Source of the DNA: Rhizobium sp. PP-CC-3A-592 | Lineage (GTDB): Bacteria > Pseudomonadota > Alphaproteobacteria > Rhizobiales > Rhizobiaceae | Reading direction: 5' to 3' | Assembly (NCBI RefSeq): GCF_003217095.1 | Contig: NZ_QJSR01000001.1 | Span: 1,154,009-1,218,008 of the forward strand | DNA length: 64,000 nucleotides | Shown here: piece by piece, positions 1 through 64,000 of the stretch | Position numbering within the stretch: position 1 is the first letter of the stretch | Layout: each line of letters starts with the position of its first letter | The notes under the pieces: generated by a model | Seen by the model: only the letters and a program-made list of their open reading frames with translations | What the model was told of the DNA's origin: nothing | Database searches by the model: none | Program-made: the position numbers and the translations under genes

Positions 1-155
1 CCCGCCTCGTCATGCCCGCCTTCGGCGTCACCACCGGCGGCATGGACCTCGCCCACCCCAACATCTGCCGCCTGTTCGACCAGACGAGACTGACCGCCCA
101 CATGCTGGGCCGGGATCGGATCTATTCGGTGCGGTTTGCGAATTTGCGGGGGTAA
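1..155 (+). CDS. C-terminal fragment of a PdeM-like metallophosphoesterase
   Basis: This open frame enters from the left edge (codons begin at base 3) and stops at TAA 153-155, giving about 50 residues. The visible tail has PAFGVTTGGMD and, near the end, AHMLGRDRIYSV. These resemble the C-terminus of the ligase-associated DNA damage response endonuclease PdeM, a calcineurin-like phosphoesterase found next to LigD-type ligase genes in many proteobacteria. The metal-binding motifs lie outside the window, so the call rests on the tail only. The reading frame is clean up to a RIME-like repeat that begins 30 bp downstream. The assignment is from memory of the family and could be wrong at the subfamily level. 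Confidence 0.5.
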   Translation, partial: RLVMPAFGVTTGGMDLAHPNICRLFDQTRLTAHMLGRDRIYSVRFANLRG

Positions 156-184
156 GTGGGGTGGCTGCGCGGCGGGTGTCGCCT

Positions 185-337
185 CCCCTCATCCCGCTGC
201 CGCGACCTTCTCCCCGCGAGCGGGGCGAAGGGACGCGTTGTACCCTTTGCACGCCAACAAAAGTCAGATCGAGCGGTTGCCACGTGTCTCTTCTCCCCGT
301 CAAAACGGGAAGCAGATGCCGGTAGGCAAATGAGGGG
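185..337. repeat. RIME-like palindromic intergenic repeat
   Basis: The 153-bp block starts with CCCCTCAT (185-192) and ends with its reverse complement ATGAGGGG (330-337). Each half carries a CTTCTCCCCG...CGGGG/CGGGAAG hairpin, and the reverse complement of the right half resembles the left half. This two-palindrome layout matches what I know of Rhizobium-specific intergenic mosaic elements (RIMEs), which are dispersed non-coding repeats. No coding potential is seen. It separates the PdeM-like gene from the convergent Lrp-domain gene. Confidence 0.6.
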
Positions 338-354
338 CCGCTCCAGGGTACAAT

Positions 355-591
355 CTAGAACGCGTTGAACGTCAGCGTGGTCAGCGAGCGGGTGATGCCG
401 GGAACGGTGGCGATGTGGTCGTTGATGAACTTGCCGATATCCTGGCCCTCCTCGATGTAGACCTTGATGATCAGGTCGTAATCGCCGGAGGTGGAGTACA
501 TTTCCGAGACGATTTCCTTGCGGTAGATCGCGTCGGCGACCTCATAGGTCTTGCCGGGGGCGCATTGGAGCTGAACGAAGATCGGCTTCAT
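355..591 (-). CDS. Stand-alone Lrp/AsnC ligand-binding (RAM) domain protein
   Basis: This is a 78-residue protein with the beta-alpha-beta-beta-alpha-beta pattern of the Lrp/AsnC effector domain. It begins MKPIFVQLQC, continues with YSTSGDYDLIIKVY and ends in a TRSLTTLTF strand. Full Lrp proteins are about 150 residues and have an N-terminal helix-turn-helix that is absent here, so this is a stand-alone RAM domain. Such proteins usually oligomerise and bind amino acids. A role in DNA binding on its own is not supported. It is cytoplasmic and appears to be transcribed alone: the next gene on this strand starts 92 bp upstream. Confidence 0.85.
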   Translation of the reverse strand: MKPIFVQLQCAPGKTYEVADAIYRKEIVSEMYSTSGDYDLIIKVYIEEGQDIGKFINDHIATVPGITRSLTTLTFNAF

Positions 592-682
592 GACGGTTGG
601 TCCTTATATGTTTCCGCACGACATAGGGCAGAATTGCGGTCTGTGGAACCGTACCGTTCTGGAAGATAACGGGGCTTTTCCT

Positions 683-1483
683 CTAGTCGCGTCGGAAAGC
701 AACGCTGGCGGCCCACCCGGTGATGACGGCGAGGAGGACGGCGAAGAGGCCGTAGAAGAAGGGGTGCTTGTGGGCGGCCTCGGTGATGGCGGCTTCGAGG
801 CCGGTCTTGATGACCCGGAGCGGCAGGGCCTTGGCGGCCACGAACACGCCATCGCGGAAGAGATAGGCGCGCACGACATGGACGCCGTTGGGCACGTCGG
901 CCGGCAGGCGCACGGAGGCCTTGAAGAGGCTGGCGGAGATGAACTGCACCCCGCCGGGATCGCGCTGATAGACGCCGCTCGTTTCGCGCAGGCGCCGGAA
1001 GGCGCTGCGAAACTCGGTAACGCTGCTGCCATCGCCGATATAACCGATCGGGCTCAGCGTCATGTGCGCGACGCCGATGCCCATATTGTTCATCTCGTTG
1101 GCAGGGGCGATGGCATCGATGTCGCGCGTGCTCGACAGGGAATAGGATTCCGGCACGAGTTCGAACGTCATCGACTGGGTGTTGACCCAGATGCCGAACA
1201 CGCGGCGCTTCTTGCGCACGGTGGCACTTTCCTTCGGGCCTTCCAGCGACACGACGATGTTGTATTTGCCCTGCGCCAGAAGGTCGGGCGCGAAACCGTC
1301 GATCGCGCCGAAAATCGTGAGGTCGGCGCCGCGGAAGTCGGAGGTGATGGCGATTTCGTCGGTGGAGATGCCGATGTCGAGCTTTTCGGTGAACTCGTCC
1401 ACGCGGCTCTGTGCCGCGGCGGAAGCCGCGAGAGCGAGAACCACGAGGAGGCTTGCGAGAAGGCTGGGTACAAGACGGGGCAT
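683..1483 (-). CDS. TIGR02186 family membrane protein
   Basis: This 266-residue protein has an N-terminal signal peptide (hydrophobic stretch to about residue 24, ending SAAAQS). A long extracytoplasmic beta-rich region follows, and one C-terminal membrane segment lies near residues 243-261 (FFYGLFAVLLAVITGWAAS). The IAITSDFRGADLTIFGAI and YSLSSTRDIDAI stretches are typical of the TIGR02186 family, an alphaproteobacterial family of unknown function. Its start codon overlaps the stop of the upstream TauE/SafE gene (TGATG at 1481-1485), so the two are almost certainly translationally coupled. The fixed pairing suggests that the protein assists or modifies the exporter, which is inference. Confidence 0.85.
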   Translation of the reverse strand: MPRLVPSLLASLLVVLALAASAAAQSRVDEFTEKLDIGISTDEIAITSDFRGADLTIFGAIDGFAPDLLAQGKYNIVVSLEGPKESATVRKKRRVFGIWVNTQSMTFELVPESYSLSSTRDIDAIAPANEMNNMGIGVAHMTLSPIGYIGDGSSVTEFRSAFRRLRETSGVYQRDPGGVQFISASLFKASVRLPADVPNGVHVVRAYLFRDGVFVAAKALPLRVIKTGLEAAITEAAHKHPFFYGLFAVLLAVITGWAASVAFRRD

Positions 1484-2409
1484 CAGAAGCCGGACCCCGA
1501 CGAGATGACCGAATAGATGTCGGCGGGCGGCAGCACGAGCTCGACCGCAAGCCGAATGCCGACGGCGAGCACCAGCAGGGCCAGCAGCGCCCGCAATTGC
1601 TCGCCGCGCAGCTTCTGCCCGACGCGTACGCCATATTGCGCCCCGATGACGCCGGCGATCATCAGCACGAAGGCAAGGACGATATCGACGGTGTAATTCG
1701 CCGTCGCCTGGACGATGACGGTGTAGGCGGAGACGAAGATGATCTGAAACAGCGACGTCCCCACGACGACATTGGTGGGGATGCGCAGGAGATAGATCAT
1801 GGCGGGCACCATGATGAAGCCGCCGCCGACCCCCATGACGGAGGTGAGGATGCCGATGCAGAAGCCGAGGCCTGCGACCGGGATGACGCTGAGATAGATC
1901 TTCGACTTCTTGAATCGCACCTTGAGCGGCAGGCGGTGGATCCAGCCGTGATGGCCGGGACGGCGCAACGGCATGGTCTCATTGCGCTTGGCACGCCGCA
2001 GCGCGCTGATGCTTTCGGCCAGCATCAGCGAGCCGACGGAGCCGAGCAGCAGGACGTAAGCGAGCGAGATCACCAGATCGAGCTGGCCGATGCGGCGCAG
2101 GGCGGCAAAGATCCAGATGCCGAGCGTCGCGCCCGCCAGGCCCCCGAGGAGGAGGACGGTGCCGAGCTTGATATCGATGGTGCCGCGGCGGAAATGGGTG
2201 ATGGCGCCGGAGATGGAGGAGGCGACGACCTGGTTGGCGCCCGTGGCGACGGCGACGACCGGCGGGATGTTGTAAAAGATCAGCAGCGGCGTGATGAGGA
2301 ACCCGCCACCGACGCCGAACATGCCGGAGAGAAAGCCGACGGCCGCCCCCATGCCGAGGATGATCAGCACGTTCACCGACAGTTCCGCAATGGGCAGGTA
2401 GATCGTCAC
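1483..2409 (-). CDS. Sulfite exporter TauE/SafE family membrane transporter
   Basis: This 308-residue polytopic membrane protein has about eight hydrophobic segments. The two family glycine motifs are GFLSGMFGVGGGFLITPLL near residue 25 and an internal copy, GILTSVMGVGGGFIMVPAM, near residue 187. This internal duplication defines TauE/SafE exporters (DUF81), which move sulfur-containing or other organic anions out of the cell. The substrate cannot be told from sequence. Length and start are normal for the family. It is the first gene of a two-gene unit, with the TIGR02186 protein overlapping its stop codon. Confidence 0.88.
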   Translation of the reverse strand: MTIYLPIAELSVNVLIILGMGAAVGFLSGMFGVGGGFLITPLLIFYNIPPVVAVATGANQVVASSISGAITHFRRGTIDIKLGTVLLLGGLAGATLGIWIFAALRRIGQLDLVISLAYVLLLGSVGSLMLAESISALRRAKRNETMPLRRPGHHGWIHRLPLKVRFKKSKIYLSVIPVAGLGFCIGILTSVMGVGGGFIMVPAMIYLLRIPTNVVVGTSLFQIIFVSAYTVIVQATANYTVDIVLAFVLMIAGVIGAQYGVRVGQKLRGEQLRALLALLVLAVGIRLAVELVLPPADIYSVISSGSGF

Positions 2410-2604
2410 GGCCGGACCTCAAGCGTCGAACAGAGCGGCGCATCTGACGGACGCTCTCAAACGAAGGCAGCGCGAACCGCGAGAGACCGCGCCCTTTGCC
2501 TCAGTATGCACCGGGCTGCTGCATAATGTCTAAACGACGTCCGGCTTTTTGGAACTTTGGCCCCGGACGCGGCAGAACGCGCGTCCGATTGCGTCACGCG
2601 GAGG

Positions 2605-5600
2605 TCAGCCGTTGCGCTTCAGCAGTTCCTTGACGAGGGCGTCGGTGATGCGGCCGTTCGGCTCCTGGCCAATCGAGGTCTGGAAGGCCTTGATGGCGTT
2701 GACGGTCTTGGCGCCGAGCGCGCCGTCCGGCGTACCTGCATCGAAGCCGTTATTGTTGAGGATGGCCTGAATGTTGCGGACGGCCTTCTTCATGTCGACG
2801 GAGGACGTCTTGGTGCCCTTGCCGACCCAGGTGTCCGGAACCGTCGTGTCGTTACCCTTCGGATCGAGCGTTGCCGGCTTCCAGGCGGCGACCTTGGCCT
2901 TGGCGGCCGTCAGCTGATCCGGAGACAGTTCCTTTTCCACCTGATCGCGCTTCTGGGCCGCATCCGTATCGCCATCGGCTGCCGCGACCGAGAACCACTT
3001 GTAGGATTCCGCGAGGTCCTTCGCGACGCCGTTGCCGCGGGCATAGAGAATGGCGAGGTTGAACTGGCTGTCGCGCAGGCCGAGGTCTGCAGCCTTCGCA
3101 AACCACATGCTGGCGAGCGTGAAGTCCGGATTGGCGCCGCTGCCGCCGGCCAGCATGACCGCGAGGTTGTGCATGGCATTGGCATTGCCGCTCTCGGCCG
3201 CCTGCTGGTAGAGCGCACGGGCCCGGGCGGGATCGCGCGGAACGCCGGTGCCCTTTTCATAGAGGCTGCCCAGGCGATACTGCGCGGGAACCACGCCGGC
3301 ATCCGCCGCGCGCTGGTACCATTCGGCAGCCTTGGCGAAGTCGGCCTTGACGCCGCGGCCTTCGGTATAGACCGCGCCGATTTCGAAGTAGGCCTTGGGA
3401 TCGCCGGCACGGGCTGCATCGGCAAGCGCTGCGGGCACGATTTCCGCCGGCACGTCGACGGGAGCGGCGGACGCCGGTGCCTCTGCCACGGATGCCTGCG
3501 CAACGGGTGTTTCGGCCGGAGCATTCTCCGCTGCAGGTGCTGTCGCCTGCGGCTCCGGCTGCGATGCCGCGGCACTTTCACCACCGGTCGCCTCGCCTTG
3601 CGGCTGCAGCGAGCTCAACGGCGTAACGCCTTCGTCCGACGCCTGCGGCGCGGGTTCGCTCGTGGGCGCAGCCAGGGCCGGCGCCGCGTCCGAGGGGATG
3701 TCCGATGCGGCATCGGCGGGGGCCGTTTCGGTCACCGCCGGCGTTTCAATGGTCGTGACGGGTGCTGCCGCCTGCTCGTGCTTCATCAGCGTGCTGACGA
3801 GCGGATAGGAGAGGATGGCGAGGAGCACCGCGCCGACGGCCATGAGGATCGGGCGGCGATGACGGGCAAGGGCGCTCGGGGCGGCACCCGGACGTGCGGC
3901 TATACGGTTGCCGGTGTCCACTTCCTGGGCTGCCTGCTGGGCTGCACGGCGGGCCGCCGCGATGAAATCGGACTTGTCGCCGTCTCCCGCAACAGCCGGA
4001 TATGCGACCTGTCCCGCGCGGACGCGCTCCAGGATCCGCTTGACATCGGGCGTGCCGGAGCCCGGCTCCAGCAGCTGGTTGGCGGCGTCCGGATTGATGG
4101 TTTCCAGCGCATCGATCGACGGCGTCGGCTCGACGAACTGGCGCTCCACGGGGGCCGCCTGCTTGCCGCGCTTGGCCGAAAAGCGGCTGGTGAGGCCGGA
4201 GAGAAGGCCAGCGCGGGCGGCGGGGGCATCGACCGGCGCCGATGTTGCGGGCTCGCGGCGTTCGGCGTCGGCGGCATGCGGGGCATTGATGCCGATGTCC
4301 TCGGCGACCCGGTGGTCGCGTTCCTCAGGCATCGCGACGGTGGCGCGCATGTTGCGCGTCAAGTCGTCATAGCTGCTACCGACCTCTTCGCGCTCCAGAA
4401 AGGCGGGCGTTTCGGCACGCGGCATCGGTGCCGCCGTATCGCGGCGACCGAAGGCGGGGGCGGGCTCGTCACGGAGCATGTCATCACGGAGGATGGGCGC
4501 GGAGGCGCGCTCCTCGATGCGCTCCAGCTTGTCGGCGATGTGCACGAGCGTTTCGTGCAGCGCCTCGAAGGTTCGAGCGGTGCGCTCGTCGCTCGAGCGG
4601 CTGAGATCTTCCAGCGTCTTCAGGTCGTCGGCGAGCGCCGAGATGGCGGCGATATCGGCAATGGCCGGGGATGCCGACTGCGTCATGCCGTTGCGCGTAT
4701 AGGCTTCCATCACGGCTTCGGCGGCCTGACGGGCAGCTTCGATGATGTATTCGTCGCTGGAGGCGAGATAATCCTCCAGCGCGTTCATGCGGCCCTCGAC
4801 GTCGGCGGGCACGGCGGCTGCGGCCTCCCGCGGCTCGCTGATGAGGAAGGAGAGATTGGCGATCTGGTCCTGCAGGCTGCGCAGCACCTGACCGTCGTCG
4901 TAAGGTGCGGCATGCGTCTCGTCGAGACGCTGGGCGATGCCCGACAGCTGGTCTTCGAGCCGCAGGAAGCGATCGTCGACCAGCGGTGCGGGGCTGTCGA
5001 GGCCATCGATGCGACGGGCGAGATCGTCGAAGCGGCGAGCAAGCGTGTCGCTCACATCACCGGTATCGAGTGCGTCGATCTTGGCGGAGATTTCCGCAAG
5101 GTGACCGCTGAGATCGGGCTGCGGCGAGGCGCGCTCGGCGCGCTCCATCATGGCGGAGAGATGATCGAGGCGCTCTTCGAGGCGGGCGGCGGCTTCCGCG
5201 TTGACTAGATCTTCCACGCGCGCGGACAGCGCTTCGATGCGAGAAGCGAGGCCATTGTCGGCAGGAAAGGCGAGATCGTCGATCTGGCGCGACAGATCGA
5301 CGAGCCGGCTTTCGACGCGGGTGACGCCCGGGCTGTCGGAGGTGGACGCCGTGCGGCCACTGGCAACGATGGCGCGGCTGATCTCGTCAAGGCGCGCATC
5401 GAGATCGGCGAACTGCTCCTGGAAACGGCGGTCGTCCGGCTGCATGTGGCGGCCGATCAGGTCGATGGCCTGTGCGACGGCCACGAGCTTGTCCTCCAGC
5501 GCATAGAGCGCCGGGCCATTGTTCATGGTGCCGAGCTGCGATTTTATCTCGTCGAGGCGATAGGCCAGCGCAACGAGTTCGTCGTCGCGGGCGGCATCGA

Positions 5601-6471
5601 ACACGTTCAGCCGGTCCTCGACGCCGGTCCAGCGGCTCTCCATACGGCGCACGCTTTCCTCGCGTGCGAGACCGTCGATCATGGCACGCATCTCGTCGAG
5701 ATCGGCGCGCAGGGCATCGCTGTCGGAGGTCGTCGGCTGGCGGCCGAGATCGGCCAGCGAGAGCGAGAGACGCTGCAGGTCCTGGCGGATGTCGTGCGCG
5801 AGCGCATCGCCCTGCGTGGCGGCGGCGGCGATGCCGTGCATCTCGCTGCGCAGCGACGACATTTCGCGGGAAAGACCCTGCTCGATGTCGCGCTTCAGGT
5901 CCTGGCGAAGGCCGACCAGAGCCGTGGCGATGTCGCGAACGGCGGCATCCGACATGGCGGCGGGTGCAGCCTGCGGAACGGGACGGGATACGGTGCGCAC
6001 CGGCTCGGCCGCGCTCCGCGCGGAACGGTCGTCGTCCAGCGAGCGGCGCGGGGGCTGGCGGTCGTCATAGGGGGGCATGACGTAGCGGTCGGGCGAACGG
6101 GAGACGGCGGGGGCCGGTGCCGTGGCTGGCGTGGAGGGGGCGCGCGTCTGGATCTGATGGCGCTCGGTCGCCTTTTCCAGACGGGTGGCGCTCAGCGCGC
6201 GCTGCCGCTGCAGGATTTCGGAAATGGCATCGGCGCGGGAAACGGGACGTTCGGCAATAGCGGGACGTGACTCGACTCGGGCCTCGATGCGGGCGGCTTC
6301 CGGCGGACGGGCCTCGCGCTTGGCGGGCGCGATCAGGCCTTCGATCCGGGCTTCCAGGCCTTCGATCGTGCGGTTGAGGGCTTCCAGCGAGGAGCGCTCG
6401 CCGTGCCGACCGTCAAGACGCTCGTCGGCCGGCATGCCCATCCGAGGAGGAGTTGATCGCGATCCGTTCAT
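2605..6471 (-). CDS. podJ: PodJ-type polar localisation protein (coiled coil, TM, Sel1 repeats, peptidoglycan-binding domain)
   Basis: The protein has about 1288 residues. The N-terminal two thirds are acidic and coiled-coil rich (many LEARIEGL- and LDEISRAI-like heptads). One membrane segment follows near residues 875-895 (RPILMAVGAVLLAILSYPL), then a Pro/Ala/Glu-rich periplasmic linker. Three to four Sel1-like repeats lie near residues 1015-1160 (YEKGTGVPRDPARARALYQ and similar). A peptidoglycan-binding domain closes the protein (AILNNNGFDAGTPDGALG). This order matches PodJ, the Caulobacter/rhizobial polar organiser that recruits pole-specific factors. I chose ATG 6471 because GAGGCGA precedes it. 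An in-frame ATG at 6498 would add nine residues. Confidence 0.82.
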   Translation of the reverse strand: MNGSRSTPPRMGMPADERLDGRHGERSSLEALNRTIEGLEARIEGLIAPAKREARPPEAARIEARVESRPAIAERPVSRADAISEILQRQRALSATRLEKATERHQIQTRAPSTPATAPAPAVSRSPDRYVMPPYDDRQPPRRSLDDDRSARSAAEPVRTVSRPVPQAAPAAMSDAAVRDIATALVGLRQDLKRDIEQGLSREMSSLRSEMHGIAAAATQGDALAHDIRQDLQRLSLSLADLGRQPTTSDSDALRADLDEMRAMIDGLAREESVRRMESRWTGVEDRLNVFDAARDDELVALAYRLDEIKSQLGTMNNGPALYALEDKLVAVAQAIDLIGRHMQPDDRRFQEQFADLDARLDEISRAIVASGRTASTSDSPGVTRVESRLVDLSRQIDDLAFPADNGLASRIEALSARVEDLVNAEAAARLEERLDHLSAMMERAERASPQPDLSGHLAEISAKIDALDTGDVSDTLARRFDDLARRIDGLDSPAPLVDDRFLRLEDQLSGIAQRLDETHAAPYDDGQVLRSLQDQIANLSFLISEPREAAAAVPADVEGRMNALEDYLASSDEYIIEAARQAAEAVMEAYTRNGMTQSASPAIADIAAISALADDLKTLEDLSRSSDERTARTFEALHETLVHIADKLERIEERASAPILRDDMLRDEPAPAFGRRDTAAPMPRAETPAFLEREEVGSSYDDLTRNMRATVAMPEERDHRVAEDIGINAPHAADAERREPATSAPVDAPAARAGLLSGLTSRFSAKRGKQAAPVERQFVEPTPSIDALETINPDAANQLLEPGSGTPDVKRILERVRAGQVAYPAVAGDGDKSDFIAAARRAAQQAAQEVDTGNRIAARPGAAPSALARHRRPILMAVGAVLLAILSYPLVSTLMKHEQAAAPVTTIETPAVTETAPADAASDIPSDAAPALAAPTSEPAPQASDEGVTPLSSLQPQGEATGGESAAASQPEPQATAPAAENAPAETPVAQASVAEAPASAAPVDVPAEIVPAALADAARAGDPKAYFEIGAVYTEGRGVKADFAKAAEWYQRAADAGVVPAQYRLGSLYEKGTGVPRDPARARALYQQAAESGNANAMHNLAVMLAGGSGANPDFTLASMWFAKAADLGLRDSQFNLAILYARGNGVAKDLAESYKWFSVAAADGDTDAAQKRDQVEKELSPDQLTAAKAKVAAWKPATLDPKGNDTTVPDTWVGKGTKTSSVDMKKAVRNIQAILNNNGFDAGTPDGALGAKTVNAIKAFQTSIGQEPNGRITDALVKELLKRNG

Positions 6472-6730
6472 GTTTGCTTTCGCCTCTTCGCCTGGCATTC
6501 CCCGAACACGACTGAAGGATCAGGCCCCTTGAGCCGGTGGACAAGGCTGCGGACGACTCGGAACGGAACAAGCAGCATTGACCTCTCGCGCCACTTTCCC
6601 GGAACGTGGTAAACAAGCCGTTAACCCGTGGGAGGATTTTGGAATAGGCCTTCGAAAATCCCGCACGACGCCGCGCCTCCGGGTGCCATTCACGCCAGAT
6701 TGTTCGGGCAAAATGCCGCGGACGTGAATT

Positions 6731-6761
6731 TTGACGTTTACGCGCACGTCAGTTTTTAATA
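6731..6761 (+). promoter_or_regulatory. Candidate promoter with inverted-repeat operator for the fad operon
   Basis: A TTGACG -35 (6731-6736) and a TTTAAT/TTAATA -10 (6755-6761) are spaced by 18-19 bp. Inside lies the inverted repeat TGACGT-N8-ACGTCA (6732-6751). Very similar 21-mers occur before fadD (57334-57354) and before the nitronate monooxygenase-like gene (48790-48810), so this is a candidate binding site for a shared regulator. The motif recalls what I remember of MerR-family LiuR sites, but that match is unverified. Confidence 0.55.
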
Positions 6762-6767
6762 GAGTAC

Positions 6768-6789
6768 CCTCATGAATGGCCTTATGAGG
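6768..6789. repeat. Inverted repeat CCTCAT-N10-ATGAGG in the fad leader
   Basis: Two perfect 6-bp arms (6768-6773 and 6784-6789) flank a 10-bp spacer just downstream of the likely fad transcription start and 26 bp before the first start codon. It could be a second operator or a 5' mRNA hairpin. No regulator is known for it. Confidence 0.4.
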
Positions 6790-6815
6790 TTAGGCCGCAG
6801 GGAGGAAGACAGTCG

Positions 6816-8612
6816 ATGCCCATCTACAAGGCTCCGGTCGAGGATACGCTTTTTATTCTGAACGACGTGCTCGGCATCGAGCGCTACAACAATATTCCCG
6901 GTTTTTCGGACGTGACGCCCGACATGCTGGACGCCATCGTCGGCGAAGCCGCAAAGCTTGCCGAGGAAGTGCTTTTCCCGCTGAACCTCTCCGGCGACCA
7001 GGAAGGCTGCGTGCGCCATCCGGACGGCTCGGTCACGACACCGAAAGGCTTCAAAGAAGCCTATGATCTCTACCGCGAAAGCGGCTGGCTCGGCCTTGCC
7101 GCACCGGAAGAATTCGGCGGCCAGGGTCTGCCCTACACGCTGCACACGGCGATCGGCGAATACATGTCGTCCGCCAACATGTCGCTGACCATGTATCCCG
7201 GCCTGACGCAGGGCGCGATCGCCGCCATCATCGAGCATGGCACGGACGAGCAGCGGGCCACCTACCTGCCGAAGATGATCGCCGGCGAATGGACGGGCAC
7301 GATGAACCTGACGGAGCCGCATTGTGGCACCGATCTCGGGCTTCTGCGCTCCAAGGCGGTGCCGCAGCCGGACGGCAGCTATAAGATCTCCGGCCAGAAG
7401 ATCTTCATCTCCGCCGGCGAACACGACATGGCCGACAACATCATTCATCTCGTTCTCGCCCGCATCGAAGGCGCGCCGGAGGGGACAAAGGGCATCTCGC
7501 TCTTCATCGTGCCGAAGTTCATCGTGGAAGCCGACGGCACGCCGGGCACGCGCAACGGTGCGACCTGCGGCGCCATCGAGCACAAGATGGGCATCCACGG
7601 CAACTCGACCTGCGTCATGAACTATGACGATGCGACGGGCTACCTGATCGGCACGGCCAATCGCGGCCTGAACGCCATGTTCGTCATGATGAACGAGGCC
7701 CGCCTCGGCGTCGGCCTTCAGGGTCTCTCCGTCTCGGAAATCGCCTATCAGAACGCCGTCGCCTACGCCCGCGAGCGCCTTCAGGGCCGCTCGCTGTCGG
7801 GCATCAAGGCGCCGGACAAGAAGGCCGATCCGCTGATCGTCCACCCCGACATCCGCCGCGTGCTGATGACCATCCGCGCCTTCAACGAGTCCAGCCGCGC
7901 CTTCACGCTGTGGACCGCGCTGAAGTCGGACGTCGCGCATCGCTCTGAGGACGAGGCCGAACGCCAGACGGCGGACGACCTGCTCGGCTTGGTGACCCCG
8001 ATCCTCAAGGGCGTGCTGACCGACCGCGGCTTCGACCACGCCGTCATGGCGCAGCAGGTCTTCGGCGGGCACGGCTATATCGAAGAGCACGGCATGAGCC
8101 AGTATGTGCGCGATGCGCGCATCGCCATGATCTATGAAGGTGCGAACGGCATCCAGGCGCTCGACCTCGTCGGCCGCAAGCTGGGCCTCAACGGCGGTCG
8201 CGCCGTGATGGCGCTGTTCAAGGAGATCGGCGACTTCTGCGACGAGAACCGCGGCGACGAGCAGATGACCGCCTATACCAAGGCGCTCAAGAAGAGCCTC
8301 AACGACCTGCAGTCCGCCTCCATGTGGTTCATGTCGAACGCCATGGCGAAACCTGACAATGCCGGTGCCGGCTCGACCGACTACATGCATCTGAGCGGCC
8401 TGGTCGTGCTCGGCTACATGTGGGCCAAGATGGCCAAGACCGCACAGGGGCTGCTTGCCTCGGGCGCCGGCGACCGCGAGGATTTCCTGAAGAACAAGCT
8501 GGTGACGGCGACCTTCTACATGGACCGCATCCTGCCCGAGACGGCCCTTCGCCGCTCGCGCATCGAAGCGGGATCGGATACGCTGATGGCGCTCGACGCC
8601 GCCGCGTTCTGA
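6816..8612 (+). CDS. Acyl-CoA dehydrogenase (FadE/DmdC-like, with C-terminal domain)
   Basis: This 598-residue FAD enzyme catalyses the first, alpha-beta dehydrogenating step of fatty-acid beta-oxidation. It carries the family signatures [27 protein letters not shown] and, in the C-terminal half, [23 protein letters not shown] followed by [17 protein letters not shown]. The length fits the roughly 600-residue class with an extra C-terminal domain, which includes 3-methylmercaptopropionyl-CoA dehydrogenases and broad acyl-CoA dehydrogenases. Sequence does not settle substrate chain length. It heads a three-gene operon with thiolase and FadB/FadJ, separated by 77 and 13 bp. A good ribosome site (GGGAGGAAG) precedes the ATG. 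Confidence 0.9.
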
Positions 8613-8689
8613 AACTCAAGGCTGCACCTTACATTTCATCGCCTCCACGGATAGATCGACGGCTTTGAGCCGATTGGGAGAACGGGATC

Positions 8690-9898
8690 ATGACTGACGT
8701 CTTCATTTACGACCATGTGCGCACGCCACGCGGTCGCGGCAAGAAGGACGGCGCCCTCCACGAGGTGCCGACGCCCCGCCTTGCCGCACGCATGCTCGAA
8801 GCGCTGCGCGACCGCAACGAACTCGACACGAATACCGTCGATGACATCATCATGGGCTGCGTCGATCCGGTGTTCGAAGCCGGCGCCGTGATCCCGAAGG
8901 CTGCCGCCTTCGAGGCGGGCTATTCCAACCGCGCGCCGGGGATCCAGATCTCCCGCTTCTGCGCGTCAGCGCTCGATGCCATCAATCTGGCAGCCGGCAA
9001 GATCGCGCAGGGTGCAGACGACATCGTCATCGCCGGCGGCGTCGAGAGCATGTCGCGCGTCGGCATGGGCATGTCGGGCGGCGCCTGGTACATGGACCCC
9101 TCGGTCAGCTTCCCCGGCTATTTCATGCCGCAGGGCGTGTCGGCCGATCTGATCGCGACGAAGTACGGCTTCTCGCGCGATGACGTCGACAGCTACGCCG
9201 TCGAAAGCCAGCGCCGTGCCGGTGTTTCCTGGGAAAAGGGCTATTTCGACCGGTCGGTCGTTCCGGTGAAGGACCAGAACGGCATCGTCATCCTCGCCAA
9301 GGACGAGCATATGCGTCCGACGACGACGATGCAGAACCTCGCCGGCCTCAACCCCTCCTTCCAGATGCCGGGTGAGATGGGCGGCTTCGAGTCCGTCGGC
9401 ATCCAGGCGCATCCGGAAATCGAGAAGATCAATTACGTCCACCATGCCGGCAATTCGTCGGGTATCGTGGATGGCGCCGGCCTCGTTCTGCTCGGCTCCA
9501 AGGCCGGCGGCGAGAGCCTCGGCCGCAAGCCCCGCGCCCGCATCAAGGCCTTCGCGAACATCGGCTCCGACCCGGCACTGATGCTGACCGGCCCTGTGGA
9601 CGTGACGGAAAAGCTTCTGAAGCGTGCCGGCATGACGATCGGCGATATCGACCTATTCGAGCTGAACGAGGCCTTTGCCGCCGTGGTGCTGCGCTACCTC
9701 CAGGCTTTCGACATCTCGCACGACATTATGAACGTCAATGGCGGCGCCATCGCGCTCGGCCATCCGCTCGGCGCCACCGGCGCGATGATCCTTGGCACGG
9801 TGCTCGACGAACTGGAACGCCGTGACCTCAACACCGCCCTCGTCACGCTCTGCATCGGCGCGGGCATGGGCACCGCTACGATCATCGAACGCGTCTGA
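8690..9898 (+). CDS. fadA: Acetyl-CoA C-acyltransferase (3-ketoacyl-CoA thiolase)
   Basis: This 402-residue thiolase cleaves 3-ketoacyl-CoA with CoA to release acetyl-CoA, the last step of each beta-oxidation round. The nucleophilic cysteine is visible at Cys91 ([12 protein letters not shown]). The C-terminal catalytic pair is His358 ([14 protein letters not shown]) and Cys388 (TLCIGAGMG). ELNEAFA, another family motif, lies near residue 325. It sits between acyl-CoA dehydrogenase and FadB/FadJ in one operon, which supports a catabolic rather than a biosynthetic (PhaA-type) role. Length and start are normal. Confidence 0.92.
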
Positions 9899-9911
9899 GG
9901 GGGAGAGAACC

Positions 9912-12125
9912 ATGACCTACACCAATTTCACCATCGAAACGGACGCCGACGGCATCGCTCTCGTGACCTGGGACATGCCGGACAAGTCGATGAACGTGTT
10001 CACGGCCGAGGTTCTGCGGGAACTCGCCGCCGTCAACGACGCGGTCGTGAAGGACGAGGCCGTCAAGGGCGTCGTCTTTACCTCGGGCAAGGCGACCTTT
10101 TCGGGCGGCGCCGATCTCTCGATGATCAAGGGCATGTTCACCTTCCAGGCGGAAGAGAAGAAGAAGAACCCGGACACCGCAGCGCAGAAGCTGTTCGAGC
10201 TGTGCGGCGAGATGACCGGCCTGTTCCGCAAGATCGAGACCTCCGGCAAGCCGTGGGTTTCCGCCATCAACGGCACCTGCATGGGCGGCGCCTTCGAGCT
10301 GTCGCTTGCCTGCCATGGTCGCGTCGCTTCCAATTCCAAGGCCGTCAAGATCGCCCTGCCCGAAGTCAAGGTCGGGATCTTCCCCGGCGCCGGTGGCACG
10401 CAGCGCGTGCCGCGTCTCACCAATGCGCAGGATGCGCTGCAGATGATGACGACCGGGCAGACGCTGACGCCCCAGCGCGCAAAGGCACTCGGCCTCGTGC
10501 ACGAGCTTGCCGCTCCCGAGGCGTTGATCGATGCTGCCAAGGCCATGATCAAGAACGGCCTGAAGGCTGTCCAGCCTTGGGACGAAAAGGGCTTCAAGGC
10601 GCCCGGCGGTTCCATGTGGAGCGCGGCCGGTGCCCAGCTCTGGCCGGCGGCCTCCGGCATCCTGCGCCGCGAGACCTATGGCAACTATCCCGGCGCGCTG
10701 GCCATCGTGAAGTGCGTCTATGAAGGCCTTCAGGTTCCCTTCGACACGGCCCTGAAGATCGAACAGCGCTACTTCACGCAGATCCTGCAGACCACCGAGG
10801 CCTTCTCGATGATCCGCTCGCTGTTCGTCTCCATGCAGGAACTCGGCAAGGGCGCGCGCCGGCCGGCCGGCGTTCCGAAGTCGGATTTCAAGCATGTCGG
10901 CGTCGTCGGCGCAGGCTTCATGGGCGCCTCCATCGCCTACGTCACAGCCGCCGCCGGCATTCCCGTCACCCTCATCGACCGCGACATCGAGGCGGCCACC
11001 AAGGGCAAGGCGCATTCCGAAGGCTTGGTGAAGGACAGCGTGACCAAGGGCCGCATGACGCAGGAGAAGGGCGAACAGCTGCTCGCGCTGATCACCCCGT
11101 CCGCCGATTATGCCGACCTGAAGACCGCTGATTTCGTGGTCGAGGCCGTGTTCGAGGATCGCAAGGTCAAGAAGGACGTGATCGAAGCCGTCGAAGCCGT
11201 GCTGTCTCCCGACGCGATCTTCGCATCCAACACCTCGACGCTGCCGATCACCGGCCTTGCCGAGAACTCCAAGCGTCCGGCCCAGTTCATCGGCGTCCAC
11301 TTCTTCTCGCCGGTCGAGAAGATGATGCTGACCGAGGTCATCCTCGGCAAGGAAACCGGCGACGCGGCGCTTGCCCGGGCGCTCGACTATGTCGCCGCGA
11401 TCAAGAAGACCCCGATCGTCGTCAACGACACGCGCGGCTTCTACGTCAACCGTTGCGTCTTCCGCTACATCCACGAAGCCTATGACATGCTGATCGAAGG
11501 CGTGCCGGCGGTGATGATCGAAAATGTGGCCAAGATGGCCGGCATGCCGGTCGGCCCCCTCTCGCTCAACGACGAGGTCGCCATCGACCTGTCGCAGAAG
11601 ATCCTCAAGGCGACCGTTGCCGATCTCGGCGAACAGGCGGTCGATCCGGCGCATCTCGAACTGGTCAACAAGCTCGTCGATAATCTCGACCGGCGCGGAC
11701 GCAAGAATGGCAAGGGTTTCTACGACTATCCGGAGAAGCCTGCGAAGAAGCATATCTGGGCGGGCCTGAAGGATCTCTACCCTCAGAAGCCAGCAGACGA
11801 ACTCGACGTCCAGACGCTCAAGCAGCGCTTCCTCGTCACCATCGCCCTGGAAGCTGCCCGCACCATCGAAGAGGGCATCGTCACCGATCCGCGCGAGGCC
11901 GATGTCGGCTCCATCCTCGGCTTCGGCTTTGCGCCCTATACCGGCGGCACGCTGTCCTACATCGACGGCATGGGCGCCAAGGCCTTCGTCGCCCTCTGCG
12001 AGAAGCTGGCGCTAAGCTATGGCGACCACTTCGCGCCGACGCCGCTGCTCAAGGACATGGCAGCCAAGGGCGAAACCTTCTACGGCCGCTTTGACCCCTA
12101 CGCAAAGGTCGCTGCCGCTGCGTGA
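9912..12125 (+). CDS. fadJ: Fatty oxidation multifunctional enzyme: enoyl-CoA hydratase / 3-hydroxyacyl-CoA dehydrogenase
   Basis: This 737-residue fusion performs the two middle steps of beta-oxidation. The N-terminal crotonase domain (about 1-190) has the oxyanion-hole stretch [19 protein letters not shown] and the [13 protein letters not shown] segment. The NAD-binding 3-hydroxyacyl-CoA dehydrogenase domain begins near residue 328 with [18 protein letters not shown], and the C-terminal HCDH domain has [10 protein letters not shown]. The frame is open further upstream, but ATG 9912 follows GGGAGAGAAC and gives the normal N-terminus. It is the last gene of the operon, and a strong terminator follows. 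Bacterial FadB and FadJ share this layout, so the symbol is provisional. Confidence 0.9.
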
Positions 12126-12183
12126 TCGAGGCTGTCAGCGGGCTTGCCGATGGAACACGGCCCGGACGAAGTCGATAATGAAA

Positions 12184-12217
12184 AAGGCCGGCGCATTGTG
12201 CGCCGGCCTTCTCTTTT
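12184..12217 (+). terminator. Rho-independent terminator of the fad operon
   Basis: A perfect 12-bp stem (12184-12195 with 12199-12210) encloses a TTG loop and is followed by CTCTTTT. It lies 58 bp after the last fad gene. The A-rich flank makes it usable on the other strand too, for the convergent Tim44-like gene. Confidence 0.85.
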
Positions 12218-12256
12218 GGGACCCATATCTCTGGGGGCAGAGCCGCCTCAACGGGA

Positions 12257-13306
12257 TCAGGATGCCTGGATGGCCGAGACCTGCCACTGGGTGGAAGGCC
12301 GGCGGAAGAAGGTCCAGACTTCGGTCGCTTCGGTCGGGCGATCCGGATCGCCTTCGACGACCTTGCCGGTGTCGCGGTCGCGGGTCACGTCGATGCTCTC
12401 GTAGCGCATGGCAACCGTTGCGAATTCTCCGGCGTCCTCGCGCCAGGATTCGGCCAGGTCACCCTGGAGAAGCTTGACGTCGTGGACTTCGTTGCGGACG
12501 CCCTTGGTCGCGTTTTCGCTCAGTTCCTCGGCGAGCCACGACATGGCTTCCGGCGTCGTCAGGCGACGCAGGGCACCGTAGTCTTCCGCGCCGTAGGCTG
12601 TCTGCACCTCCTTCAGCATGGTCTCGAAGCGTTCAAGATCGGCCGGACCGATGCCGAGCTCATCCGAAACGGCGGCGGAGCGTGCAGGCTGGGCCTGCGG
12701 TGCAGGGCCGCCGCCGATGCGGGGGATGGAGAAGCCCGGGCCGCGCGAAGCTTGCGCATTTGCCTGTGCCGGCCCCTGCGCCGGCGAATTTGCCGCCTCG
12801 CGGGCGTAACCATTATAAGGATTGCCGGCGCCGCCAGCTCCTGCACGACCCGTCGCGGGCTGTTGTTGGCGATTGCGCAGGAAGCGCATCAGCAGCATTG
12901 CAGCACCGGCGATCAGCGCGAGCTGAAGCAGCATGCCGAGGAAGCCGGCAGCGCCGCCGAAGCCGTTGCCCATCATCATGCCGAGCAGGCCACCAAGCGC
13001 GAGGCCGCCAAGCAGCGAACCGCCAAAGCCGCCGAAGAAGCCACCTGGACGGCGCGCGGGCGCGGTCTGGGCGGCACCCGGCTGGTTCTGTGCCGCGTTC
13101 GGGCGGGTCGATTGCGGGGTCATCGTCCGGTCGATCGGCGCCGTGGTGTTCGGGGCCGTACGCGTCACGGGCGGTGCGGAGAAGGTGCGCGTGCCGCGGC
13201 TACCGAAGCCACCGCCTGCACGGCGTGCTTCCGCGAAATCCGTCGCCGTGATGACGAGCGTCATCGCGACCGCCGACAATACTGCAAATTTCTTCAATCC
13301 TGACAT
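12257..13306 (-). CDS. Tim44-like domain protein with Gly-rich membrane region
   Basis: This 349-residue protein has a signal-like N-terminus (LKKFAVLSAVAMTLVITAT). A Gly/Arg/Thr/Pro-rich stretch follows, then a glycine-rich hydrophobic region near residues 90-145 (GGFGGSLLGGLALGG; LLQLALIAGAAMLLMRFL). The C-terminal Tim44-like domain occupies about residues 205-345. In mitochondria Tim44 tethers Hsp70 to the import channel. Bacterial homologues are membrane-anchored proteins of largely unknown role, the best studied being alphaproteobacterial TimA. It appears monocistronic and converges on the fad operon terminator. Confidence 0.82.
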   Translation of the reverse strand: MSGLKKFAVLSAVAMTLVITATDFAEARRAGGGFGSRGTRTFSAPPVTRTAPNTTAPIDRTMTPQSTRPNAAQNQPGAAQTAPARRPGGFFGGFGGSLLGGLALGGLLGMMMGNGFGGAAGFLGMLLQLALIAGAAMLLMRFLRNRQQQPATGRAGAGGAGNPYNGYAREAANSPAQGPAQANAQASRGPGFSIPRIGGGPAPQAQPARSAAVSDELGIGPADLERFETMLKEVQTAYGAEDYGALRRLTTPEAMSWLAEELSENATKGVRNEVHDVKLLQGDLAESWREDAGEFATVAMRYESIDVTRDRDTGKVVEGDPDRPTEATEVWTFFRRPSTQWQVSAIQAS

Positions 13307-13482
13307 GCCTCATCCCCGTTATCATTCAACCGGGTCGCTAGACCCTTACGCTGATATATGGGCACGGATGTAGCGCGTTGAAAGGCTTTTAAGCGTCGTT
13401 CACGAAAACGGCATCGGCCGTGACGGAACAGCCATAGGCAATCCGCCTGCGCGCATCCTCGGGCAGCGCTCTCGCCGTTCGG

Positions 13483-14514
13483 TCAGTTCGTCAGGTCGTA
13501 GGGAATGCGATAGCCGGTCTTTTCCAGCCAGGCGATCAGAGCCTTCGGCTCGTCGGTCTGGATGATCGTCGCGCCGCGGTCGATCCAGAAGCCCCAGCTT
13601 TCGAGTGGCTTGCCGTCGATGACGGCGCGCTCATCCCCGCGTCCGCCTGCCTGCATGCCCGGTGCGCGGTTGATGATCGTGTAGGTGTTGACCCACTGGT
13701 GCCAGTTGCCCCGGATGGCGGCGGCGCGGGCCTTGGCGGAGAACAGCACACCGCCATCCATCGTTTGCGGTGCACCATCGGCGTGCCAGTGGACGAGTTC
13801 CGCAGCCGGTGCACTGAAGCTCGACGTTGCCTTCGCCATGAAATCCGGATCGTGTACAGCATCGTCGGCGAGGATGGGCAGGAAGGTGACGTCGGGACCG
13901 ATCGCTGTCATCAGCGCCCTGGCGTCGGCGATGCGCCTGTCGTTCCAGAGGTTTTCCTTGACGAGGATCTGCTCCGCCATCCCCAGGCGACGCGCGAGCG
14001 TGGCGACCTCCGGCAGGATGTCCGGCGTCAGCTTGTTGTCGATGTTGACGAGGATGCGGCCGCGGGTCTCAATGAGGGTTTGCTCCAGCGTCGGCACCGT
14101 CTCATCCGTCGCATGACCGTCAGCCTCGACCACGAGGCGGCAGGTTTTCAGCGTGGCCAATGGTGTCGTGCGGGTTTCGCCGCGGCAGGTCGTGGTCCGA
14201 TCCAGAAAATCGTCATGCATGAGGATCAGCGTGCCGTCGGACGACTTGCGGACATCGAGTTCGATCATCTCGGCGCCGAGCGCGATGGCGTTGCGGATCG
14301 CATCGAGCGAATTCTCCGCGCGGATCATGCGGCCGTTTTCCTTCCAGCCCGTCCGGTGCGCGACGACCATGATGTGGCTGCGCCAGGCATTGGCGTTCTT
14401 CAACCGGTCGAGGATGCGGGCGGTCCGCGTGTTGTCGACCGCCTGAGCGGGAAAGGTCGAGACCATAGCGACGCAGAAGGCGAATGCGGAGATGAGAAGA
14501 CCGGTCCGGCGCAT
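13483..14514 (-). CDS. Secreted glycerophosphodiester phosphodiesterase family protein
   Basis: This is a 343-residue protein with a signal peptide (cleavage near residue 25, FPAQAVD). The GDPD motifs are all present: His53-Arg54 (VAHRTGW), Glu67-Asn68 (RAENSLDAI), Glu85-Leu-Asp87 (MIELDVRKS) and His100-Asp101 (LMHDD). It should hydrolyse glycerophosphodiesters to glycerol-3-phosphate and an alcohol in the periplasm, with a metal ion. The frame stays open far upstream, but the reading before ATG 14514 is out of frame with any conserved protein and overlaps the DUF4174 gene, so 14514 is the start. It lies about 100 bp downstream of the DUF4174 gene on the same strand. Confidence 0.85.
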   Translation of the reverse strand: MRRTGLLISAFAFCVAMVSTFPAQAVDNTRTARILDRLKNANAWRSHIMVVAHRTGWKENGRMIRAENSLDAIRNAIALGAEMIELDVRKSSDGTLILMHDDFLDRTTTCRGETRTTPLATLKTCRLVVEADGHATDETVPTLEQTLIETRGRILVNIDNKLTPDILPEVATLARRLGMAEQILVKENLWNDRRIADARALMTAIGPDVTFLPILADDAVHDPDFMAKATSSFSAPAAELVHWHADGAPQTMDGGVLFSAKARAAAIRGNWHQWVNTYTIINRAPGMQAGGRGDERAVIDGKPLESWGFWIDRGATIIQTDEPKALIAWLEKTGYRIPYDLTN

Positions 14515-14615
14515 CGTGCAAGCCCTTTGGACGGTTGCGGGTCCGCTGGGCTTAGAATCCGGCCGTGACAGCGCCGTGAAGCTGCGATGACGGGAGCATG
14601 AAGTGTGATGTGGCC

Positions 14616-15047
14616 TTAGCGGGAAGCCTCGTTCGCGCGCATCGGCATGCTGTCGATCAGGCCGAAGAGCTGAACCGGCGCCACGGGCTCGGTCGCCCGC
14701 AGCTTGATGCCGCCGTCCTTGCCGACGAGAATCGCCGTGAAACGGCTGCCCTCCTCGATGCCGGCATCCTTGCGAAGCTCTTGCTCCGTGACCGCAGTCG
14801 CCTTGCCGTAGATCGGCTTTACCGTGTCGCCCACAACTTCGAGGACCACCATGTTGCGATCTGCGAGGGCTTTCGTGTCGTCGACAAGAAGCCGCCGCTG
14901 CTCTACCACGTCGGGATCTCCGGAGTTTGCAAAGACAATCAGCACGCGGTTCTTCCAGCCGAAGGCATCGAGGCCAGCGGCACTGGCGGCCGATATGCCG
15001 CTGGCGACGAAAAGGGCGAGTGCGACCGTCTTGAGACTGCGGATCAT
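14616..15047 (-). CDS. DUF4174 domain secreted protein
   Basis: This 143-residue protein has an N-terminal signal peptide (cleavage near residue 23, ASAAG). A compact thioredoxin-like DUF4174 domain follows, with WKNRVLIVFANSGDP, DRNMVVLEVVGD and FTAILVGKDGGIKLR. No CxxC redox pair is present, so a disulfide oxidoreductase role is not supported. The function of the family is unknown. It lies between mntH and the glycerophosphodiesterase on the same strand, with short gaps (74 and 101 bp), so co-transcription is possible. Confidence 0.8.
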   Translation of the reverse strand: MIRSLKTVALALFVASGISAASAAGLDAFGWKNRVLIVFANSGDPDVVEQRRLLVDDTKALADRNMVVLEVVGDTVKPIYGKATAVTEQELRKDAGIEEGSRFTAILVGKDGGIKLRATEPVAPVQLFGLIDSMPMRANEASR

Positions 15048-15121
15048 CGGGGATCTCCTTCACGCGACAAACGCCGCGTGTCGGCGCGGCGTTCCTTCAC
15101 ATCCCCGTCAGCGCGGGGCGG

Positions 15122-16489
15122 TCAGGCGATGAACGTGTCGTAGAGCAGCTTGACGTTGAGCACGACGATGATCATGGCGACCAGCCAGGCAAGCACGCCG
15201 ACCCAGCGGGCAACCACGAAGGTGCCCATCTTTTCCCGGTTGGTGACGAAGCTGACGAGCGGGATGACCGCGAAGGGAAGCTGCATGGAGAGCACGACCT
15301 GGCTCAGCACCAGAAGCTCGGCCGTACCGCGCTCGCCATAGAGATAGGTGATGACGACGACGGGCACGATGGCGATGCCACGGGTGATGAGACGGCGTGC
15401 CCAATTGGGGATCGTCAGCCGCAGGAAGCCTTCCATGACGATCTGGCCGGCAAGGGTCGCCGTGACGGTGGAGTTGAGGCCGGAGGCGAGAAGCGCCACG
15501 GCGAAGAGCGTCGAGGCGATGCCGAGGCCCAGCAAAGGCGAGAGAAGCTCGTAGGCCTGCTCGATTTCCGCGACGTCGGTGCGGCCATTGGCATGGAAGA
15601 CGGAGGCTGCGACGATGAGGATGGCGGCATTGATGAACAGTGCCAGCATGAGCGCGATCGTGCTGTCGAGGGTTGCCCATTTGATGGCCTCGCGCTTGCC
15701 CGGCTCGGTCCGCTCGAACTGGCGCGTCTGAACGATGGACGAGTGGAGATAGAGATTGTGCGGCATGACCGTGGCACCGATGATGCCGATGGCGATGTAG
15801 AGCATGGCCGGATTGGTGACGACCTCCGTCGAGGGCAGGAAGCCCTGAAGCACAGCGGCGACCGGCGGAGCCGCAGCCGCAATCTGCACGATGAAACAGA
15901 GGGCGATGATGCCAAGCAGCGCCATGACGAAGGCCTCCAGGAACCGGAAGCCCTTCTGCATGAGATAAAGCAGCAGAATGGCATCGAGCGCGGTGATCAG
16001 CGCGCCGGCGATCAGGGGAATACCGAACAGCAGCTTCAGCGCGATCGCCGTACCGATGACCTCCGCAAGGTCGCAGGCGATAATGGCGAGTTCGCAGGCG
16101 ATCCAGAGCACGAAACCGACGGGCTTCGGGTAGGCATCGCGACAGGCCTGCGCCAGATCCCGGCCGGTGGCGATGCCGAGGCGCGCGGCCAGCGCCTGCA
16201 GCAGAATGGCCATGAGGTTGGAGAGCAGAATGACGGTCAGCAGCGTGTAGCCGAACTGGGCGCCACCGGCGATGTCGGTTGCCCAGTTGCCGGGGTCCAT
16301 GTAGCCGACCGACACCATGTAACCCGGGCCGACGAAGGCGAGGAACCGCCGGAACCACGTGCCGCCGGTGGGGACCGCGATGGTCGAATGCACATCGGCA
16401 AGACTCTGGCGTCCCTCCTCTTCCGAATGGTTGAACCGCCAGCTGGAGCGGGTCTCGCGCTGGTTCAGTGAAACGTCGGGGGTGGCCAT
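15122..16489 (-). CDS. mntH: Nramp-family proton-coupled Mn2+ transporter
   Basis: This 455-residue polytopic membrane protein has about eleven transmembrane segments. The two Nramp metal-binding motifs are present: [11 protein letters not shown] (Asp65-Asn68) in the first membrane helix and [11 protein letters not shown] near residue 240 in the sixth. It imports Mn2+ with protons. The gene is divergent from mntR, a Mn-responsive repressor, which supports manganese over iron as the main substrate. An AT-rich imperfect inverted repeat just upstream (16551-16566) is a candidate operator. The N-terminal hydrophilic extension of about 45 residues is common in rhizobial homologues. Confidence 0.92.
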
Positions 16490-16550
16490 CGGGGCAGTCT
16501 CCGGATGCGGAAAGGCGTCAAGGGCAGAAAATTAGGGCAGGCCCCAACAT

Positions 16551-16566
16551 TATGCAATATGCTATA
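16551..16566. promoter_or_regulatory. Candidate MntR/Mur-type operator upstream of mntH
   Basis: The sequence TATGCAATATGCTATA is an AT-rich imperfect inverted repeat (TATGCA / TGCTATA) 62 bp before the mntH start, in a region that is otherwise GC-rich. Position and composition fit a manganese-responsive operator. The exact regulator (MntR, or a Fur-family Mur protein) cannot be told from sequence. Confidence 0.45.
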
Positions 16567-16601
16567 TTTCATCGATCTTGCTTTTTTCCGCAGTGCGGTG
16601 T

Positions 16602-16631
16602 CATTGTGGCGGTGCGCGCATTGTGGCGGTG
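16602..16631. repeat. 13-bp direct repeat between mntH and mntR
   Basis: CATTGTGGCGGTG occurs exactly twice (16602-16614 and 16619-16631), with starts 17 bp apart, in the mntH/mntR divergent region. It may be a regulator site or chance. Confidence 0.4.
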
Positions 16632-16734
16632 GAAGAGCGGATAAAGCCATTCGGCAAATCCGGCGCGCATGCTAGACACGCAAAACCCGATGCCATGCCC
16701 ATTCAGGCATGCGAACTGGAAGGATCAGGAATAC

Positions 16735-17184
16735 GTGGCGCGCCGAACCATTCCCCGCGCGGATCCCCTTCCGGACGCCGACATTCACTCCGAGGGCTTT
16801 CGCCAGACACGGGAAGCGCGGCGCGGCGCTCTGGTCGAGGACTATGTCGAGCTCATCGCCGACCTGATCGATGACGGCAACGAGGCGCGCCAGGTGGATA
16901 TCGCCGCCCGTCTCGGCGTGGCGCAGCCGACCGTCGCCAAGATGCTGGCACGGCTCGCAGCCGATGGCCTCGTCTCGCGCAAGCCCTATCGCGGCGTGTT
17001 CCTGACGGAGGCCGGGCAGAAGATGGCAGCCGAAAGCCGCGAGCGACACCAGACCGTGGAGCAATTTTTGCGTTGTCTCGGCGTCAGCCCGGAGACGGCC
17101 CGCATCGATGCCGAAGGCATCGAGCACCATGTCAGCGACGAGACCCTCGCCGCCTTCCGCCGTCTGATTGCCGACAGGTCTTAG
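16735..17184 (+). CDS. mntR: Manganese-responsive transcriptional repressor, DtxR/MntR family
   Basis: The protein has 149 residues from a GTG start. The N-terminal winged helix is clear: [29 protein letters not shown]. The metal-binding dimerisation domain follows, with [22 protein letters not shown] and a closing [12 protein letters not shown] segment. It should repress mntH when Mn2+ is bound. I prefer GTG 16735 because AAGGATCAGGA lies just before it and the resulting N-terminus ([21 protein letters not shown]) fits homologues. ATG 16669 in the same frame would add 22 residues. The stop codon overlaps the convergent antiporter gene by 4 bp (TTAG). Confidence 0.87.
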
Positions 17185-18275
17185 AGCCCGAGGCAGGACA
17201 GCATGATGAAGGTGGCGAACAGCACGAAATGGGTCATGCCTTCGATGGCGTTGGTCTCGCCGTCGTTGAGGTTGATGGCGGCGACGATCAGCGTGATGGT
17301 GATCATGACCGTCTGCACCGGCGTCATTGCCATGATGAACGGCTGGCCGGTGTAAAGTGCAATGGCCTCCATGACGGGCACGGTGAGGATGACCGTCGAC
17401 AGCGAGGCACCCAGAGCGATGTTGACCACCGATTGCATATGATTGGCGAGCGCCGAGCGCATGGCCGTCATGATCTCGGGCGCGGCCGAGATGGCAGCGA
17501 CGACGATGGCGGCGAGAACCGGAGGCGCGCCGGTACCCTCCAGGCCCGTATTGAGCAGCGTCGACATGATTTCCGCGAGAACGCCGATGACGACGATGCC
17601 GAAAACCAGAACGCCGATCGAGAGCGTCGTGCTCTGGGGCTCCTCGACATGACCGCCAGCACTTTCGCGACGCGTCTTCGGATAGCTGTAGCTGAAGAAA
17701 TAGCTGTGTGCACCGACCTGCATGCGCAGGAACACGGCGTAGAGCATGATCATGGCGACGATGGTGAAGGCGGAATAGAAGTGCCACTTCGCCTGCGGAA
17801 TGAATTCCGGCACGATCATGGAAATGCTCATGGCCGTCAGGATCATGACGCAATAGGTGCGGCTGGAATCATCGTTATAGGGCTGCTCGCCATGCTTCAG
17901 CCCACCCAGAAGCGCCGCGATGCCGAGAATGCCATTGATATCCAGCATGACGGCGGAATAGATCGTGTCGCGCACCAGCGTCGGCGAACTCTCGGGCGAA
18001 CTCATCATGATCGCGAGGATGACCACCTCGACCAGTACGGCCGACAGTGTCAGGATCATGGTGCCATAGGGATCGCCGACCTTGGTCGCGAGGATTTCCG
18101 CATGGTGCGCCACCCGCATGGAGGCGAGGATGATGGCGGCGATGAGGAACACGGCGCCGGCGAGCGACGCCACCTGCCCCATGCCGATCAGCGTGTGCTC
18201 TGCGGAAAAACCGGCGATACCGGCAGCAATGGCAACGAGGATGAGCCGCTCTGAGCGGATGAGGGTGGAGAGCAC
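17181..18275 (-). CDS. Calcium/proton antiporter, CaCA superfamily (ChaA/y4hA-like)
   Basis: This 364-residue membrane protein has about eleven hydrophobic segments. It shows the two inverted CaCA alpha-repeats: [21 protein letters not shown] near residue 67 and an [26 protein letters not shown] stretch in the second half. These carry the acidic residues that bind the cation. It is expected to exchange Ca2+ (possibly Na+ or K+) for protons across the inner membrane. It resembles the rhizobial 'ionic transporter' y4hA and E. coli ChaA. It is convergent with mntR, and their stop codons share the TTAG at 17181-17184. Confidence 0.85.
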
Positions 18276-18530
18276 GGCGCCTCGCTCGTCTGGATGCTGG
18301 AATGCGGCTTGGTCGGCCTGAAGTCGTCGGGAAATGCAAGTATAGGTGCCGGCAGACGCATTTCAAACAAAAGCGCTGCGCGTGGACGGACAAGGATTAT
18401 TTTCCTCGCATTCTTTACTTGATGCTGCTTTTTGGCTAGTCTCCTGCCGGATAGAGGAGAGGTTCCGCTTCCCCGGACATGTCATCCGGACACCTTGACC
18501 AGGACACCAAGATTACCAGGACCCGGGACG

Positions 18531-19190
18531 ATGCTGTCACATGAGCGTATCTGGCATGCGATAGACGCCTTGGCGGAGCGGCACCAGATGTCGCCGTCGG
18601 GACTTGCCCGGCGTGCCGGCCTCGATCCGACGTCGTTCAACAAATCCAAGCGCCAGTCCGCCGATGGGCGTGAGCGCTGGCCATCCACGGAATCCATCGC
18701 CAAGGTTCTCGACGCGACAGGCTCGACCATCGGGCAGTTCATGGAATTCCTGCGGCCGGACGGCGGCAAGGGCTACGACAGCGCGGAAACGCTGGCTCCG
18801 TCCAGTGCTATTCCGCTCCTCGGCTTTGCGCAGGCGGGCGCCGGCGGCTTTTTCGACGATGGCGGCTTTCCCGCGGGCCAGGGCTGGGATGTGGTCGATT
18901 TTCCCACGGCCGGCACGAAAACGGGGGTCTACGCGCTGGAGATTCAGGGCGACAGCATGCAGCCGCTCTACCGGGATGGCGATGTGCTGATCGTGGAGCC
19001 CGGCGCGCAGGTTCGCCGTGGCGACCGTGTCGTCGTCAAGACCACCGAAGGCGAGGTCATGGCCAAGGTGCTGATGCGGCAAAGCGCGCGCGGCATCGAT
19101 CTTCACTCCCTCAATCCCGAACATCCGAACCGCAGCTTCGACCTTTCCGAGGTGGAGTGGATCGCCCGGATCATCTGGGCGAGCCAGTAG
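18531..19190 (+). CDS. XRE/S24 LexA-like self-cleaving repressor
   Basis: This 219-residue protein has an N-terminal helix-turn-helix (about residues 5-70, MSPSGLARRAGLDPTSFNKSK) and a C-terminal S24 peptidase domain. The catalytic dyad is visible as Ser142 (IQGDSMQPLYRDGD) and Lys170 (RVVVKTTEGEVMAK). A candidate Ala-Gly cleavage site lies in FAQAGAGG (about 102-105). This is the layout of phage CI- and LexA-type repressors that cut themselves after DNA damage. No phage genes are nearby, so it looks like a domesticated chromosomal regulator. ATG 18531 gives the conserved N-terminus. An upstream in-frame ATG at 18432 has no support. Confidence 0.85.
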   Translation: MLSHERIWHAIDALAERHQMSPSGLARRAGLDPTSFNKSKRQSADGRERWPSTESIAKVLDATGSTIGQFMEFLRPDGGKGYDSAETLAPSSAIPLLGFAQAGAGGFFDDGGFPAGQGWDVVDFPTAGTKTGVYALEIQGDSMQPLYRDGDVLIVEPGAQVRRGDRVVVKTTEGEVMAKVLMRQSARGIDLHSLNPEHPNRSFDLSEVEWIARIIWASQ

Positions 19191-19203
19191 GACCGTTTTC
19201 CTC

Positions 19204-19956
19204 ATGCAACGTTCCCTGCTTCGTATCGGCGGCCCCACGCTTTGCGTCGTCCTGACCCTCGGCCTGCTGATGGCGGGCAAGTCGGCGATCACGGGTGCGG
19301 AGAGCACGGCCGTACCGGAGATGACGCTGGAGACACCCGATCTCAGCGATGTCCCGACGATCGGCGAAGATCCTGCCGTCAGTGCTGATGTCCCCGCCGA
19401 TCCCGACACGGAGGCGATGCCGTTTTCTCCCGACGTGCAGAAGCCGGAGGGTGATGTGACGCCAGTTCCCGTTCCCGAGCCACCGGCGGTGGATTCGGAA
19501 TCCCTGGCGCCGCCAGGCGAGGTACCGGTCGATCCGGCCGCGCTGGAGGAGACCATTCTCCGGCATCCGGTTGCTCTGTCGGCCGGTCTTGTCCAGTTCG
19601 AGGGACGAACGATCCAGATCGCGGGCGTCAAGCCGCAGTCGGCCGACCGGATCTGCCGGGCGACGACGGGTGACTGGCCGTGCGGCACCATTGCCCGCAC
19701 CGCCTTCCGCAATTTCATTCGCGCCCGGGCTTTTACCTGTCAGACGCCGAAAGGCGGATGGAGCGGAACGGTGACGGCGCGCTGCACGGTCGGCACCGAT
19801 GATCCCGCCCTCTGGCTTGCTCACAATGGCTGGGCCGAGGTGGACGGAGACGATACCGCTTTGACCGCAGCGGTGGCATCCGCGAAGACCACGGCAAAGG
19901 GTTTCTACCGCGCCGGCACGGAGCCTTCTCCGCCTTCTCAGGGTCTTGCGCCTTGA
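19204..19956 (+). CDS. Membrane-anchored staphylococcal-nuclease-like protein, probably inactive
   Basis: This 250-residue protein has an N-terminal membrane segment (about 8-25) and an acidic Pro/Glu/Val-rich linker to about residue 115. The C-terminal half resembles SNase-like (thermonuclease) proteins: FEGRTIQIAGVKPQSADRIC, then DWPCGTIARTAFRNFI and a closing LAHNGWAEV. The usual DGD and DAPE acidic motifs that bind calcium and catalyse cleavage are absent at the matching place (AGVKPQ), so nuclease activity is doubtful. It starts 13 bp after the S24 repressor gene and is probably co-transcribed. The function is unknown. Confidence 0.7.
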   Translation: MQRSLLRIGGPTLCVVLTLGLLMAGKSAITGAESTAVPEMTLETPDLSDVPTIGEDPAVSADVPADPDTEAMPFSPDVQKPEGDVTPVPVPEPPAVDSESLAPPGEVPVDPAALEETILRHPVALSAGLVQFEGRTIQIAGVKPQSADRICRATTGDWPCGTIARTAFRNFIRARAFTCQTPKGGWSGTVTARCTVGTDDPALWLAHNGWAEVDGDDTALTAAVASAKTTAKGFYRAGTEPSPPSQGLAP

Positions 19957-20074
19957 TGTCTCGAACGAGGTGACGCCTGCGGTGGGCCTTCCAAAGGCTC
20001 GGCGTCTCCCGCGGATGTCTTGCAACAGGCCTTCAGCGACTATACGTGCGGGGCGGATGAACCCCGGAGATCAC

Positions 20075-20485
20075 ATGTCCCAAACTTTGACCCACCAGGA
20101 AGCCCTGATCCACGTCATGGTCATGATGTCCGCGGTGGACAGCGCCATGAGCGACGAGGAGCTGGAGCGGATCGGCAAGCTCTCCCGCATCCTGCCCGTC
20201 TTCGACGACTTCGAGGCAGACGACCTCGTGCCCGTGGCACAGCGCTGCGCGACCCTGCTGTCGGCACCCGAGGGGCTGGATATTCTGCTGGAGCTGGTGC
20301 GGGAAGCCCTGCCGCCGCGGCTGTTCGAGACGGCCTATGCGCTGGCCGTCGATATCGCGGCCGTCGATCTCAATATCCGCACCGAGGAGCTACGGCTCCT
20401 CGCTTTGCTGCGCGACCGTCTCGGCCTCGACAAGCTCGTCTGCGCCGCCATCGAGCGTGGCGCGCAGGCCCGCATGCGCCACTGA
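20075..20485 (+). CDS. TerB-family tellurite-resistance-like protein
   Basis: This 136-residue, mostly helical acidic protein matches the TerB-like fold, with HQEALIHVMVMMSAVDSAMSDEE at the N-terminus and a later ALAVDIAAVDLNIRTEELRLL. Both stretches carry the acidic DxxxxxEE pattern that coordinates metal in TerB. The function is not established outside ter operons, and no other ter genes are present. ATG 20075 follows CCGGAGATCAC. The frame is open upstream to 19946, but that part is not conserved-looking. The gene could belong to the preceding two-gene unit. Confidence 0.8.
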   Translation: MSQTLTHQEALIHVMVMMSAVDSAMSDEELERIGKLSRILPVFDDFEADDLVPVAQRCATLLSAPEGLDILLELVREALPPRLFETAYALAVDIAAVDLNIRTEELRLLALLRDRLGLDKLVCAAIERGAQARMRH

Positions 20486-20505
20486 ACGGACGCCCGAAAA
20501 CGCGA

Positions 20506-21387
20506 TCAGTAGATACCGGTCGGGAAATACCGCAGGTAGATTTCGTTGAGGCGGCCGCTGCGGGATAGCTCCAGAAGCGCGTGATCCAGCGCCTGCGTCA
20601 GGGCCGGATCGCCCTTCCGGTTCATGATCGCCAAGCCTTCGCCGAGGAAGTGCTCGGAGACGTAAGCGCCTCCGACGAGCGTGCAGCAAGCTGCCGCATC
20701 AGCCGAAGCTGCCCAGAAGGACAGCTGCATGCCGTCCGAGAAGACCGCATTCACCGTGCCCGCCTTCAGTGCCTGCAGCATGGCCGCACGATCGGGAAAG
20801 GCCTGCGCGGTGGCTGCCGGAAAGAACGCCTTGAACATGGCCTCATGCGTCGTGCCCGCGACGACGCCGACCGGCTTTGCAAGGATTGCCGACAATTCGA
20901 CTTTGGCTGCCGCGCTGGGTGATGTCCGAGCGGCAAAGCGGGCGGGGAGACGTAGGAACGGGCGCGTGAAGGCGAAGCGCTGGCGAAGTTCGTCCGTCAT
21001 ATCAACGCCGGCAAGGACCGCCTCGCCCTGCCCCTCCTCCAGCGCCGGCTGCAGTTCCTCGAAGGTCACGGCCTGAATCTGGCACTTCGCCTCGATCTCC
21101 AGAACCCGGCAGATCTCGCGGGCGAGATCGACGTGGAAGCCGGACAGCTTTTGCGATTGATCGATGAAGTTGAACGGCGGGAAATCGACGGTGGTCAGGA
21201 ACCGCAAGCGTGCAAGCCCGCTGAGATCCGGCTTTGCGATCCGCTCGCGGGCGTCGAAGGACAAAGGCAGCTCGCGCAGGGGCTCTGCCGCGTGCACTGC
21301 GATACCCCCTATCCAAGCCGTCGCAAAGATGATTAAGATTGCCCTAATGATCGGTTGGATTGAGAAAATCCGTATCATTCTCATCAA
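20506..21387 (-). CDS. Periplasmic solute-binding protein (amino-acid-type, SBP family 3)
   Basis: This 293-residue protein has a signal peptide (about 1-33, ending VHAAEPL) and a type 3 solute-binding domain. FLTTVDFPPFNFIDQSQKLSGFHVDLAREICRVL is the classic entry motif (shown here in part: PPFNFID, GFHVDLA). DMTDELRQRFAFTRPFL and a later GTVNAVFSDGMQL complete the pattern. It likely binds an amino acid or related small molecule. No ABC permease or ATPase gene is adjacent, so it is an orphan binding protein, or it feeds a distant transporter or sensor. It is divergent from the glycosyltransferase gene, and the two 5' ends are about 50 bp apart. Confidence 0.82.
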   Translation of the reverse strand: MMRMIRIFSIQPIIRAILIIFATAWIGGIAVHAAEPLRELPLSFDARERIAKPDLSGLARLRFLTTVDFPPFNFIDQSQKLSGFHVDLAREICRVLEIEAKCQIQAVTFEELQPALEEGQGEAVLAGVDMTDELRQRFAFTRPFLRLPARFAARTSPSAAAKVELSAILAKPVGVVAGTTHEAMFKAFFPAATAQAFPDRAAMLQALKAGTVNAVFSDGMQLSFWAASADAAACCTLVGGAYVSEHFLGEGLAIMNRKGDPALTQALDHALLELSRSGRLNEIYLRYFPTGIY

Positions 21388-21437
21388 ATTCCGGCTTCAG
21401 GTCTTCAAGGGCCGACGCTGTTTGCGACGAGGTGTTC

Positions 21438-23360
21438 ATGCGTGTCCTAGACTATCCGTCGCTGCCGGGAATGGCTACTCGAAGAGCGCGTGCCGTTTCG
21501 GAAAACACGCCTCTACCCGCCTTTTCGGTCGATCTGTTGCGCGAAGGACGCCTGCTTCTCAAGCTCGGCATCGGCAAGCCGACGATCGCCCGGATGATGC
21601 TTCGGGCACAAGAGAACGGGACAACCGCCGAGGAAGAGCTTCTGGCCTCCGGCGAGATTGTCGATACGCTGTACTTCGAAGCGCTGGCGGATCTGCTGGG
21701 ACTGCCGTTCATGGCGGAGATCGATGCGGATCAGGTTCATGACGCCGAGACGCTGGATGCGCAGCTCATCTCACCAGATATGCTGCGCCTCTACCATTCC
21801 AGCCGTCCGGCGATCACCGTCATCGTGCCGAAACTCAGCCAGATCCACGACCTCGCGCTGACGCTTGATCGACGGCCGGCGCTGGCCGAGATCCTGGCCG
21901 TGTCGACGCCGCGTGCGGTGCGGACGGCTGCCTGGACGGCGGGCCGGGAGCGGCGCGTCCGCGACACGGTCAGCCTCCTCTTCGAGGCAGCGCCGCTGCA
22001 TAGTGCCCGCATCGTCTTCTGGGGCAAGCAGGGATTTTATACCGGGCTCGGGCTTTCGATTTTCGTTTTCTCTGCTTTTCTCGCGCCTCTCGTCTGGCTG
22101 CTGGTCACGCACCTCCTGTTGACCAGCCTCTATTTCTGCCAGCTTTTCCTGCGCGCGCGGGCCCTGCTCCATGTGAAGAAAGCCGTGACGAAGCTGCCGT
22201 CCGTCGAGAGGCTTAAGGCGCAGCAGGCGGGGCCTCTTCCGGTCTACTCGATCTTCGTCGCCCTCTACCGGGAGACGGAGGTCGTAGCGCAACTGGTCGG
22301 AGCCCTCGACCGTCTCGACTGGCCCCGGTCGCGCCTCGACATCAAGCTGATCTGCGAGGCCGACGATGGCGAAACGCTCGCGGCGCTGGAAGCCCTGTCG
22401 CTATCCTCCGAATACGAGATCGTGCGCGTTCCCCCGGCCGGGCCGCGTACGAAGCCGAAGGCGCTGAGCTATGCCCTGCCCGGTGCGAGCGGCGCGTTTC
22501 TGACCATCTATGACGCGGAGGACCGGCCGGACCCGGGGCAGTTGCGGGAGGCTCATGCCGTTTTTCTTGCCGCGGACCCACGCGTCGCGTGCCTCCAGTC
22601 GCCTCTGGTCGTCACGAATGCCAAAGCGGGCTGGCTCAGCGCGATGTTCGCGCTCGAATATGCCGCGCTGTTTCGCGGGCTTCTGCCGTTCCTGTCATCG
22701 GCCGGCCTGCCACTTCCGCTCGGCGGCACCTCGAACCATTTTCGTGTGGATGTGCTCAAGGCGGTCGGGGGCTGGGATCCCTTCAATACGACGGAGGACG
22801 CGGATCTCGGCATGCGGCTCTATCGCCTCGGCTACCGGTCACAGGTGATCCTCCGCCCGACGCTCGAGGACGCGCCGACGGACACGGTAGCCTGGTTTGC
22901 GCAGCGGACGCGGTGGTACAAGGGCTGGCTGCAGACATGGCTCGTGATGATGCGCGACCCCGAACATCTCCATCGACAGATGGGATGGAAGGCGTTCGCA
23001 ACCGCGCAGATCCTCGTGGCCGGCATGATCCTGTCGGCACTCGCGCATCCGCTGACCCTTGCCTTCCTGCTCTATCTCGGCTGGACGCTGCTGGCCGGAA
23101 ACCTCTCGAGCGGAGACACAGTCCTTGCGTCCTGCCTGATGCATCTCGACATCCTCAACATCATCGGCAGCTACGCCATCGTGATCCAGCTCGGCCGCAA
23201 GTCGATGAGCGCCGACGAGTGGCGGGCTGTGGGTGGACGATGGCGGGCCGTGCCCGCCTATTGGCTGATGATTTCCGGCGCGGCCTGGGCCGCCATCATC
23301 GAGCTCTATCGCAAGCCGTTCGTCTGGAACAAGACGCCGCACCGGCCGACGGTGCCCTAA
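21438..23360 (+). CDS. Membrane glycosyltransferase family 2 with N-terminal MshEN/GspE-N-like domain
   Basis: This 640-residue protein begins with a domain of about 130 residues that resembles the MshEN/GspE N-terminal module (LLKLGIGKPTIARMML, ASGEIVDTLYFEALADLLGLPFM), known to bind c-di-GMP in some ATPases. Two membrane segments follow near residues 205-240. The GT2 core then has EADDGET, DAEDRPDP, a TTEDADLGMRL motif and the processive-type QRTRWYKGW. Three to four membrane segments close the protein. It probably polymerises or transfers a sugar at the inner membrane. ATG 21438 has GAGG upstream. An earlier ATG (21360) would overlap the divergent gene. Confidence 0.85.
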   Translation: MRVLDYPSLPGMATRRARAVSENTPLPAFSVDLLREGRLLLKLGIGKPTIARMMLRAQENGTTAEEELLASGEIVDTLYFEALADLLGLPFMAEIDADQVHDAETLDAQLISPDMLRLYHSSRPAITVIVPKLSQIHDLALTLDRRPALAEILAVSTPRAVRTAAWTAGRERRVRDTVSLLFEAAPLHSARIVFWGKQGFYTGLGLSIFVFSAFLAPLVWLLVTHLLLTSLYFCQLFLRARALLHVKKAVTKLPSVERLKAQQAGPLPVYSIFVALYRETEVVAQLVGALDRLDWPRSRLDIKLICEADDGETLAALEALSLSSEYEIVRVPPAGPRTKPKALSYALPGASGAFLTIYDAEDRPDPGQLREAHAVFLAADPRVACLQSPLVVTNAKAGWLSAMFALEYAALFRGLLPFLSSAGLPLPLGGTSNHFRVDVLKAVGGWDPFNTTEDADLGMRLYRLGYRSQVILRPTLEDAPTDTVAWFAQRTRWYKGWLQTWLVMMRDPEHLHRQMGWKAFATAQILVAGMILSALAHPLTLAFLLYLGWTLLAGNLSSGDTVLASCLMHLDILNIIGSYAIVIQLGRKSMSADEWRAVGGRWRAVPAYWLMISGAAWAAIIELYRKPFVWNKTPHRPTVP

Positions 23361-23431
23361 CACATTTCCAGCCGAAGCGGACTCACTTCGGCGTCGGACA
23401 ATGCGGCAAAACAAGGGACGAGAGCCGGCTG

Positions 23432-24880
23432 TCAGCGTCTCCGATTGGCCGCAGCGCGGCTGTAATAGGCCTGCTTCTGCTTGTACATGTCAATATCGGC
23501 GCGCTTGACCAAGGCTTCCATGCTTTCCGCGGCCAAGCTGGTTGCGCGGCCCATGGAGACGCTGAGCGTGCCCGTGGGATAGAACTGGTTGTTGATCTTC
23601 AGGAGATCGTCGATGCTCTCGATCATCGCGGCCACCGCCATCTCGTCGGCACCGGGCATGAGCAAGGCGAACTCGTCGCCGCCGATGCGTGCGGCGCGAT
23701 TGGGACCGCTCACCGCCTCGTTCAACACCTCGCCCAGACGCCGCAGCAACGCATCGCCGGCATCGTGGCCGCGCTGATCGTTTGCCTCCTTCAGACCGTT
23801 GAGATCGAGAATAACGACGGACACCGGGCGTAGCGACTTCCGCTCGATCCGGTTCAGTTCCTCCATGTAGAAGGCACGGTTGTGCAGCTTGGTCAGAACG
23901 TCGTGCTTGCCGAGATATTCGAGATAGGCTTCGGCCTTCTTGCGGGCGGTGATGTCTGTCAGGGCGACCTGCACCAGCGACCAGTCGTCCTCGTGCCCCG
24001 GCAGCACGGAAAACTGCAACAGCACGAACCGCTCGGACCCGTCGAGCGCATAGTTGACGACTTCGCGATGGTGAAACAGATTGCCGTTCCAGAGCTCGAT
24101 GAGCTGCTCGCGAAAATGCTGCTGCATGTTGCCGCGGAAGATATCGGCGAGCCGATGGAGCAGCGTCCGGCGGTCGGGCGCAACGAAAAGATCGAGCGTC
24201 GCCTGATTGACGTCGATCACCCGGATCTCGCTCATGCACTGCGTGACGAACTCCGGATGCACGTCGGTGAACACGCGGAAGTCCACGATGCCGCGCCGGC
24301 GCACGTCGTCCAGCAAGATCTTGATCCGGCTGAAATCTTCCACCCAGAGCGAGACCGGGGAGTGTTCGAAGATCCCTTCCGCATATTGGCGGCTTTCCCG
24401 CTCCGCGCGAGCTGCTGTTTCGCGCGCCGTTACGTCTTCCGTGGTCAGAAGGACCCGGGCCAGCGTCCCTTCGTGCCCCGGAAGCACGTTGCCTCTCAGC
24501 TGGATGTCGAGCCTGCGGCCGCCCAATGTGTAATTGATGGCATTGCTGGAAAAGGCAGATTTGCCGTCGAAGAGCTGCGAGAGTTCGCTGATATGGCTGG
24601 TCAGCATGTCGTCGCGGAAGACGAGGCCGAGGTTTTCGACCAGATGATCGAGGTCGCGAGCCTCGAACAGGTCCAGCGTCCGTCTGTTGACCTTCAGCAC
24701 CTTAATGCGGCTGGAGCAGGCTGCGACACGCGCGGGATCTTCGGCAAGGAAGGCGGAGATATTCTCGACGCCCTCCCCACGCCATGTCTCGAACAAGGCG
24801 TGGACGCCGCTGAAATCCTCGATCCACATGGCGACCGGCGCCAGATCGAACGTTTGGGCTACATCGTCTTCCATCGTCAC
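23432..24880 (-). CDS. Diguanylate cyclase with two tandem PAS-like sensor domains
   Basis: This 482-residue protein has two PAS-like domains of about 130 residues each that look like a tandem duplication: VAMWIEDFSGVHALFETW with RRTLDLFEARD, and VSLWVEDFSRIKILLDDV with QATLDLFVAPD. Each ends in an ARETAARAE/ARKKAEAYLE linker. The GGDEF domain follows, with an intact active-site RIGGDEFALL near residue 400. It should make cyclic di-GMP. The I-site RxxD upstream of GGDEF is not obvious (EAVSGPNR precedes it), so product inhibition is uncertain. It has no EAL domain and no membrane segment. It is convergent with the MshEN-type glycosyltransferase gene. Confidence 0.9.
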   Translation of the reverse strand: MTMEDDVAQTFDLAPVAMWIEDFSGVHALFETWRGEGVENISAFLAEDPARVAACSSRIKVLKVNRRTLDLFEARDLDHLVENLGLVFRDDMLTSHISELSQLFDGKSAFSSNAINYTLGGRRLDIQLRGNVLPGHEGTLARVLLTTEDVTARETAARAERESRQYAEGIFEHSPVSLWVEDFSRIKILLDDVRRRGIVDFRVFTDVHPEFVTQCMSEIRVIDVNQATLDLFVAPDRRTLLHRLADIFRGNMQQHFREQLIELWNGNLFHHREVVNYALDGSERFVLLQFSVLPGHEDDWSLVQVALTDITARKKAEAYLEYLGKHDVLTKLHNRAFYMEELNRIERKSLRPVSVVILDLNGLKEANDQRGHDAGDALLRRLGEVLNEAVSGPNRAARIGGDEFALLMPGADEMAVAAMIESIDDLLKINNQFYPTGTLSVSMGRATSLAAESMEALVKRADIDMYKQKQAYYSRAAANRRR

Positions 24881-25061
24881 GAAATCATGGATCCTTGTTG
24901 AATCGATGCGTCATTTTTGACTGACCCTTAAAGCCCTAGCCAAGAAAAGATGATCTTGCAACGCAACCGATGCTGCGCCGCACGCAAAACCAGCCTTTCG
25001 CGGTATTGCCTCGGGAGACTTGCGTGACATCGCCTTTGGGGTCACGGCCGTGTCACGCCAA

Positions 25062-25090
25062 TTGACGGGATTATCACACATCCGTATGTT
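25062..25090 (+). promoter_or_regulatory. Candidate sigma-70 promoter of the FGGY kinase operon
   Basis: TTGACG (25062-25067) and TATGTT (25085-25090) are separated by exactly 17 bp and lie about 50 bp before the kinase start. A CACGGCCGTG palindrome sits about 10 bp upstream (25043-25052) and could be an operator for the DeoR-type regulator encoded in the operon. Confidence 0.5.
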
Positions 25091-25140
25091 ACCCCTTGCC
25101 GAAGGCTGCAGCTTTCGGGTGGGGATGGGAGGATGATACG

Positions 25141-26679
25141 ATGGATTGCCTGCTCGGCATCGACAACGGGCTGACGGTAACGAAGGCCGTCGTCTTCCGG
25201 CCGGATGGAACGCCGATTTCCGTGGCGCGGCGCCGGGTCGCGCAGTCCCTTCCGCATCCGCGCTGGGTGGAACGCGATATGGACGGGCTCTGGGCTGCCA
25301 CAGCCGAGGCGATCCGCGAAGCGATCACGACAGCCGGCTGCCGTCCGTCCGACATCAAGGCGGTCGCTGCGACTGCGCATGGCGATGGTGTCTACGTGCT
25401 TGGTCGCGACAGCCGGCCGCTCGGGCCGGGCATCCTGTCGCTCGACAGCCGCGCGGGTGCATTGTCCGATGCGTGGAACGCGACGGAGATCGCCGCGCGG
25501 GCGCTCGAACTCACCGGCCAGTCTCCGCATGCTTCCGCACCCTCGGCCATTCTTGCCTGGATTCGCGACAACCAACCGGAACGGTTCGCCGGCATCGGCC
25601 ATGTGCTGGCCTGCAAGGACTGGCTCCGCTTCTGCCTGACCGGCACGATCGGCACGGACCGGACGGAGGCGAGCATTTCCTTCACGAATGTTGCGACGCA
25701 GGCCTTCGACCGCGAGGCGCTGTCGCTTTTCGGTCTGGATTCCTTATGGAACGCGCTTCCCGACATGGCGCCTTCGGCCGCAATCGTCGGCGGCGTCACG
25801 GCCGCGGCCTCCGCGCTGACGGGGCTTCTGGAGGGAACGCCCGTCGCTGCCGGGCTGCACGACGTGACGGCCTCCGCTCTGGGGATCGGCGGTCATGAGA
25901 CGGGATTGCTGTCGATCGTTGCCGGCACCTATTCGATCAACGAGGTGGTGACGGACCGACCGGTGACCGATCCGCGCTGGCACTGCCGAAGCGCCATCGA
26001 GCCCGGACAGTGGAACAACATGGCCGTTTCCCCCGCATCCACTGCGAATTACGACTGGTTCCTCGACCAGTTCTGCCGCGCCGAGCAGAGCGAAGCTGCC
26101 AAAAGCGGGGCTGGCGTTCACGAGCTTCTGAAGCCGGAACTGGATGCCGCCTTCGGTCGTCCGTCCGATATCCTGTTCCACCCCTACCTGTTCGGTTCGC
26201 CCTATGGCAGCACGGCGAGCGCCGGCTTCTTTGGCGTTCACGGCTGGCACGATCGCGGCGACATGCTGAAGGCCGTGCTCGAAGGCATCGTCTTCAACCA
26301 CAAGGCTCATGTGGACGACCTGCGGAGCGTCATGCCGATCACGGAGGCGCGGATTTCGGGCGGCGGCGCGCGGAACCCGGCGCTGTCGCAGATGTTTGCC
26401 GACGCGCTCGACCTGCCGGTGCATGTGACCTCGGCGGATGAGGCCGCAGCCTGGGGTGCGGCACTCACGGCAGGGGCAGCCATCGGCCTCTACAACAGCC
26501 CGCAGGCCGGCGCGCGCAAGACGACGACGATCCTGCGCAGCCACACGCCGGACCCTGAGCGAAGGGCAGCCCTCGCGGCACGCTACACCCTTTACCGGGA
26601 GATGGCCGAAGCGATGCAGCCGCACTGGCGGGCCATCGAACGGCTGGCGGAAGGCTCGCGGAAGGCGATCACGACATGA
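25141..26679 (+). CDS. FGGY-family carbohydrate kinase (substrate unknown)
   Basis: This 512-residue kinase has the FGGY N-terminal phosphate-binding pattern (CLLGIDNGLTVTKAVVF). It also has a central GTYSINEVV segment and the C-terminal FGGY signature region (VLEGIVFNHKAHVDDL, ARISGGGARNPALSQMFADAL). It should phosphorylate a sugar or polyol with ATP. The nearest relatives by eye are L-xylulose/L-fuculose-type kinases. It is the first gene of a coupled trio with a DeoR regulator (ATGA overlap at 26676-26679) and a GlpD-like dehydrogenase. This suggests a pathway in which a polyol or ketose is phosphorylated and then oxidised. No transporter is adjacent. Start ATG 25141 follows GGGAGGATGATACG. 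Confidence 0.85.
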   Translation: MDCLLGIDNGLTVTKAVVFRPDGTPISVARRRVAQSLPHPRWVERDMDGLWAATAEAIREAITTAGCRPSDIKAVAATAHGDGVYVLGRDSRPLGPGILSLDSRAGALSDAWNATEIAARALELTGQSPHASAPSAILAWIRDNQPERFAGIGHVLACKDWLRFCLTGTIGTDRTEASISFTNVATQAFDREALSLFGLDSLWNALPDMAPSAAIVGGVTAAASALTGLLEGTPVAAGLHDVTASALGIGGHETGLLSIVAGTYSINEVVTDRPVTDPRWHCRSAIEPGQWNNMAVSPASTANYDWFLDQFCRAEQSEAAKSGAGVHELLKPELDAAFGRPSDILFHPYLFGSPYGSTASAGFFGVHGWHDRGDMLKAVLEGIVFNHKAHVDDLRSVMPITEARISGGGARNPALSQMFADALDLPVHVTSADEAAAWGAALTAGAAIGLYNSPQAGARKTTTILRSHTPDPERRAALAARYTLYREMAEAMQPHWRAIERLAEGSRKAITT

Positions 26680-27452
26680 AGGCCGATGCGCGCCGGGACG
26701 AGATCGCCGACTATATCATGCAGGCCGGACAGGCGCGCATCGAGGATCTCGTCGCGCATTTCGGCGTGTCGCGCATGACGATCCATCGCCATGTCGATCG
26801 CCTCGCTCATCAGGGCGTGCTGCGCAAGCTGCACGGCACCGTCACCGTCCAACCATCCGGCCTTTACGAGAGCGCCTTCCGCTACCGCGAGACCGTCGGC
26901 AAGGCGGAGAAGGCAGCGCTGGCGCGCGCCGCCCTTGCCCATGTGGAGCCGGGACAGGCGGTGATGCTCGACGACAGCACCACCGGTGCCGCCCTTGCCG
27001 ACCTTCTGGCAGGCGTGCGGCCACTGACCGTGATCACCAACGGGCTCGTCTCCACCAACCGACTGATCGACAACGACGAAATCGAGGTGCTTTGCCTTGG
27101 CGGCACCTATCACCGCACGTTCAACGCTTTCATCGGCCTGACGACCGAGCGCGCCGTGGCGGCGTTGCGGGCCAACGTGTTCTTCTGCTCGGCCTCGGCG
27201 GTGGACGGGGGCACGGCGTTCATCCAGGATGCGCAGGTGACCAAGGTCAAGCAGGCGATGATGGCCGCGGCCTCGCGCCGCATCCTGCTGCTCGACTCCT
27301 CCAAATTCGGCAAGGTAGCCCTGAACGTCTTTGCCGACCTCACGGCTTTCGATGCCGTACTGGCGACGGACCGGCTCGCAGACGCCGTCGGCGCCGATCT
27401 TCTTGCACGCGGCGTTCCCCTCAGCATCACCAAGACAGGCAGGACATCATGA
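26676..27452 (+). CDS. DeoR/GlpR-family transcriptional regulator
   Basis: This 258-residue regulator has an N-terminal DeoR winged helix (RIEDLVAHFGVSRMTIHRHVDRL) and a C-terminal sugar-phosphate sensor domain. The latter shows VMLDDSTTGAALADLL, the TVITNGLVSTN stretch and LLLDSSKFGKVAL. Such proteins repress sugar catabolic operons and respond to the phosphorylated intermediate. It overlaps the kinase stop codon and the dehydrogenase start codon by 4 bp each (ATGA), so the three genes are translationally coupled and autoregulation is likely. Confidence 0.9.
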   Translation: MKADARRDEIADYIMQAGQARIEDLVAHFGVSRMTIHRHVDRLAHQGVLRKLHGTVTVQPSGLYESAFRYRETVGKAEKAALARAALAHVEPGQAVMLDDSTTGAALADLLAGVRPLTVITNGLVSTNRLIDNDEIEVLCLGGTYHRTFNAFIGLTTERAVAALRANVFFCSASAVDGGTAFIQDAQVTKVKQAMMAAASRRILLLDSSKFGKVALNVFADLTAFDAVLATDRLADAVGADLLARGVPLSITKTGRTS

Positions 27453-29173
27453 GCGATACCGTCAACGAGACGCGCTGGCCGGGCGGCATGGCCGAGCGCA
27501 TGGAAGCGATCGCCAGAACCAGCAGCGTCGATGTCGTCATCATCGGCGCCGGCGTCAACGGCGCCGGTCTGTTTCGCGATCTCTGCGCGCAAGGCCTCAC
27601 CTGCCTCATCCTCGACAAGTCGGATTACGGCTCCGGCACGAGTGCCGCACCTTCCAGGCTGATCCATGGCGGCCTGAAATATCTGGAAACGGGCGAACTG
27701 CGGCTGGTCGCGCAATCCACCTACGAGCGCAACCTGCTGCTGCGCAACGCACCGCATTACGTGAAGCCGCTCGCGACCGTCATTCCGATCTTCTCCTGGA
27801 CGAAAGGCGTCTGGTCGGCCGTGCGCACGCTCTTCGGCGCCAAGGGAACGCCGCGCAGCCGCGGTGCGCTTCTGATCAAGACAGGCCTTTCGATGTATGA
27901 CGCCTACGGCGCCCGCCAGCGGGTAATGCCGCGGCACACGATGGCGGGCAAGGCCGCATCGCTGCGCAGCCTGCCGGCGCTGACGCCGCGCATCGTGGCC
28001 ACCGGCACCTATTACGACGCGACCGTGACGCATCCCGAGCGACTGGTGGCCGAACTGGTACGCGACGGCCTTGCGGCGAGCCCCACCTCTGCCGCCGTCA
28101 ACCATGCGCGTCTGGAAAGCCGCGCCGGCGAAACGCTGGTTATCTCCAGCCTGCTCAACGGTGCGCAGTTGCGCGTGAAGCCGAAGCTCGTGGTCAATGC
28201 CGGCGGGCCCTGGATCGACACGGTCAATGCGACGCTCGGCGAGACCTCCCGCATGATCGGCGGCACCAAGGGCTCGCACATCCTGCTGCGACACGACGCG
28301 CTGCTGAAGGAGCTCGCCGGCCGGATGATCTACTTCGAGGCGGATGACGGCCGTATCTGCCTCGTCTTCGACTATCTCGGCCGTGCGATGGTCGGCTCGA
28401 CCGACATTAAGGCCGACCAGCCGGACAGCGTGCGCTGCGAGGACGACGAGATCGACTATCTGCTGGACAGCCTCGGCAAGCTCCTACCGAAGATGCAATT
28501 CGACCGCAGCCAAATCGTCTACACCTATAGCGGCATCCGCCCTTTGCCGGCTAACAATGCGAGTGATCCCGGCCTGATCAGCCGCGATCACGTGACGCCG
28601 GTTCTGGAGCCGACGGGCGACCGTCCGTTCCCCGTGCTGTCGTTGGTCGGCGGCAAGTGGACGACGTTTCGCGGTTACGCGGAAGAGGTGGCGGACACCG
28701 TGCTGATGCGTCTTGGTCGGGCGCGCACGGTTTCGACCGAGGCCATGCCCATCGGCGGTGGCCGCGACTATCCGGGTGACGATGCTGCAGGCCACCGGCT
28801 GGTGGCCAACATTGCTGCGACGTCAGGGCTTTCCCAGGCGCAAACGGAGGCGCTGTTTGCCCGCTACGGGACGACGGCCCGCACTGTCGCTCTGCACATC
28901 GCCGCGTCGAGCGCAGCGTCCCTTCCCGACGCTGCGGACCATTTCGAGGGCGAGATCGATTATCTCATACGTCATGAGCAGGTGGGACGGCTCACCGATA
29001 TCGTGCTTCGCCGCACGGCGCTCGCCGTCACGGGAACGCTGACACTCCGCCTCCTTCGCCGTATCGCGGAAATTTCCGGGCAGGCGCTCGATTGGAATGC
29101 GGCGAGGATAGAGCAGGAGATCGAGAGCGTCAGAGACGAACTCTCGCGACTGCATGGCGTGACCCTGGCGTAA
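27449..29173 (+). CDS. FAD-dependent glycerol-3-phosphate dehydrogenase family protein (GlpD/EryB-like)
   Basis: This 574-residue flavoprotein has an N-terminal FAD-binding GxGxxG (VDVVIIGAGVNGAGLFRDL, about 27-45). Family motifs follow: GTSAAPSRLIHGGLKYLETGE, TYYDATVTHPERL and NAGGPWIDTV, then a GGKWTTFRGYAEEVAD stretch and the C-terminal DAO domain. GlpD oxidises glycerol-3-phosphate at the membrane. The paralogue EryB in Brucella oxidises erythritol phosphate. The FGGY kinase and DeoR context fits either a glycerol- or a polyol-phosphate substrate. The frame is open far upstream through the regulator gene, but ATG 27449 (AGGCAGGACATC before it) is the real start. Confidence 0.87.
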   Translation: MSDTVNETRWPGGMAERMEAIARTSSVDVVIIGAGVNGAGLFRDLCAQGLTCLILDKSDYGSGTSAAPSRLIHGGLKYLETGELRLVAQSTYERNLLLRNAPHYVKPLATVIPIFSWTKGVWSAVRTLFGAKGTPRSRGALLIKTGLSMYDAYGARQRVMPRHTMAGKAASLRSLPALTPRIVATGTYYDATVTHPERLVAELVRDGLAASPTSAAVNHARLESRAGETLVISSLLNGAQLRVKPKLVVNAGGPWIDTVNATLGETSRMIGGTKGSHILLRHDALLKELAGRMIYFEADDGRICLVFDYLGRAMVGSTDIKADQPDSVRCEDDEIDYLLDSLGKLLPKMQFDRSQIVYTYSGIRPLPANNASDPGLISRDHVTPVLEPTGDRPFPVLSLVGGKWTTFRGYAEEVADTVLMRLGRARTVSTEAMPIGGGRDYPGDDAAGHRLVANIAATSGLSQAQTEALFARYGTTARTVALHIAASSAASLPDAADHFEGEIDYLIRHEQVGRLTDIVLRRTALAVTGTLTLRLLRRIAEISGQALDWNAARIEQEIESVRDELSRLHGVTLA

Positions 29174-29225
29174 TCGCCGGGGTTCATCGCCTGATGTGTG
29201 TCACTATTTCGGGTTACCTCAGACA

Positions 29226-29264
29226 ATAAAAAAGGCCGGGGCGAAACCGCACCGACCTTCCTCA
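29226..29264 (-). terminator. Leftward rho-independent terminator without an obvious gene
   Basis: Read on the minus strand, AAGGTCGGTGCGG pairs with GCCCCGGCCTT around a short TTTC loop and runs into TTTTTT. There is one mismatch and one G-T pair. No credible minus-strand gene ends just before it. The nearest minus-strand transcript is tRNA-Gly, 255 bp upstream. Confidence 0.65.
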
Positions 29265-29463
29265 TTCGCTTTTATCAAGTTGCCAGTACATCCGTGGTCA
29301 AATCGACGAAAGCTTGCATCGGACCCGAGAACATCTCTTTTCGAAACGCTCGACCGGTTGCCGATGAGAGAGATATAGGAGCCGAATGTGACGACTTCAA
29401 GTCGAAGCCAAATTTTCTTCGCAGAATCATTCTCATCGAGATTTTGGTCCAGGAACCGGCTCA

Positions 29464-29490
29464 GTGACACGCGGGTGACACGAGTGACAC
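29464..29490. repeat. Triple GTGACAC direct repeat next to tRNA-Gly
   Basis: GTGACAC occurs at 29464-29470, 29475-29481 and 29484-29490, close to the 3' end of tRNA-Gly. Clustered short direct repeats of this kind can be integrase or regulator binding sites. Nothing else here confirms either. Confidence 0.5.
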
Positions 29491-29518
29491 GCCAATTTTC
29501 TCAAACCCCTGGGTTTTC

Positions 29519-29592
29519 TGGAGCGGGTGAAGGGAATCGAACCCTCGTATTCAGCTTGGGAAGCTGCTGCTCTACCATTGAGCTACACCCGC
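29519..29592 (-). tRNA. tRNA-Gly (anticodon CCC)
   Basis: On the minus strand the 74-nt sequence begins GCGGGTGTAGCTCAATGGTA and ends in ACCCGC-T-CCA with the CCA encoded. The anticodon loop is TTCCCAA, the T-loop is TTCGATTC, and the acceptor stem GCGGGTG pairs perfectly. The 27-43 pair of the anticodon stem is a G-A mismatch, and the rest of the cloverleaf is regular. A TTGACA box lies upstream (29626-29631 on the complementary strand). Confidence 0.95.
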
Positions 29593-29668
29593 CGATGCGC
29601 CAGACATCCAACAGATGTGGCGGCGTGTCAATCCTCAAGCGCGGATGGGACGCTTCAAAACGCGCTTC

Positions 29669-30763
29669 TCAGCCGCGAAAATGCTTGGAAAGCTTCAAGC
29701 CCTGCGCCTGATAGTTCGAGCCGACGCCAAGGCCGTAGAGCCCTTTCGGGCGCTCCATCATGTGTTCGTAGACGAGGCGGCCGACGATCTGGCCGTGTTC
29801 GAGAATGAAAGGCACCTCGTGGCTGCGCACTTCGAGCACGGCGCGGCTGCCGGTGCCGCCGGCCTGCGCATGGCCGAAGCCGGGGTCGAAGAAGCCTGCA
29901 TAGTGGACGCGGAACTCGCCGACCAGCGGGTCGAACGGCGTCATCTCCGCGGCAAAAAGCGGTGGCACGTGCACGGCCTCGCGCGAGACGAGAATGTAGA
30001 ACTCATCGGGATCGAGGATGAGTTCGTCAGCACCACGGCTGTAGAGCGGCTCCCAGAAATCGTAGATCCCGTGGGCGCCCTTGCGGTCCACGTCCACCAC
30101 GGCGGTGTGGTGCTTGCCGCGATAGCCGATCAGCCCGTCCTCGCCGGTCCCCTTCAGGTCGATCGACAGCGCGATGCCGGCGCCGGAGACGTTCGGCGTA
30201 TCGCTGGCCACGAGCGTGTCCGTTCGGTGAAGCTCGAGAACCTCGGTCTCGGTGAGCAGTGCATGGCCGACCCGGAAGCGGATCTGCGACAAGCGCGAGC
30301 CGCGCCGCACGATGACGGGAAAGGTGCGCGGGCTGATTTCGAGGTAGAGCGGGCCGCGATAGCCAGCGGGGATCTTGTCGAACTCCTGCGCACGATCGGT
30401 GATGACGCGGGTGAAGATATCCAGCCGGCCGGTCGAGCTCTTCGGGTTGGCCGAGGCCGACATGGATGGTGGCAGGTCGAGGCTTTCCATCAGGGGCACA
30501 ATGTAGACGCAGCCCGTTTCGAGCACCGCGCCTTCGCTCAGATCGATCACGTGAAGCTTGAGGCGATCGAGCTTGTCGGCGACGAGATGTCCCGGACCCG
30601 GCATGAAGCTCGCACGCACGCGGAAGGCCCGGGCGCCGAGCCGCAGGTCGAGGCTCGCCGGCTGGATCTGGTCGTCGTCCAGCGGCCCTTCGCTGAGAAG
30701 ACGGCCGTGCTCGAACAGCGAAGCGATTGCGCTATCCGCCAGAATGCCCGTTTCGCGCGCCAT
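29669..30763 (-). CDS. dcd: 2'-deoxycytidine 5'-triphosphate deaminase, long two-domain form
   Basis: This 364-residue protein is about twice the length of E. coli Dcd and has two related beta-barrel halves, as in the alphaproteobacterial form. DDDQIQPASLDLRLG near residue 30 and ASANPKSSTGRLDIFTR near residue 110 carry the conserved Ser/Arg of the dCTP deaminase/dUTPase fold. The latter matches the SSxxR active-site motif. It converts dCTP to dUTP to feed dTTP synthesis. ATG 30763 gives the conserved start (MARETGILADSAI). The frame continues upstream into the metZ leader, which is not coding. It is divergent from metZ. Confidence 0.88.
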   Translation of the reverse strand: MARETGILADSAIASLFEHGRLLSEGPLDDDQIQPASLDLRLGARAFRVRASFMPGPGHLVADKLDRLKLHVIDLSEGAVLETGCVYIVPLMESLDLPPSMSASANPKSSTGRLDIFTRVITDRAQEFDKIPAGYRGPLYLEISPRTFPVIVRRGSRLSQIRFRVGHALLTETEVLELHRTDTLVASDTPNVSGAGIALSIDLKGTGEDGLIGYRGKHHTAVVDVDRKGAHGIYDFWEPLYSRGADELILDPDEFYILVSREAVHVPPLFAAEMTPFDPLVGEFRVHYAGFFDPGFGHAQAGGTGSRAVLEVRSHEVPFILEHGQIVGRLVYEHMMERPKGLYGLGVGSNYQAQGLKLSKHFRG

Positions 30764-30841
30764 GCCATCATCCTTTTTTGAAGGCCGACAAAACCAAATA
30801 CGGCCGATTGACGCAAGCGGGGCGAAGACGTATGGGAACTT

Positions 30842-30903
30842 ATCCCGTGGTGATTTGGCCGGTCGGCTTGCAGCCACGTTAAACAAATGGCTAAAAAGAC
30901 CGG
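30842..30903 (+). promoter_or_regulatory. SAM-II riboswitch aptamer upstream of metZ
   Basis: The sequence shows the compact SAM-II pseudoknot: the P1 strand CGTGG (30846-30850), then TGATTTGGCC, GGCTTGCAG and the returning CCACG (30874-30878). The conserved AAACAAA (30881-30887) and GCTAAAAAG (30890-30898) end segments follow. This motif is the classic leader of metA/metZ genes in alphaproteobacteria and binds S-adenosylmethionine. It lies about 60 bp before the metZ start codon. Confidence 0.9.
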
Positions 30904-30939
30904 GCTCGAACCGGTCTGCTTTACGCGACCGGTTTTTTT
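30897..30939 (+). terminator. Riboswitch-coupled terminator/antiterminator before metZ
   Basis: Three mutually complementary blocks are present: AGACCGG (30897-30903), CCGGTCT (30911-30917) and GACCGGT (30927-30933). The first can pair with the second. Alternatively ACCGGTC (30910-30916) pairs with the third and is followed by seven T residues, forming a rho-independent terminator. The first block abuts the end of the SAM-II aptamer, so SAM binding could choose between the two. Confidence 0.75.
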
Positions 30940-30960
30940 GTTTCTGGAAGGAGACAATTG

Positions 30961-32154
30961 ATGAGCACGGCAAACAACACCTGGCGCCCGGCGACACAGC
31001 TCGTTCACGGCGGCACCACCCGCTCCAGCCACGGCGAAACCTCCGAAGCGATCTTCCTGACGCAGGGCTTCGTCTACGAGACGTCGGAGGCCGCGGAAGC
31101 GCGCTTCAAGGGCGAAACGGACGGCTTCATCTATGCCCGCTACGGCAGCCCCACCAACGACATGTTCGAGAAGCGCATGTGCCTGCTGGAAGGCGCCGAA
31201 GATGCGCGCGCCACGGCCTCGGGCATGGCGGCGGTCTCGGCGGCCATCCTCTGCCAGCTGAAGGCCGGCGATCATATCGTCGCAGCCCGTGCGCTCTTCG
31301 GCTCGTGCCGCTGGGTCGTGGAAACGCTGGCGCCGACCTACGGCATCGAATGCACGCTGGTCGATGGCCGCTTCATCGAGAACTGGGAAAAGGCGATCCG
31401 CCCGAATACCAAGGTCTTCTTCCTGGAAAGCCCGACCAACCCGACGCTGGAAGTGGTCGATATTGCGGCCGTGGCCAAGCTTGCCGATGCGGCGGGTGCC
31501 AAGCTGGTGGTGGACAACGTCTTTGCGACGCCGCTTCTGCAGAAGCCGCTCGAACTCGGCGCGCATGTGGTCGTCTATTCCGCCACCAAGCATATCGACG
31601 GCCAGGGCCGGTGCCTCGGCGGCGTCATCCTGTCGTCGAAGGACTGGATCGACGAGCATCTGCACGACTACTTCCGCCACACGGGCCCGGCCCTGTCGCC
31701 GTTCAACGCCTGGACGCTGCTGAAGGGTATCGAAACCCTGCCGCTGCGCGTGCGCCAGCAGAGCGAGAACGCGGCGAAGGTTGCCGATTTCCTGGTCGAG
31801 CAGAGCCAGGTCGCCCGCGTGATCTATCCCGGCCGGAAAGATCACCCGCAGGCCGACATCATCGCCAAGCAGATGAAGGGCGGCTCCACGCTGGTCTGCT
31901 TCGAGATGAAGGGTGGCAAGGACGCCGCGTTCGCGCTGCAGAACGCGCTCGAGATCGTCAAGATCTCCAACAATCTCGGCGATGCCAAGAGCCTGATCAC
32001 GCATCCGGCGACGACGACGCACAAGAACCTCGCCGAAGACGCCCGCGCCGAGCTCGGTATTTCCGACGGCACCGTGCGGCTGTCCGCCGGGATCGAGGAC
32101 AGTGCCGACCTGATCGAGGATTTCGCCCGGGCACTCAAAACCGTTTCGGCTTGA
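30961..32154 (+). CDS. metZ: O-succinylhomoserine sulfhydrylase
   Basis: This 397-residue PLP enzyme makes homocysteine from O-succinylhomoserine and sulfide in methionine synthesis. It is a Cys/Met metabolism family member, with YARYGSPTNDMFEKRM and FFLESPTNPTLEVVDI. The PLP-binding lysine is visible at Lys210 (VYSATKHIDGQGR). The SAM-II riboswitch in the leader agrees with a methionine-pathway role. ATG 30961 follows a strong GGAAGGAGACAATTG. A TTG one codon earlier is not needed. A terminator follows 30 bp after the stop. Confidence 0.93.
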   Translation: MSTANNTWRPATQLVHGGTTRSSHGETSEAIFLTQGFVYETSEAAEARFKGETDGFIYARYGSPTNDMFEKRMCLLEGAEDARATASGMAAVSAAILCQLKAGDHIVAARALFGSCRWVVETLAPTYGIECTLVDGRFIENWEKAIRPNTKVFFLESPTNPTLEVVDIAAVAKLADAAGAKLVVDNVFATPLLQKPLELGAHVVVYSATKHIDGQGRCLGGVILSSKDWIDEHLHDYFRHTGPALSPFNAWTLLKGIETLPLRVRQQSENAAKVADFLVEQSQVARVIYPGRKDHPQADIIAKQMKGGSTLVCFEMKGGKDAAFALQNALEIVKISNNLGDAKSLITHPATTTHKNLAEDARAELGISDGTVRLSAGIEDSADLIEDFARALKTVSA

Positions 32155-32184
32155 GCCACCTCTTCTGCCATCGCTAAACGCTTG

Positions 32185-32213
32185 AAAATCGCGCCTCATG
32201 GGCGCGATTTTTC
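32185..32213 (+). terminator. Rho-independent terminator of metZ
   Basis: An 11-bp stem (32185-32195 with 32201-32211) encloses a 5-nt loop and ends in a T run (TTTTTC). It separates metZ from apaG. Confidence 0.85.
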
Positions 32214-32308
32214 TTTGTGCCGCGCTGCAACACACTTTCCGCGGGCGTTATTCTTCGGGAAACCATCTGGCTCTAGAATAGGCTCAGCGACTGGAAAGGT
32301 TTTGCATC

Positions 32309-32701
32309 ATGTATCGCGCGCTGACACGGGACATCGAGGTCACCGTAGAGCCCTACTATCTGGAGGATCAGTCCGATCCCGAAGACGGGCGCTACGTTTG
32401 GGGCTACCGGATCCTGATCTCCAACCGTTCCGTCAAGACGGTGCGGCTGATGACGCGCTACTGGCACATTACCGACGAAAACGGACAGGTGGACGAGGTG
32501 AACGGCCCCGGCGTGATCGGTGAGCAGCCGGTGCTCAATCCCGGTGACACGTTCGAATACTCCTCCGGCTGCCCGCTCGACACGCCATCCGGCGTTATGT
32601 TCGGCCACTACGCGATGGAGACGCCCGAAGGCGAGACCTTCACGGTGGATATTCCCGCCTTCTCTCTCGATCTGCCCGGCCTCAGCCGCACGCTGAACTG
32701 A
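32309..32701 (+). CDS. apaG: ApaG domain protein
   Basis: This 130-residue single-domain protein has the ApaG fold. It begins [20 protein letters not shown] and contains [27 protein letters not shown], a [19 protein letters not shown] motif and a closing MFGHYAME. The family is linked to Co2+ resistance and to Ap4A metabolism in enterics. The biochemical role is still unclear. Length is normal. It stands between the metZ terminator and the convergent hslO gene, so it probably has its own promoter in the 95 bp upstream. Confidence 0.92.
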
Positions 32702-32753
32702 CCTCCGGCTACAGAAGCCGGGAGCCTATACGGCGAAGTCTCGCCTGGTCTGA

Positions 32754-33740
32754 TTACTGCGGACGGACTTCTGTCGCCTCGAAGGTATAGGTGGTCGAGC
32801 AGAACTCGCAGGTCACCGAAATGACGCCATCCTCCACGGTGCTTTCGATCTCCTCCTGGCTGAAGCTGGCGAGGACATCGCGAAGCTTTTCGCGCGAGCA
32901 GGCGCACTGGTCGTAGACCGCCTGCGGCGGATAGACCCGCACCCCGCGCTCATGAAACAGGCGAAAGAGCAGCCGTTCGGTACCGACCATGGGGTCGGTC
33001 AGTTCGTCGGCATCGATCGTCTCCACCATCACACGGGCTTCGTCCCACAGATCGTCCACGCTGCCATCGAAGCTCTCGGCACCATCGCCACCATGCAGGT
33101 CCTGCTGGCGCATGCGGTCCGGTGCTTCCGGCAGAAACTGCGCGACCATGCCGCCGGCACGCCAGCGGTGACGTGGCTTGCCGTTCTCGTCGCGATCCAG
33201 AAGCTCGGCCACGCCGAGGCGCACCTTGGTCGGGATCTGCTCCGACTGGCGGAAGTAGACGCCGGCGATCTCCTCCAGCGAGGCGCCGTCGAGCGGTACG
33301 ATACCCTGATAGCGCTGGGTGAACTCGCCCTGATCGATGGTGAAGGCGAGAACGCCCTGTCCGAGAAGAGCCTGTGAATCGGTCTCGCCCTTCTCGATGG
33401 CGCTGGCCAAGGCCTCCTCGTCGTAGCGGGCATAAGCCCGCACACGGTCAGGCGTCGAGAAATCGGCAACGACGAGGTCGACAGGACCGTCGCTCTTCGT
33501 CTGGATGATCAGCTTGCCGTCGAACTTCAGCGAGGTGCCGAGCAGCACCGTCAGCACCACCGTTTCGGCCACGAGACGCGCGACCGGAAGCGGATAATTG
33601 TGACGTTCGAGGATCGCGTCCAGCATCGGCCCGAGCTGGACGGCGCGGCCGCGCACATCGAGACCTTCCACCTGGAAAGGCACGACGCGGTCATCGCCCG
33701 CATAGCCGAATTCGCCGAGATCTGGTCCCTTGTCCACCAT
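32754..33740 (-). CDS. hslO: Redox-regulated chaperone Hsp33
   Basis: This 328-residue cytoplasmic holdase is activated by oxidation. The C-terminal zinc-binding cysteines are intact: CAC at 279-281 (YDQCACSREKL) and CEFC at 311-314. Disulfide formation there unfolds the linker and exposes the client site. The N-terminal domain has DDRVVPFQVEGLDVRGRAV and LLGTSLKFDGKLIIQTKSDG (positions about 13-90). I chose ATG 33740 because the AGGAG box sits 7 bp upstream. ATG 33746 is too close to it. It lies downstream of argF on the same strand after a 313-bp gap with its own palindromes. Confidence 0.92.
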   Translation of the reverse strand: MVDKGPDLGEFGYAGDDRVVPFQVEGLDVRGRAVQLGPMLDAILERHNYPLPVARLVAETVVLTVLLGTSLKFDGKLIIQTKSDGPVDLVVADFSTPDRVRAYARYDEEALASAIEKGETDSQALLGQGVLAFTIDQGEFTQRYQGIVPLDGASLEEIAGVYFRQSEQIPTKVRLGVAELLDRDENGKPRHRWRAGGMVAQFLPEAPDRMRQQDLHGGDGAESFDGSVDDLWDEARVMVETIDADELTDPMVGTERLLFRLFHERGVRVYPPQAVYDQCACSREKLRDVLASFSQEEIESTVEDGVISVTCEFCSTTYTFEATEVRPQ

Positions 33741-34053
33741 GTCCATACTCCTGATGCAAGACCCGCCGCGGCGAGCCCGAACGCAGATGACGGCTCCCCG
33801 GACAGGTCCGGGAATCGCAAGCCGCAACTCCATTCTATTGGATTGATATGAAATGCCAGCAAAAAACCGTGGCATCCCGCTTGGCCACTACAGCGCCGTG
33901 CGTCAAATATGACGCACTCTGTTTCACTGTAGCGGTTTATACTTGCTGCATAATTTTATCCTGCAATCGACTCCGACTGAAGGAATTACGCAGTAGATCG
34001 GGAGCCGGATGCCGGTTTTCAAGGTTTCGGCGCTGCAAGCCGACGGGAAGCGC
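33741..34053. promoter_or_regulatory. argF-hslO gap with nested inverted repeats
   Basis: The 313-bp gap carries no gene. Within it, TGCGTCA-AATA-TGACGCA (33899-33916) is a perfect 7-bp inverted repeat. It is enclosed by CTACAG (33888-33893) and CTGTAG (33927-33932). The AT-rich core lies about 160-190 bp before hslO and fits an operator or promoter region for it. No matching regulator was identified. Confidence 0.5.
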
Positions 34054-34971
34054 TCAAAGCGCCCCGAGGCACCAGGCAAGGATCGACTTCTGCGCGTGCA
34101 GGCGGTTCTCGGCCTCGTCGAACACGACCGACTGGCGGCCGTCGATCACCTCGTCGGTCACTTCCTCGCCACGATGTGCCGGCAGGCAGTGCATGAACAA
34201 TGCGTTCTCATCCGCCTTCGACATCAAGGCGGCATTGACCTGATACGGCTGGAAGACATTGTGGCCGCGGGCGCGGTGTTCCTGGTTCATCGACACCCAG
34301 GTGTCCGTCACCACGCAGTCGGCACCGGCCACCGTCTTTTCCGGATCGTGTGACAGGACGACATTGCCGCCATTGTTGCGCGCCCAGTTGAGGATCTTGT
34401 CGTCGGGCTCGGAGCCGAGCGGCACGGCCATCTTCATCGTGTAGCCGAAACGGGCGGAGCCCTCGATGAAGGAGTGCAGCACATTGTTGCCGTCGCCGGT
34501 CCAGGCGATGGTCTTGCCCTTTACGGGGCCGTTATGCTCCTCGAAGGTCATGATGTCGGCCATGATCTGGCAGGGATGCGTCGTATCCGTCAGCGCGTTG
34601 ATGACGGGCACGGTGGCGTGTTCGGCAAGTTCGAGCAGGCGGCTGTGATCCGTCGTGCGGATCATGATCGCGTCGACATAGCGCGAGAGGACCTTGGCGG
34701 TATCGCCGATGGTCTCGGCGCGACCGAGCTGCATTTCCGTGCCCGACAGGAACAGCGTCTCGCCGCCGAGCTGCCGCATGCCGACATCGAAGGACACGCG
34801 GGTCCGCGTCGAGGGCTTTTCGAAGATCATGGCGAGCATCTTGCCGGCCAGCGGCTTCTCGGCTGTCCCGGCCTTGGTCGCTGCCTTTCGCACCCGCGCA
34901 TCATCGATGATGGAGCGCAGGTTCTCGGCCGACATGGCGGAGAGATCGAGGAAGTGCCGGGTATCAGCCAT
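34054..34971 (-). CDS. argF: Ornithine carbamoyltransferase (anabolic)
   Basis: This 305-residue enzyme joins carbamoyl phosphate and ornithine to citrulline in arginine synthesis. The carbamoyl-phosphate motif STRTR is at residues 54-58 ([12 protein letters not shown]). The ornithine-loop segments DTWVSMNQE and the catalytic [12 protein letters not shown] are also present. Length is typical of a single anabolic OTCase. It lies 91 bp after argD on the same strand, so the two probably form an argDF operon. hslO downstream is separated by a longer gap. Confidence 0.94.
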
Positions 34972-35062
34972 GGAAATGCGTGTCCTGTCCTTGTCCCATC
35001 GGGGCTTCAGCCCCTGTCCGGGCCTGGGTGTCGGTAATCCTGGATGTGGGGGCCGCGCGGCC

Positions 35063-36262
35063 TTAAGCGGTCGCGCGCTGCTTCACGGCCGTCAGCGTCT
35101 CGCTGGCGCGCTCGATGCGGGCGAGGCCCTCGCGGGCTTCCTCCGCGGTGGTGATCAGCGGCGGCAGCAGGCGGATGACGTTTTCGCCGGCGGGAACGGC
35201 CAGCATCTTTTCCGCCCGGATCGCCTTCAGCAGGTCCGCGGAGGGGACCACCGCCTTGATGCCGAGCATGAGGCCTTCGCCGCGGATCTCCTCGATCACG
35301 TCGGGGAAGCGGTCGGCAAGCGACGCCAAACCCTGGCGGAAAACAAGCGCAACGTCGCGGACGTGCTCAAGGAAGCCGTCACCCAGAACCACGTCGAGCA
35401 CGGCATTGCCGACGGCCATGGCGAGCGGATTGCCGCCATAGGTGGAACCATGCGTGCCGGCAACCATGCCGGAGGCGGCCTCTTCCGTCGCAAGGCAGGC
35501 GCCGAGCGGGAAGCCGCCGCCGATGCCCTTGGCGGCCGCCAGAATATCCGGCGCAATGCCAGACCATTCATAAGCGAAGAGCTTGCCGGTCCGGCCGACG
35601 CCGCACTGGACTTCGTCGAAAATCAGCATCAGGCCGTATTCGTCGCAGAGGTCGCGCAGCGCCTGCAGGAAGGCCTTGGGCGCCGGGCGGATGCCGCCCT
35701 CGCCCTGGATCGGCTCGATCAGGATCGCAGCGGTTTCCTCGGTGATCGCATCCTTGACGGCATCGAGATCGCCGAAGGGGACCTGCACGAAGCCGGGCGC
35801 CTTGGGGCCGAAGCCTTCGAGATACTTCGCCTGCCCGCCGGCCGCGATCGTCGCAAGCGTGCGGCCGTGAAACGCGCCTTCGAAGGTGATGACGTGGAAA
35901 CGCTCCGTCCGGCCCTTGGCGAACTGGTAGCGGCGCGCGGTCTTGATGGCGCATTCCAGCGCTTCCGCGCCGGAATTGGTGAAGAAGACCTTGTCGGCGA
36001 ACGTGTTGTCGGTCAGGCGCTTGGCAAGCTTTTCCTGGCCGGGAATCTCGTAGAGGTTCGACAGATGCCAGACCTTTTCGGCCTGATCCTTCAGCGCCGC
36101 CACCAGATGCGGATGGGCGTGGCCGAGCGAATTGACTGCGACGCCGGCAGCGAAATCGAGATAGCGCGAGCCATCTTCCGCCACCAGCCAGACACCTTCG
36201 CCGCGCTCGAAGCGCAGCGGCGCGCGCATGTAGGTCTCGTAAAGCGGGGTTGCCTCGGCCAT
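35063..36262 (-). CDS. argD: Acetylornithine aminotransferase
   Basis: This 399-residue class III PLP aminotransferase converts N-acetylglutamate semialdehyde to N-acetylornithine. It contains [17 protein letters not shown] for cofactor phosphate binding, then [20 protein letters not shown] with the PLP-contacting Asp. The Schiff-base lysine lies in [16 protein letters not shown], near residue 247. It may also serve in lysine synthesis, as ArgD often does. It is followed by argF. A clear promoter and a 5' hairpin lie upstream, and gcrA is divergent. Confidence 0.93.
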
Positions 36263-36341
36263 CGTGCCAATCTCCTCGTCCTGTCCGCGCGGGCTGCGGG
36301 AAGGTTCGATCTGTTTTGCAGAGACCGGCAGTGCCGGCCCG

Positions 36342-36404
36342 AAATTAAAAATACCGCCCTGACGGCGGCGAGCGCACTATCGGTATTTCAGGTGCCGCTG
36401 TCAA
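36342..36404 (-). promoter_or_regulatory. argD promoter with a 5'-end hairpin
   Basis: On the minus strand TTGACA (36399-36404) and GATAGT (36376-36381) are 17 bp apart, a good sigma-70 promoter. Transcription would begin near 36369, directly at a CCGCC-GTCAG-GGCGG hairpin (36354-36368) followed by a T-rich run, TATTTTTAATTT. This looks like a terminator at the very 5' end of the mRNA, or a protective 5' stem-loop. The argD start is about 80 bp further down. Confidence 0.6.
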
Positions 36405-36519
36405 CAAAAGTCCCGGAATTACAGCCTTGTCGCGCGTTTTTCGGGCGCGATGCTTTCTGAAGAAAAGGTCTTGCAAATATATCACGCGGTGACAGCAAGT
36501 TGGGGAAAACCCAAAAATC

Positions 36520-36666
36520 GATTCGGGTCGATTCCCCGGACTCTTGTCAGGGAGTCACCCCGTCTCTAGGTTAGCAAATAATTGCTAGACGCATGCGGCG
36601 GACCTAGTCACCAAAAGAGTCAAGGCGTTGCAGCTTCGGAGCCATCCGGGGCGCGGTGAGGGATTC
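36520..36666. promoter_or_regulatory. Cluster of six GANTC (CcrM) sites upstream of gcrA
   Basis: GANTC occurs at 36520-36524, 36530-36534, 36539-36543, 36552-36556, 36617-36621 and 36662-36666, six sites in 147 bp. A random even-base sequence would have about one per 256 bp, and GC-rich DNA fewer. GANTC is the target of the cell-cycle methyltransferase CcrM, and GcrA itself acts at methylated GANTC promoters. The cluster therefore points to methylation-dependent control of gcrA. Confidence 0.75.
36572..36587. promoter_or_regulatory. Inverted repeat TAGCAA-ATAA-TTGCTA in the gcrA promoter region
   Basis: Two perfect 6-bp arms flank a 4-bp AT-rich spacer, between the fourth and fifth GANTC sites and about 115 bp before gcrA. 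It is a candidate operator for an unidentified cell-cycle regulator. It does not match the CtrA TTAA-N7-TTAA consensus. Confidence 0.45.
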
Positions 36667-36699
36667 GTCCTTCATGAACGGCCTGGAACGGAGACGACA

Positions 36700-37272
36700 A
36701 TGAATTGGACTGACGAGCGGGTTGAAAGACTGAAGAAGCTCTGGGCCGAGGGGTTGAGCGCGAGCCAGATCGCAGCACAGCTCGGCGGCGTCAGCCGTAA
36801 CGCCGTTATCGGCAAGGTTCATCGCCTGTCGCTTCCCGGTCGTGCCAAGGCCGGTGGTGCCGCTCCGAGCGCAAACCGCCCGAAGCGTCCCGTCGTCGCC
36901 GCACGCCCGGCAGCCCCGGAAGCCGTCGTCGCCAACGCCGCCCCGCGCGCAGCACCGCTGCGCCCCATGGCGCGCCCGGTCAGCACGATGAACGTGATCG
37001 AGGATTCCGAAAGCGCCTTCGCACCGGAAACCGCACTGACGGTGACCGGCAGCGGGACGAGCGGCGCAACGGGCAGCAATGTCGTCGTGCCGATGTCGCG
37101 CAAGCTCGTTCTGACGCAACTCACCGACCGCACCTGCAAGTGGCCGATCGGCGACCCGATGAAGGACGAATTTCACTTCTGCGGCAACGACTCTCCGGAT
37201 AGCTCGCCCTACTGCACCTTCCACGCCAAGCTGGCCTATCAGCCCTCGGCCGAGCGTCGCCGCGCGCGATAA
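36700..37272 (+). CDS. gcrA: Cell-cycle regulator GcrA
   Basis: This 190-residue protein begins with the conserved GcrA DNA-binding region (MNWTDERVERLKKLWAEGL, then SASQIAAQLGGVSRNAVIGK). A variable Ala/Pro-rich linker follows. The C-terminal sigma-70-contacting domain shows TDRTCKWPIGDP and FHFCGNDSPDSSPYCTFH. GcrA works with CcrM-methylated promoters and RNA polymerase sigma-70 to drive cell-cycle genes in alphaproteobacteria. ATG 36700 (ACGGAGACGACA before it) gives the canonical MNWTDER start. The frame is open to 36628 but that extension is not conserved. Six GANTC sites lie upstream. Confidence 0.95.
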   Translation: MNWTDERVERLKKLWAEGLSASQIAAQLGGVSRNAVIGKVHRLSLPGRAKAGGAAPSANRPKRPVVAARPAAPEAVVANAAPRAAPLRPMARPVSTMNVIEDSESAFAPETALTVTGSGTSGATGSNVVVPMSRKLVLTQLTDRTCKWPIGDPMKDEFHFCGNDSPDSSPYCTFHAKLAYQPSAERRRAR

Positions 37273-37322
37273 GCGCACGGGGGCCAGGAGCAGAAAACAA
37301 TCGCCCGAGGCATATTTAAAGA

Positions 37323-37796
37323 ATGGCTACTGTTAAGTACTTCGTGATTGAGGACGACACTGCCATTCTTTTCGGTGCGAATGGGACAGCCCTTACAGCC
37401 GCCTTAGCAGCAATTGCGGGGATGATTTCAGATATAAAATTTAGTCTGCCCATCTACCCGTTGTGGTTCTACTTCTTGGGTTTGATTTTCGCGTTTGTAT
37501 CAAAATCCATCATTGCGCTCGTGAACAGCGATACCCGTGAACGCGAGCGTAGCCAGTCCGTAAGAGATTTTCTGATGGAAGTCAGAAGTGACCCAAATAC
37601 TCCAGACGACTTCATGCCTGAGTGGGATAAGCTGTGGTCGCAGATGGAGGCACAGCGACGCCTTCTTTTGACACCTGAATTTGCTCAACGCCTGCCATAT
37701 TGGCGGGCGTACTCTTTTTGGGCATCGGCATTCTGCTTTCTGGTCGGAACAGCTTCGATAATTATATTCGTCGGCTCGAAAACGAATAGCCTTTAG
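37323..37796 (+). CDS. Orphan small membrane protein, AT-richer than neighbours
   Basis: The 157-residue protein is unrecognised. Hydrophobic segments lie near residues 17-35 (ANGTALTAALAAIAGMIS), 42-66 (LPIYPLWFYFLGLIFAFVSK) and 130-150 (FWASAFCFLVGTASIIIFV). A charged cytoplasmic-type loop with DTRERERSQSVRDFL lies between the second and third. Codon use is markedly more A/T-rich than in gcrA and phoB on either side, which suggests horizontal acquisition. It starts 50 bp after gcrA and converges on phoB, 15 bp from its stop. No clear Shine-Dalgarno sequence is seen (TTTAAAGA before the ATG), so expression is uncertain. Confidence 0.65.
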   Translation: MATVKYFVIEDDTAILFGANGTALTAALAAIAGMISDIKFSLPIYPLWFYFLGLIFAFVSKSIIALVNSDTRERERSQSVRDFLMEVRSDPNTPDDFMPEWDKLWSQMEAQRRLLLTPEFAQRLPYWRAYSFWASAFCFLVGTASIIIFVGSKTNSL

Positions 37797-37811
37797 CGAA
37801 ACGTAATATCA

Positions 37812-38495
37812 TCAGCTTTCCAGCGAGTAGCCCGCGCCGCGGACCGTGCGGATGACGTCCTGCATGTTCGAGAAGTTGAGGGCTTTGCGCAGGCGGCCGA
37901 CATGGACGTCGACGGTGCGCTCGTCCACGTAGATGTCATGTCCCCAGACGCCGTCAAGAAGCTGCGAGCGCGAGAAGACGCGACCGGGCGAGGCCATGAA
38001 GAATTCGAGCAGGCGAAACTCCGTCGGCCCCAAGCGGACTTCGCGGGTCTTGCGGTGAACGCGGTGGGTTTCGCGGTCCAGCTCGATATCGCCGCATTTC
38101 AGAAGCGAGGACAGGACTTCGGGACGCGCACGGCGCAGCATGGCTTTCACGCGTGCGATCAGCTCGGGCGTCGAGAATGGCTTCACGACATAATCGTCGG
38201 CGCCGGTGGCAAGGCCGCGAACCCGCTCGCTCTCCTCGCCCCGCGCCGTCAGCATGATGATCGGCAGGCGCTCCGTTTCGCTGCGCTGGCGCAGGCGACG
38301 GCAGAGCTCGATGCCGGAAACGCCGGGCAGCATCCAGTCGAGGATCAAGAGATCGGGCAGCCGCTCCTGCAGCCGCACCTCCGCCTCGTCACCCCGGTTG
38401 ATGGTGTCGACATCGAAGCCTTCGGCCTCGAGATTGTAACGCAGGAGGACGCTCAGCGCTTCTTCATCTTCGACAACGGCAATTTTCGGCTGCAT
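37812..38495 (-). CDS. phoB: Phosphate regulon response regulator PhoB
   Basis: This 227-residue OmpR-type regulator has a receiver domain with the acidic pocket (VVEDEEAL), the phosphorylated Asp53 (LLILDWMLPGVSG) and the VKPF lysine motif. The C-terminal winged helix has GPTEFRLLEFFMASPGRVFSR and VDVHVGRLRKAL. When phosphorylated by PhoR it binds Pho boxes such as the one before pstS. The frame is open upstream, but ATG 38495 (MQPKIAVVEDE) is the conserved start. It is the last gene of the pstSCAB-phoU-phoB cluster, 187 bp after phoU. Confidence 0.94.
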   Translation of the reverse strand: MQPKIAVVEDEEALSVLLRYNLEAEGFDVDTINRGDEAEVRLQERLPDLLILDWMLPGVSGIELCRRLRQRSETERLPIIMLTARGEESERVRGLATGADDYVVKPFSTPELIARVKAMLRRARPEVLSSLLKCGDIELDRETHRVHRKTREVRLGPTEFRLLEFFMASPGRVFSRSQLLDGVWGHDIYVDERTVDVHVGRLRKALNFSNMQDVIRTVRGAGYSLES

Positions 38496-38682
38496 TTCTG
38501 GACTCCGTAGTGCCCTTGTCGCGCGACAAGGCTTTCGCCAGAACCCGAGGGCGGCGATCATCGTTGACAGTTTATGCGTGGCGCAGAGGCCACCGGATGG
38601 CTGCATATCCTTCAGCCGAACGTCCGCCGGCCCCAAGACCGGAGGCGATGGCGCAGGAGCATTTCGGCTCCCGCGCCATCGC

Positions 38683-39393
38683 TCAGGTCGCGAGTGCGCC
38701 GACGGTGTTCGACGAGTCGTCCTTCGGACGTTCGCCCAGCGGCTGCGCACCGGTCGTCATGTAGTAGATCGTCTCGGCGATGTTGGTCGCGTGGTCGCCG
38801 ATGCGCTCGATGTTCTTGGCGCAGAACAGGAGATGCGTGCAGGGCGTAATGTTGCGCGGATCTTCCATCATGTAGGTCAGAAGCTCGCGGAACAGCGAGG
38901 TATAGATCGCGTCGATCTCGCCGTCGCGCTCACGGATGGCCTTTGCCTTTTCGGCCGAGCGGGATGCGTAGACATCCAGCACTTCCTTCAGCTGCATCAG
39001 CGTCAGTTCGGCGAGATGCTCGATCCCGCGGGACAGCTGCCGCGGCAGGCTGGCGCTGGAGACGGCGATGACACGCTTGGCCGTGTTCTTGCCGAGGTCG
39101 CCCACGCGCTCGAGATCGGCCGCGATGCGGATCGACCCCATGATTTCGCGCAGGTCGGCCGCCATCGGCTGGCGCTTGGCGATCGTCACGATCGCCTTCT
39201 CGCCGATCTGGCGCTCGGCGTCGTCCAGCACGACGTCGTCGGAGATGACCTTCTGGGCAAGGCCCAGATCGGCATTGACGAGGGCGCGAACGGATTCGGC
39301 CACCATCTGCTCGGCAAGCCCACCCATTTCAGAGATACGGCGGCTTAGGTACTTCAGGTCTTCGTCATAGACGGATGCGATATGGGTTGCCAT
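38683..39393 (-). CDS. phoU: Phosphate signalling protein PhoU
   Basis: This 236-residue, all-helical protein has two PhoU repeats (LKYLSRRISEMGGLAEQMV; later LMQLKEVLDVYASRS). The metal-binding ERVGD and ERIGDHATNIAE motifs are in the respective second helices. PhoU lets the Pst transporter signal phosphate sufficiency to PhoR and prevents excess uptake. ATG 39393 follows AGGATCC at good spacing and gives the normal MATHIAS start. The longer open frame upstream is not conserved. It lies 55 bp after pstB. Confidence 0.94.
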   Translation of the reverse strand: MATHIASVYDEDLKYLSRRISEMGGLAEQMVAESVRALVNADLGLAQKVISDDVVLDDAERQIGEKAIVTIAKRQPMAADLREIMGSIRIAADLERVGDLGKNTAKRVIAVSSASLPRQLSRGIEHLAELTLMQLKEVLDVYASRSAEKAKAIRERDGEIDAIYTSLFRELLTYMMEDPRNITPCTHLLFCAKNIERIGDHATNIAETIYYMTTGAQPLGERPKDDSSNTVGALAT

Positions 39394-39448
39394 GGATCCT
39401 GTCCTTGGAGTTCGGTCACGGGCGCAAAGCTGTCGGTCGGGCGACCGA

Positions 39449-40264
39449 TCAGCCGAAGCGGCCCATGATGTAATCCTGGGTGCGCTGGTCATCCGGATTG
39501 GTGAACATCTTGTCGGTATCGTTCTCCTCGACGAGATTGCCGAGGTGGAACATGGCGGTGCGCTGCGATACGCGGGCTGCCTGCTGCATGGAGTGGGTGA
39601 CGATCACGATCGTGTAATTGGCGCGCAGCTCGTGGATCAGCTCCTCGACCTTGGCGGTGGCGATCGGGTCGAGCGCCGAACACGGCTCGTCCATGAGGAT
39701 GACCTCGGGGCTGACGGCAACGGCGCGCGCGATGCAGAGACGCTGCTGCTGGCCGCCGGAGAGGCCGGTGCCGGACTCGTGCAGGCGGTCCTTGACCTCG
39801 TTCCACAGACCGGCCTTCTGCAGGCTCTGCTCGACGACGGCGTCGAGTTCGGCCTTGGTGCGGGCGAGACCGTGGATCTTCGGGCCGTAGGTCACGTTTT
39901 CGTAGATGGACTTCGGAAACGGGTTCGGCTTCTGGAAAACCATGCCGACGCGGGCCCGCAGTTCGACGACGTCGATCGCGGGATCGTAGATATCACCGCC
40001 GTCAAGCGTGATCTTGCCCGTGACCTTGCAGTGGTCGATCGTGTCGTTCATGCGGTTGAGCGTCCGCAGGAAAGTCGACTTGCCGCAGCCCGAGGGGCCG
40101 ATCAGCGCCGTGACTGTGTTTTCGCGGATGTTGAGGTTCACGTCGAACAGCGCACGCTTTTCGCCGTAGTAGACCGACACATCCTTGCCGATCATCTTGT
40201 GAGGGACAGCATTCATCTTCTGATCGACCGCCTTTTCGAGAGTCGCTTCTGACATCATGTTCAT
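39449..40264 (-). CDS. pstB: Phosphate ABC transporter ATP-binding protein
   Basis: This 271-residue ATPase of the high-affinity phosphate importer has Walker [16 protein letters not shown] near residue 53, the ABC signature [14 protein letters not shown], Walker [14 protein letters not shown] and the switch histidine in [11 protein letters not shown]. It pairs with PstA and PstC in the inner membrane. It is 14 bp downstream of pstA, so co-translation is likely. Length is normal. Confidence 0.96.
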
Positions 40265-40278
40265 TGTTTTCTACCTCA

Positions 40279-41601
40279 CTACCAGCGTCGTTCAAAGCGG
40301 CGCCGCAACAGGATTGCGCCAAGGTTCATGACCACCAGGAAGATCAGGAGCACGATGATCGCGCCGGAGGTCCGTTCGACAAATGCACGTTCGGCTTCGT
40401 TGGCCCACATGTAGATCTGGACCGGCAGTGCCGTGGAAGGTTCGAGCGGCGAGCCCGGGAAATCGACCACGAAGGCCACCATGCCGATGAGAAGCAGCGG
40501 CGCGGTTTCGCCGAGCGCATGCGCCAGGCCGATGATGGTGCCCGTGAGGATACCCGGCATGGCAAGCGGCAGGACGTGGTGGAAGATGGTCTGCATCTTC
40601 GAGGCACCGAGACCGAGGGCTGCGGCCCGGATGGACGGCGGAACGGCCTTCAGCGCCGCACGCGTGGCGATGATGATGGTGGGCAGCGTCATCAGCGTGA
40701 GGACGAGACCACCGACGAGGGCCGCCGAGCGCGGCATGCCGGCGAAGTTGATGAAGATCGACAGGCCGAGCAGACCGTAGACGATGGAGGGAACGGCCGC
40801 GAGATTGTTGATGTTGACCTCGATGAGGTCCGTCAGCTTGTTCTTCGGCGCGAACTCTTCGAGATAGATCGAGGCGGAGACACCGATCGGCAGCGCGAGC
40901 GCCAGCACGATCAACATCATGTAGAGCGAGCCGAGCGCTGCGACGCCGATGCCGGCAGCTTCGGGACGCGAGGATGCGCCGGAGGTGAAGAGGCCCGTAT
41001 TGAACGACTTCGTCATCGCGCCGTCCTGCGCAAGGGTCTGCATCCAGCCGAGCTGCTTGTCCTTCACCTTGCGGTTGGCTTCATCCACCGTCACGTCGAT
41101 CTGGCCCTTGTTGGCCGAGTCGATGTTGCCTTCCGCCAGAAGCGCCACCGACACCGTCTGGCCGATGATCGCAGGGTTGGCGACGACGACGTCGCGAAGC
41201 TGCGTGCGGGCGCTGGCCGAAACCATGTCGGTCGCCAGCTTGACCTCCGCACGGTTTGCCGGGTCCAGCCCCAGCTTCTGCACCAGCGCATCGCGCACCA
41301 GCAGCGGATAGTTCGCCGTCATCAGCTTGGCTGGGTTGGTCGCCCGTTCATTTTTCGGGTCGATGACCTGTTCGCTGAAGGTGATCGGCAGGACGATCTC
41401 GGTCTGCAGGAAGGCCGTGTAGCCCTTGGACACGACCGTCCAGAGCAGGAGACCGAGGAAGAAGATGCCGATGGAGATGGCGCCGATGCCATAGGCCCGG
41501 AAGCGGCGTTCTGCGGCGTAGCGGCGCTTGATGCCGATATCGCGACGGGTGGATGCGGGACGCTGCGACGCACCGGCGAGCGATGAGGTCATGTCGGTCA
41601 T
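40279..41601 (-). CDS. pstA: Phosphate ABC transporter permease PstA
   Basis: This 440-residue permease is longer than the roughly 300-residue E. coli PstA. It has an extra N-terminal region of about 150 residues with one membrane segment (about 42-62) and a periplasmic domain, a known feature of alphaproteobacterial PstA. The permease core has six membrane segments and the EAA-like loop RAAALGLGASKMQTIFHHVLP, which contacts PstB. Its ATG overlaps the pstC stop by 4 bp (ATGA at 41598-41601), so the two permeases are translationally coupled. Confidence 0.94.
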   Translation of the reverse strand: MTDMTSSLAGASQRPASTRRDIGIKRRYAAERRFRAYGIGAISIGIFFLGLLLWTVVSKGYTAFLQTEIVLPITFSEQVIDPKNERATNPAKLMTANYPLLVRDALVQKLGLDPANRAEVKLATDMVSASARTQLRDVVVANPAIIGQTVSVALLAEGNIDSANKGQIDVTVDEANRKVKDKQLGWMQTLAQDGAMTKSFNTGLFTSGASSRPEAAGIGVAALGSLYMMLIVLALALPIGVSASIYLEEFAPKNKLTDLIEVNINNLAAVPSIVYGLLGLSIFINFAGMPRSAALVGGLVLTLMTLPTIIIATRAALKAVPPSIRAAALGLGASKMQTIFHHVLPLAMPGILTGTIIGLAHALGETAPLLLIGMVAFVVDFPGSPLEPSTALPVQIYMWANEAERAFVERTSGAIIVLLIFLVVMNLGAILLRRRFERRW

Positions 41602-43082
41602 TCGTACTGTTCCCGGTATTTGCGCACGATGTAGAGCGCGTAAATGTTGAGGCAGAGCGTGATGGCAAAGAGCGTGATGCCGAGCGCGAAGGCGACGAGC
41701 GTCTGCGGAGAGGTGAACTCGAGATCGCCCGTCAGCTGGTTGACGATCTTCACCGTGACGGTCGTCATCGGCTCGAAGGGGTTGATCTGCATGCGGGCGG
41801 CGACACCGGCCGCAAGCACCACGATCATCGTCTCGCCGACGGCGCGGGATGCCGTGAGCAGAAGCGCGCCGACGATGCCCGGAAGAGCGGCAGGCAGGAC
41901 GACGCGCTTGATGGTTTCCGACCGCGTGGCACCGAGGCCGAGCGAACCGTCGCGCAGCGAGCCGGGAACCTGCGTGATGATGTCATCCGACAGCGAGGAC
42001 ACGAAGGGGATCAGCATGATGCCCATGACGAGGCCGGCGGTGAGAACGCTCTGCGCCTGGATGAAGCTGGCATAATTGCCGGTGACGAGGCCGTTCAGCT
42101 GGCCCGAGATATCGCGCAGGAACGGGCCGACCGTGACGAGGGCGAAGAAGCCGTAGACGATGGTCGGGATGCCGGCGAGGATTTCGAGCAGCGGCTTGGC
42201 GATAGAGCGCACCGTGCTGTTGGCATATTCCGCCATGTAGATGGCGGCGAACAGGCCGATCGGCACGGCAAAGAGCATGGCAACGAAGGCGATGTAGAGC
42301 GTGCCGGCGAGAAGCGGCAGGAGGCCGAACTGCCCGGCCTGACCCGCCTGGCCGGCTGCAGCGAAGCGCGGATCCCAGACGGTGCCGAAGAAGAACTCCA
42401 TCGGCGACACCGAGGCGAAGAAGCGCAGGGCTTCCGACAGCATGGAGCCGATGATGCCGACGGTGGTGAGGATGGCGATGGAGGAAGCGAGGATCAGGCC
42501 GCCGAGAATGACCTGCTCGACACGGTTGCGGGCCCGGAAGCGCTGCGAGATGCCGCGGAGCGCAAGGAGCGTTCCGCCAATGGCCAGCAGCAGCACGACA
42601 CCGGCCATGGCAAGATGGCTGTTTGCCGTCATCCTGTTGAAGGTCGTGGCGGACTCGATCATCCAGGGCTCGCCGGCGCCGGCCAGCGGAATGCCCTTGG
42701 CGCCCATGGCGTCGCGAAGATTGATGGAACCGCTGTCAAGCGCGCTGCGCTCGGCGTCCGAGAGAAGGGCGAGACCGCGCGCGACCGACTTGACCTGGCC
42801 GAGCGCAAGCTGGGCGGGCGCGTTGCCCTGGTTCAGGACCTCGGTCGGCAGATGGAAGAGCACGCTGCGATCGATCATCGGCGGTGCGGCGACGAGCCAG
42901 ACGGCGAGCACGACGAGCGAAGGAAGCAGAGCCCAGATGGCGGCGTAGCTGCCGTGGTAGCCGGGCAGAGAATGCAGCGAGGAAAGCTTGCCACCGGCCG
43001 TGGCCATGGCCCGCGAACGACCCATCACGAAGGCGGATGCGCCGACGAGCAGGACGAGGAGAAAGAGGAGAGAAGCGCTCAT
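41598..43082 (-). CDS. pstC: Phosphate ABC transporter permease PstC
   Basis: This 494-residue permease has an N-terminal membrane segment pair and a long periplasmic insertion to about residue 200. The core of six membrane helices carries the PstB-contacting loop DGSLGLGATRSETIKRVVLP. As with PstA, the long N-terminal part is typical of alphaproteobacteria. It follows pstS after 140 bp that contain a strong intercistronic hairpin, and overlaps pstA by 4 bp. Confidence 0.94.
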   Translation of the reverse strand: MSASLLFLLVLLVGASAFVMGRSRAMATAGGKLSSLHSLPGYHGSYAAIWALLPSLVVLAVWLVAAPPMIDRSVLFHLPTEVLNQGNAPAQLALGQVKSVARGLALLSDAERSALDSGSINLRDAMGAKGIPLAGAGEPWMIESATTFNRMTANSHLAMAGVVLLLAIGGTLLALRGISQRFRARNRVEQVILGGLILASSIAILTTVGIIGSMLSEALRFFASVSPMEFFFGTVWDPRFAAAGQAGQAGQFGLLPLLAGTLYIAFVAMLFAVPIGLFAAIYMAEYANSTVRSIAKPLLEILAGIPTIVYGFFALVTVGPFLRDISGQLNGLVTGNYASFIQAQSVLTAGLVMGIMLIPFVSSLSDDIITQVPGSLRDGSLGLGATRSETIKRVVLPAALPGIVGALLLTASRAVGETMIVVLAAGVAARMQINPFEPMTTVTVKIVNQLTGDLEFTSPQTLVAFALGITLFAITLCLNIYALYIVRKYREQYE

Positions 43083-43156
43083 GGTCTGGGTCCCCCGGTC
43101 GTTTCACGACATCGCATGCTGCAAGATCGGACGCCGGCCATTCGAACGTTGGGGCT

Positions 43157-43184
43157 CCCGCACGGCGCTAGCGCGCCGTGCGGG
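43157..43184 (-). other. Strong intercistronic hairpin between pstS and pstC
   Basis: A perfect 12-bp GC-rich stem (43157-43168 with 43173-43184) closes a TAGC tetraloop 39 bp after the pstS stop. No T run follows on the minus strand, so it is more likely a 3' mRNA stabiliser for pstS than a full terminator. Such hairpins raise binding-protein levels over the permease genes in many ABC operons. Confidence 0.6.
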
Positions 43185-43222
43185 GTGATCCTTAAGAGAC
43201 CGGGTCTCCGGATCGGCTCCTA

Positions 43223-44257
43223 TTACAGTTGCGTGCCGTCGGCGAAGGCCTTGCGGTCGGCTTCGCGCTCTGCATCCGGTGCGGACACGAGGCCATAGGC
43301 CGACAGCGGGCTTTCCGGGCCAACCATCTGGTCGTCGAGGAAGAATTCAACGAATTCCTTCAGGCCGGGGATGACGCCGAGATGCGCCTTCTTGACGTAG
43401 AAGAACAGCGGGCGCGAAACCGGGTATTCGCCGGACGCGATCGTTTCCGTGGAGGGGACGACGCCGTTGACGGTCGCAACCTTCAGCTTGTCGGCGTTGT
43501 TTTCATAGAAAGCGAGACCGAAGACGCCGATGCCGTTCTTGTTGGCAGCGATGCGGGCCAGGGTTTCCGTGTAGTCGCCGTCGATGTCGATAGCCTTGCC
43601 ATCCTTGCGAACGGCAACGCAGGTGCGGGCCTGTTCCTTGGCGTCGGCAACGGCCGCCTTGATGACCTCTTCAGCACCGGAAGCCTTGCAGCCTGCATGA
43701 AGGATCTTCTCTTCGAAGACTTCGCGCGTGCCGTGCTTTTCGCCCGGGATGTAGGCGGCGATTTCGGCGTCCGGCAGGTTCTTGTTGACCTCGGACCACT
43801 TCGTGTAGGGGTTGGCAACGACCTTGCCGTCGACAACGACTTGGGCTGCGAGGCCGAGGTAGAGGTCCTTCGGCTCGAGCTTCAGGTCGGCATTGCCGCT
43901 GTCGGTGGCGAACACGATGCCGTCATAGCCGATCTTGACTTCCTGCACTTCGGTCACGCCAGCCGACTTGCATTCGGCCAGTTCGCTGTCCTTGATCTTG
44001 CGCGAAGCATTGGCGATGTCGATGGTGTCAGGGCCGACGCCCTTGCAGAATTCCTTGAGGCCAGCGCCCGTGCCGCCGGATTCGACGACCGGCGTCTTGA
44101 AGTCAGGGAAGGTCTCGCCGAAGGTTTCGGCAACGATCTTGGCATAGGGAAGAACGGTGGACGAACCAGCGATCTGGATCTGGTCGCGGGCAGCAGCAGC
44201 GCCAGCAAAGGCGACGGAAGCCACCAGGGCTGCGGCAGTCAGTTTCAGGGCGTTCAT
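43223..44257 (-). CDS. pstS: Periplasmic phosphate-binding protein
   Basis: This 344-residue protein has a signal peptide (about 1-23, ending AGAAAARDQ). Phosphate-binding motifs are QIAGSSTVLPYAKIVAE and ESGGTGAGLKEFCKGVG, in which the Ser, Gly and Thr residues ligate the anion. DIANASRKIK and KIGYDGIVFATDS follow. It delivers phosphate to PstCAB. It is the first gene of the pst operon, with a Pho box 120-137 bp upstream of the start. Length matches the long PstS class without lipidation. Confidence 0.95.
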   Translation of the reverse strand: MNALKLTAAALVASVAFAGAAAARDQIQIAGSSTVLPYAKIVAETFGETFPDFKTPVVESGGTGAGLKEFCKGVGPDTIDIANASRKIKDSELAECKSAGVTEVQEVKIGYDGIVFATDSGNADLKLEPKDLYLGLAAQVVVDGKVVANPYTKWSEVNKNLPDAEIAAYIPGEKHGTREVFEEKILHAGCKASGAEEVIKAAVADAKEQARTCVAVRKDGKAIDIDGDYTETLARIAANKNGIGVFGLAFYENNADKLKVATVNGVVPSTETIASGEYPVSRPLFFYVKKAHLGVIPGLKEFVEFFLDDQMVGPESPLSAYGLVSAPDAEREADRKAFADGTQL

Positions 44258-44376
44258 GGAATTCTCCCGGATGGGCTTGTGTGGGTGCGCTAGAGTGTCA
44301 GCGCTCGCTTTCGCCGTTTATTCTCATCGGCTGCCCTTCATTAGCGGCCGATGCCACAAGCTTTTATGTCAAGTTG

Positions 44377-44394
44377 ACGAAAGATTTATGACAG
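44377..44394 (-). promoter_or_regulatory. Pho box upstream of pstS
   Basis: On the minus strand the 18-mer is CTGTCATAAATCTTTCGT: two 7-bp half-sites (CTGTCAT and the weaker CTTTCGT) separated by 4 bp. This matches the rhizobial PHO box layout of tandem CTGTCAT repeats. It lies between pstS and phoR, upstream of the first pst gene, where phosphorylated PhoB should bind. Confidence 0.8.
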
Positions 44395-44453
44395 TCCATC
44401 TTTCTGATTTTCATAAGCTTTTTGTTGGCAACCCAAATTCCGTCGATATTCCG

Positions 44454-45725
44454 TCAAAAACGGACCGTGAAAACGGTTCCCTCGCCCAGCACCGAGCGGA
44501 CGATCAGGCGGGCGCGGTGCCGGGTGAGGATGTGTTTGACGATCGCAAGCCCCAGCCCGGTGCCTTTCTTCGAGCGGCTGGCCTCGACATTCACCCGGTA
44601 AAAACGCTCGGTGATGCGCGGCACATGCTCGGCGGGGATGCCCGGCCCGTGATCGCGCACAGAGACCTCGACCGGATCACCGCCGCCGCCGCCGCCGGAC
44701 AGGGTCACCTCCACGGTCTTGCCTTCCTGCCCATACTTGCAGGCATTTTCCACGAGGTTCTCGAACACTTCGATCAGTTCGTCGCGATCCCCCTGAACGA
44801 CGACGGGAAATGACGGAACGGCGAGCGAGATGGTGATGCCCACATCCTGGGCGAGCGGCCCCAGCGTGTCGCAGACATGGCCGAGCAAGGGTGCAAGCGC
44901 GACTTCCTGCTCGGGCGCGATATGGGATTTCAGCTCGAGGCGGGAGAGCGACAGCAGGTCGTCGACAAGGCGGCTCATCCGGTTCGCCTGCTCCAGCATG
45001 ATGCCGAGGAACCGCTCATGCGCCTTCACATCGTTGCGCGCCGGCCCCTGCAGCGTCTCGATGAAGCCGCGCAGGGAGGCGAGCGGGGTACGCAGTTCGT
45101 GGCTGGCATTGGCGACGAAATCCGAGCGCATGCGATCGATACGGCGCGCCTGCGAGATATCGCGGTAGGAGACGACGTAGACGGTATCGATGCCTTCCGG
45201 CGCCGACACCTGCTTGGGCCCACCAGCAGCCAGCGCAGCAGGCGCCACGCGCACGATGTAGACGGCCTCGGACGGCAGACGTTCAGAATGTTCGATCTGG
45301 TTGATGCGGCCGGTCGCGATGGTCTCGCGCACCATGTCGAGGATGCCCGGCGAACGGACGCGACCGGAAAGGTCGGAATTGGCGGGAATGACGCCGAAGG
45401 CCTTTTCGGCCGCCTGGTTCTGGAAGAGCACGCGCTCGTCCGGTCCGATGACGAGCACCGGCATATCCAAGGCGTCGAAGCCGGCTTCGAGCGTCGCCAG
45501 TTCAGCCTCGCCGGTCGAGGGCAGCGGCTCGACGGCAGCGGGGGGTGCCGGCATCGCCGGTTGCCGCAGAAGCGCCAGAACGAGAACGATCCAGAATGCG
45601 GCGGCAAGGGCGGCGTGGCCACTGGTCGCGATCAATCCGACGCAGCCGGCAAGGGTGAGGCCGATGAGCCACTTCTCCGCCCAGATGCGGGTGGCCATCG
45701 TCCGCCAATATGTCGTTTCCTGCAC
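44454..45725 (-). CDS. phoR: Phosphate regulon sensor histidine kinase PhoR
   Basis: This 423-residue kinase has two short hydrophobic N-terminal segments (about 22-55) and a PAS domain (LDMPVLVIGPDERVLFQNQ, about 90-205). The HisKA phospho-acceptor is in NASHELRTPLASLRGF, followed by a HATPase domain with NLVENACKYG, DHGPGIP and GTGLGLAIVKHIL. It phosphorylates PhoB under phosphate limitation. I chose GTG 45725 because GGGAGG sits just before it. ATG 45698 is an alternative nine codons later, and the longer open frame is not conserved-looking. Only 96 bp separate this start from the 263-bp repeat element. Confidence 0.88.
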   Translation of the reverse strand: MQETTYWRTMATRIWAEKWLIGLTLAGCVGLIATSGHAALAAAFWIVLVLALLRQPAMPAPPAAVEPLPSTGEAELATLEAGFDALDMPVLVIGPDERVLFQNQAAEKAFGVIPANSDLSGRVRSPGILDMVRETIATGRINQIEHSERLPSEAVYIVRVAPAALAAGGPKQVSAPEGIDTVYVVSYRDISQARRIDRMRSDFVANASHELRTPLASLRGFIETLQGPARNDVKAHERFLGIMLEQANRMSRLVDDLLSLSRLELKSHIAPEQEVALAPLLGHVCDTLGPLAQDVGITISLAVPSFPVVVQGDRDELIEVFENLVENACKYGQEGKTVEVTLSGGGGGGDPVEVSVRDHGPGIPAEHVPRITERFYRVNVEASRSKKGTGLGLAIVKHILTRHRARLIVRSVLGEGTVFTVRF

Positions 45726-45821
45726 ACGTCCTCCCGACTGTCGCTGCCTGCCCGAACGAGCCTGCGCCAACAGGCACATACCATCACACCTGCCGGCCGA
45801 TGCGGCGACATCCAGCATGTA

Positions 45822-46084
45822 ATACCAAGTGTCGATGATAGGGACCTATAGGACAGGCTTCTCGGGTTTTCTGGCTAGGAGAGGTTCGCAGATCGATGCT
45901 GTCGCATCGGTCAAGAGCCTCGACAACGCCAGAAAGCCCGAGAAGCCTGCCGAAGGTGGTTCAGTGCTGATCTCTGGCGGTGTTGCGATGCTTGCCCGAT
46001 GCGACAGCATCGCGCTGCGCACCGCGCCTAGCCAGAGATCAGCACTGAACCATCCTATAGGTTCCTATCATCGACACTTGGTAT
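45822..46084. repeat. 263-bp symmetric double-hairpin element with 32-bp terminal inverted repeats
   Basis: The outer arms 45822-45853 and 46053-46084 are inverted repeats matching at 31 of 32 positions. Between them sit two 96-nt hairpins of identical layout in mirror orientation. Hairpin 1 (45854-45949) has a 22-bp stem (21/22), and hairpin 2 (45957-46052) has a perfect 22-bp stem. A 7-bp spacer joins them. Each 52-nt loop contains a further 7-bp stem (45881-45887 with 45915-45921 in hairpin 1) and an apical CGATGC/GCATCG stem with loop TGTC or GACA. The loops are 40/52 identical when one is inverted. The element may be flanked by a TA duplication. There is no transposase and no credible gene. 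Confidence 0.9.
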
Positions 46085-46190
46085 AACCCGGCTTCATGAC
46101 ATGATTTTCACGGTGCGCTTGAAATCGCAATGGACTTATGGCCTGCTCCCCAGCCACGGCGGCAACCGGCCCTTCAGGCTCGGCCCGCCC

Positions 46191-46240
46191 GGCACACCCC
46201 GCCGGGCACACCCCGCTTGGCACACCCGCTTGGCACACAC
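46191..46240. repeat. Tandem GGCACACCCCGCNN repeats before ppk2
   Basis: Four head-to-tail units start with GGCACAC at 46191, 46205, 46219 and 46232, with unit lengths of 14, 14, 13 and a partial last copy. They end just before the ppk2 ribosome site (GGAGATAAGCAGC). Their position in the leader could allow slippage-based variation in unit number. Confidence 0.65.
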
Positions 46241-46253
46241 GGAGATAAGCAGC

Positions 46254-47129
46254 ATGGACGACATCAAGCCGGTCGAGATCGTCATCAACGGGAAGACGCG
46301 CCTGTTCGACGTCGACACGCCGGACCTGCCGGACTGGATCACCAAATCCGCCATGGCCTCCGGCGGCTACCCCTATGAAAAGAAGCTGAACAAGGACGTC
46401 TTCAAGGCCGAGCTGGAGAAGCTGCAGATCGAGCTCGTGAAGGTGCAGACCTGGCAGCAGGCGAGCGGCAAGCGCGTCATCGTGCTGTTCGAGGGGCGCG
46501 ACGCGGCCGGCAAGGGCGGCGCGATCCACGAAACCCGCGCCTATATGAACCCGCGTACAGCACGGATCGTCGCGCTGACCAAGCCGACCGAGACGGAAAG
46601 CGGGCAATGGTATTTTCAGCGCTACATCTCGCATTTCCCGACGAAGGGCGAGTTCGTGCTGTTCGACCGGTCCTGGTACAATCGCGCCGGCGTCGAGCCG
46701 GTCATGGGCTTCTGCACGCCGGCCGAGTACGAGCATTTCCTCAAGCAGGTCCCGGCATTCGAGAAGCTGATCGTCGACGAGGGTATCGTGCTCTTCAAGA
46801 TCTGGCTGGAAATCGGACAGGAAATGCAGCTGATGCAGTTCCATCAGCGCCGCCACGATCCGCTGAAGGTGTGGAAGCTCTCACCCATGGACATCGAGGC
46901 TTTGTCGCGCTGGAACGACTATACCGAGAAACGCAACCGAATGCTGAAGGAAACCCACAAGGGCAAGGCGCCCTGGACCGTGATCCTCGGCAACGACCGC
47001 CGTCGCGCCCGGCTGAACCTCATCCGCCACATCCTGACCGGACTGGACTATACCGGCAAGGACGAGAAGGCGATCGGCGAGATCGACGGCAAGATCCTGA
47101 ACTCAGAGCACCATTTTCTCAAGTCGTGA
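46254..47129 (+). CDS. ppk2: Polyphosphate kinase 2
   Basis: This 291-residue PPK2 family kinase transfers phosphate between polyphosphate and nucleotides (typically GDP or ADP). It has Walker [16 protein letters not shown] near residue 80, Walker B-like [20 protein letters not shown] and the lid-region [18 protein letters not shown]. Its closeness to the phosphate regulon fits a role in phosphate storage or use. ATG 46254 follows GGAGATAAGCAGC. The frame is open to 46101, but that part includes the tandem repeats. A GC-rich hairpin follows the stop. Confidence 0.92.
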
Positions 47130-47153
47130 TGTCCTGATGGGGTCAACGACGGG

Positions 47154-47178
47154 GGCGGCGCCGGGATCCGGTGCCGCC
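47154..47178. terminator. Bidirectional hairpin between ppk2 and the convergent membrane gene
   Basis: An 11-bp GC-rich stem (47154-47164 with 47168-47178, one G-T pair) has a GAT loop. No T run follows on either strand, so it is a weak terminator candidate. It lies exactly between two convergent genes. Confidence 0.5.
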
Positions 47179-47185
47179 GTTCGTC

Positions 47186-48472
47186 TCACTGTCCGGGCAA
47201 GAGCCGGATGGCGTAGAGGTCGAGGCTGCCGCCATTGGCGGTGACGTCGCTGTTCACAAGGATACGGCCAGGGCCGTTTGGCGACATCGTCCGGTCGAAA
47301 CTGATCTTGAACAGCATGTCGCTCTTCTCGTCATTGACCGTAAACCGATGACGGCCGCAATCGCCGAGGGATGCGAAGTCGCATTCCACCGAGAACTGGG
47401 TCGGCTTGCCGTTTGCCGATTGCACGCTGAGGGCGATGGTCGAGGTCTGCCCCGACATGCGCTGCAATGCCGACGCCGGCACCTCGATGGCGACGTTGCC
47501 GCTGGCATCGCCGGCACCCGACGCGATGCGCAGGCGTGCCCCACCCTCGTCGCGCACCACCTCGGTACGAACGCGCGCGCCTGGCGTAACGCCGCTCGCG
47601 GCGGTCGGCAGATAGAGATCGACCCAATCCGCCGTGAAGCCGGCCTGGGCACCGAGCGTTCGCAGGCCTGCGCCGCCATCGAAATCCTCCGCGGCCACGG
47701 TCGGCGGCGGCGCGGGCTGTCCCTGCGGGCGCTCGAGGAGACCCGTGCTCATCACCCACCACGTTGCGCTGCCGATGGCTGCCACGAGCACGGCTGCCAC
47801 CATGAGAATAGAGGCGATACGCCCGCCGCGGCCGCGGCGCCTGCGCGGCACGAGCGGCTCCGCACCGGGAAGGCCGAGATCGTTGACGGCATCGCGCGCC
47901 TGCGCACCCGGCCGCTTGGAATCGCGAACCGGCGCGACCATCGGCGTCGGCGTTTCCGTGAACGGTGCATCATCGCGATCGCGGTGCCGGTCACCGCGCT
48001 CCACCCTGCCATCTCCGCGTGGTCCATCCACGTCAGGGGCATCGAACGAGGGGCCGTCACGCCGGGACGACGGGCGCTCGGCGCTCACCTCGGCAAACCC
48101 GGGCTCCTGCCGCTCGGCATCGCGGACGCCAGCACGCTGCTCCGCACGCGGAGCCTCGGCAATGGTCACGTGGGGCTCAGCAGAGCATGCAGGCTCTGCG
48201 GGATTTTGCGGAGGAACTGTGGAAGGAGAGACCGGGGAATGAACGGCCGAGAGATCGCGAAGAGCTGCCCGCTCCTGCTGCTCGATCGCGTGAATGGTGA
48301 CTTCCAGCCGGTGCCGCTGCTGCGCCACGACGGTTTCGTCAAGGACGTTCTGCTTGCGCAGGCCGGCTTCGAGCGCATTTCGTGCCGACTGGTAGATCCG
48401 CGCGCGCGTTTCCGCACTTGCCCGGTCGGAGCGCTCCAGCGCCTGCTTGATGGCCGTTTCCAGTCCGCTCAC
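47186..48472 (-). CDS. Single-pass membrane protein of unknown function, rhizobial type
   Basis: The 428-residue protein is not assigned to a function. The N-terminus (about 1-75) is helical and charged (ETAIKQALERSDRASAETR, VVAQQRHRLEVTIHAIEQQE). A long disordered Pro/Glu/Arg/Asp-rich linker follows to about residue 245. After an Arg-rich stop (PRRRRGRGGR) comes one membrane segment (ASILMVAAVLVAAIGSATWWV). The C-terminal 160 residues form a beta-rich extracytoplasmic domain ending SDVTANGGSLDLYAIRL. I chose GTG 48472 (AAGGGATTACC before it). The upstream open frame looks non-coding. It is convergent with ppk2. Confidence 0.72.
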   Translation of the reverse strand: MSGLETAIKQALERSDRASAETRARIYQSARNALEAGLRKQNVLDETVVAQQRHRLEVTIHAIEQQERAALRDLSAVHSPVSPSTVPPQNPAEPACSAEPHVTIAEAPRAEQRAGVRDAERQEPGFAEVSAERPSSRRDGPSFDAPDVDGPRGDGRVERGDRHRDRDDAPFTETPTPMVAPVRDSKRPGAQARDAVNDLGLPGAEPLVPRRRRGRGGRIASILMVAAVLVAAIGSATWWVMSTGLLERPQGQPAPPPTVAAEDFDGGAGLRTLGAQAGFTADWVDLYLPTAASGVTPGARVRTEVVRDEGGARLRIASGAGDASGNVAIEVPASALQRMSGQTSTIALSVQSANGKPTQFSVECDFASLGDCGRHRFTVNDEKSDMLFKISFDRTMSPNGPGRILVNSDVTANGGSLDLYAIRLLPGQ

Positions 48473-48826
48473 GGTAATCCCTTGCCACCTTGGGCCTGCG
48501 CTTCGGGCATCCGTGAAGATGCCGGTGCCGAAACGCAGGAAAGCACGTTCACTTTTCGGTAACGATTGACGTCTCGTTACGCAAGTCCGCGCAATGCACA
48601 TAGGCTGGTATGAGCACCTTTCCAGCCTCTTCCGCCAGGGTTCGGATCGTGAACCCCGGTTCAACCATCTGAAAAGCAACGGATCTGGGGATCGAACACA
48701 CGCGTCGCAGGACGCCATGATGTCCTCCCCCAAGTCCCCTGCCGCATCTCTCGATACCCCTCTTGTCAGACCCGCCATCCCGCGGCTATCTTCCGTTTAC
48801 GCAAACGTCAATCAAGAGAGAGCACC
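48473..48826. other. Divergent intergenic region before the nitronate monooxygenase-like gene
   Basis: The 354-bp region has no gene. It holds an inverted repeat GTAACG-N10-CGTTAC (48560-48581) near the start of the membrane-protein gene. On the other side it holds the promoter and operator described separately (48763-48810). The middle part shows nothing clear. Confidence 0.5.
48763..48810 (+). promoter_or_regulatory. Candidate promoter and fad-type operator before the nitronate monooxygenase-like gene
   Basis: TTGTCA (48763-48768) and CTATCT (48786-48791) are 17 bp apart. The 21-mer at 48790-48810 overlaps the -10/+1 region and contains CGTTTACGCAAACGTCA, which matches the fad operon operator (CGTTTACGCGCACGTCA at 6735-6751) at 15 of 17 positions. 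Placement over the start site suggests repression. Confidence 0.5.
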
Positions 48827-49786
48827 ATGGCCCTGCCGCCGATCCTGTCCCGTCTTCGCATTCCCGTCGTGTCGGCGCCGCTGTTCATCATATCGCATCC
48901 GGCGCTGACCATTGCCCAGTGCAAGGCCGGCGTGGTCGGCTCCTTCCCGGCGCTCAATGCCCGGCCGGAGGCGCAGCTCGACGAATGGCTGGCCATGATC
49001 ACGGAGGAACTGGCCGCCCATGACAAGGCGAACCCGGACCACCCCTCTGCCCCCTTCGCCGTCAACCAGATCGTCCACCGCTCCAACCGACGGCTGGAAC
49101 ACGACCTGATGCTCTGTGCGAAGTACAAGGTGCCGATCGTCATCTCCTCGCTCGGCGCCGTGCCGGAGGTGAATGCGGCCGTGCACAGCTATGGCGGCAT
49201 TGTGCTGCATGACGTGATCCATGATCGCCATGCGCGCTCCGCCATCAACAAGGGCGCAGACGGGCTGATCGCCGTTGCGGCCGGCGCCGGCGGCCATACC
49301 GGGGCACTGTCGCCCTTTGCGCTTATTCAGGAGATCCGCAGCTGGTTCTCCGGCCCGCTCCTCCTGTCCGGCGCGATTGCCAATGGCGGTGCGGTGCTGG
49401 CGGCGCAAGCCATGGGCGCGGACCTCGCCTATATCGGCTCGGCCTTCATCGCGACCGAAGAAGCCCGGGCAAGCGACGGCTACAAACAGATGATCGTCGA
49501 CAGCAAAGCGAAGGACATCGTGGAAACGCCGCACTTCACCGGCGTCAACGGCAACTACCTCCGCCCCTCCATTGCCGCAGCCGGACTGGACGCCGACAAC
49601 CTGCCCGTTGCCGATGCCGCCACCATGGACCTCGAGGCCGCCGTCGGCACCGGCGCAAAAGCCTGGCGCGACATCTGGGGCTCTGGCCAGGGCATCGGCG
49701 CCATCACAGCCGTCACCCCGGTCGCAACACTCGTGGAGCGTCTGGAAACGGAATACAACGCGGCCCGCGCCCGCCTCTCGCTGTAG
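48827..49786 (+). CDS. Nitronate monooxygenase / 2-nitropropane dioxygenase family flavoprotein
   Basis: This 319-residue FMN-dependent TIM-barrel protein starts LPPILSRLRIPVVSAPLFIIS. It has the flavin-phosphate segments GVVGSFPALNAR, GADGLIAVAAGAGGHTG and LLLSGAIANGGAVLAAQAMGADLAYIGSAFIA (given in part). Family members oxidise nitroalkanes, but many use other substrates, including enoyl-ACP-like compounds, so the exact role is open. The operator shared with the fad genes hints at a role near fatty-acid metabolism. It appears monocistronic and is followed by a clear terminator. Confidence 0.85.
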   Translation: MALPPILSRLRIPVVSAPLFIISHPALTIAQCKAGVVGSFPALNARPEAQLDEWLAMITEELAAHDKANPDHPSAPFAVNQIVHRSNRRLEHDLMLCAKYKVPIVISSLGAVPEVNAAVHSYGGIVLHDVIHDRHARSAINKGADGLIAVAAGAGGHTGALSPFALIQEIRSWFSGPLLLSGAIANGGAVLAAQAMGADLAYIGSAFIATEEARASDGYKQMIVDSKAKDIVETPHFTGVNGNYLRPSIAAAGLDADNLPVADAATMDLEAAVGTGAKAWRDIWGSGQGIGAITAVTPVATLVERLETEYNAARARLSL

Positions 49787-49804
49787 CGGCTCCACCATAT
49801 TCAA

Positions 49805-49844
49805 GCGGGCAGCCTTCACCTCCACGCTGCCCGCGTCAGTTTTT
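49805..49844 (+). terminator. Rho-independent terminator of the nitronate monooxygenase-like gene
   Basis: GCGGGCAGC (49805-49813) pairs perfectly with GCTGCCCGC (49826-49834). A T-rich tail (GTCAGTTTTT) follows to 49844. It lies 19 bp after the stop codon. Confidence 0.8.
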
Positions 49845-49936
49845 CCCTTAACAGACGAAGAGACCGCTTGAATTCCCTGAACTTTGCAGGTATCAGCCCC
49901 TCACAACACCGGCTGAACCTTTGGTTCGCCCGGTGA

Positions 49937-50012
49937 GCCGCTTTAGCTCAGGTGGTAGAGCACATCATTCGTAATGATGGGGTCGCAGGTTCGAGTCCTG
50001 CAAGCGGCACCA
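49937..50012 (+). tRNA. tRNA-Thr (anticodon CGT)
   Basis: The 76-nt gene has acceptor GCCGCTT pairing with AAGCGGC, discriminator A and an encoded CCA (50010-50012). The anticodon stem CATCA/TGATG encloses TTCGTAA, giving anticodon CGT for threonine ACG codons. D-arm (GCTCAGGTGGTAGAGC) and T-arm (GCAGGTTCGAGTCCTGC) are canonical. Confidence 0.97.
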
Positions 50013-50181
50013 CTTCCTTTTATCACCTGTTATCGCCACCTTAGCATTCTGCTGAGCTCAATCGCGCATCTGCTCGCTTGCACAGCCGATTGGCTTCTCA
50101 CCAAGTGGCCATCCGGACGCACTTAAGCTGACGCGTCTGTCAACACTCAAGAGACGATTAGACCTGCGAGCCAAAACGAGC

Positions 50182-50215
50182 AAAGGCAGAGCCGCGTGAG
50201 TGCGGCTCTGCCTTT
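50182..50215 (-). terminator. Hairpin terminator after the host-attachment gene
   Basis: A perfect 14-bp stem (50182-50195 with 50202-50215) closes a 6-nt loop, 30 bp past the end of the minus-strand gene. The downstream minus-strand tail is moderately T-rich (TTTGCTCGTTTTG). It may also stop read-through from tRNA-Thr. Confidence 0.75.
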
Positions 50216-50245
50216 AACGGTTATTCTCAGGCTGTAACGGCGGCG

Positions 50246-50650
50246 TCAGGCTGCGGCGATGGCTTTTTCGATGTCCTGAATCGAGTGCCCGGTGAGATCC
50301 TTGTCCAGTTCTCCGACGAGCGCGTCGGAGAGGGCCTTGTGATAACCCTTTCGAAGCTCACCGAGCGTGCGCGGCGCCGCGATGATCACGAGCTTTTTGA
50401 TCTTGCCGTCGAGGACGCGCTTGTTCAGAAGATCGACCACACCCGCGGTGAAACCATCTTCATCCTGCTGACCATCGCTCGGGTTGGCGGAGCTGCTGGA
50501 ATGGCGGCCTCCAGAGGGGATTTTCGAGTCATCGACCTCGGCGTCGGGCAAAGCCTTGAGCTGGATGTCGGATGCCTGGCCCTCGTTCTTGAAAAGGACG
50601 AGCTTTTTGCCATCGGCAACGGCGACGACTGCATTTTGGGGAAGGTCCAT
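50246..50650 (-). CDS. Host attachment protein family (AtsE-like)
   Basis: This 134-residue protein matches the family named for 'protein required for attachment to host cells', first described in Agrobacterium. NAVVAVADGKKLVLFKNEG opens the fold, a Ser/Gly/Asp-rich linker follows, and KIKKLVIIAAPRTLGELRKGYH is the most conserved part. Structural relatives suggest an eRF1/Rossmann-like domain. The biochemical function is unknown, and many homologues occur in non-host-associated bacteria. ATG 50650 follows GGAGATTATC. The longer frame upstream is unsupported. Confidence 0.82.
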   Translation of the reverse strand: MDLPQNAVVAVADGKKLVLFKNEGQASDIQLKALPDAEVDDSKIPSGGRHSSSSANPSDGQQDEDGFTAGVVDLLNKRVLDGKIKKLVIIAAPRTLGELRKGYHKALSDALVGELDKDLTGHSIQDIEKAIAAA

Positions 50651-50963
50651 GATAATCTCCGTTGTCACGACGCAGAGGCATGGCGGTCTTGCCGTGCTCT
50701 GCGCATAGTCGATAGAAGCCTCCCAATCCGCTTTTCGTTCCGCTCCCATTGAACGAAACGATCGCTTGTATCCTTCGACGATCCCTCAGTGACCCCGAAC
50801 ACACGCGTAAGATATCGATGAAAAGGAGGCCGTAGACGAGCGGCACGCGTCTGAAATCGGGGCCGATACCGACAATCGTTTCTCACAGGTTGCCGGCTCT
50901 GGACATCATCGCGAAGGAGGGGATCAGCTGATGCAGTCCTGTTGCATCGCCCGGGATACCCCT
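50651..50963. other. Gap between the host-attachment gene and the DUF6894 gene
   Basis: This 313-bp stretch shows no credible gene. A plus-strand frame of 180 codons starts at 50931 behind a strong GGAGGGGATCAGCTG, but it runs antisense through the DUF6894 gene and into the regulator region, and resembles nothing known. I see no clear operator. Confidence 0.45.
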
Positions 50964-51200
50964 TTACTCGACCCACTCATTGCTGAACGTCAGGCGGGCG
51001 ACGGTGATCGTTCTGCCTGTATCGTCGCGGACGGTGAGGGCGATGGTGCCGTTGCAGGTTTCCGGCATTTCGTCCCGGGCTATATCCCCGAGAATGCGGG
51101 CGACCTCCATGGCGACGGACTTGCGCGAGGCCATTTCCTGGCCTTCCTCGTCCAGCACCGGACCATCTCCATTGTGAAGATCGAAGAAGTAGCGGCTCAT
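50964..51200 (-). CDS. DUF6894 family small protein
   Basis: This 78-residue protein begins with the family hallmark MSRYFFDLHNGDGPVLDEEG. A helix with EVARILGDIARDEM and a closing strand TVRDDTGRTITVARLTFSNE follow. DUF6894 proteins are short, widespread in rhizobia and often lie near stress regulators. The function is unknown. ATG 51200 is preferred over the adjacent GTG 51203. It is divergent from the Crp/Fnr-type regulator gene. Confidence 0.8.
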   Translation of the reverse strand: MSRYFFDLHNGDGPVLDEEGQEMASRKSVAMEVARILGDIARDEMPETCNGTIALTVRDDTGRTITVARLTFSNEWVE

Positions 51201-51236
51201 CACATGTCTCTACGTTCTCTGTGCGTTTGCGCCACG

Positions 51237-51428
51237 CTAAGCCGGATGCGAACCTTTTGTTCCGGCGCGATCAGGCGCCCGGCCGTAAAACATGAGCACG
51301 GTGATGCCGTCGTGCGTTTTGCGCTTGCCGTCTTTCAAACACCGTTGTTTAAAATGCGCCGCGGCCCCGGCCTGCGCGCAGCTTGTCTCTACCGGTTCAT
51401 TCTCGAAGGCCTTCATCGTGATCGACAT
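51237..51428 (-). CDS. Possible 63-residue protein overlapping the Crp/Fnr start
   Basis: This small frame reads MKAFENEPVETSCAQAGAA early and GKRKTHDGITVLMFYGRAPD late, which looks protein-like. It overlaps the chosen start of the divergent regulator by 11 bp and lacks a clear Shine-Dalgarno sequence. The alternative is that it is non-coding leader. I list it as a weak candidate only. Confidence 0.3.
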   Translation of the reverse strand: MSITMKAFENEPVETSCAQAGAAAHFKQRCLKDGKRKTHDGITVLMFYGRAPDRAGTKGSHPA

Positions 51429-52137
51429 TCTTATTCAGAACCTCGCCAATCACGACATCGTGTCGGAGGATGAACGAAGCCTTGTGAGATCCCTTGCCAC
51501 CCGCGAGCGGTCGTACGAGATCGATGAAGACCTCGTGTCGGAGAATAGTCGGCCCTCCTACAGCACGCTGCTGACCGCAGGCTTCGCGGCACGCTACAAG
51601 CTGACGCCGGATGGCACGCGGCAGATCACGGCGCTACATGTCCCCGGCGATTTCGTCGATCTGCATGCTTTCCTGCTGAAAACGATGGACCACGGAATCA
51701 TCGCGCTTTCACCCTGCCGCGTCATGCAGATCGATCATACCGAACTGGAAACCGTGACACGGAAGGCCCCGCACCTGACGCGGCTGCTCTGGCTGAAGAC
51801 GATCATCGACGGCGCGATCCACCGCGAATGGATCGTTGCCATGGGCCGTCGCTCAAAGCGCGCGCATCTCGCTCATCTTCTCTGCGAACTGCATATGCGC
51901 CTCCAGGCTATGGGGCTGACGCAGGAGTTGAGCTTCCACTTCCCCCTGTCGCAGGGAGAGATGGCGGACGTGCTCGGGCTGTCGCTCGTCCATATGAACC
52001 GCACCATCCAGAACTTGCGCAAGGACGGGCTGATCAGCTGGGTCAATCACACGGTGACGATCCTCGACTGGGACGAACTTCGTGACATCGCGGATTTCGA
52101 TCCGACCTATCTCAGCCTGACCGTGGAGCCGCGCTGA
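51418..52137 (+). CDS. Crp/Fnr-family transcriptional regulator
   Basis: This regulator has about 239 residues. It has a cyclic-nucleotide-type beta-roll (LTPDGTRQITALHVPGDFVDLHAF, given in part) and a C-terminal winged helix with FPLSQGEMADVLGLSLVHMNRTIQNLRKDGLI. The N-terminal cysteines of FNR-type iron-sulfur sensors are absent from the likely mature protein, so it is not an oxygen-sensing FNR. GTG 51418 gives a normal start (IDILIQNL), with GAAGG upstream. The frame is open to 51292, but that part overlaps the divergent small frame. Such regulators in rhizobia often control small stress genes. Confidence 0.82.
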   Translation: MIDILIQNLANHDIVSEDERSLVRSLATRERSYEIDEDLVSENSRPSYSTLLTAGFAARYKLTPDGTRQITALHVPGDFVDLHAFLLKTMDHGIIALSPCRVMQIDHTELETVTRKAPHLTRLLWLKTIIDGAIHREWIVAMGRRSKRAHLAHLLCELHMRLQAMGLTQELSFHFPLSQGEMADVLGLSLVHMNRTIQNLRKDGLISWVNHTVTILDWDELRDIADFDPTYLSLTVEPR

Positions 52138-52143
52138 GGCGGC

Positions 52144-52404
52144 TCACTTTGGCCAGTAGACATCCGAGCGATAATCGTCGGGGATGCTTTCGAGGCTCGA
52201 GAGCGCCAGCGCGATCGCCATGATCTGCAGATGCTTGATATGGATCTCGCGCGGCACGTCGATGCCGATTGCGAGCGAACGCGCGCGATAGCGCTCATGG
52301 CCGAGCACGGACAGTCTCCGGCGCGCCTCCGCCTCGACATCGCGGACGCCGACCGGTGCCTCGCCGCGATCGGCATCATCCTTTCCGACAAGTCTCAATC
52401 CCAT
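52144..52404 (-). CDS. Hypothetical protein of 86 residues
   Basis: This is an unrecognised small frame. The N-terminal half is charged (VGVRDVEAEARRRLSVLGH), and the C-terminal half reads IHIKHLQIMAIALALSSLES, ending SDVYWPK. It is convergent with the Crp/Fnr gene (6 bp between stops) and follows nadE's end on the same strand after about 106 bp. GGGGCAGAG precedes the ATG. It could be a real small protein related to those near stress regulators, or a chance frame. Confidence 0.4.
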   Translation of the reverse strand: MGLRLVGKDDADRGEAPVGVRDVEAEARRRLSVLGHERYRARSLAIGIDVPREIHIKHLQIMAIALALSSLESIPDDYRSDVYWPK

Positions 52405-52510
52405 TCTCTGCCCCAGAAAACGAACCCGCCACCATGATGACGGAAACGGTTCGTTTCTCAAGTCGCAGAAGTAAGGAGCGAAACCTTGGATCGTGCGGAG
52501 TTCCCGCTGC

Positions 52511-54601
52511 TTAAGCCTGCTCGTTCTCCGGAACATTGCGTCGCAGTTCCTCCAGCCATAGGCGTGCATTGCCGTCGGAGGGTGCCCGCCAGTCGCCGCG
52601 CGGCGAGAGAGATCCCCCGGAGGTGACCTTCGGGCCGTTCGGCGAGGCGGAGCGCTTGAACTGGCTGGTCGTGAAGAAACGGAACAGGAACGCTTCCAGC
52701 CATTTGCGGATGGTGGCAAGATCGTAGGCGTTCCGGCTCTCCTCGGGGAAGCCCGTGGGCCAGGCGCCGGCCTTCGCATCATGCCAGGCATGCCAGGCAA
52801 GGAACGCGACCTTGGAGGGCTTCAGACCAAAGCGGGTGATGTAATAGAGCGCGAAATCATGCAGCGCATAAGGGCCGATCTTGTCCTCCGTGCTCTGGAT
52901 CGCACCCGTCTCGTCGGCCGGCACCAGCTCGGGCGAGATGACGGTGTCGAGAACGTCGGCGAGCGTCGCATTCGTCTCGGGATCGAAGAGGTTCTTGGCG
53001 ATGATCCAGCGGATAAGGTGCTGGATGAGGGTCTTCGGCACGGAGGCGTTGACGTTGTAATGGCTCATGTGGTCGCCCACGCCATAGGTGGACCAGCCGA
53101 GCGCGATCTCCGAGAGATCGCCGGTGCCGAGCACCAGCGCGTCATAGCGGTTGGCGGCGCGGAACAGGAAATCGGTGCGCAGGCCTGCCTGTACGTTTTC
53201 GAAGGTGATGTCGTAGACCGGCGTCCCCTCGGCGTAAGGATGCTTCAGGTCCTTCAGCAGTTGCTCTGCCAGCGGCTTGATGTCGATCTCGTCGGCGGTG
53301 ATGCCGAGCGACCGCATCAGCTTCCAGGCGTTCGTCCTGGTCACGTCGCCGGTGGCAAAGCCCGGCATGGTGAAGCCGAGAATGCCGGAGCGCGGCAGGC
53401 CCAGCTGATCGAAGGCGCGTGCGGCCACGACAAGGGCATGGGTGCTGTCGAGGCCGCCGGAGACGCCGATGCAGATCTTCTTGATGCCGGTCGCCTGCAG
53501 CCGCTTCATCAGGCCCTGAACCTGGATGTTATAGGTCTCGTAGCAATCCTGATCGAGCCGGGCGGGATCGGCCGGCACGAAGGGATAGCGCGAGATGCCG
53601 CGCTCGAGCCCGATATCGCCCCGGTCCGGTTCGAAAAAGAATTCGACCGTGCGGAAGGTGCGATCCTCGCGGTGCTGGTGGTTGGCGGCGTCATTGAAGG
53701 TGCCGGTGCGCAGGCGCTCGAGCAGCAGGCGATCGACGTCGATGTCGGCGACGCACATTTGCGGGCCGCTCGGGAACCGTTCGGTCTCGGCCAGGAAATT
53801 GCCGAGTTCGTAGATGCAGGCCTGCCCGTCCCACGCGAGATCGGTGGTGGATTCTCCGGGGCCGGCCGCAGCATAGACATAGGCGGCAAAGCAGCGGCTG
53901 GACTGGGAGCCCGCAAGCTGGCGGCGCGTCTCGGCCTTGCCGACGGTGACATTGCTGGCCGAGAGATTGGTGAGGATCAGCGCGCCGGCGAGGGCACCGA
54001 AATCGCTCGGCGAGGCGGCGATCCAGACGTCCTCGCAGATTTCAATGTGGAAGACGAAGCCGCGCACGTCGGATGCCGAAAACAGCAGATCCACGCCGAA
54101 CGGGGCGACCTGCCCCGCAACCGCGATGGTCTCGCCGCGAATGTCGCGGCCTGCCGCGCACCAGCGCTTCTCGTAGAACTCGCGGTAGTTCGGCAGATAG
54201 CTCTTCGGAACGACGCCAAGGATGCGGCCGCGGTGGATGGCAAGCGCGCAATTGTAGAGCCGGCCGTTCTTCGGGATCGGCGCGCCGACGAGGAGGACGG
54301 GCGAAAGCGTGCGGCTTTCCTCCACAACGCGGGCGAGCGCCATGTCCACCGCCTCGTGCAGCGCCGCCTGGCCCAGCAGGTCATCGAGCGTGTAGCTGGA
54401 AATGCAGAGTTCGGGAAACACCATCAAACCCACGGAGCGGGCATGGCCGTCCCGTGCGAGCGCGATCACCTGTTCGGCGTTGAACGCAGGATCGGCAACC
54501 TCGCAGCGCGGCGTGCAGGCCGCAACGCGAACAAAACCCTGATCATAGGCTGAAAAGAAATTCACCGGCACGCATCCCGTTTCGATCGCTGTCGTAGCCA
54601 A
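52511..54601 (-). CDS. nadE: Glutamine-dependent NAD+ synthase
   Basis: This 696-residue two-domain enzyme makes NAD+ from deamido-NAD+ with glutamine as nitrogen donor. The N-terminal nitrilase-type amidase has the catalytic Glu ([12 protein letters not shown]), a Lys in the middle and Cys in [14 protein letters not shown]. The C-terminal synthetase has the ATP-pyrophosphatase loop [15 protein letters not shown] and the [16 protein letters not shown] stretch. The length fits the large octameric class known from Mycobacterium. The start at 54601 gives a few extra N-terminal residues (ATTAIETGC) before the conserved [15 protein letters not shown]. The real start may be a little downstream. Confidence 0.93.
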
Positions 54602-54656
54602 CCTTACGGCAGGCGGCGGTTCGGGAAAAGGCTTTGTGCCCTGCTTTGCAGGCCTA

Positions 54657-55814
54657 TCAGGCCTGCTTGATCAGCTTGGCAGTCTGCTCCGGCGCCGGCG
54701 TCGTCACCTCGTGCAGCCATTCGCGCCAGATGGCGACGATCAGCGCCATGAGCACCGGGCCGACGAAGAGGCCGAGGAACCCCATGGTCTTCACGCCACC
54801 CACGAGGCCGAAGAAGGTCGGCAGGAACGGCAGCTTGATCGGCCCGCCGACAAGGCGCGGGCGGAGCGTCTTGTCGACGATGAAGAGCTCGATCGTGCCC
54901 CAAGCAAAGAGCGCGAAACCGGCGACCGGCGCGCCGCTGGCCAGCAGATAGACGGAGACGAGCGTGAAACAGAGCGGGGCGCCGCCGGGGATGAGCGCCA
55001 TGAAGCCGGTGATGATGCCGAGGGTGACCGGCGACGGCACACCGGCGATCCAGTAGGCGACGCCGAGCACGATGCCCTCGCCGATGGCGATGAGGCCCAT
55101 GCCGGTGACGGTGGAGGAGATGGTGAGCGGCACGATGCGCGACACGCGCTCCCACCGCATGGGGAGAATACGCTCGCCGAGCTTGTCGAGCTGCGCCACG
55201 AATTTCTCGCCGTCGCGATAGACGAAGAACAGGGTAATGAGCATGAAGAGCAGCGTCAGCAGCGAGCGTGCAGCCCCTGCCCCGACCACGAGCGCACCGC
55301 GATAGATGCTGCCGATATTGGAGCCGCTGACCAGCTGCACGAGTTCGCCGAGCGCGCCGGGATGCCCGACATATTTGGCCCATTGCACACCGAGCCAGGC
55401 CCCGCCGAGCGGCAGTTGCAGCACCCAGGCAGGCACATCGGCACCGACGGAATTGGCCTCGACCGCCCAACCGACCCAGCCGCGGAACTCATCGACCGCG
55501 TAGATGGCGGCGAAAGTCACGGGCGTCACGATGAAGGCGACGACGAGGATGATAGCAATCGTGGCGCCGATGGTGCGATTGCCGTTCACGGCCACCAGCA
55601 GGCGGCGGTAGAGCGGCCAGCTGGCAAAGCCGATGACGACCGCGGCCAGAACGGGCACGAGAAACCCGTGAAAGAAATAGGCGCCGGCAAGGAGGATGAA
55701 CACGAGCAGCCAGCGTGCGGCCGATGCGGGCCCGACCAGCGCGGAACGATCATAGGCTGGACGGCCGAACAGCCGCGGCTCTGCAGGCTGGTTTTCCAAT
55801 TCGCGATGGCGCAC
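54657..55814 (-). CDS. AI-2E family transporter (PerM-like)
   Basis: This 385-residue membrane protein has about eight transmembrane segments in the AI-2E/PerM pattern. It opens with WLLVFILLAGAYFFHGFLVP (about 30-50) and has the family region LITLFFVYRDGEKF. The C-terminal part shows FIVDKTLRPRLVGGPIKLPFL and GLVGGVKTMGFLGLFVGPVLMA (given in part). Members export small molecules or act as Na+/H+ antiporters. AI-2 export itself is shown only for TqsA. The gene ends 55 bp before nadE begins on the same strand. Confidence 0.87.
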   Translation of the reverse strand: MRHRELENQPAEPRLFGRPAYDRSALVGPASAARWLLVFILLAGAYFFHGFLVPVLAAVVIGFASWPLYRRLLVAVNGNRTIGATIAIILVVAFIVTPVTFAAIYAVDEFRGWVGWAVEANSVGADVPAWVLQLPLGGAWLGVQWAKYVGHPGALGELVQLVSGSNIGSIYRGALVVGAGAARSLLTLLFMLITLFFVYRDGEKFVAQLDKLGERILPMRWERVSRIVPLTISSTVTGMGLIAIGEGIVLGVAYWIAGVPSPVTLGIITGFMALIPGGAPLCFTLVSVYLLASGAPVAGFALFAWGTIELFIVDKTLRPRLVGGPIKLPFLPTFFGLVGGVKTMGFLGLFVGPVLMALIVAIWREWLHEVTTPAPEQTAKLIKQA

Positions 55815-55952
55815 CCGGTACCTCCGTCAGGCTTCTGCCTGCAATTGCCTTATCCACTCTCTATAGCAGCCGAATGGCAAGCGCGGGATGACAATTCCAC
55901 AAACCGAGCCAAAATATGGCGACACCTGGAATGGGTTTCCGTGCGAAATCGC

Positions 55953-57152
55953 TCAAATACGGCGCGATGAACGCTCGACGGCAACGGAAATCGCGAAGAT
56001 TCCGATGCCGAACACGGCCATGACAGCGCCGACGAGGCCGGTGGAGGTCCAGCCGTAACCGGCTGCAATCGCCACGCCGCCGAGCCAGGCGCCGAGCGCG
56101 TTGGCGAGATTGAAGGCCGAATGCATCAGGGCTGCGGCGAGCGTCTGCGCGTCGCCGGCCACATCCATCAGGCGGGTCTGCATGGCCGGCACCATGAGGA
56201 AGCCAAAGCCGATGGAGAGGATGTTGAACATCGCCATAACAGGCGAATGCATCGTGGCGTAGAACAACAGGAGTGCGGCGAGATTGAAGACGAGACCGAT
56301 GCCGATCGCCTTGAGGAGCGACCAGTCGGCGAGCCGCGCGCCGATGATGTTGCCGAGGATCATGCCGGCACCGAAGACGGACAGCATCAGCGGCACGCTG
56401 GACAGCGACAGGCCCGCCACCTCCGTCAGGGCCGGCGTGATATAGCTGAAGGTCGCGAACATTCCGCCACACCCGATCGCGCAGATGCCGAGGGTCAACC
56501 AGACCTGCAGCTTCTTCAGCGCGCCGAGTTCGCGCAGCGGCGACGATGCGGCATTGCCTCGGTCTTTGGGTACGAAGACCATGATCAGTCCGATGGTCAG
56601 CAGGCTGATGCCGCCGACGATGGCGAAGGCCGCGCGCCAGCCGAGCGCCTGGCCGAACCATGCGGCGAGCGGCGTGCCGAGCAACGTGGCGATGGTGAGG
56701 CCCATCATGACGCGGCCGATGGCGCGGCCCCGCTGGTGCGGCGCGACCATGCCGGCGGCAACGAGCGCGGCAACACCGAAATAGGCCCCGTGCGGCAGAC
56801 CGGCGAGAAACCGGGCCGTGACCAGCAGACCGAAGGACGGCACGAGCGCGCTGGCGATATTGCCGAGCGCGAACAGCGCCATGAGCGTCAGGAGCACGGT
56901 GTGGCGGGCGTATCTCGCGGCGACCACGGCGATGAGCGGCGCACCGACCACGACACCGAGCGCATAGGCGCTGATGACGATGCCGGCCCGCGGCACGGAC
57001 ACCGTGAGATCCTCAGCAACCTGGGGCAGCAGGCCCATGATGGCGAACTCGCCCGTGCCGATGCCGAACCCGCCGACGGCCAGCGCGACTTCTGCCATGG
57101 ACACGCCGCCGAAGCGGGCGACGGGGTGAGACGGAAGCGCGGTATCGGACAT
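55953..57152 (-). CDS. MFS transporter, AraJ/drug-efflux type
   Basis: This 399-residue permease has twelve membrane segments. The early GGFGIGTGEFAIMGLLPQVA is typical of the AraJ/YdhP efflux branch. The MFS motif A-like loop lies after the second helix (APLIAVVAARYARHTVLL), and a helix-5 GTPLAAWFGQALGWRAAF motif is seen. Substrate is unknown; sugars, arabinose-like compounds or drugs are possible. ATG 57152 (AAGG 8 bp upstream) is preferred over ATG 57179. It is divergent from fadD, with a 326-bp gap between. Confidence 0.87.
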   Translation of the reverse strand: MSDTALPSHPVARFGGVSMAEVALAVGGFGIGTGEFAIMGLLPQVAEDLTVSVPRAGIVISAYALGVVVGAPLIAVVAARYARHTVLLTLMALFALGNIASALVPSFGLLVTARFLAGLPHGAYFGVAALVAAGMVAPHQRGRAIGRVMMGLTIATLLGTPLAAWFGQALGWRAAFAIVGGISLLTIGLIMVFVPKDRGNAASSPLRELGALKKLQVWLTLGICAIGCGGMFATFSYITPALTEVAGLSLSSVPLMLSVFGAGMILGNIIGARLADWSLLKAIGIGLVFNLAALLLFYATMHSPVMAMFNILSIGFGFLMVPAMQTRLMDVAGDAQTLAAALMHSAFNLANALGAWLGGVAIAAGYGWTSTGLVGAVMAVFGIGIFAISVAVERSSRRI

Positions 57153-57478
57153 GGCTTTAACCTTGCGTCGAGACCGCATGGGGCCTCAGGGAGGAGTGCG
57201 GCAGCCGGCGCGGAAACGCAGCCGGGCAGATGCCGTCACGGGCTGGCGTAAACCTTATCCCGCGCCGCCGCAAAGGCTTGGTGATTAGCCATGCACTTAC
57301 GGAAGAGGACCCATGCTTTTGCGACATGACTTATTGACGCTTACGTGTAGGTCATATAATTCGAAAGACACTTGAAGACGCTGCTGAAGAGCATAGACTT
57401 CGACACCGGCCCACTCGGGAGACGTGGGCATCTGGAGGATTGCCGGGCGACACAAACACCGGCATAGGGAGGACGAAC
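57153..57478. other. Divergent MFS transporter / fadD intergenic region
   Basis: This 326-bp gap has no gene. It holds the fadD promoter and operator (57331-57360) and a 118-bp fadD leader after it. No clear promoter for the MFS gene was found. Confidence 0.5.
57331..57360 (+). promoter_or_regulatory. Candidate fadD promoter with the shared fad operator
   Basis: A TATAAT -10 (57355-57360) lies 18 bp after TTATTG (57331-57336). The 21-mer 57334-57354 (TGACGCTTACGTGTAGGTCA plus a leading T) lies directly before the -10. It matches the fad operon operator at 6731-6751 at 17 of 21 positions. Overlap with the spacer suggests control by a repressor or a MerR-type regulator. Confidence 0.6.
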
Positions 57479-59179
57479 ATGCCCGATACGGCCAGCCGGA
57501 CACAATCGATGTTGCCTGACAGGCCCTGGCTTGCGTCCTACCCCGTCGGCATGCCGACGGAAATCGCCGCCAGCCCCTACCCCTCCCTTGGCCATATGTT
57601 CGAGATGTCGTGTACCAAACACGCGGATCGTCCGGCCTATACCTGCATGGGCACGACGATCACATTCGGCGCCCTGGCGAAAACCGTCGATGCCTTTGCC
57701 GCCTACTTGCAGTCGACAGGGCTGAAACAGGGCGACCGCGTCGCGGTAATGATGCCGAACGTGCTGCAGAACCCGGTGACGATCTTTGCGATCCTGCGGG
57801 CAGGCCTCGTGGTCGTCAACGTCAACCCGCTCTATACCCCTAGGGAACTCGAGCACCAGCTGAGGGACAGCGGCGCCAAGGCGATCGTCGTGCTCGAAAA
57901 CTTCGCCCACACCGTGGAGCAGGTCGCTTCCAAGACCGCGCTCCAGCACATCGTCGTCGCGTCGATGGGCGACCTGCTCGGTGCCAAGGGGCTGCTCGTC
58001 AATTTCATCGTCCGCCGGGTGAAGAAGCTGGTGCCGGCCTGGTCGCTGCACGGTCATGTCACGTTCAACACGGCCATCGCCAAGGGCAAGCGGCTGACGC
58101 TGGCCAAACCCGACGTCAACGCCGGCGATATCGCATTCCTGCAGTATACCGGCGGCACCACCGGCGTTTCCAAGGGTGCCGTGCTGACGCATGCCAACCT
58201 TCTGGCGAATGCGGCGCAGATGAGCCTCTGGATCGAGACGGCCTTCGTCAACAAGCCGAAGCCCGACACGCTCGTCTTCCTCTGTGCGCTGCCGCTCTAT
58301 CATATCTTCGCGCTGACCGTGAACGGCCTGATGGGGCTGGTGCTCGGCGGCCACAATATCCTCATCCCCAATCCGCGTGACATCCCGTCGCTGGTCAAGG
58401 AATTCGGCAGCCACAAGGTCACGATCTTCCCGGGCCTCAACACGCTGTTCAACGCGCTGCTGAACAACGGTCCGTTCCGCGCGCTCGACTTCTCGTCGCT
58501 GGTGCTCACCTTCGGCGGCGGCATGGCCGTGCAGCGGCCGGTGGCGGAGCGCTGGGAAAAGGTGACGGGCTGCCCGATCAAGGAAGGTTACGGCCTGTCG
58601 GAGACCTCGCCGGTCGCAACGGCCAACCGCCTCGACCTGCCGGACTTTACCGGGACCATCGGCCTGCCTTTGCCTTCGACCGATATCGAAATCCGCAACG
58701 AGGCCGACGAGAACGTGCCGATCGGCGATGTCGGTGAGATCTGCATTCGCGGACCGCAGGTCATGCCCGGCTACTGGAACAAGCCGGAGGAAACCGCGCA
58801 GGCGATTTCCAAGGACGGCTTCTTCCGCACCGGCGACATCGGCCGCATGAGCGCCGACGGGCTGATCAAGATCGTGGACCGCAAGAAGGACATGATCCTC
58901 GTCTCCGGCTTCAACGTCTTCCCGAACGAGATCGAGGAAGTGGTGATGTCCTATCCCGGCGTTCTGGAATGTGCCGCCATCGGTATTCCGGATGCGCATT
59001 CCGGCGAAGCGGTAAAGCTGTTCGTCGTCCGTCGCGACCCCAACGTTACAGAGGCCGAGATCCGCGCGCATTGCAACGACGGCCTGACCAACTACAAACG
59101 CCCGCGCATCATCGAATTCCGCGACGACCTGCCGAAATCCAATGTCGGCAAGATCCTGCGCAAGGAATTGCGCAGCTGA
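57479..59179 (+). CDS. fadD: Long-chain fatty-acid-CoA ligase
   Basis: This 566-residue adenylate-forming enzyme activates fatty acids with ATP and CoA, feeding beta-oxidation. The AMP-binding motif is LQYTGGTTGVSKGAVLTH near residue 220. EGYGLSETSPV, then DGFFRTGDIG with the conserved Asp and DRKKDMILVSGFNVFP follow. The catalytic lysine is in SNVGKILRKELR at the C-terminus. ATG 57479 follows AGGGAGGACGAAC. ATG 57440 in frame is unsupported. The operator upstream resembles that of the fad operon at 6.7 kb, so joint control is likely. Confidence 0.93.
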   Translation: MPDTASRTQSMLPDRPWLASYPVGMPTEIAASPYPSLGHMFEMSCTKHADRPAYTCMGTTITFGALAKTVDAFAAYLQSTGLKQGDRVAVMMPNVLQNPVTIFAILRAGLVVVNVNPLYTPRELEHQLRDSGAKAIVVLENFAHTVEQVASKTALQHIVVASMGDLLGAKGLLVNFIVRRVKKLVPAWSLHGHVTFNTAIAKGKRLTLAKPDVNAGDIAFLQYTGGTTGVSKGAVLTHANLLANAAQMSLWIETAFVNKPKPDTLVFLCALPLYHIFALTVNGLMGLVLGGHNILIPNPRDIPSLVKEFGSHKVTIFPGLNTLFNALLNNGPFRALDFSSLVLTFGGGMAVQRPVAERWEKVTGCPIKEGYGLSETSPVATANRLDLPDFTGTIGLPLPSTDIEIRNEADENVPIGDVGEICIRGPQVMPGYWNKPEETAQAISKDGFFRTGDIGRMSADGLIKIVDRKKDMILVSGFNVFPNEIEEVVMSYPGVLECAAIGIPDAHSGEAVKLFVVRRDPNVTEAEIRAHCNDGLTNYKRPRIIEFRDDLPKSNVGKILRKELRS

Positions 59180-59232
59180 GAGATCAAGCGGGGGCATGTC
59201 CTTGAATATCCTGGCCCTCCACGAATATCCGA

Positions 59233-59253
59233 GCGCCCGTGAAAATCGGGCGC
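59233..59253 (+). terminator. Weak hairpin after fadD
   Basis: GCGCCCG (59233-59239) pairs with CGGGCGC (59247-59253) around a 7-nt loop, 54 bp after fadD. There is no T run, only CTTGATTT further on, so it is a weak terminator candidate. Confidence 0.35.
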
Positions 59254-59365
59254 CGAGGCTTGATTTGCAGTGACCAAACGCACTAGCTATCGCGGCTGAT
59301 AAAAACCATTGAAAGCATGCCCGGACGGCCTGAGGCCTTCGCCGGAACTGCCCGAGGAGCCGATG

Positions 59366-60991
59366 ATGAAAGCGCTGGTCGAAGAGCTGAAGAGCACCGC
59401 CACCGAAACAGACGCCACCGATATCCGTGCAGCATTTGCTGCCGATCCGGAGCGCTTCCAGCGCTTCTCCGTCACGCTCGACGACATTCTGTTCGACTAT
59501 TCGAAATGCGCCGTGAACGAACGGGTGCTTGATGGCCTTGAGGCCATCGCCAAGACTGCGCGCGTGGCCGAAAAGCGCGACGAGATGTTTGCCGGCAAGC
59601 CAATCAACTTCACCGAAGGCCGCGCCGTTCTCCATACTGCGCTGCGCAACCGGTCGAACACGCCGGTTCTGGTCGATGGCCGCGATGTGATGCCGGACGT
59701 CAATGCCGTGCTCGACGCCATGGGTATCTTTTCCGACAAGGTCCGCAGCGGCGAGTTGACGGGGGCGACCGGCAAGAAAATCACCGACATCGTCAATATC
59801 GGCATCGGCGGCTCGGATCTCGGCCCTGTCATGGCGACGCTGGCGCTGGCGCCGGAGCATGACGGCCCGCGCACCCATTTCGTCTCCAATATCGACGGCG
59901 CCCATATCGCCGATACGTTGAAGCTGCTCGATCCGGAAACGTCCCTGTTCATCGTCGCATCGAAGACGTTCACGACGATCGAGACGATGACCAATGCCCA
60001 GACGGCACGCGCCTTCATTGCGAAAGCCTTGGGCGAAGAGGCCGTCGGCCACCATTTCTGCGCCGTCTCCACGGCGCTCGACAAGGTCGCCGCCTTCGGC
60101 ATCGCCAGCGACCGCATCTTCGGTTTCTGGGATTGGGTCGGCGGACGCTACTCCATCTGGTCGGCCATCGGCTTGCCGCTGATGATCGCCATCGGCAAGG
60201 ACAAGTTCGGCGAGTTCCTGGCCGGCGCGCATGCGATCGACGAGCATTTCAAGACCGCGCCGCTGCGGCAGAACCTGCCGATGCTGCTCGGCCTCATCGG
60301 CTACTACCACCGCAACGTGCTCGGCTACCCCTCGCGCGCCATCCTGCCCTACGACCAGCGCCTGTCGCGCTTTCCGGCCTATCTGCAGCAGCTCGATATG
60401 GAATCGAACGGCAAGGGCGTGACGCTCGACGGCACGCCGGTCGAGGGCAATTCCGGGCCGGTGGTCTGGGGCGAGCCGGGCACCAACGGGCAGCACGCGT
60501 TCTACCAGCTGATCCATCAGGGCACGACGGTCATTCCGGCCGAGTTCATGATCGCGGCCAATGCGCATGAGACGACGCTGCGCCACCAGCACGATCTCTT
60601 GATCGCCAATTGCCTTGCGCAGTCGGAAGCCCTGATGAAGGGTCGCACGCTGGAAGAGGCGAAGGCCCAGCTGACCGACAAGGGCATGGACGACGCCAAG
60701 GCCGACCACATCGCGCCACACCGCGTCTTCACCGGCAACCGGCCGTCGCTGACGATCGTCTACGACAAGCTGACCCCCTTCGCACTCGGTCGCCTGATCG
60801 CACTCTACGAACACCGCGTCTTCGTCGAAGGTGCGCTCTTCAACATCAACTCCTTCGACCAGTGGGGCGTGGAGCTCGGCAAGGAACTGGCGACGGGCCT
60901 GCTTCCTGTGGTTGAAGGCAAAGAAAGCGCGGAAGGGCACGACAGTTCGACCGTCGGCCTCGTGAAGGCGCTGCTCGCAGCCAAGAAATAG
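59366..60991 (+). CDS. pgi: Glucose-6-phosphate isomerase
   Basis: This 541-residue enzyme interconverts glucose-6-phosphate and fructose-6-phosphate. The sugar-phosphate motif [16 protein letters not shown] is near residue 148. [17 protein letters not shown] follows, and [20 protein letters not shown] carries the catalytic region with the ring-opening His nearby ([17 protein letters not shown]). The C-terminal Lys motif is [16 protein letters not shown] chose ATG 59366 because GAGGAG is 6 bp upstream and the length matches. ATG 59363 directly before it is an alternative. Confidence 0.95.
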
Positions 60992-61024
60992 GCCCCGCCT
61001 TCAAATTCGACCCATCCGACAACG

Positions 61025-61048
61025 ATCTTCCCCTGCGGGGGAAGATTT
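61025..61048 (+). terminator. Rho-independent terminator of pgi
   Basis: ATCTTCCCC (61025-61033) pairs with GGGGAAGAT (61038-61046) around a TGCG loop and is followed by TTTCT. It lies 34 bp after pgi. Confidence 0.6.
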
Positions 61049-61164
61049 CTCTGCCGAATGCTTGCCCGCAAGCCCTCTTCTTCGGCGCCATTGACGCGGA
61101 CAAAACTGTTGCCGCTCGGCGACACCGGCGGGGTTTCCGCTGTCTCGCCTTTGTTTCCGGGAAA

Positions 61165-61179
61165 CGTGATCGGATCACG
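61165..61179. promoter_or_regulatory. Perfect palindrome CGTGATC-G-GATCACG before the L,D-transpeptidase gene
   Basis: Seven-base arms flank one central base, 54 bp upstream of the start codon. It is a candidate repressor site. No known regulator could be matched with confidence. Confidence 0.4.
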
Positions 61180-61233
61180 CCTTGTGCCTGTACGGGCGGC
61201 GGATAGAGATCAGGTCTCACCGGGGCACTGCTT

Positions 61234-61944
61234 ATGACACCGACCGATATCGCCGATCCATTCTCGCGCCGCACCTTCCTGCTCGGCGCGCTGTCTGCTG
61301 CCGCCACGGTGGCGGGTTGCACGACCTCGACGGGCGTGCGCAGCCCGCCGGTCCCGCCTGTCATCAGCCGCCCGATCCTGCCGCCGACAGAGGAAGAGCT
61401 CGCCGTGATGTATGGCGCGGTGGAAGATGACGGCATTCTCATTCCCGCCATCCCCTATCGCGAGATCGATCCGCGCTTCTATCGCCAGCGTGTGGCCAAC
61501 ACGACCGGCGAGCCCGACAATACGGTCATCGTGGACACACCCGGCCGGTTCCTCTACATCACCGAACCCGGCGGCACGGCGATGCGCTATGGCGTCGGCA
61601 TCGGGCGCGAAGGCTTTGCCTGGCAGGGCGAAGGCACCATTCACTGGCGCCAGCACTGGCCGCGCTGGAAGCCGCCGAACGAGATGGTCGCCCGTCAGCC
61701 GGAACTCGCCCGCTACTCCATCGAAAACGGCGGCATGGAGCCGGGCCTCAAGAACCCGCTCGGCGCGCGTGCGCTTTATATCTTCCAGAATGGACAGGAC
61801 ACGCTGTACCGGCTGCATGGCAGCCCCGAATGGCGCTCCATCGGCAAGGCCGTGTCCTCCGGCTGCGTGCGCCTGATGAACCAGGATATTATCGACCTTT
61901 ACACGCGTGTTCCCTATCACGCGCGCATCGTCGTACATCAATAG
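61234..61944 (+). CDS. L,D-transpeptidase lipoprotein (YkuD/ErfK family)
   Basis: This 236-residue secreted protein has a Tat-like RRTFLLGALSAAATVAGC start. The AGC forms a lipobox, so Cys29 is the likely lipidated residue. The YkuD catalytic motif is intact near the C-terminus: LYRLHGSPEWRSIG, then SSGCVRLMNQD, with the nucleophile Cys in SGCVR. It should form 3-3 crosslinks in peptidoglycan or attach proteins to it. Rhizobiales, which grow from the pole, use many such enzymes. It is convergent with the sugar kinase gene, and a GC-rich hairpin lies between them. Confidence 0.9.
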   Translation: MTPTDIADPFSRRTFLLGALSAAATVAGCTTSTGVRSPPVPPVISRPILPPTEEELAVMYGAVEDDGILIPAIPYREIDPRFYRQRVANTTGEPDNTVIVDTPGRFLYITEPGGTAMRYGVGIGREGFAWQGEGTIHWRQHWPRWKPPNEMVARQPELARYSIENGGMEPGLKNPLGARALYIFQNGQDTLYRLHGSPEWRSIGKAVSSGCVRLMNQDIIDLYTRVPYHARIVVHQ

Positions 61945-61953
61945 GACCATCGT

Positions 61954-61979
61954 CGGCGCGCCTCAGGATTGGCGCGCCG
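61954..61979. terminator. Bidirectional hairpin between the L,D-transpeptidase and sugar kinase genes
   Basis: CGGCGCGCC (61954-61962) pairs with GGCGCGCCG (61971-61979) around an 8-nt loop, between two convergent stops. The tails are not T-rich, but the placement fits a shared terminator. Confidence 0.55.
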
Positions 61980-61991
61980 CATTCTCAAACG

Positions 61992-62918
61992 TTACAGGCC
62001 GATCTCGTAGGCCCAGGGCGGATTGGCGCCGGCGCGCGACACCGTGACGGAAGCGGCCTTTGCGCCGAGTGCGAGGGCCGCCTGAATGGCGTCGTCGCTC
62101 AGGGTCGCGATGGCATCCTTCGTGAGCAGGTTGTTCATCTTCAGCGACGCGAGAATGCCGGCATCAAACGTATCGCCGGCACCGACCGTATCGACAACCG
62201 TCACCTTTTCGCCGGGTACGGACACCTTACCGCGCACCGTATAGGCATCCGCGCCGTCGGCACCCTTGGTGATGACGACGAGCTTTGGCCCACGGGCGAG
62301 CCAATGCCCGACCAGCGTTTCATGGTCCCCCTTCTCGCCGAACCAGTCGAGATCCTCGTCCGAAAACTTGACGATATCCGACATGGCGGCCATGCGCAGC
62401 ATGCGCGCCTTGTGAGCCTCGGCATCCTTGATGAAGCCGGGGCGGATGTTCGGATCGAAGGAGATCACGCGCTTCTTGTGCTCGCGCGTCATCAGCGCCT
62501 CATAGGTCGAGCCGCAGGGCTCCGGAATGAGGCTGATGGCGCCGAAATGCAGGGCTTCACAGAAATCGCCGAGTGCCGGCAGATCCGCTTCCGTGATCAT
62601 GCGGCCGGCGCTGTTCTCGTCAAAGAAGGCGTAGGTGGCCGAGCCGTTGACGAGCTTGACCACGGCGAGCGTCGTGTGCAGATCGGATGTCGCCGACGGG
62701 GCGAAATCCACATTGCTGCTCTTCAGCGTGTCGCGGAGGATATCGCCGAACATATCGGTCGACAGGCCCGTGAAGAAGCCGGTGGGAATGCCAAGCCGAC
62801 CGAGCGCGATCGCGGTGTTGAAGATCGCACCGCCCGCGTAAGGCGCAAAAGCGGGTTCGCCGAGCGTGGATTCGCGCGGCAGCATATCGATCAGGGCTTC
62901 GCCGCAGCAGATGATCAT
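61992..62918 (-). CDS. PfkB-family carbohydrate kinase, probably fructokinase
   Basis: This 308-residue ribokinase-fold enzyme starts MIICCGEALIDMLP. It has the PfkB signature 1 region (YAGGAIFNTAIALGRLG) and the C-terminal signature 2 with the catalytic Asp in VVDTVGAGDTFDAG. FFDENSAGRMI is the sugar-lid region typical of fructokinases. It should phosphorylate fructose to fructose-6-phosphate. pgi nearby would connect this product to glucose-6-phosphate, but they are on opposite strands. It is 69 bp downstream of pyrE on the same strand and may be co-transcribed. Confidence 0.87.
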   Translation of the reverse strand: MIICCGEALIDMLPRESTLGEPAFAPYAGGAIFNTAIALGRLGIPTGFFTGLSTDMFGDILRDTLKSSNVDFAPSATSDLHTTLAVVKLVNGSATYAFFDENSAGRMITEADLPALGDFCEALHFGAISLIPEPCGSTYEALMTREHKKRVISFDPNIRPGFIKDAEAHKARMLRMAAMSDIVKFSDEDLDWFGEKGDHETLVGHWLARGPKLVVITKGADGADAYTVRGKVSVPGEKVTVVDTVGAGDTFDAGILASLKMNNLLTKDAIATLSDDAIQAALALGAKAASVTVSRAGANPPWAYEIGL

Positions 62919-62987
62919 GGGTCTTCCTCTTGGGATACTAAGCGTTGCGGTAAATTGGCTTGTCGGGCGATCGGCCTTCTGAAGGGT

Positions 62988-63683
62988 TCAGCTCGCCAAA
63001 GCGGAGATGCCGCCATGACGGGCCGACCATTCGAGCGGCGCATCGAGAAAGGCCTCGACGCTTGCCAGCGTCTCCGCATCGAAAAGCTTGTCTTCGCGGG
63101 CGACAGCCAGCACGTTGCGCCATGTGGCGATGTTGTGGAGTGTGATGCCCTTCCGGGCCATGTTGGCGCGGCCTTCGGGAAAGATATCATAGTAGAACAG
63201 CGCCATGCCGTGATCGACCACGCCGCCGGCGGCGCGGATGGCGTCGATGAAGGTGAACATGGACACCCCGGCCGTCGTCAGGTCCTCGATGACGAGGACG
63301 CGGGCGCCTTCGGGCATGTGGCCCTCGATCTGGTTCGTGCGACCATGGCCCTTCGGCGCCTTGCGCACGTAGATCATCGGCAGCGCCAGGCGCTCGGCCA
63401 GCATCGCGGCAAAGGGAATGCCCGCCGTCTCGCCACCGGCAATCACGTCGAATTTTTCAAAACCCGCCTCGCGCATGACGGTAACGGCTGCGAAATCCAT
63501 GACGGCGGAGCGGATGCGCGGATAGGAAATCAACTTGCGGCAGTCGATATAGACCGGGCTCGCCATGCCGGAGGCAAGCTTGTAGGGCTGGTCGGCCCGG
63601 AAGTGCACAGCCTTGATCTCCCACAGCATTTTCGCCAGCAGTTCGGCCATCACGGCCTTATCGGGGAAGGATGTGGGGATCAT
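62988..63683 (-). CDS. pyrE: Orotate phosphoribosyltransferase
   Basis: This 231-residue enzyme makes OMP from orotate and PRPP in pyrimidine synthesis. The PRPP-binding motif is [20 protein letters not shown] near residue 125. The N-terminal sugar/orotate-binding [18 protein letters not shown] and the flexible-loop [16 protein letters not shown] (Lys, His, Arg) are present. Length fits the longer alphaproteobacterial form. It is followed by the fructokinase-like gene on the same strand. Confidence 0.93.
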
Positions 63684-63743
63684 GGTGCGGTTCCTCTTGA
63701 TCGAAGGCTCAAAGCGTGTCGGCAGGCGGCGGCGGTTCCCGCG

Positions 63744-64000
63744 TCAGGACCTCTGCTCGCAGAAGGTGATGCGGTTGGCGAAGGGATCGGTGACCGTGAC
63801 TTGCAATCCCCAGGGTGCGGTGTCGAGGCCGGGCTTCATATAGGCATAGTTGCGGCCGGAAAGCTCGGCCTGCAGCGCCGTCGCATCCGCAACGGGCACG
63901 AAGATGCGGGTGCCAGGCGTCGTGTCGCCGGCATGTTCGCTCAGATGCAGCGTCAACGCATCGCGCGAGACCTGTGCGTAGAGCGGCATGTTCTCGGCAA
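63744..64000 (-). CDS. VOC/glyoxalase-superfamily protein, truncated by the window edge
   Basis: The last 85 or so residues are present and the frame continues past base 64000. MPLYAQVSRDALTLHLSEHAGD and a closing DTAPWGLQVTVTDPFANRITFCE match bleomycin-resistance/glyoxalase-type VOC proteins, which bind metal or ligand as dimers. The ATG at 63989 is internal to the family pattern, so the true start is outside the window. The function is not further resolved. It is 60 bp upstream of pyrE on the same strand. Confidence 0.75.
   Translation of the reverse strand, partial: AENMPLYAQVSRDALTLHLSEHAGDTTPGTRIFVPVADATALQAELSGRNYAYMKPGLDTAPWGLQVTVTDPFANRITFCEQRS

Follow-up and report, generated by a model that had tools for sequence, protein, structure and literature searches.

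Genomic Context and Structure of the Element

The window (the whole 64,000-nucleotide stretch of Rhizobium sp. PP-CC-3A-592 that was analyzed) carries a histidine kinase gene (HisKA, HATPase_c) on the minus strand and a PPK2 gene on the plus strand. Between these divergent genes lies a gene-free element of 261 bp (45823–46083), which consists of two mirror-image hairpins inside inverted ends. An earlier, sequence-only reading of this DNA had named the kinase gene phoR, which fits the adjoining predicted PstS-like gene (PBP_like_2). That reading had given the element a span of 263 bp; its architecture was correct almost to the base, but the limits are corrected here to 45823–46083 because the flanking duplication is 3 bp long (TAA at 45820–45822 and at 46084–46086). 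The open reading frame list shows no gene in the 261 bp, and only the ends of neighboring frames overlap the element edges.

The tip of the left terminal inverted repeat (TACCAAGTGTCGATGATAGGGACCTATAGGA, 45823–45853, plus strand) recurs in 11 of 199 Rhizobiaceae genomes, and the right terminal repeat (46053–46083, minus strand) is its inverted match. Hairpin A (45854–45949) comprises an outer stem of 22 bp, an inner one of 7 bp, and an apical one of 6 bp, and it matches the covariance model described below on the plus strand. Hairpin B (45957–46052) has the same layout and matches on the minus strand. The centre that separates them, CCGAAGG (45950–45956), is identical or similar in relatives. 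Re-analysis reproduced what had been read for the terminal repeats (matching at 31/32 positions), the two hairpins (22-nt arms around a 52-nt loop, with Watson-Crick pairs at 21/22 and 22/22 positions), and the loops (identical at 40/52 positions after inversion). The element and its own reverse complement are identical at 186/263 positions. Its predicted RNA fold has an energy of -194.4 kcal/mol. Shuffled sequences average -89.2 kcal/mol (sd 4.74), which places the element at z -22.2, and none of 200 shuffles folded equally well.

Rfam at the gathering score has four matches in the window and none within the element, and a search at E values up to 10 yielded only five sub-threshold, chance-like matches. 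The four window matches are a SAM_alpha riboswitch, an ar35 sRNA, and two tRNAs (30837–30915, 29225–29366, 29522–29592, and 49937–50009). Immediately 5' of the likely ppk2 start, at 46184–46237, there are four 13-nt tandem copies of CCCGCxxGGCACA at spacings of 14, 14, and 13 bp.

Insertion and Copies in the Genome

Six further genomes sampled from the genus were queried with the window flanks, and the region was found without the element in all six. In five of these (G001–G005), the empty site reads ..TAACC.. with one TAA, where the present genome has TAA on both sides, which demonstrates insertion; in the sixth (G006), the element is absent and the region is too diverged for the empty site to be read. 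Because the other sampled genomes lack the element there, the copy at this site is of recent origin relative to the genus. The sequence-only reading had suggested a TA duplication of the type made by IS630/Tc1-mariner transposons, and TA does adjoin both ends of this copy. However, the empty sites show a duplication of TAA, and 85 elements have TNA flanks with a matching middle base. Affinity with IS630/mariner therefore fails, and a miniature inverted-repeat transposable element (MITE) of that type is highly improbable.

The same genome contains two further full copies, which differ at 2 and 6 positions over 263 bp, a 193-bp copy in which the second hairpin has lost its loop, and one fragment. 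It also has three solo palindromes, each consisting of two fused ends. Thus, the other copies, half copies, and empty sites for which a search had been proposed are all present. One solo palindrome seems to occupy an orthologous site in three species (G000:C7:48821, G001:C33:285082, and G002:C2:168082), where the TGA duplications around it have partly decayed.

Elements with TACCAA-Type Ends

A 24-letter end pattern, allowing up to two mismatches, was searched in 199 Rhizobiaceae genomes. Its distribution is patchy: it is present in 11 genomes and occurs up to 43 times in a single genome, while a reversed control pattern gave one match among the matches listed. Searched exactly, the degenerate pattern occurs in 85 stretches of named genomes, all of them with Rhizobiaceae-type names. 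The genera are Rhizobium, Neorhizobium, Pararhizobium, Allorhizobium, Xaviernesmea, Hoeflea, and Agrobacterium, which we take to belong to the Rhizobiaceae.

From 301 loci, 132 elements were extracted after duplicates had been removed by their flanks. Identical 3-bp flanks surround 85 of the 132, and all are TNA (36 TTA, 28 TAA, 12 TGA, and 9 TCA); the remaining 47 do not have identical flanks. TNA stands on both sides of 106 elements, and the flanks match in 85 of these, where a quarter would be expected. Element lengths fall mainly into three classes, up to 60 bp (20 elements), 131–180 bp (14), and 248–282 bp (86), the rest being between or above these. In the elements that were inspected, members of these classes carry zero, one, and two hairpins, respectively. 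Flanks are identical in 57/86 two-hairpin, 7/14 one-hairpin, and 12/20 short elements, two of the short ones (L218 and L240) being mispaired ends. Among elements above 350 bp, three of 361–389 bp (L100, L118, and L136; G134) hold runs of N and were rejected as assembly artefacts. Long palindromes break assembly, so copies may be undercounted.

Two 57-bp palindromes in one genome share the same internal junction and have separate duplications, TCA and TGA. The hairpin-less palindrome was therefore itself mobile, and the ends alone suffice for movement. Insertion into stop codons was considered and rejected: TNA serves as the stop of a frame of at least 70 codons at 54/197 element sides, which was judged against background, and compared to the TNA sites available between called open reading frames, stop codons were used 7 times with 5.72 expected, in a crude frame calling that placed 11 of the 31 usable sites inside a frame. 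In genome G067 (L101, L102, L123, and L124), the palindrome ATCCTCGGGTTTAAACCCGAGGAT lies inside the apical hairpin loop, apparently a repeat nested in a repeat. At L019:1437-1713, a different palindrome, AGAGCATTTC...GAAATGCTCT, takes the place of the second hairpin or fills it.

Neither the 301 loci nor the end pattern in the 199 genomes revealed an autonomous partner carrying a transposase between TACCAA-type ends. End pairs 450–6000 bp apart with equal flanks were sought in the 301 loci, and the single candidate, a 1.8-kb pair at L178, was taken as chance: the left end is also that of an ordinary 267-bp element, and five mismatches mark the right end. In two genomes with 50 and 41 end matches, inspection by eye showed no such pair. 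The PF01609/PF13340 genes of the window's genome and six others have no TACCAA-type ends around them, and genome G184, which is rich in these elements, has no PF01609 or PF13340 gene. Genomes G091 and G134 contain IS5-type elements of 908–932 bp with identical TNA flanks, which the search required. TNA duplication is the rule in IS1031-like elements of the IS5 family (we assume the label IS1031 group for IS5-family elements that duplicate TNA), and the present element has this duplication in common with them. The ends, however, are not shared, being GAGCCTGAC-type in the IS5-type elements and TACCAA... in the present element.

Conservation of the Hairpin

As had been proposed, a covariance model of the hairpin was built, and it has matches across the family, order, and class. 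In overlapping samples, model R1 matched at least 51 of 199 Rhizobiaceae genomes (E up to 1e-6), at least 43 of 249 genomes of the order (E up to 1e-5), and at least 23 of 240 genomes of the class (E up to 1e-6), 22 of them outside the order. Two named Rhizobiaceae replicons (1.68 and 1.74 Mb) gave no match at E up to 1; one of them carries a diverged 24% fragment, so the model misses remnants. At 82 loci searched with the model, sense matches were found in 80 and a single match in 25. Adjacent matches are in plus-then-minus order in 54/54 pairs, mostly 5 bp apart. Given this mirror arrangement, the first hairpin met is the sense one whichever strand is read. Ten antisense model matches were dropped before the pair-order count, the G-U count on the model-fitted alignment, and the folding-energy comparison.

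For structural analysis, 15 of 41 representative hairpins that were truncated, nested, or odd were left out, and the remaining 26 diverse hairpins (less than about 82% identity) were aligned by sequence. In their consensus fold, the outer stem comprises 18 aligned pairs and is followed by an inner stem; the apical stem has 6 bp and is CGATGC/GCATCG in most hairpins and CGGACC/GGTCCG in others. Covariation had been read from the two halves of a single element, and it holds across the 26 hairpins, with changes on both sides in 26/32 pairs. Paired cells make up 88.3%, compared to 67.5% in shuffles, and the covariation score is 0.581, compared to 0.199 in shuffles and at most 0.177 in slid versions. 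The hairpins form a genuine structural family of the Alphaproteobacteria that is kept by compensatory changes, and its fold has demonstrably been maintained, by selection or by another process. Template switching can also maintain complementary stems without selection.

In 18 non-redundant two-hairpin elements, all 36 arms match best in another element and never their partner, so the arms are old, distinct halves that do not copy each other. The apical tetraloops are variable. Those of the present element are complementary, as had been noted, but the suggestion that they kiss is unsupported, given that the loops are complementary between arms in only 2 of the 18 elements.

Possible RNA or DNA Function of the Hairpins

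Folding energy provides an alignment-free measure of strand preference. The sense strand is the one that begins at the nearer end. In 24/28 non-redundant hairpins it forms the more stable RNA fold (by a mean of 5.9 kcal/mol), and with DNA parameters it does so in 23/28 (mean 2.4). The p-values of this comparison overstate, because the hairpins are related; in a set reduced at 70% identity, the asymmetry stands at 11:3 (p 0.057 in a sign test, 0.0023 by Wilcoxon). This asymmetry favors folding of the hairpins as RNA rather than as DNA, and with it the structured RNA that was among the earlier suggestions.

An alternative is that the element is an ordinary MITE whose hairpins work at the DNA level: a cruciform would join the ends of a stiff 261-bp segment for the transposase, and template switching would maintain the stems. 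We regard this as possible, though clearly not the probable case. It agrees with the length and near perfection of the hairpins and with the persistence of the fold preference under DNA parameters. It also agrees with the unbiased comparison of G-U and A-C cells, in which a symmetric self-alignment gave 46:36 (p 0.32), without a significant strand effect; the outer stem alone gave 29:10, and the inner-stem stretch gave 9:20, that is, against an RNA strand. A ratio of 82:18 from a model-fitted alignment was set aside as biased towards G-U. Against DNA-level hairpins, elements of 52–57 bp that have none also carry target duplications (the 12 of 20 short elements above), so hairpins are unnecessary for movement. 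Loops are as conserved as stems (0.87 bits at unpaired loop positions compared to 0.75 at paired positions, in the model-fitted alignment), which template switching does not explain, and the folding asymmetry with RNA parameters exceeds that with DNA parameters.

A second alternative is a host structured RNA gene or cis-regulator that was spread by transposition and kept for a function at particular genes. The class-wide covarying structure, the strand asymmetry of folding, and the position here between divergent genes are all compatible with such a role. On the other hand, the element is absent here from all six congeners and its sites are scattered, hairpin-less copies occur beside full ones, and Rfam has no match in the element at the gathering score, those that appear at E up to 10 all being sub-threshold. 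A consensus scan of 45700–46300 found no promoter- or terminator-like sites. Taken together, we consider a host RNA gene or regulator unlikely.

Variation of the Ends and Proposed Mechanism

Outside the group that duplicates TNA, the two-hairpin core is framed by other tips, including (CTAG)AGAGCnnTTC-like, TAGCAGGCTGTTGAAG-like, and TTAGGTCGTGTACTCAT-like sequences (tip classes were assigned by eye). Different tips can occur in one genome: G225 has copies of TACCAACGG-, CTAG-TACCT-, and TAG-AGCGG-type, and G250 has copies with TACCAA-type and CTAG-AGAGC-type tips. TACCAA tips with TAA on both sides are also found outside the order (L383). The inner part of the end beside the hairpin (..CATTTGATGG..) is common to several tip classes, as judged by eye.

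The element has the features of a MITE, namely a target duplication with an empty site, inverted ends, short size, no gene, and several copies. A non-autonomous mobile element had been one of the earlier proposals, and further copies, half copies, empty sites, and a structure kept by compensatory changes bear it out. We conclude that it is probably a non-autonomous, MITE-like transposon in which the twin-hairpin core persists longer than the ends. Its insertion, with duplication of TAA, took place in the interval from the histidine kinase gene to ppk2. In the mechanism that we propose, a DDE transposase acting in trans would recognize the TACCAA...TGATAGGAACC ends and presumably cut at TACC. 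The core may be selected for its fold. Such selection would more likely act in read-through RNA, through processing, protection, or insulation, and less likely in DNA. Working in both directions as an RNA element of read-through transcripts, the core could make an insertion less costly or shield the transcript. The core would outlive the ends, which may be exchanged for tips that other transposases recognize.

We tentatively raise a further reading, which we hold to be a minority possibility. The core might be a mobile alphaproteobacterial RNA device that works in two directions and outlives its transposons, with the fold and the loop letters kept, the stems changed, and the outer ~20 bp swapped. 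If this is true, the swapped outer ~20 bp would let the RNA device be carried by different transposases.

Comparison with Known Repeats

Correia/NEMIS, RUP, BOX, and ERIC are short and gene-free, with inverted ends, target duplication, intergenic copies, and a strong fold, and BOX has a variable number of inner modules. The present element resembles them in these respects. It differs in that they duplicate TA and it duplicates TNA, and in that its conserved part is a class-wide, covarying twin-hairpin core while its ends vary.

Bacterial MITEs and palindromic intergenic elements are the subject of a review (PMC10969869, available portions). The nearest published neighbors are RIME and Bru-RS, compared here by description and not letter by letter. 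According to the portions available of their sources, RIME, the Sm repeats, and the A/B/C motifs of Sinorhizobium are, like the present element, palindromic intergenic repeats of Rhizobiaceae (PMC2573895, PMC2245857, PMC2780559). S. meliloti pSymB (1.68 Mb) gave no covariance-model match at E up to 1, in a search that had no labelled RIME as positive control, and repeats noted in 300 kb of this replicon do not look like the present element; on identity with RIME, these results count only against. Bru-RS1 and Bru-RS2 of Brucella, a related genus, are described in the available parts of two papers as palindromic intergenic repeats of about 103–105 bp linked to an IS that creates TA duplications within YTAR (PMC2267715, PMC2266754), and the likeness is one of description only. 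A published description of the element was not found in the literature searched, including the available portions of PMC2573895, PMC2873474, PMC2267715, PMC10969869, PMC2245857, PMC2266754, PMC2780559, and PMC2680597.

Significance

MITEs are usually defined by their ends, and the core is counted as unimportant. In the present family, which extends across a bacterial class, it is the core that lasts, while the ends are exchanged. The family is a tool for finding the missing transposase, and the covariance model annotates many unexplained intergenic repeats of alphaproteobacterial genomes. It also offers a natural experiment on why selfish DNA retains RNA-like structure.
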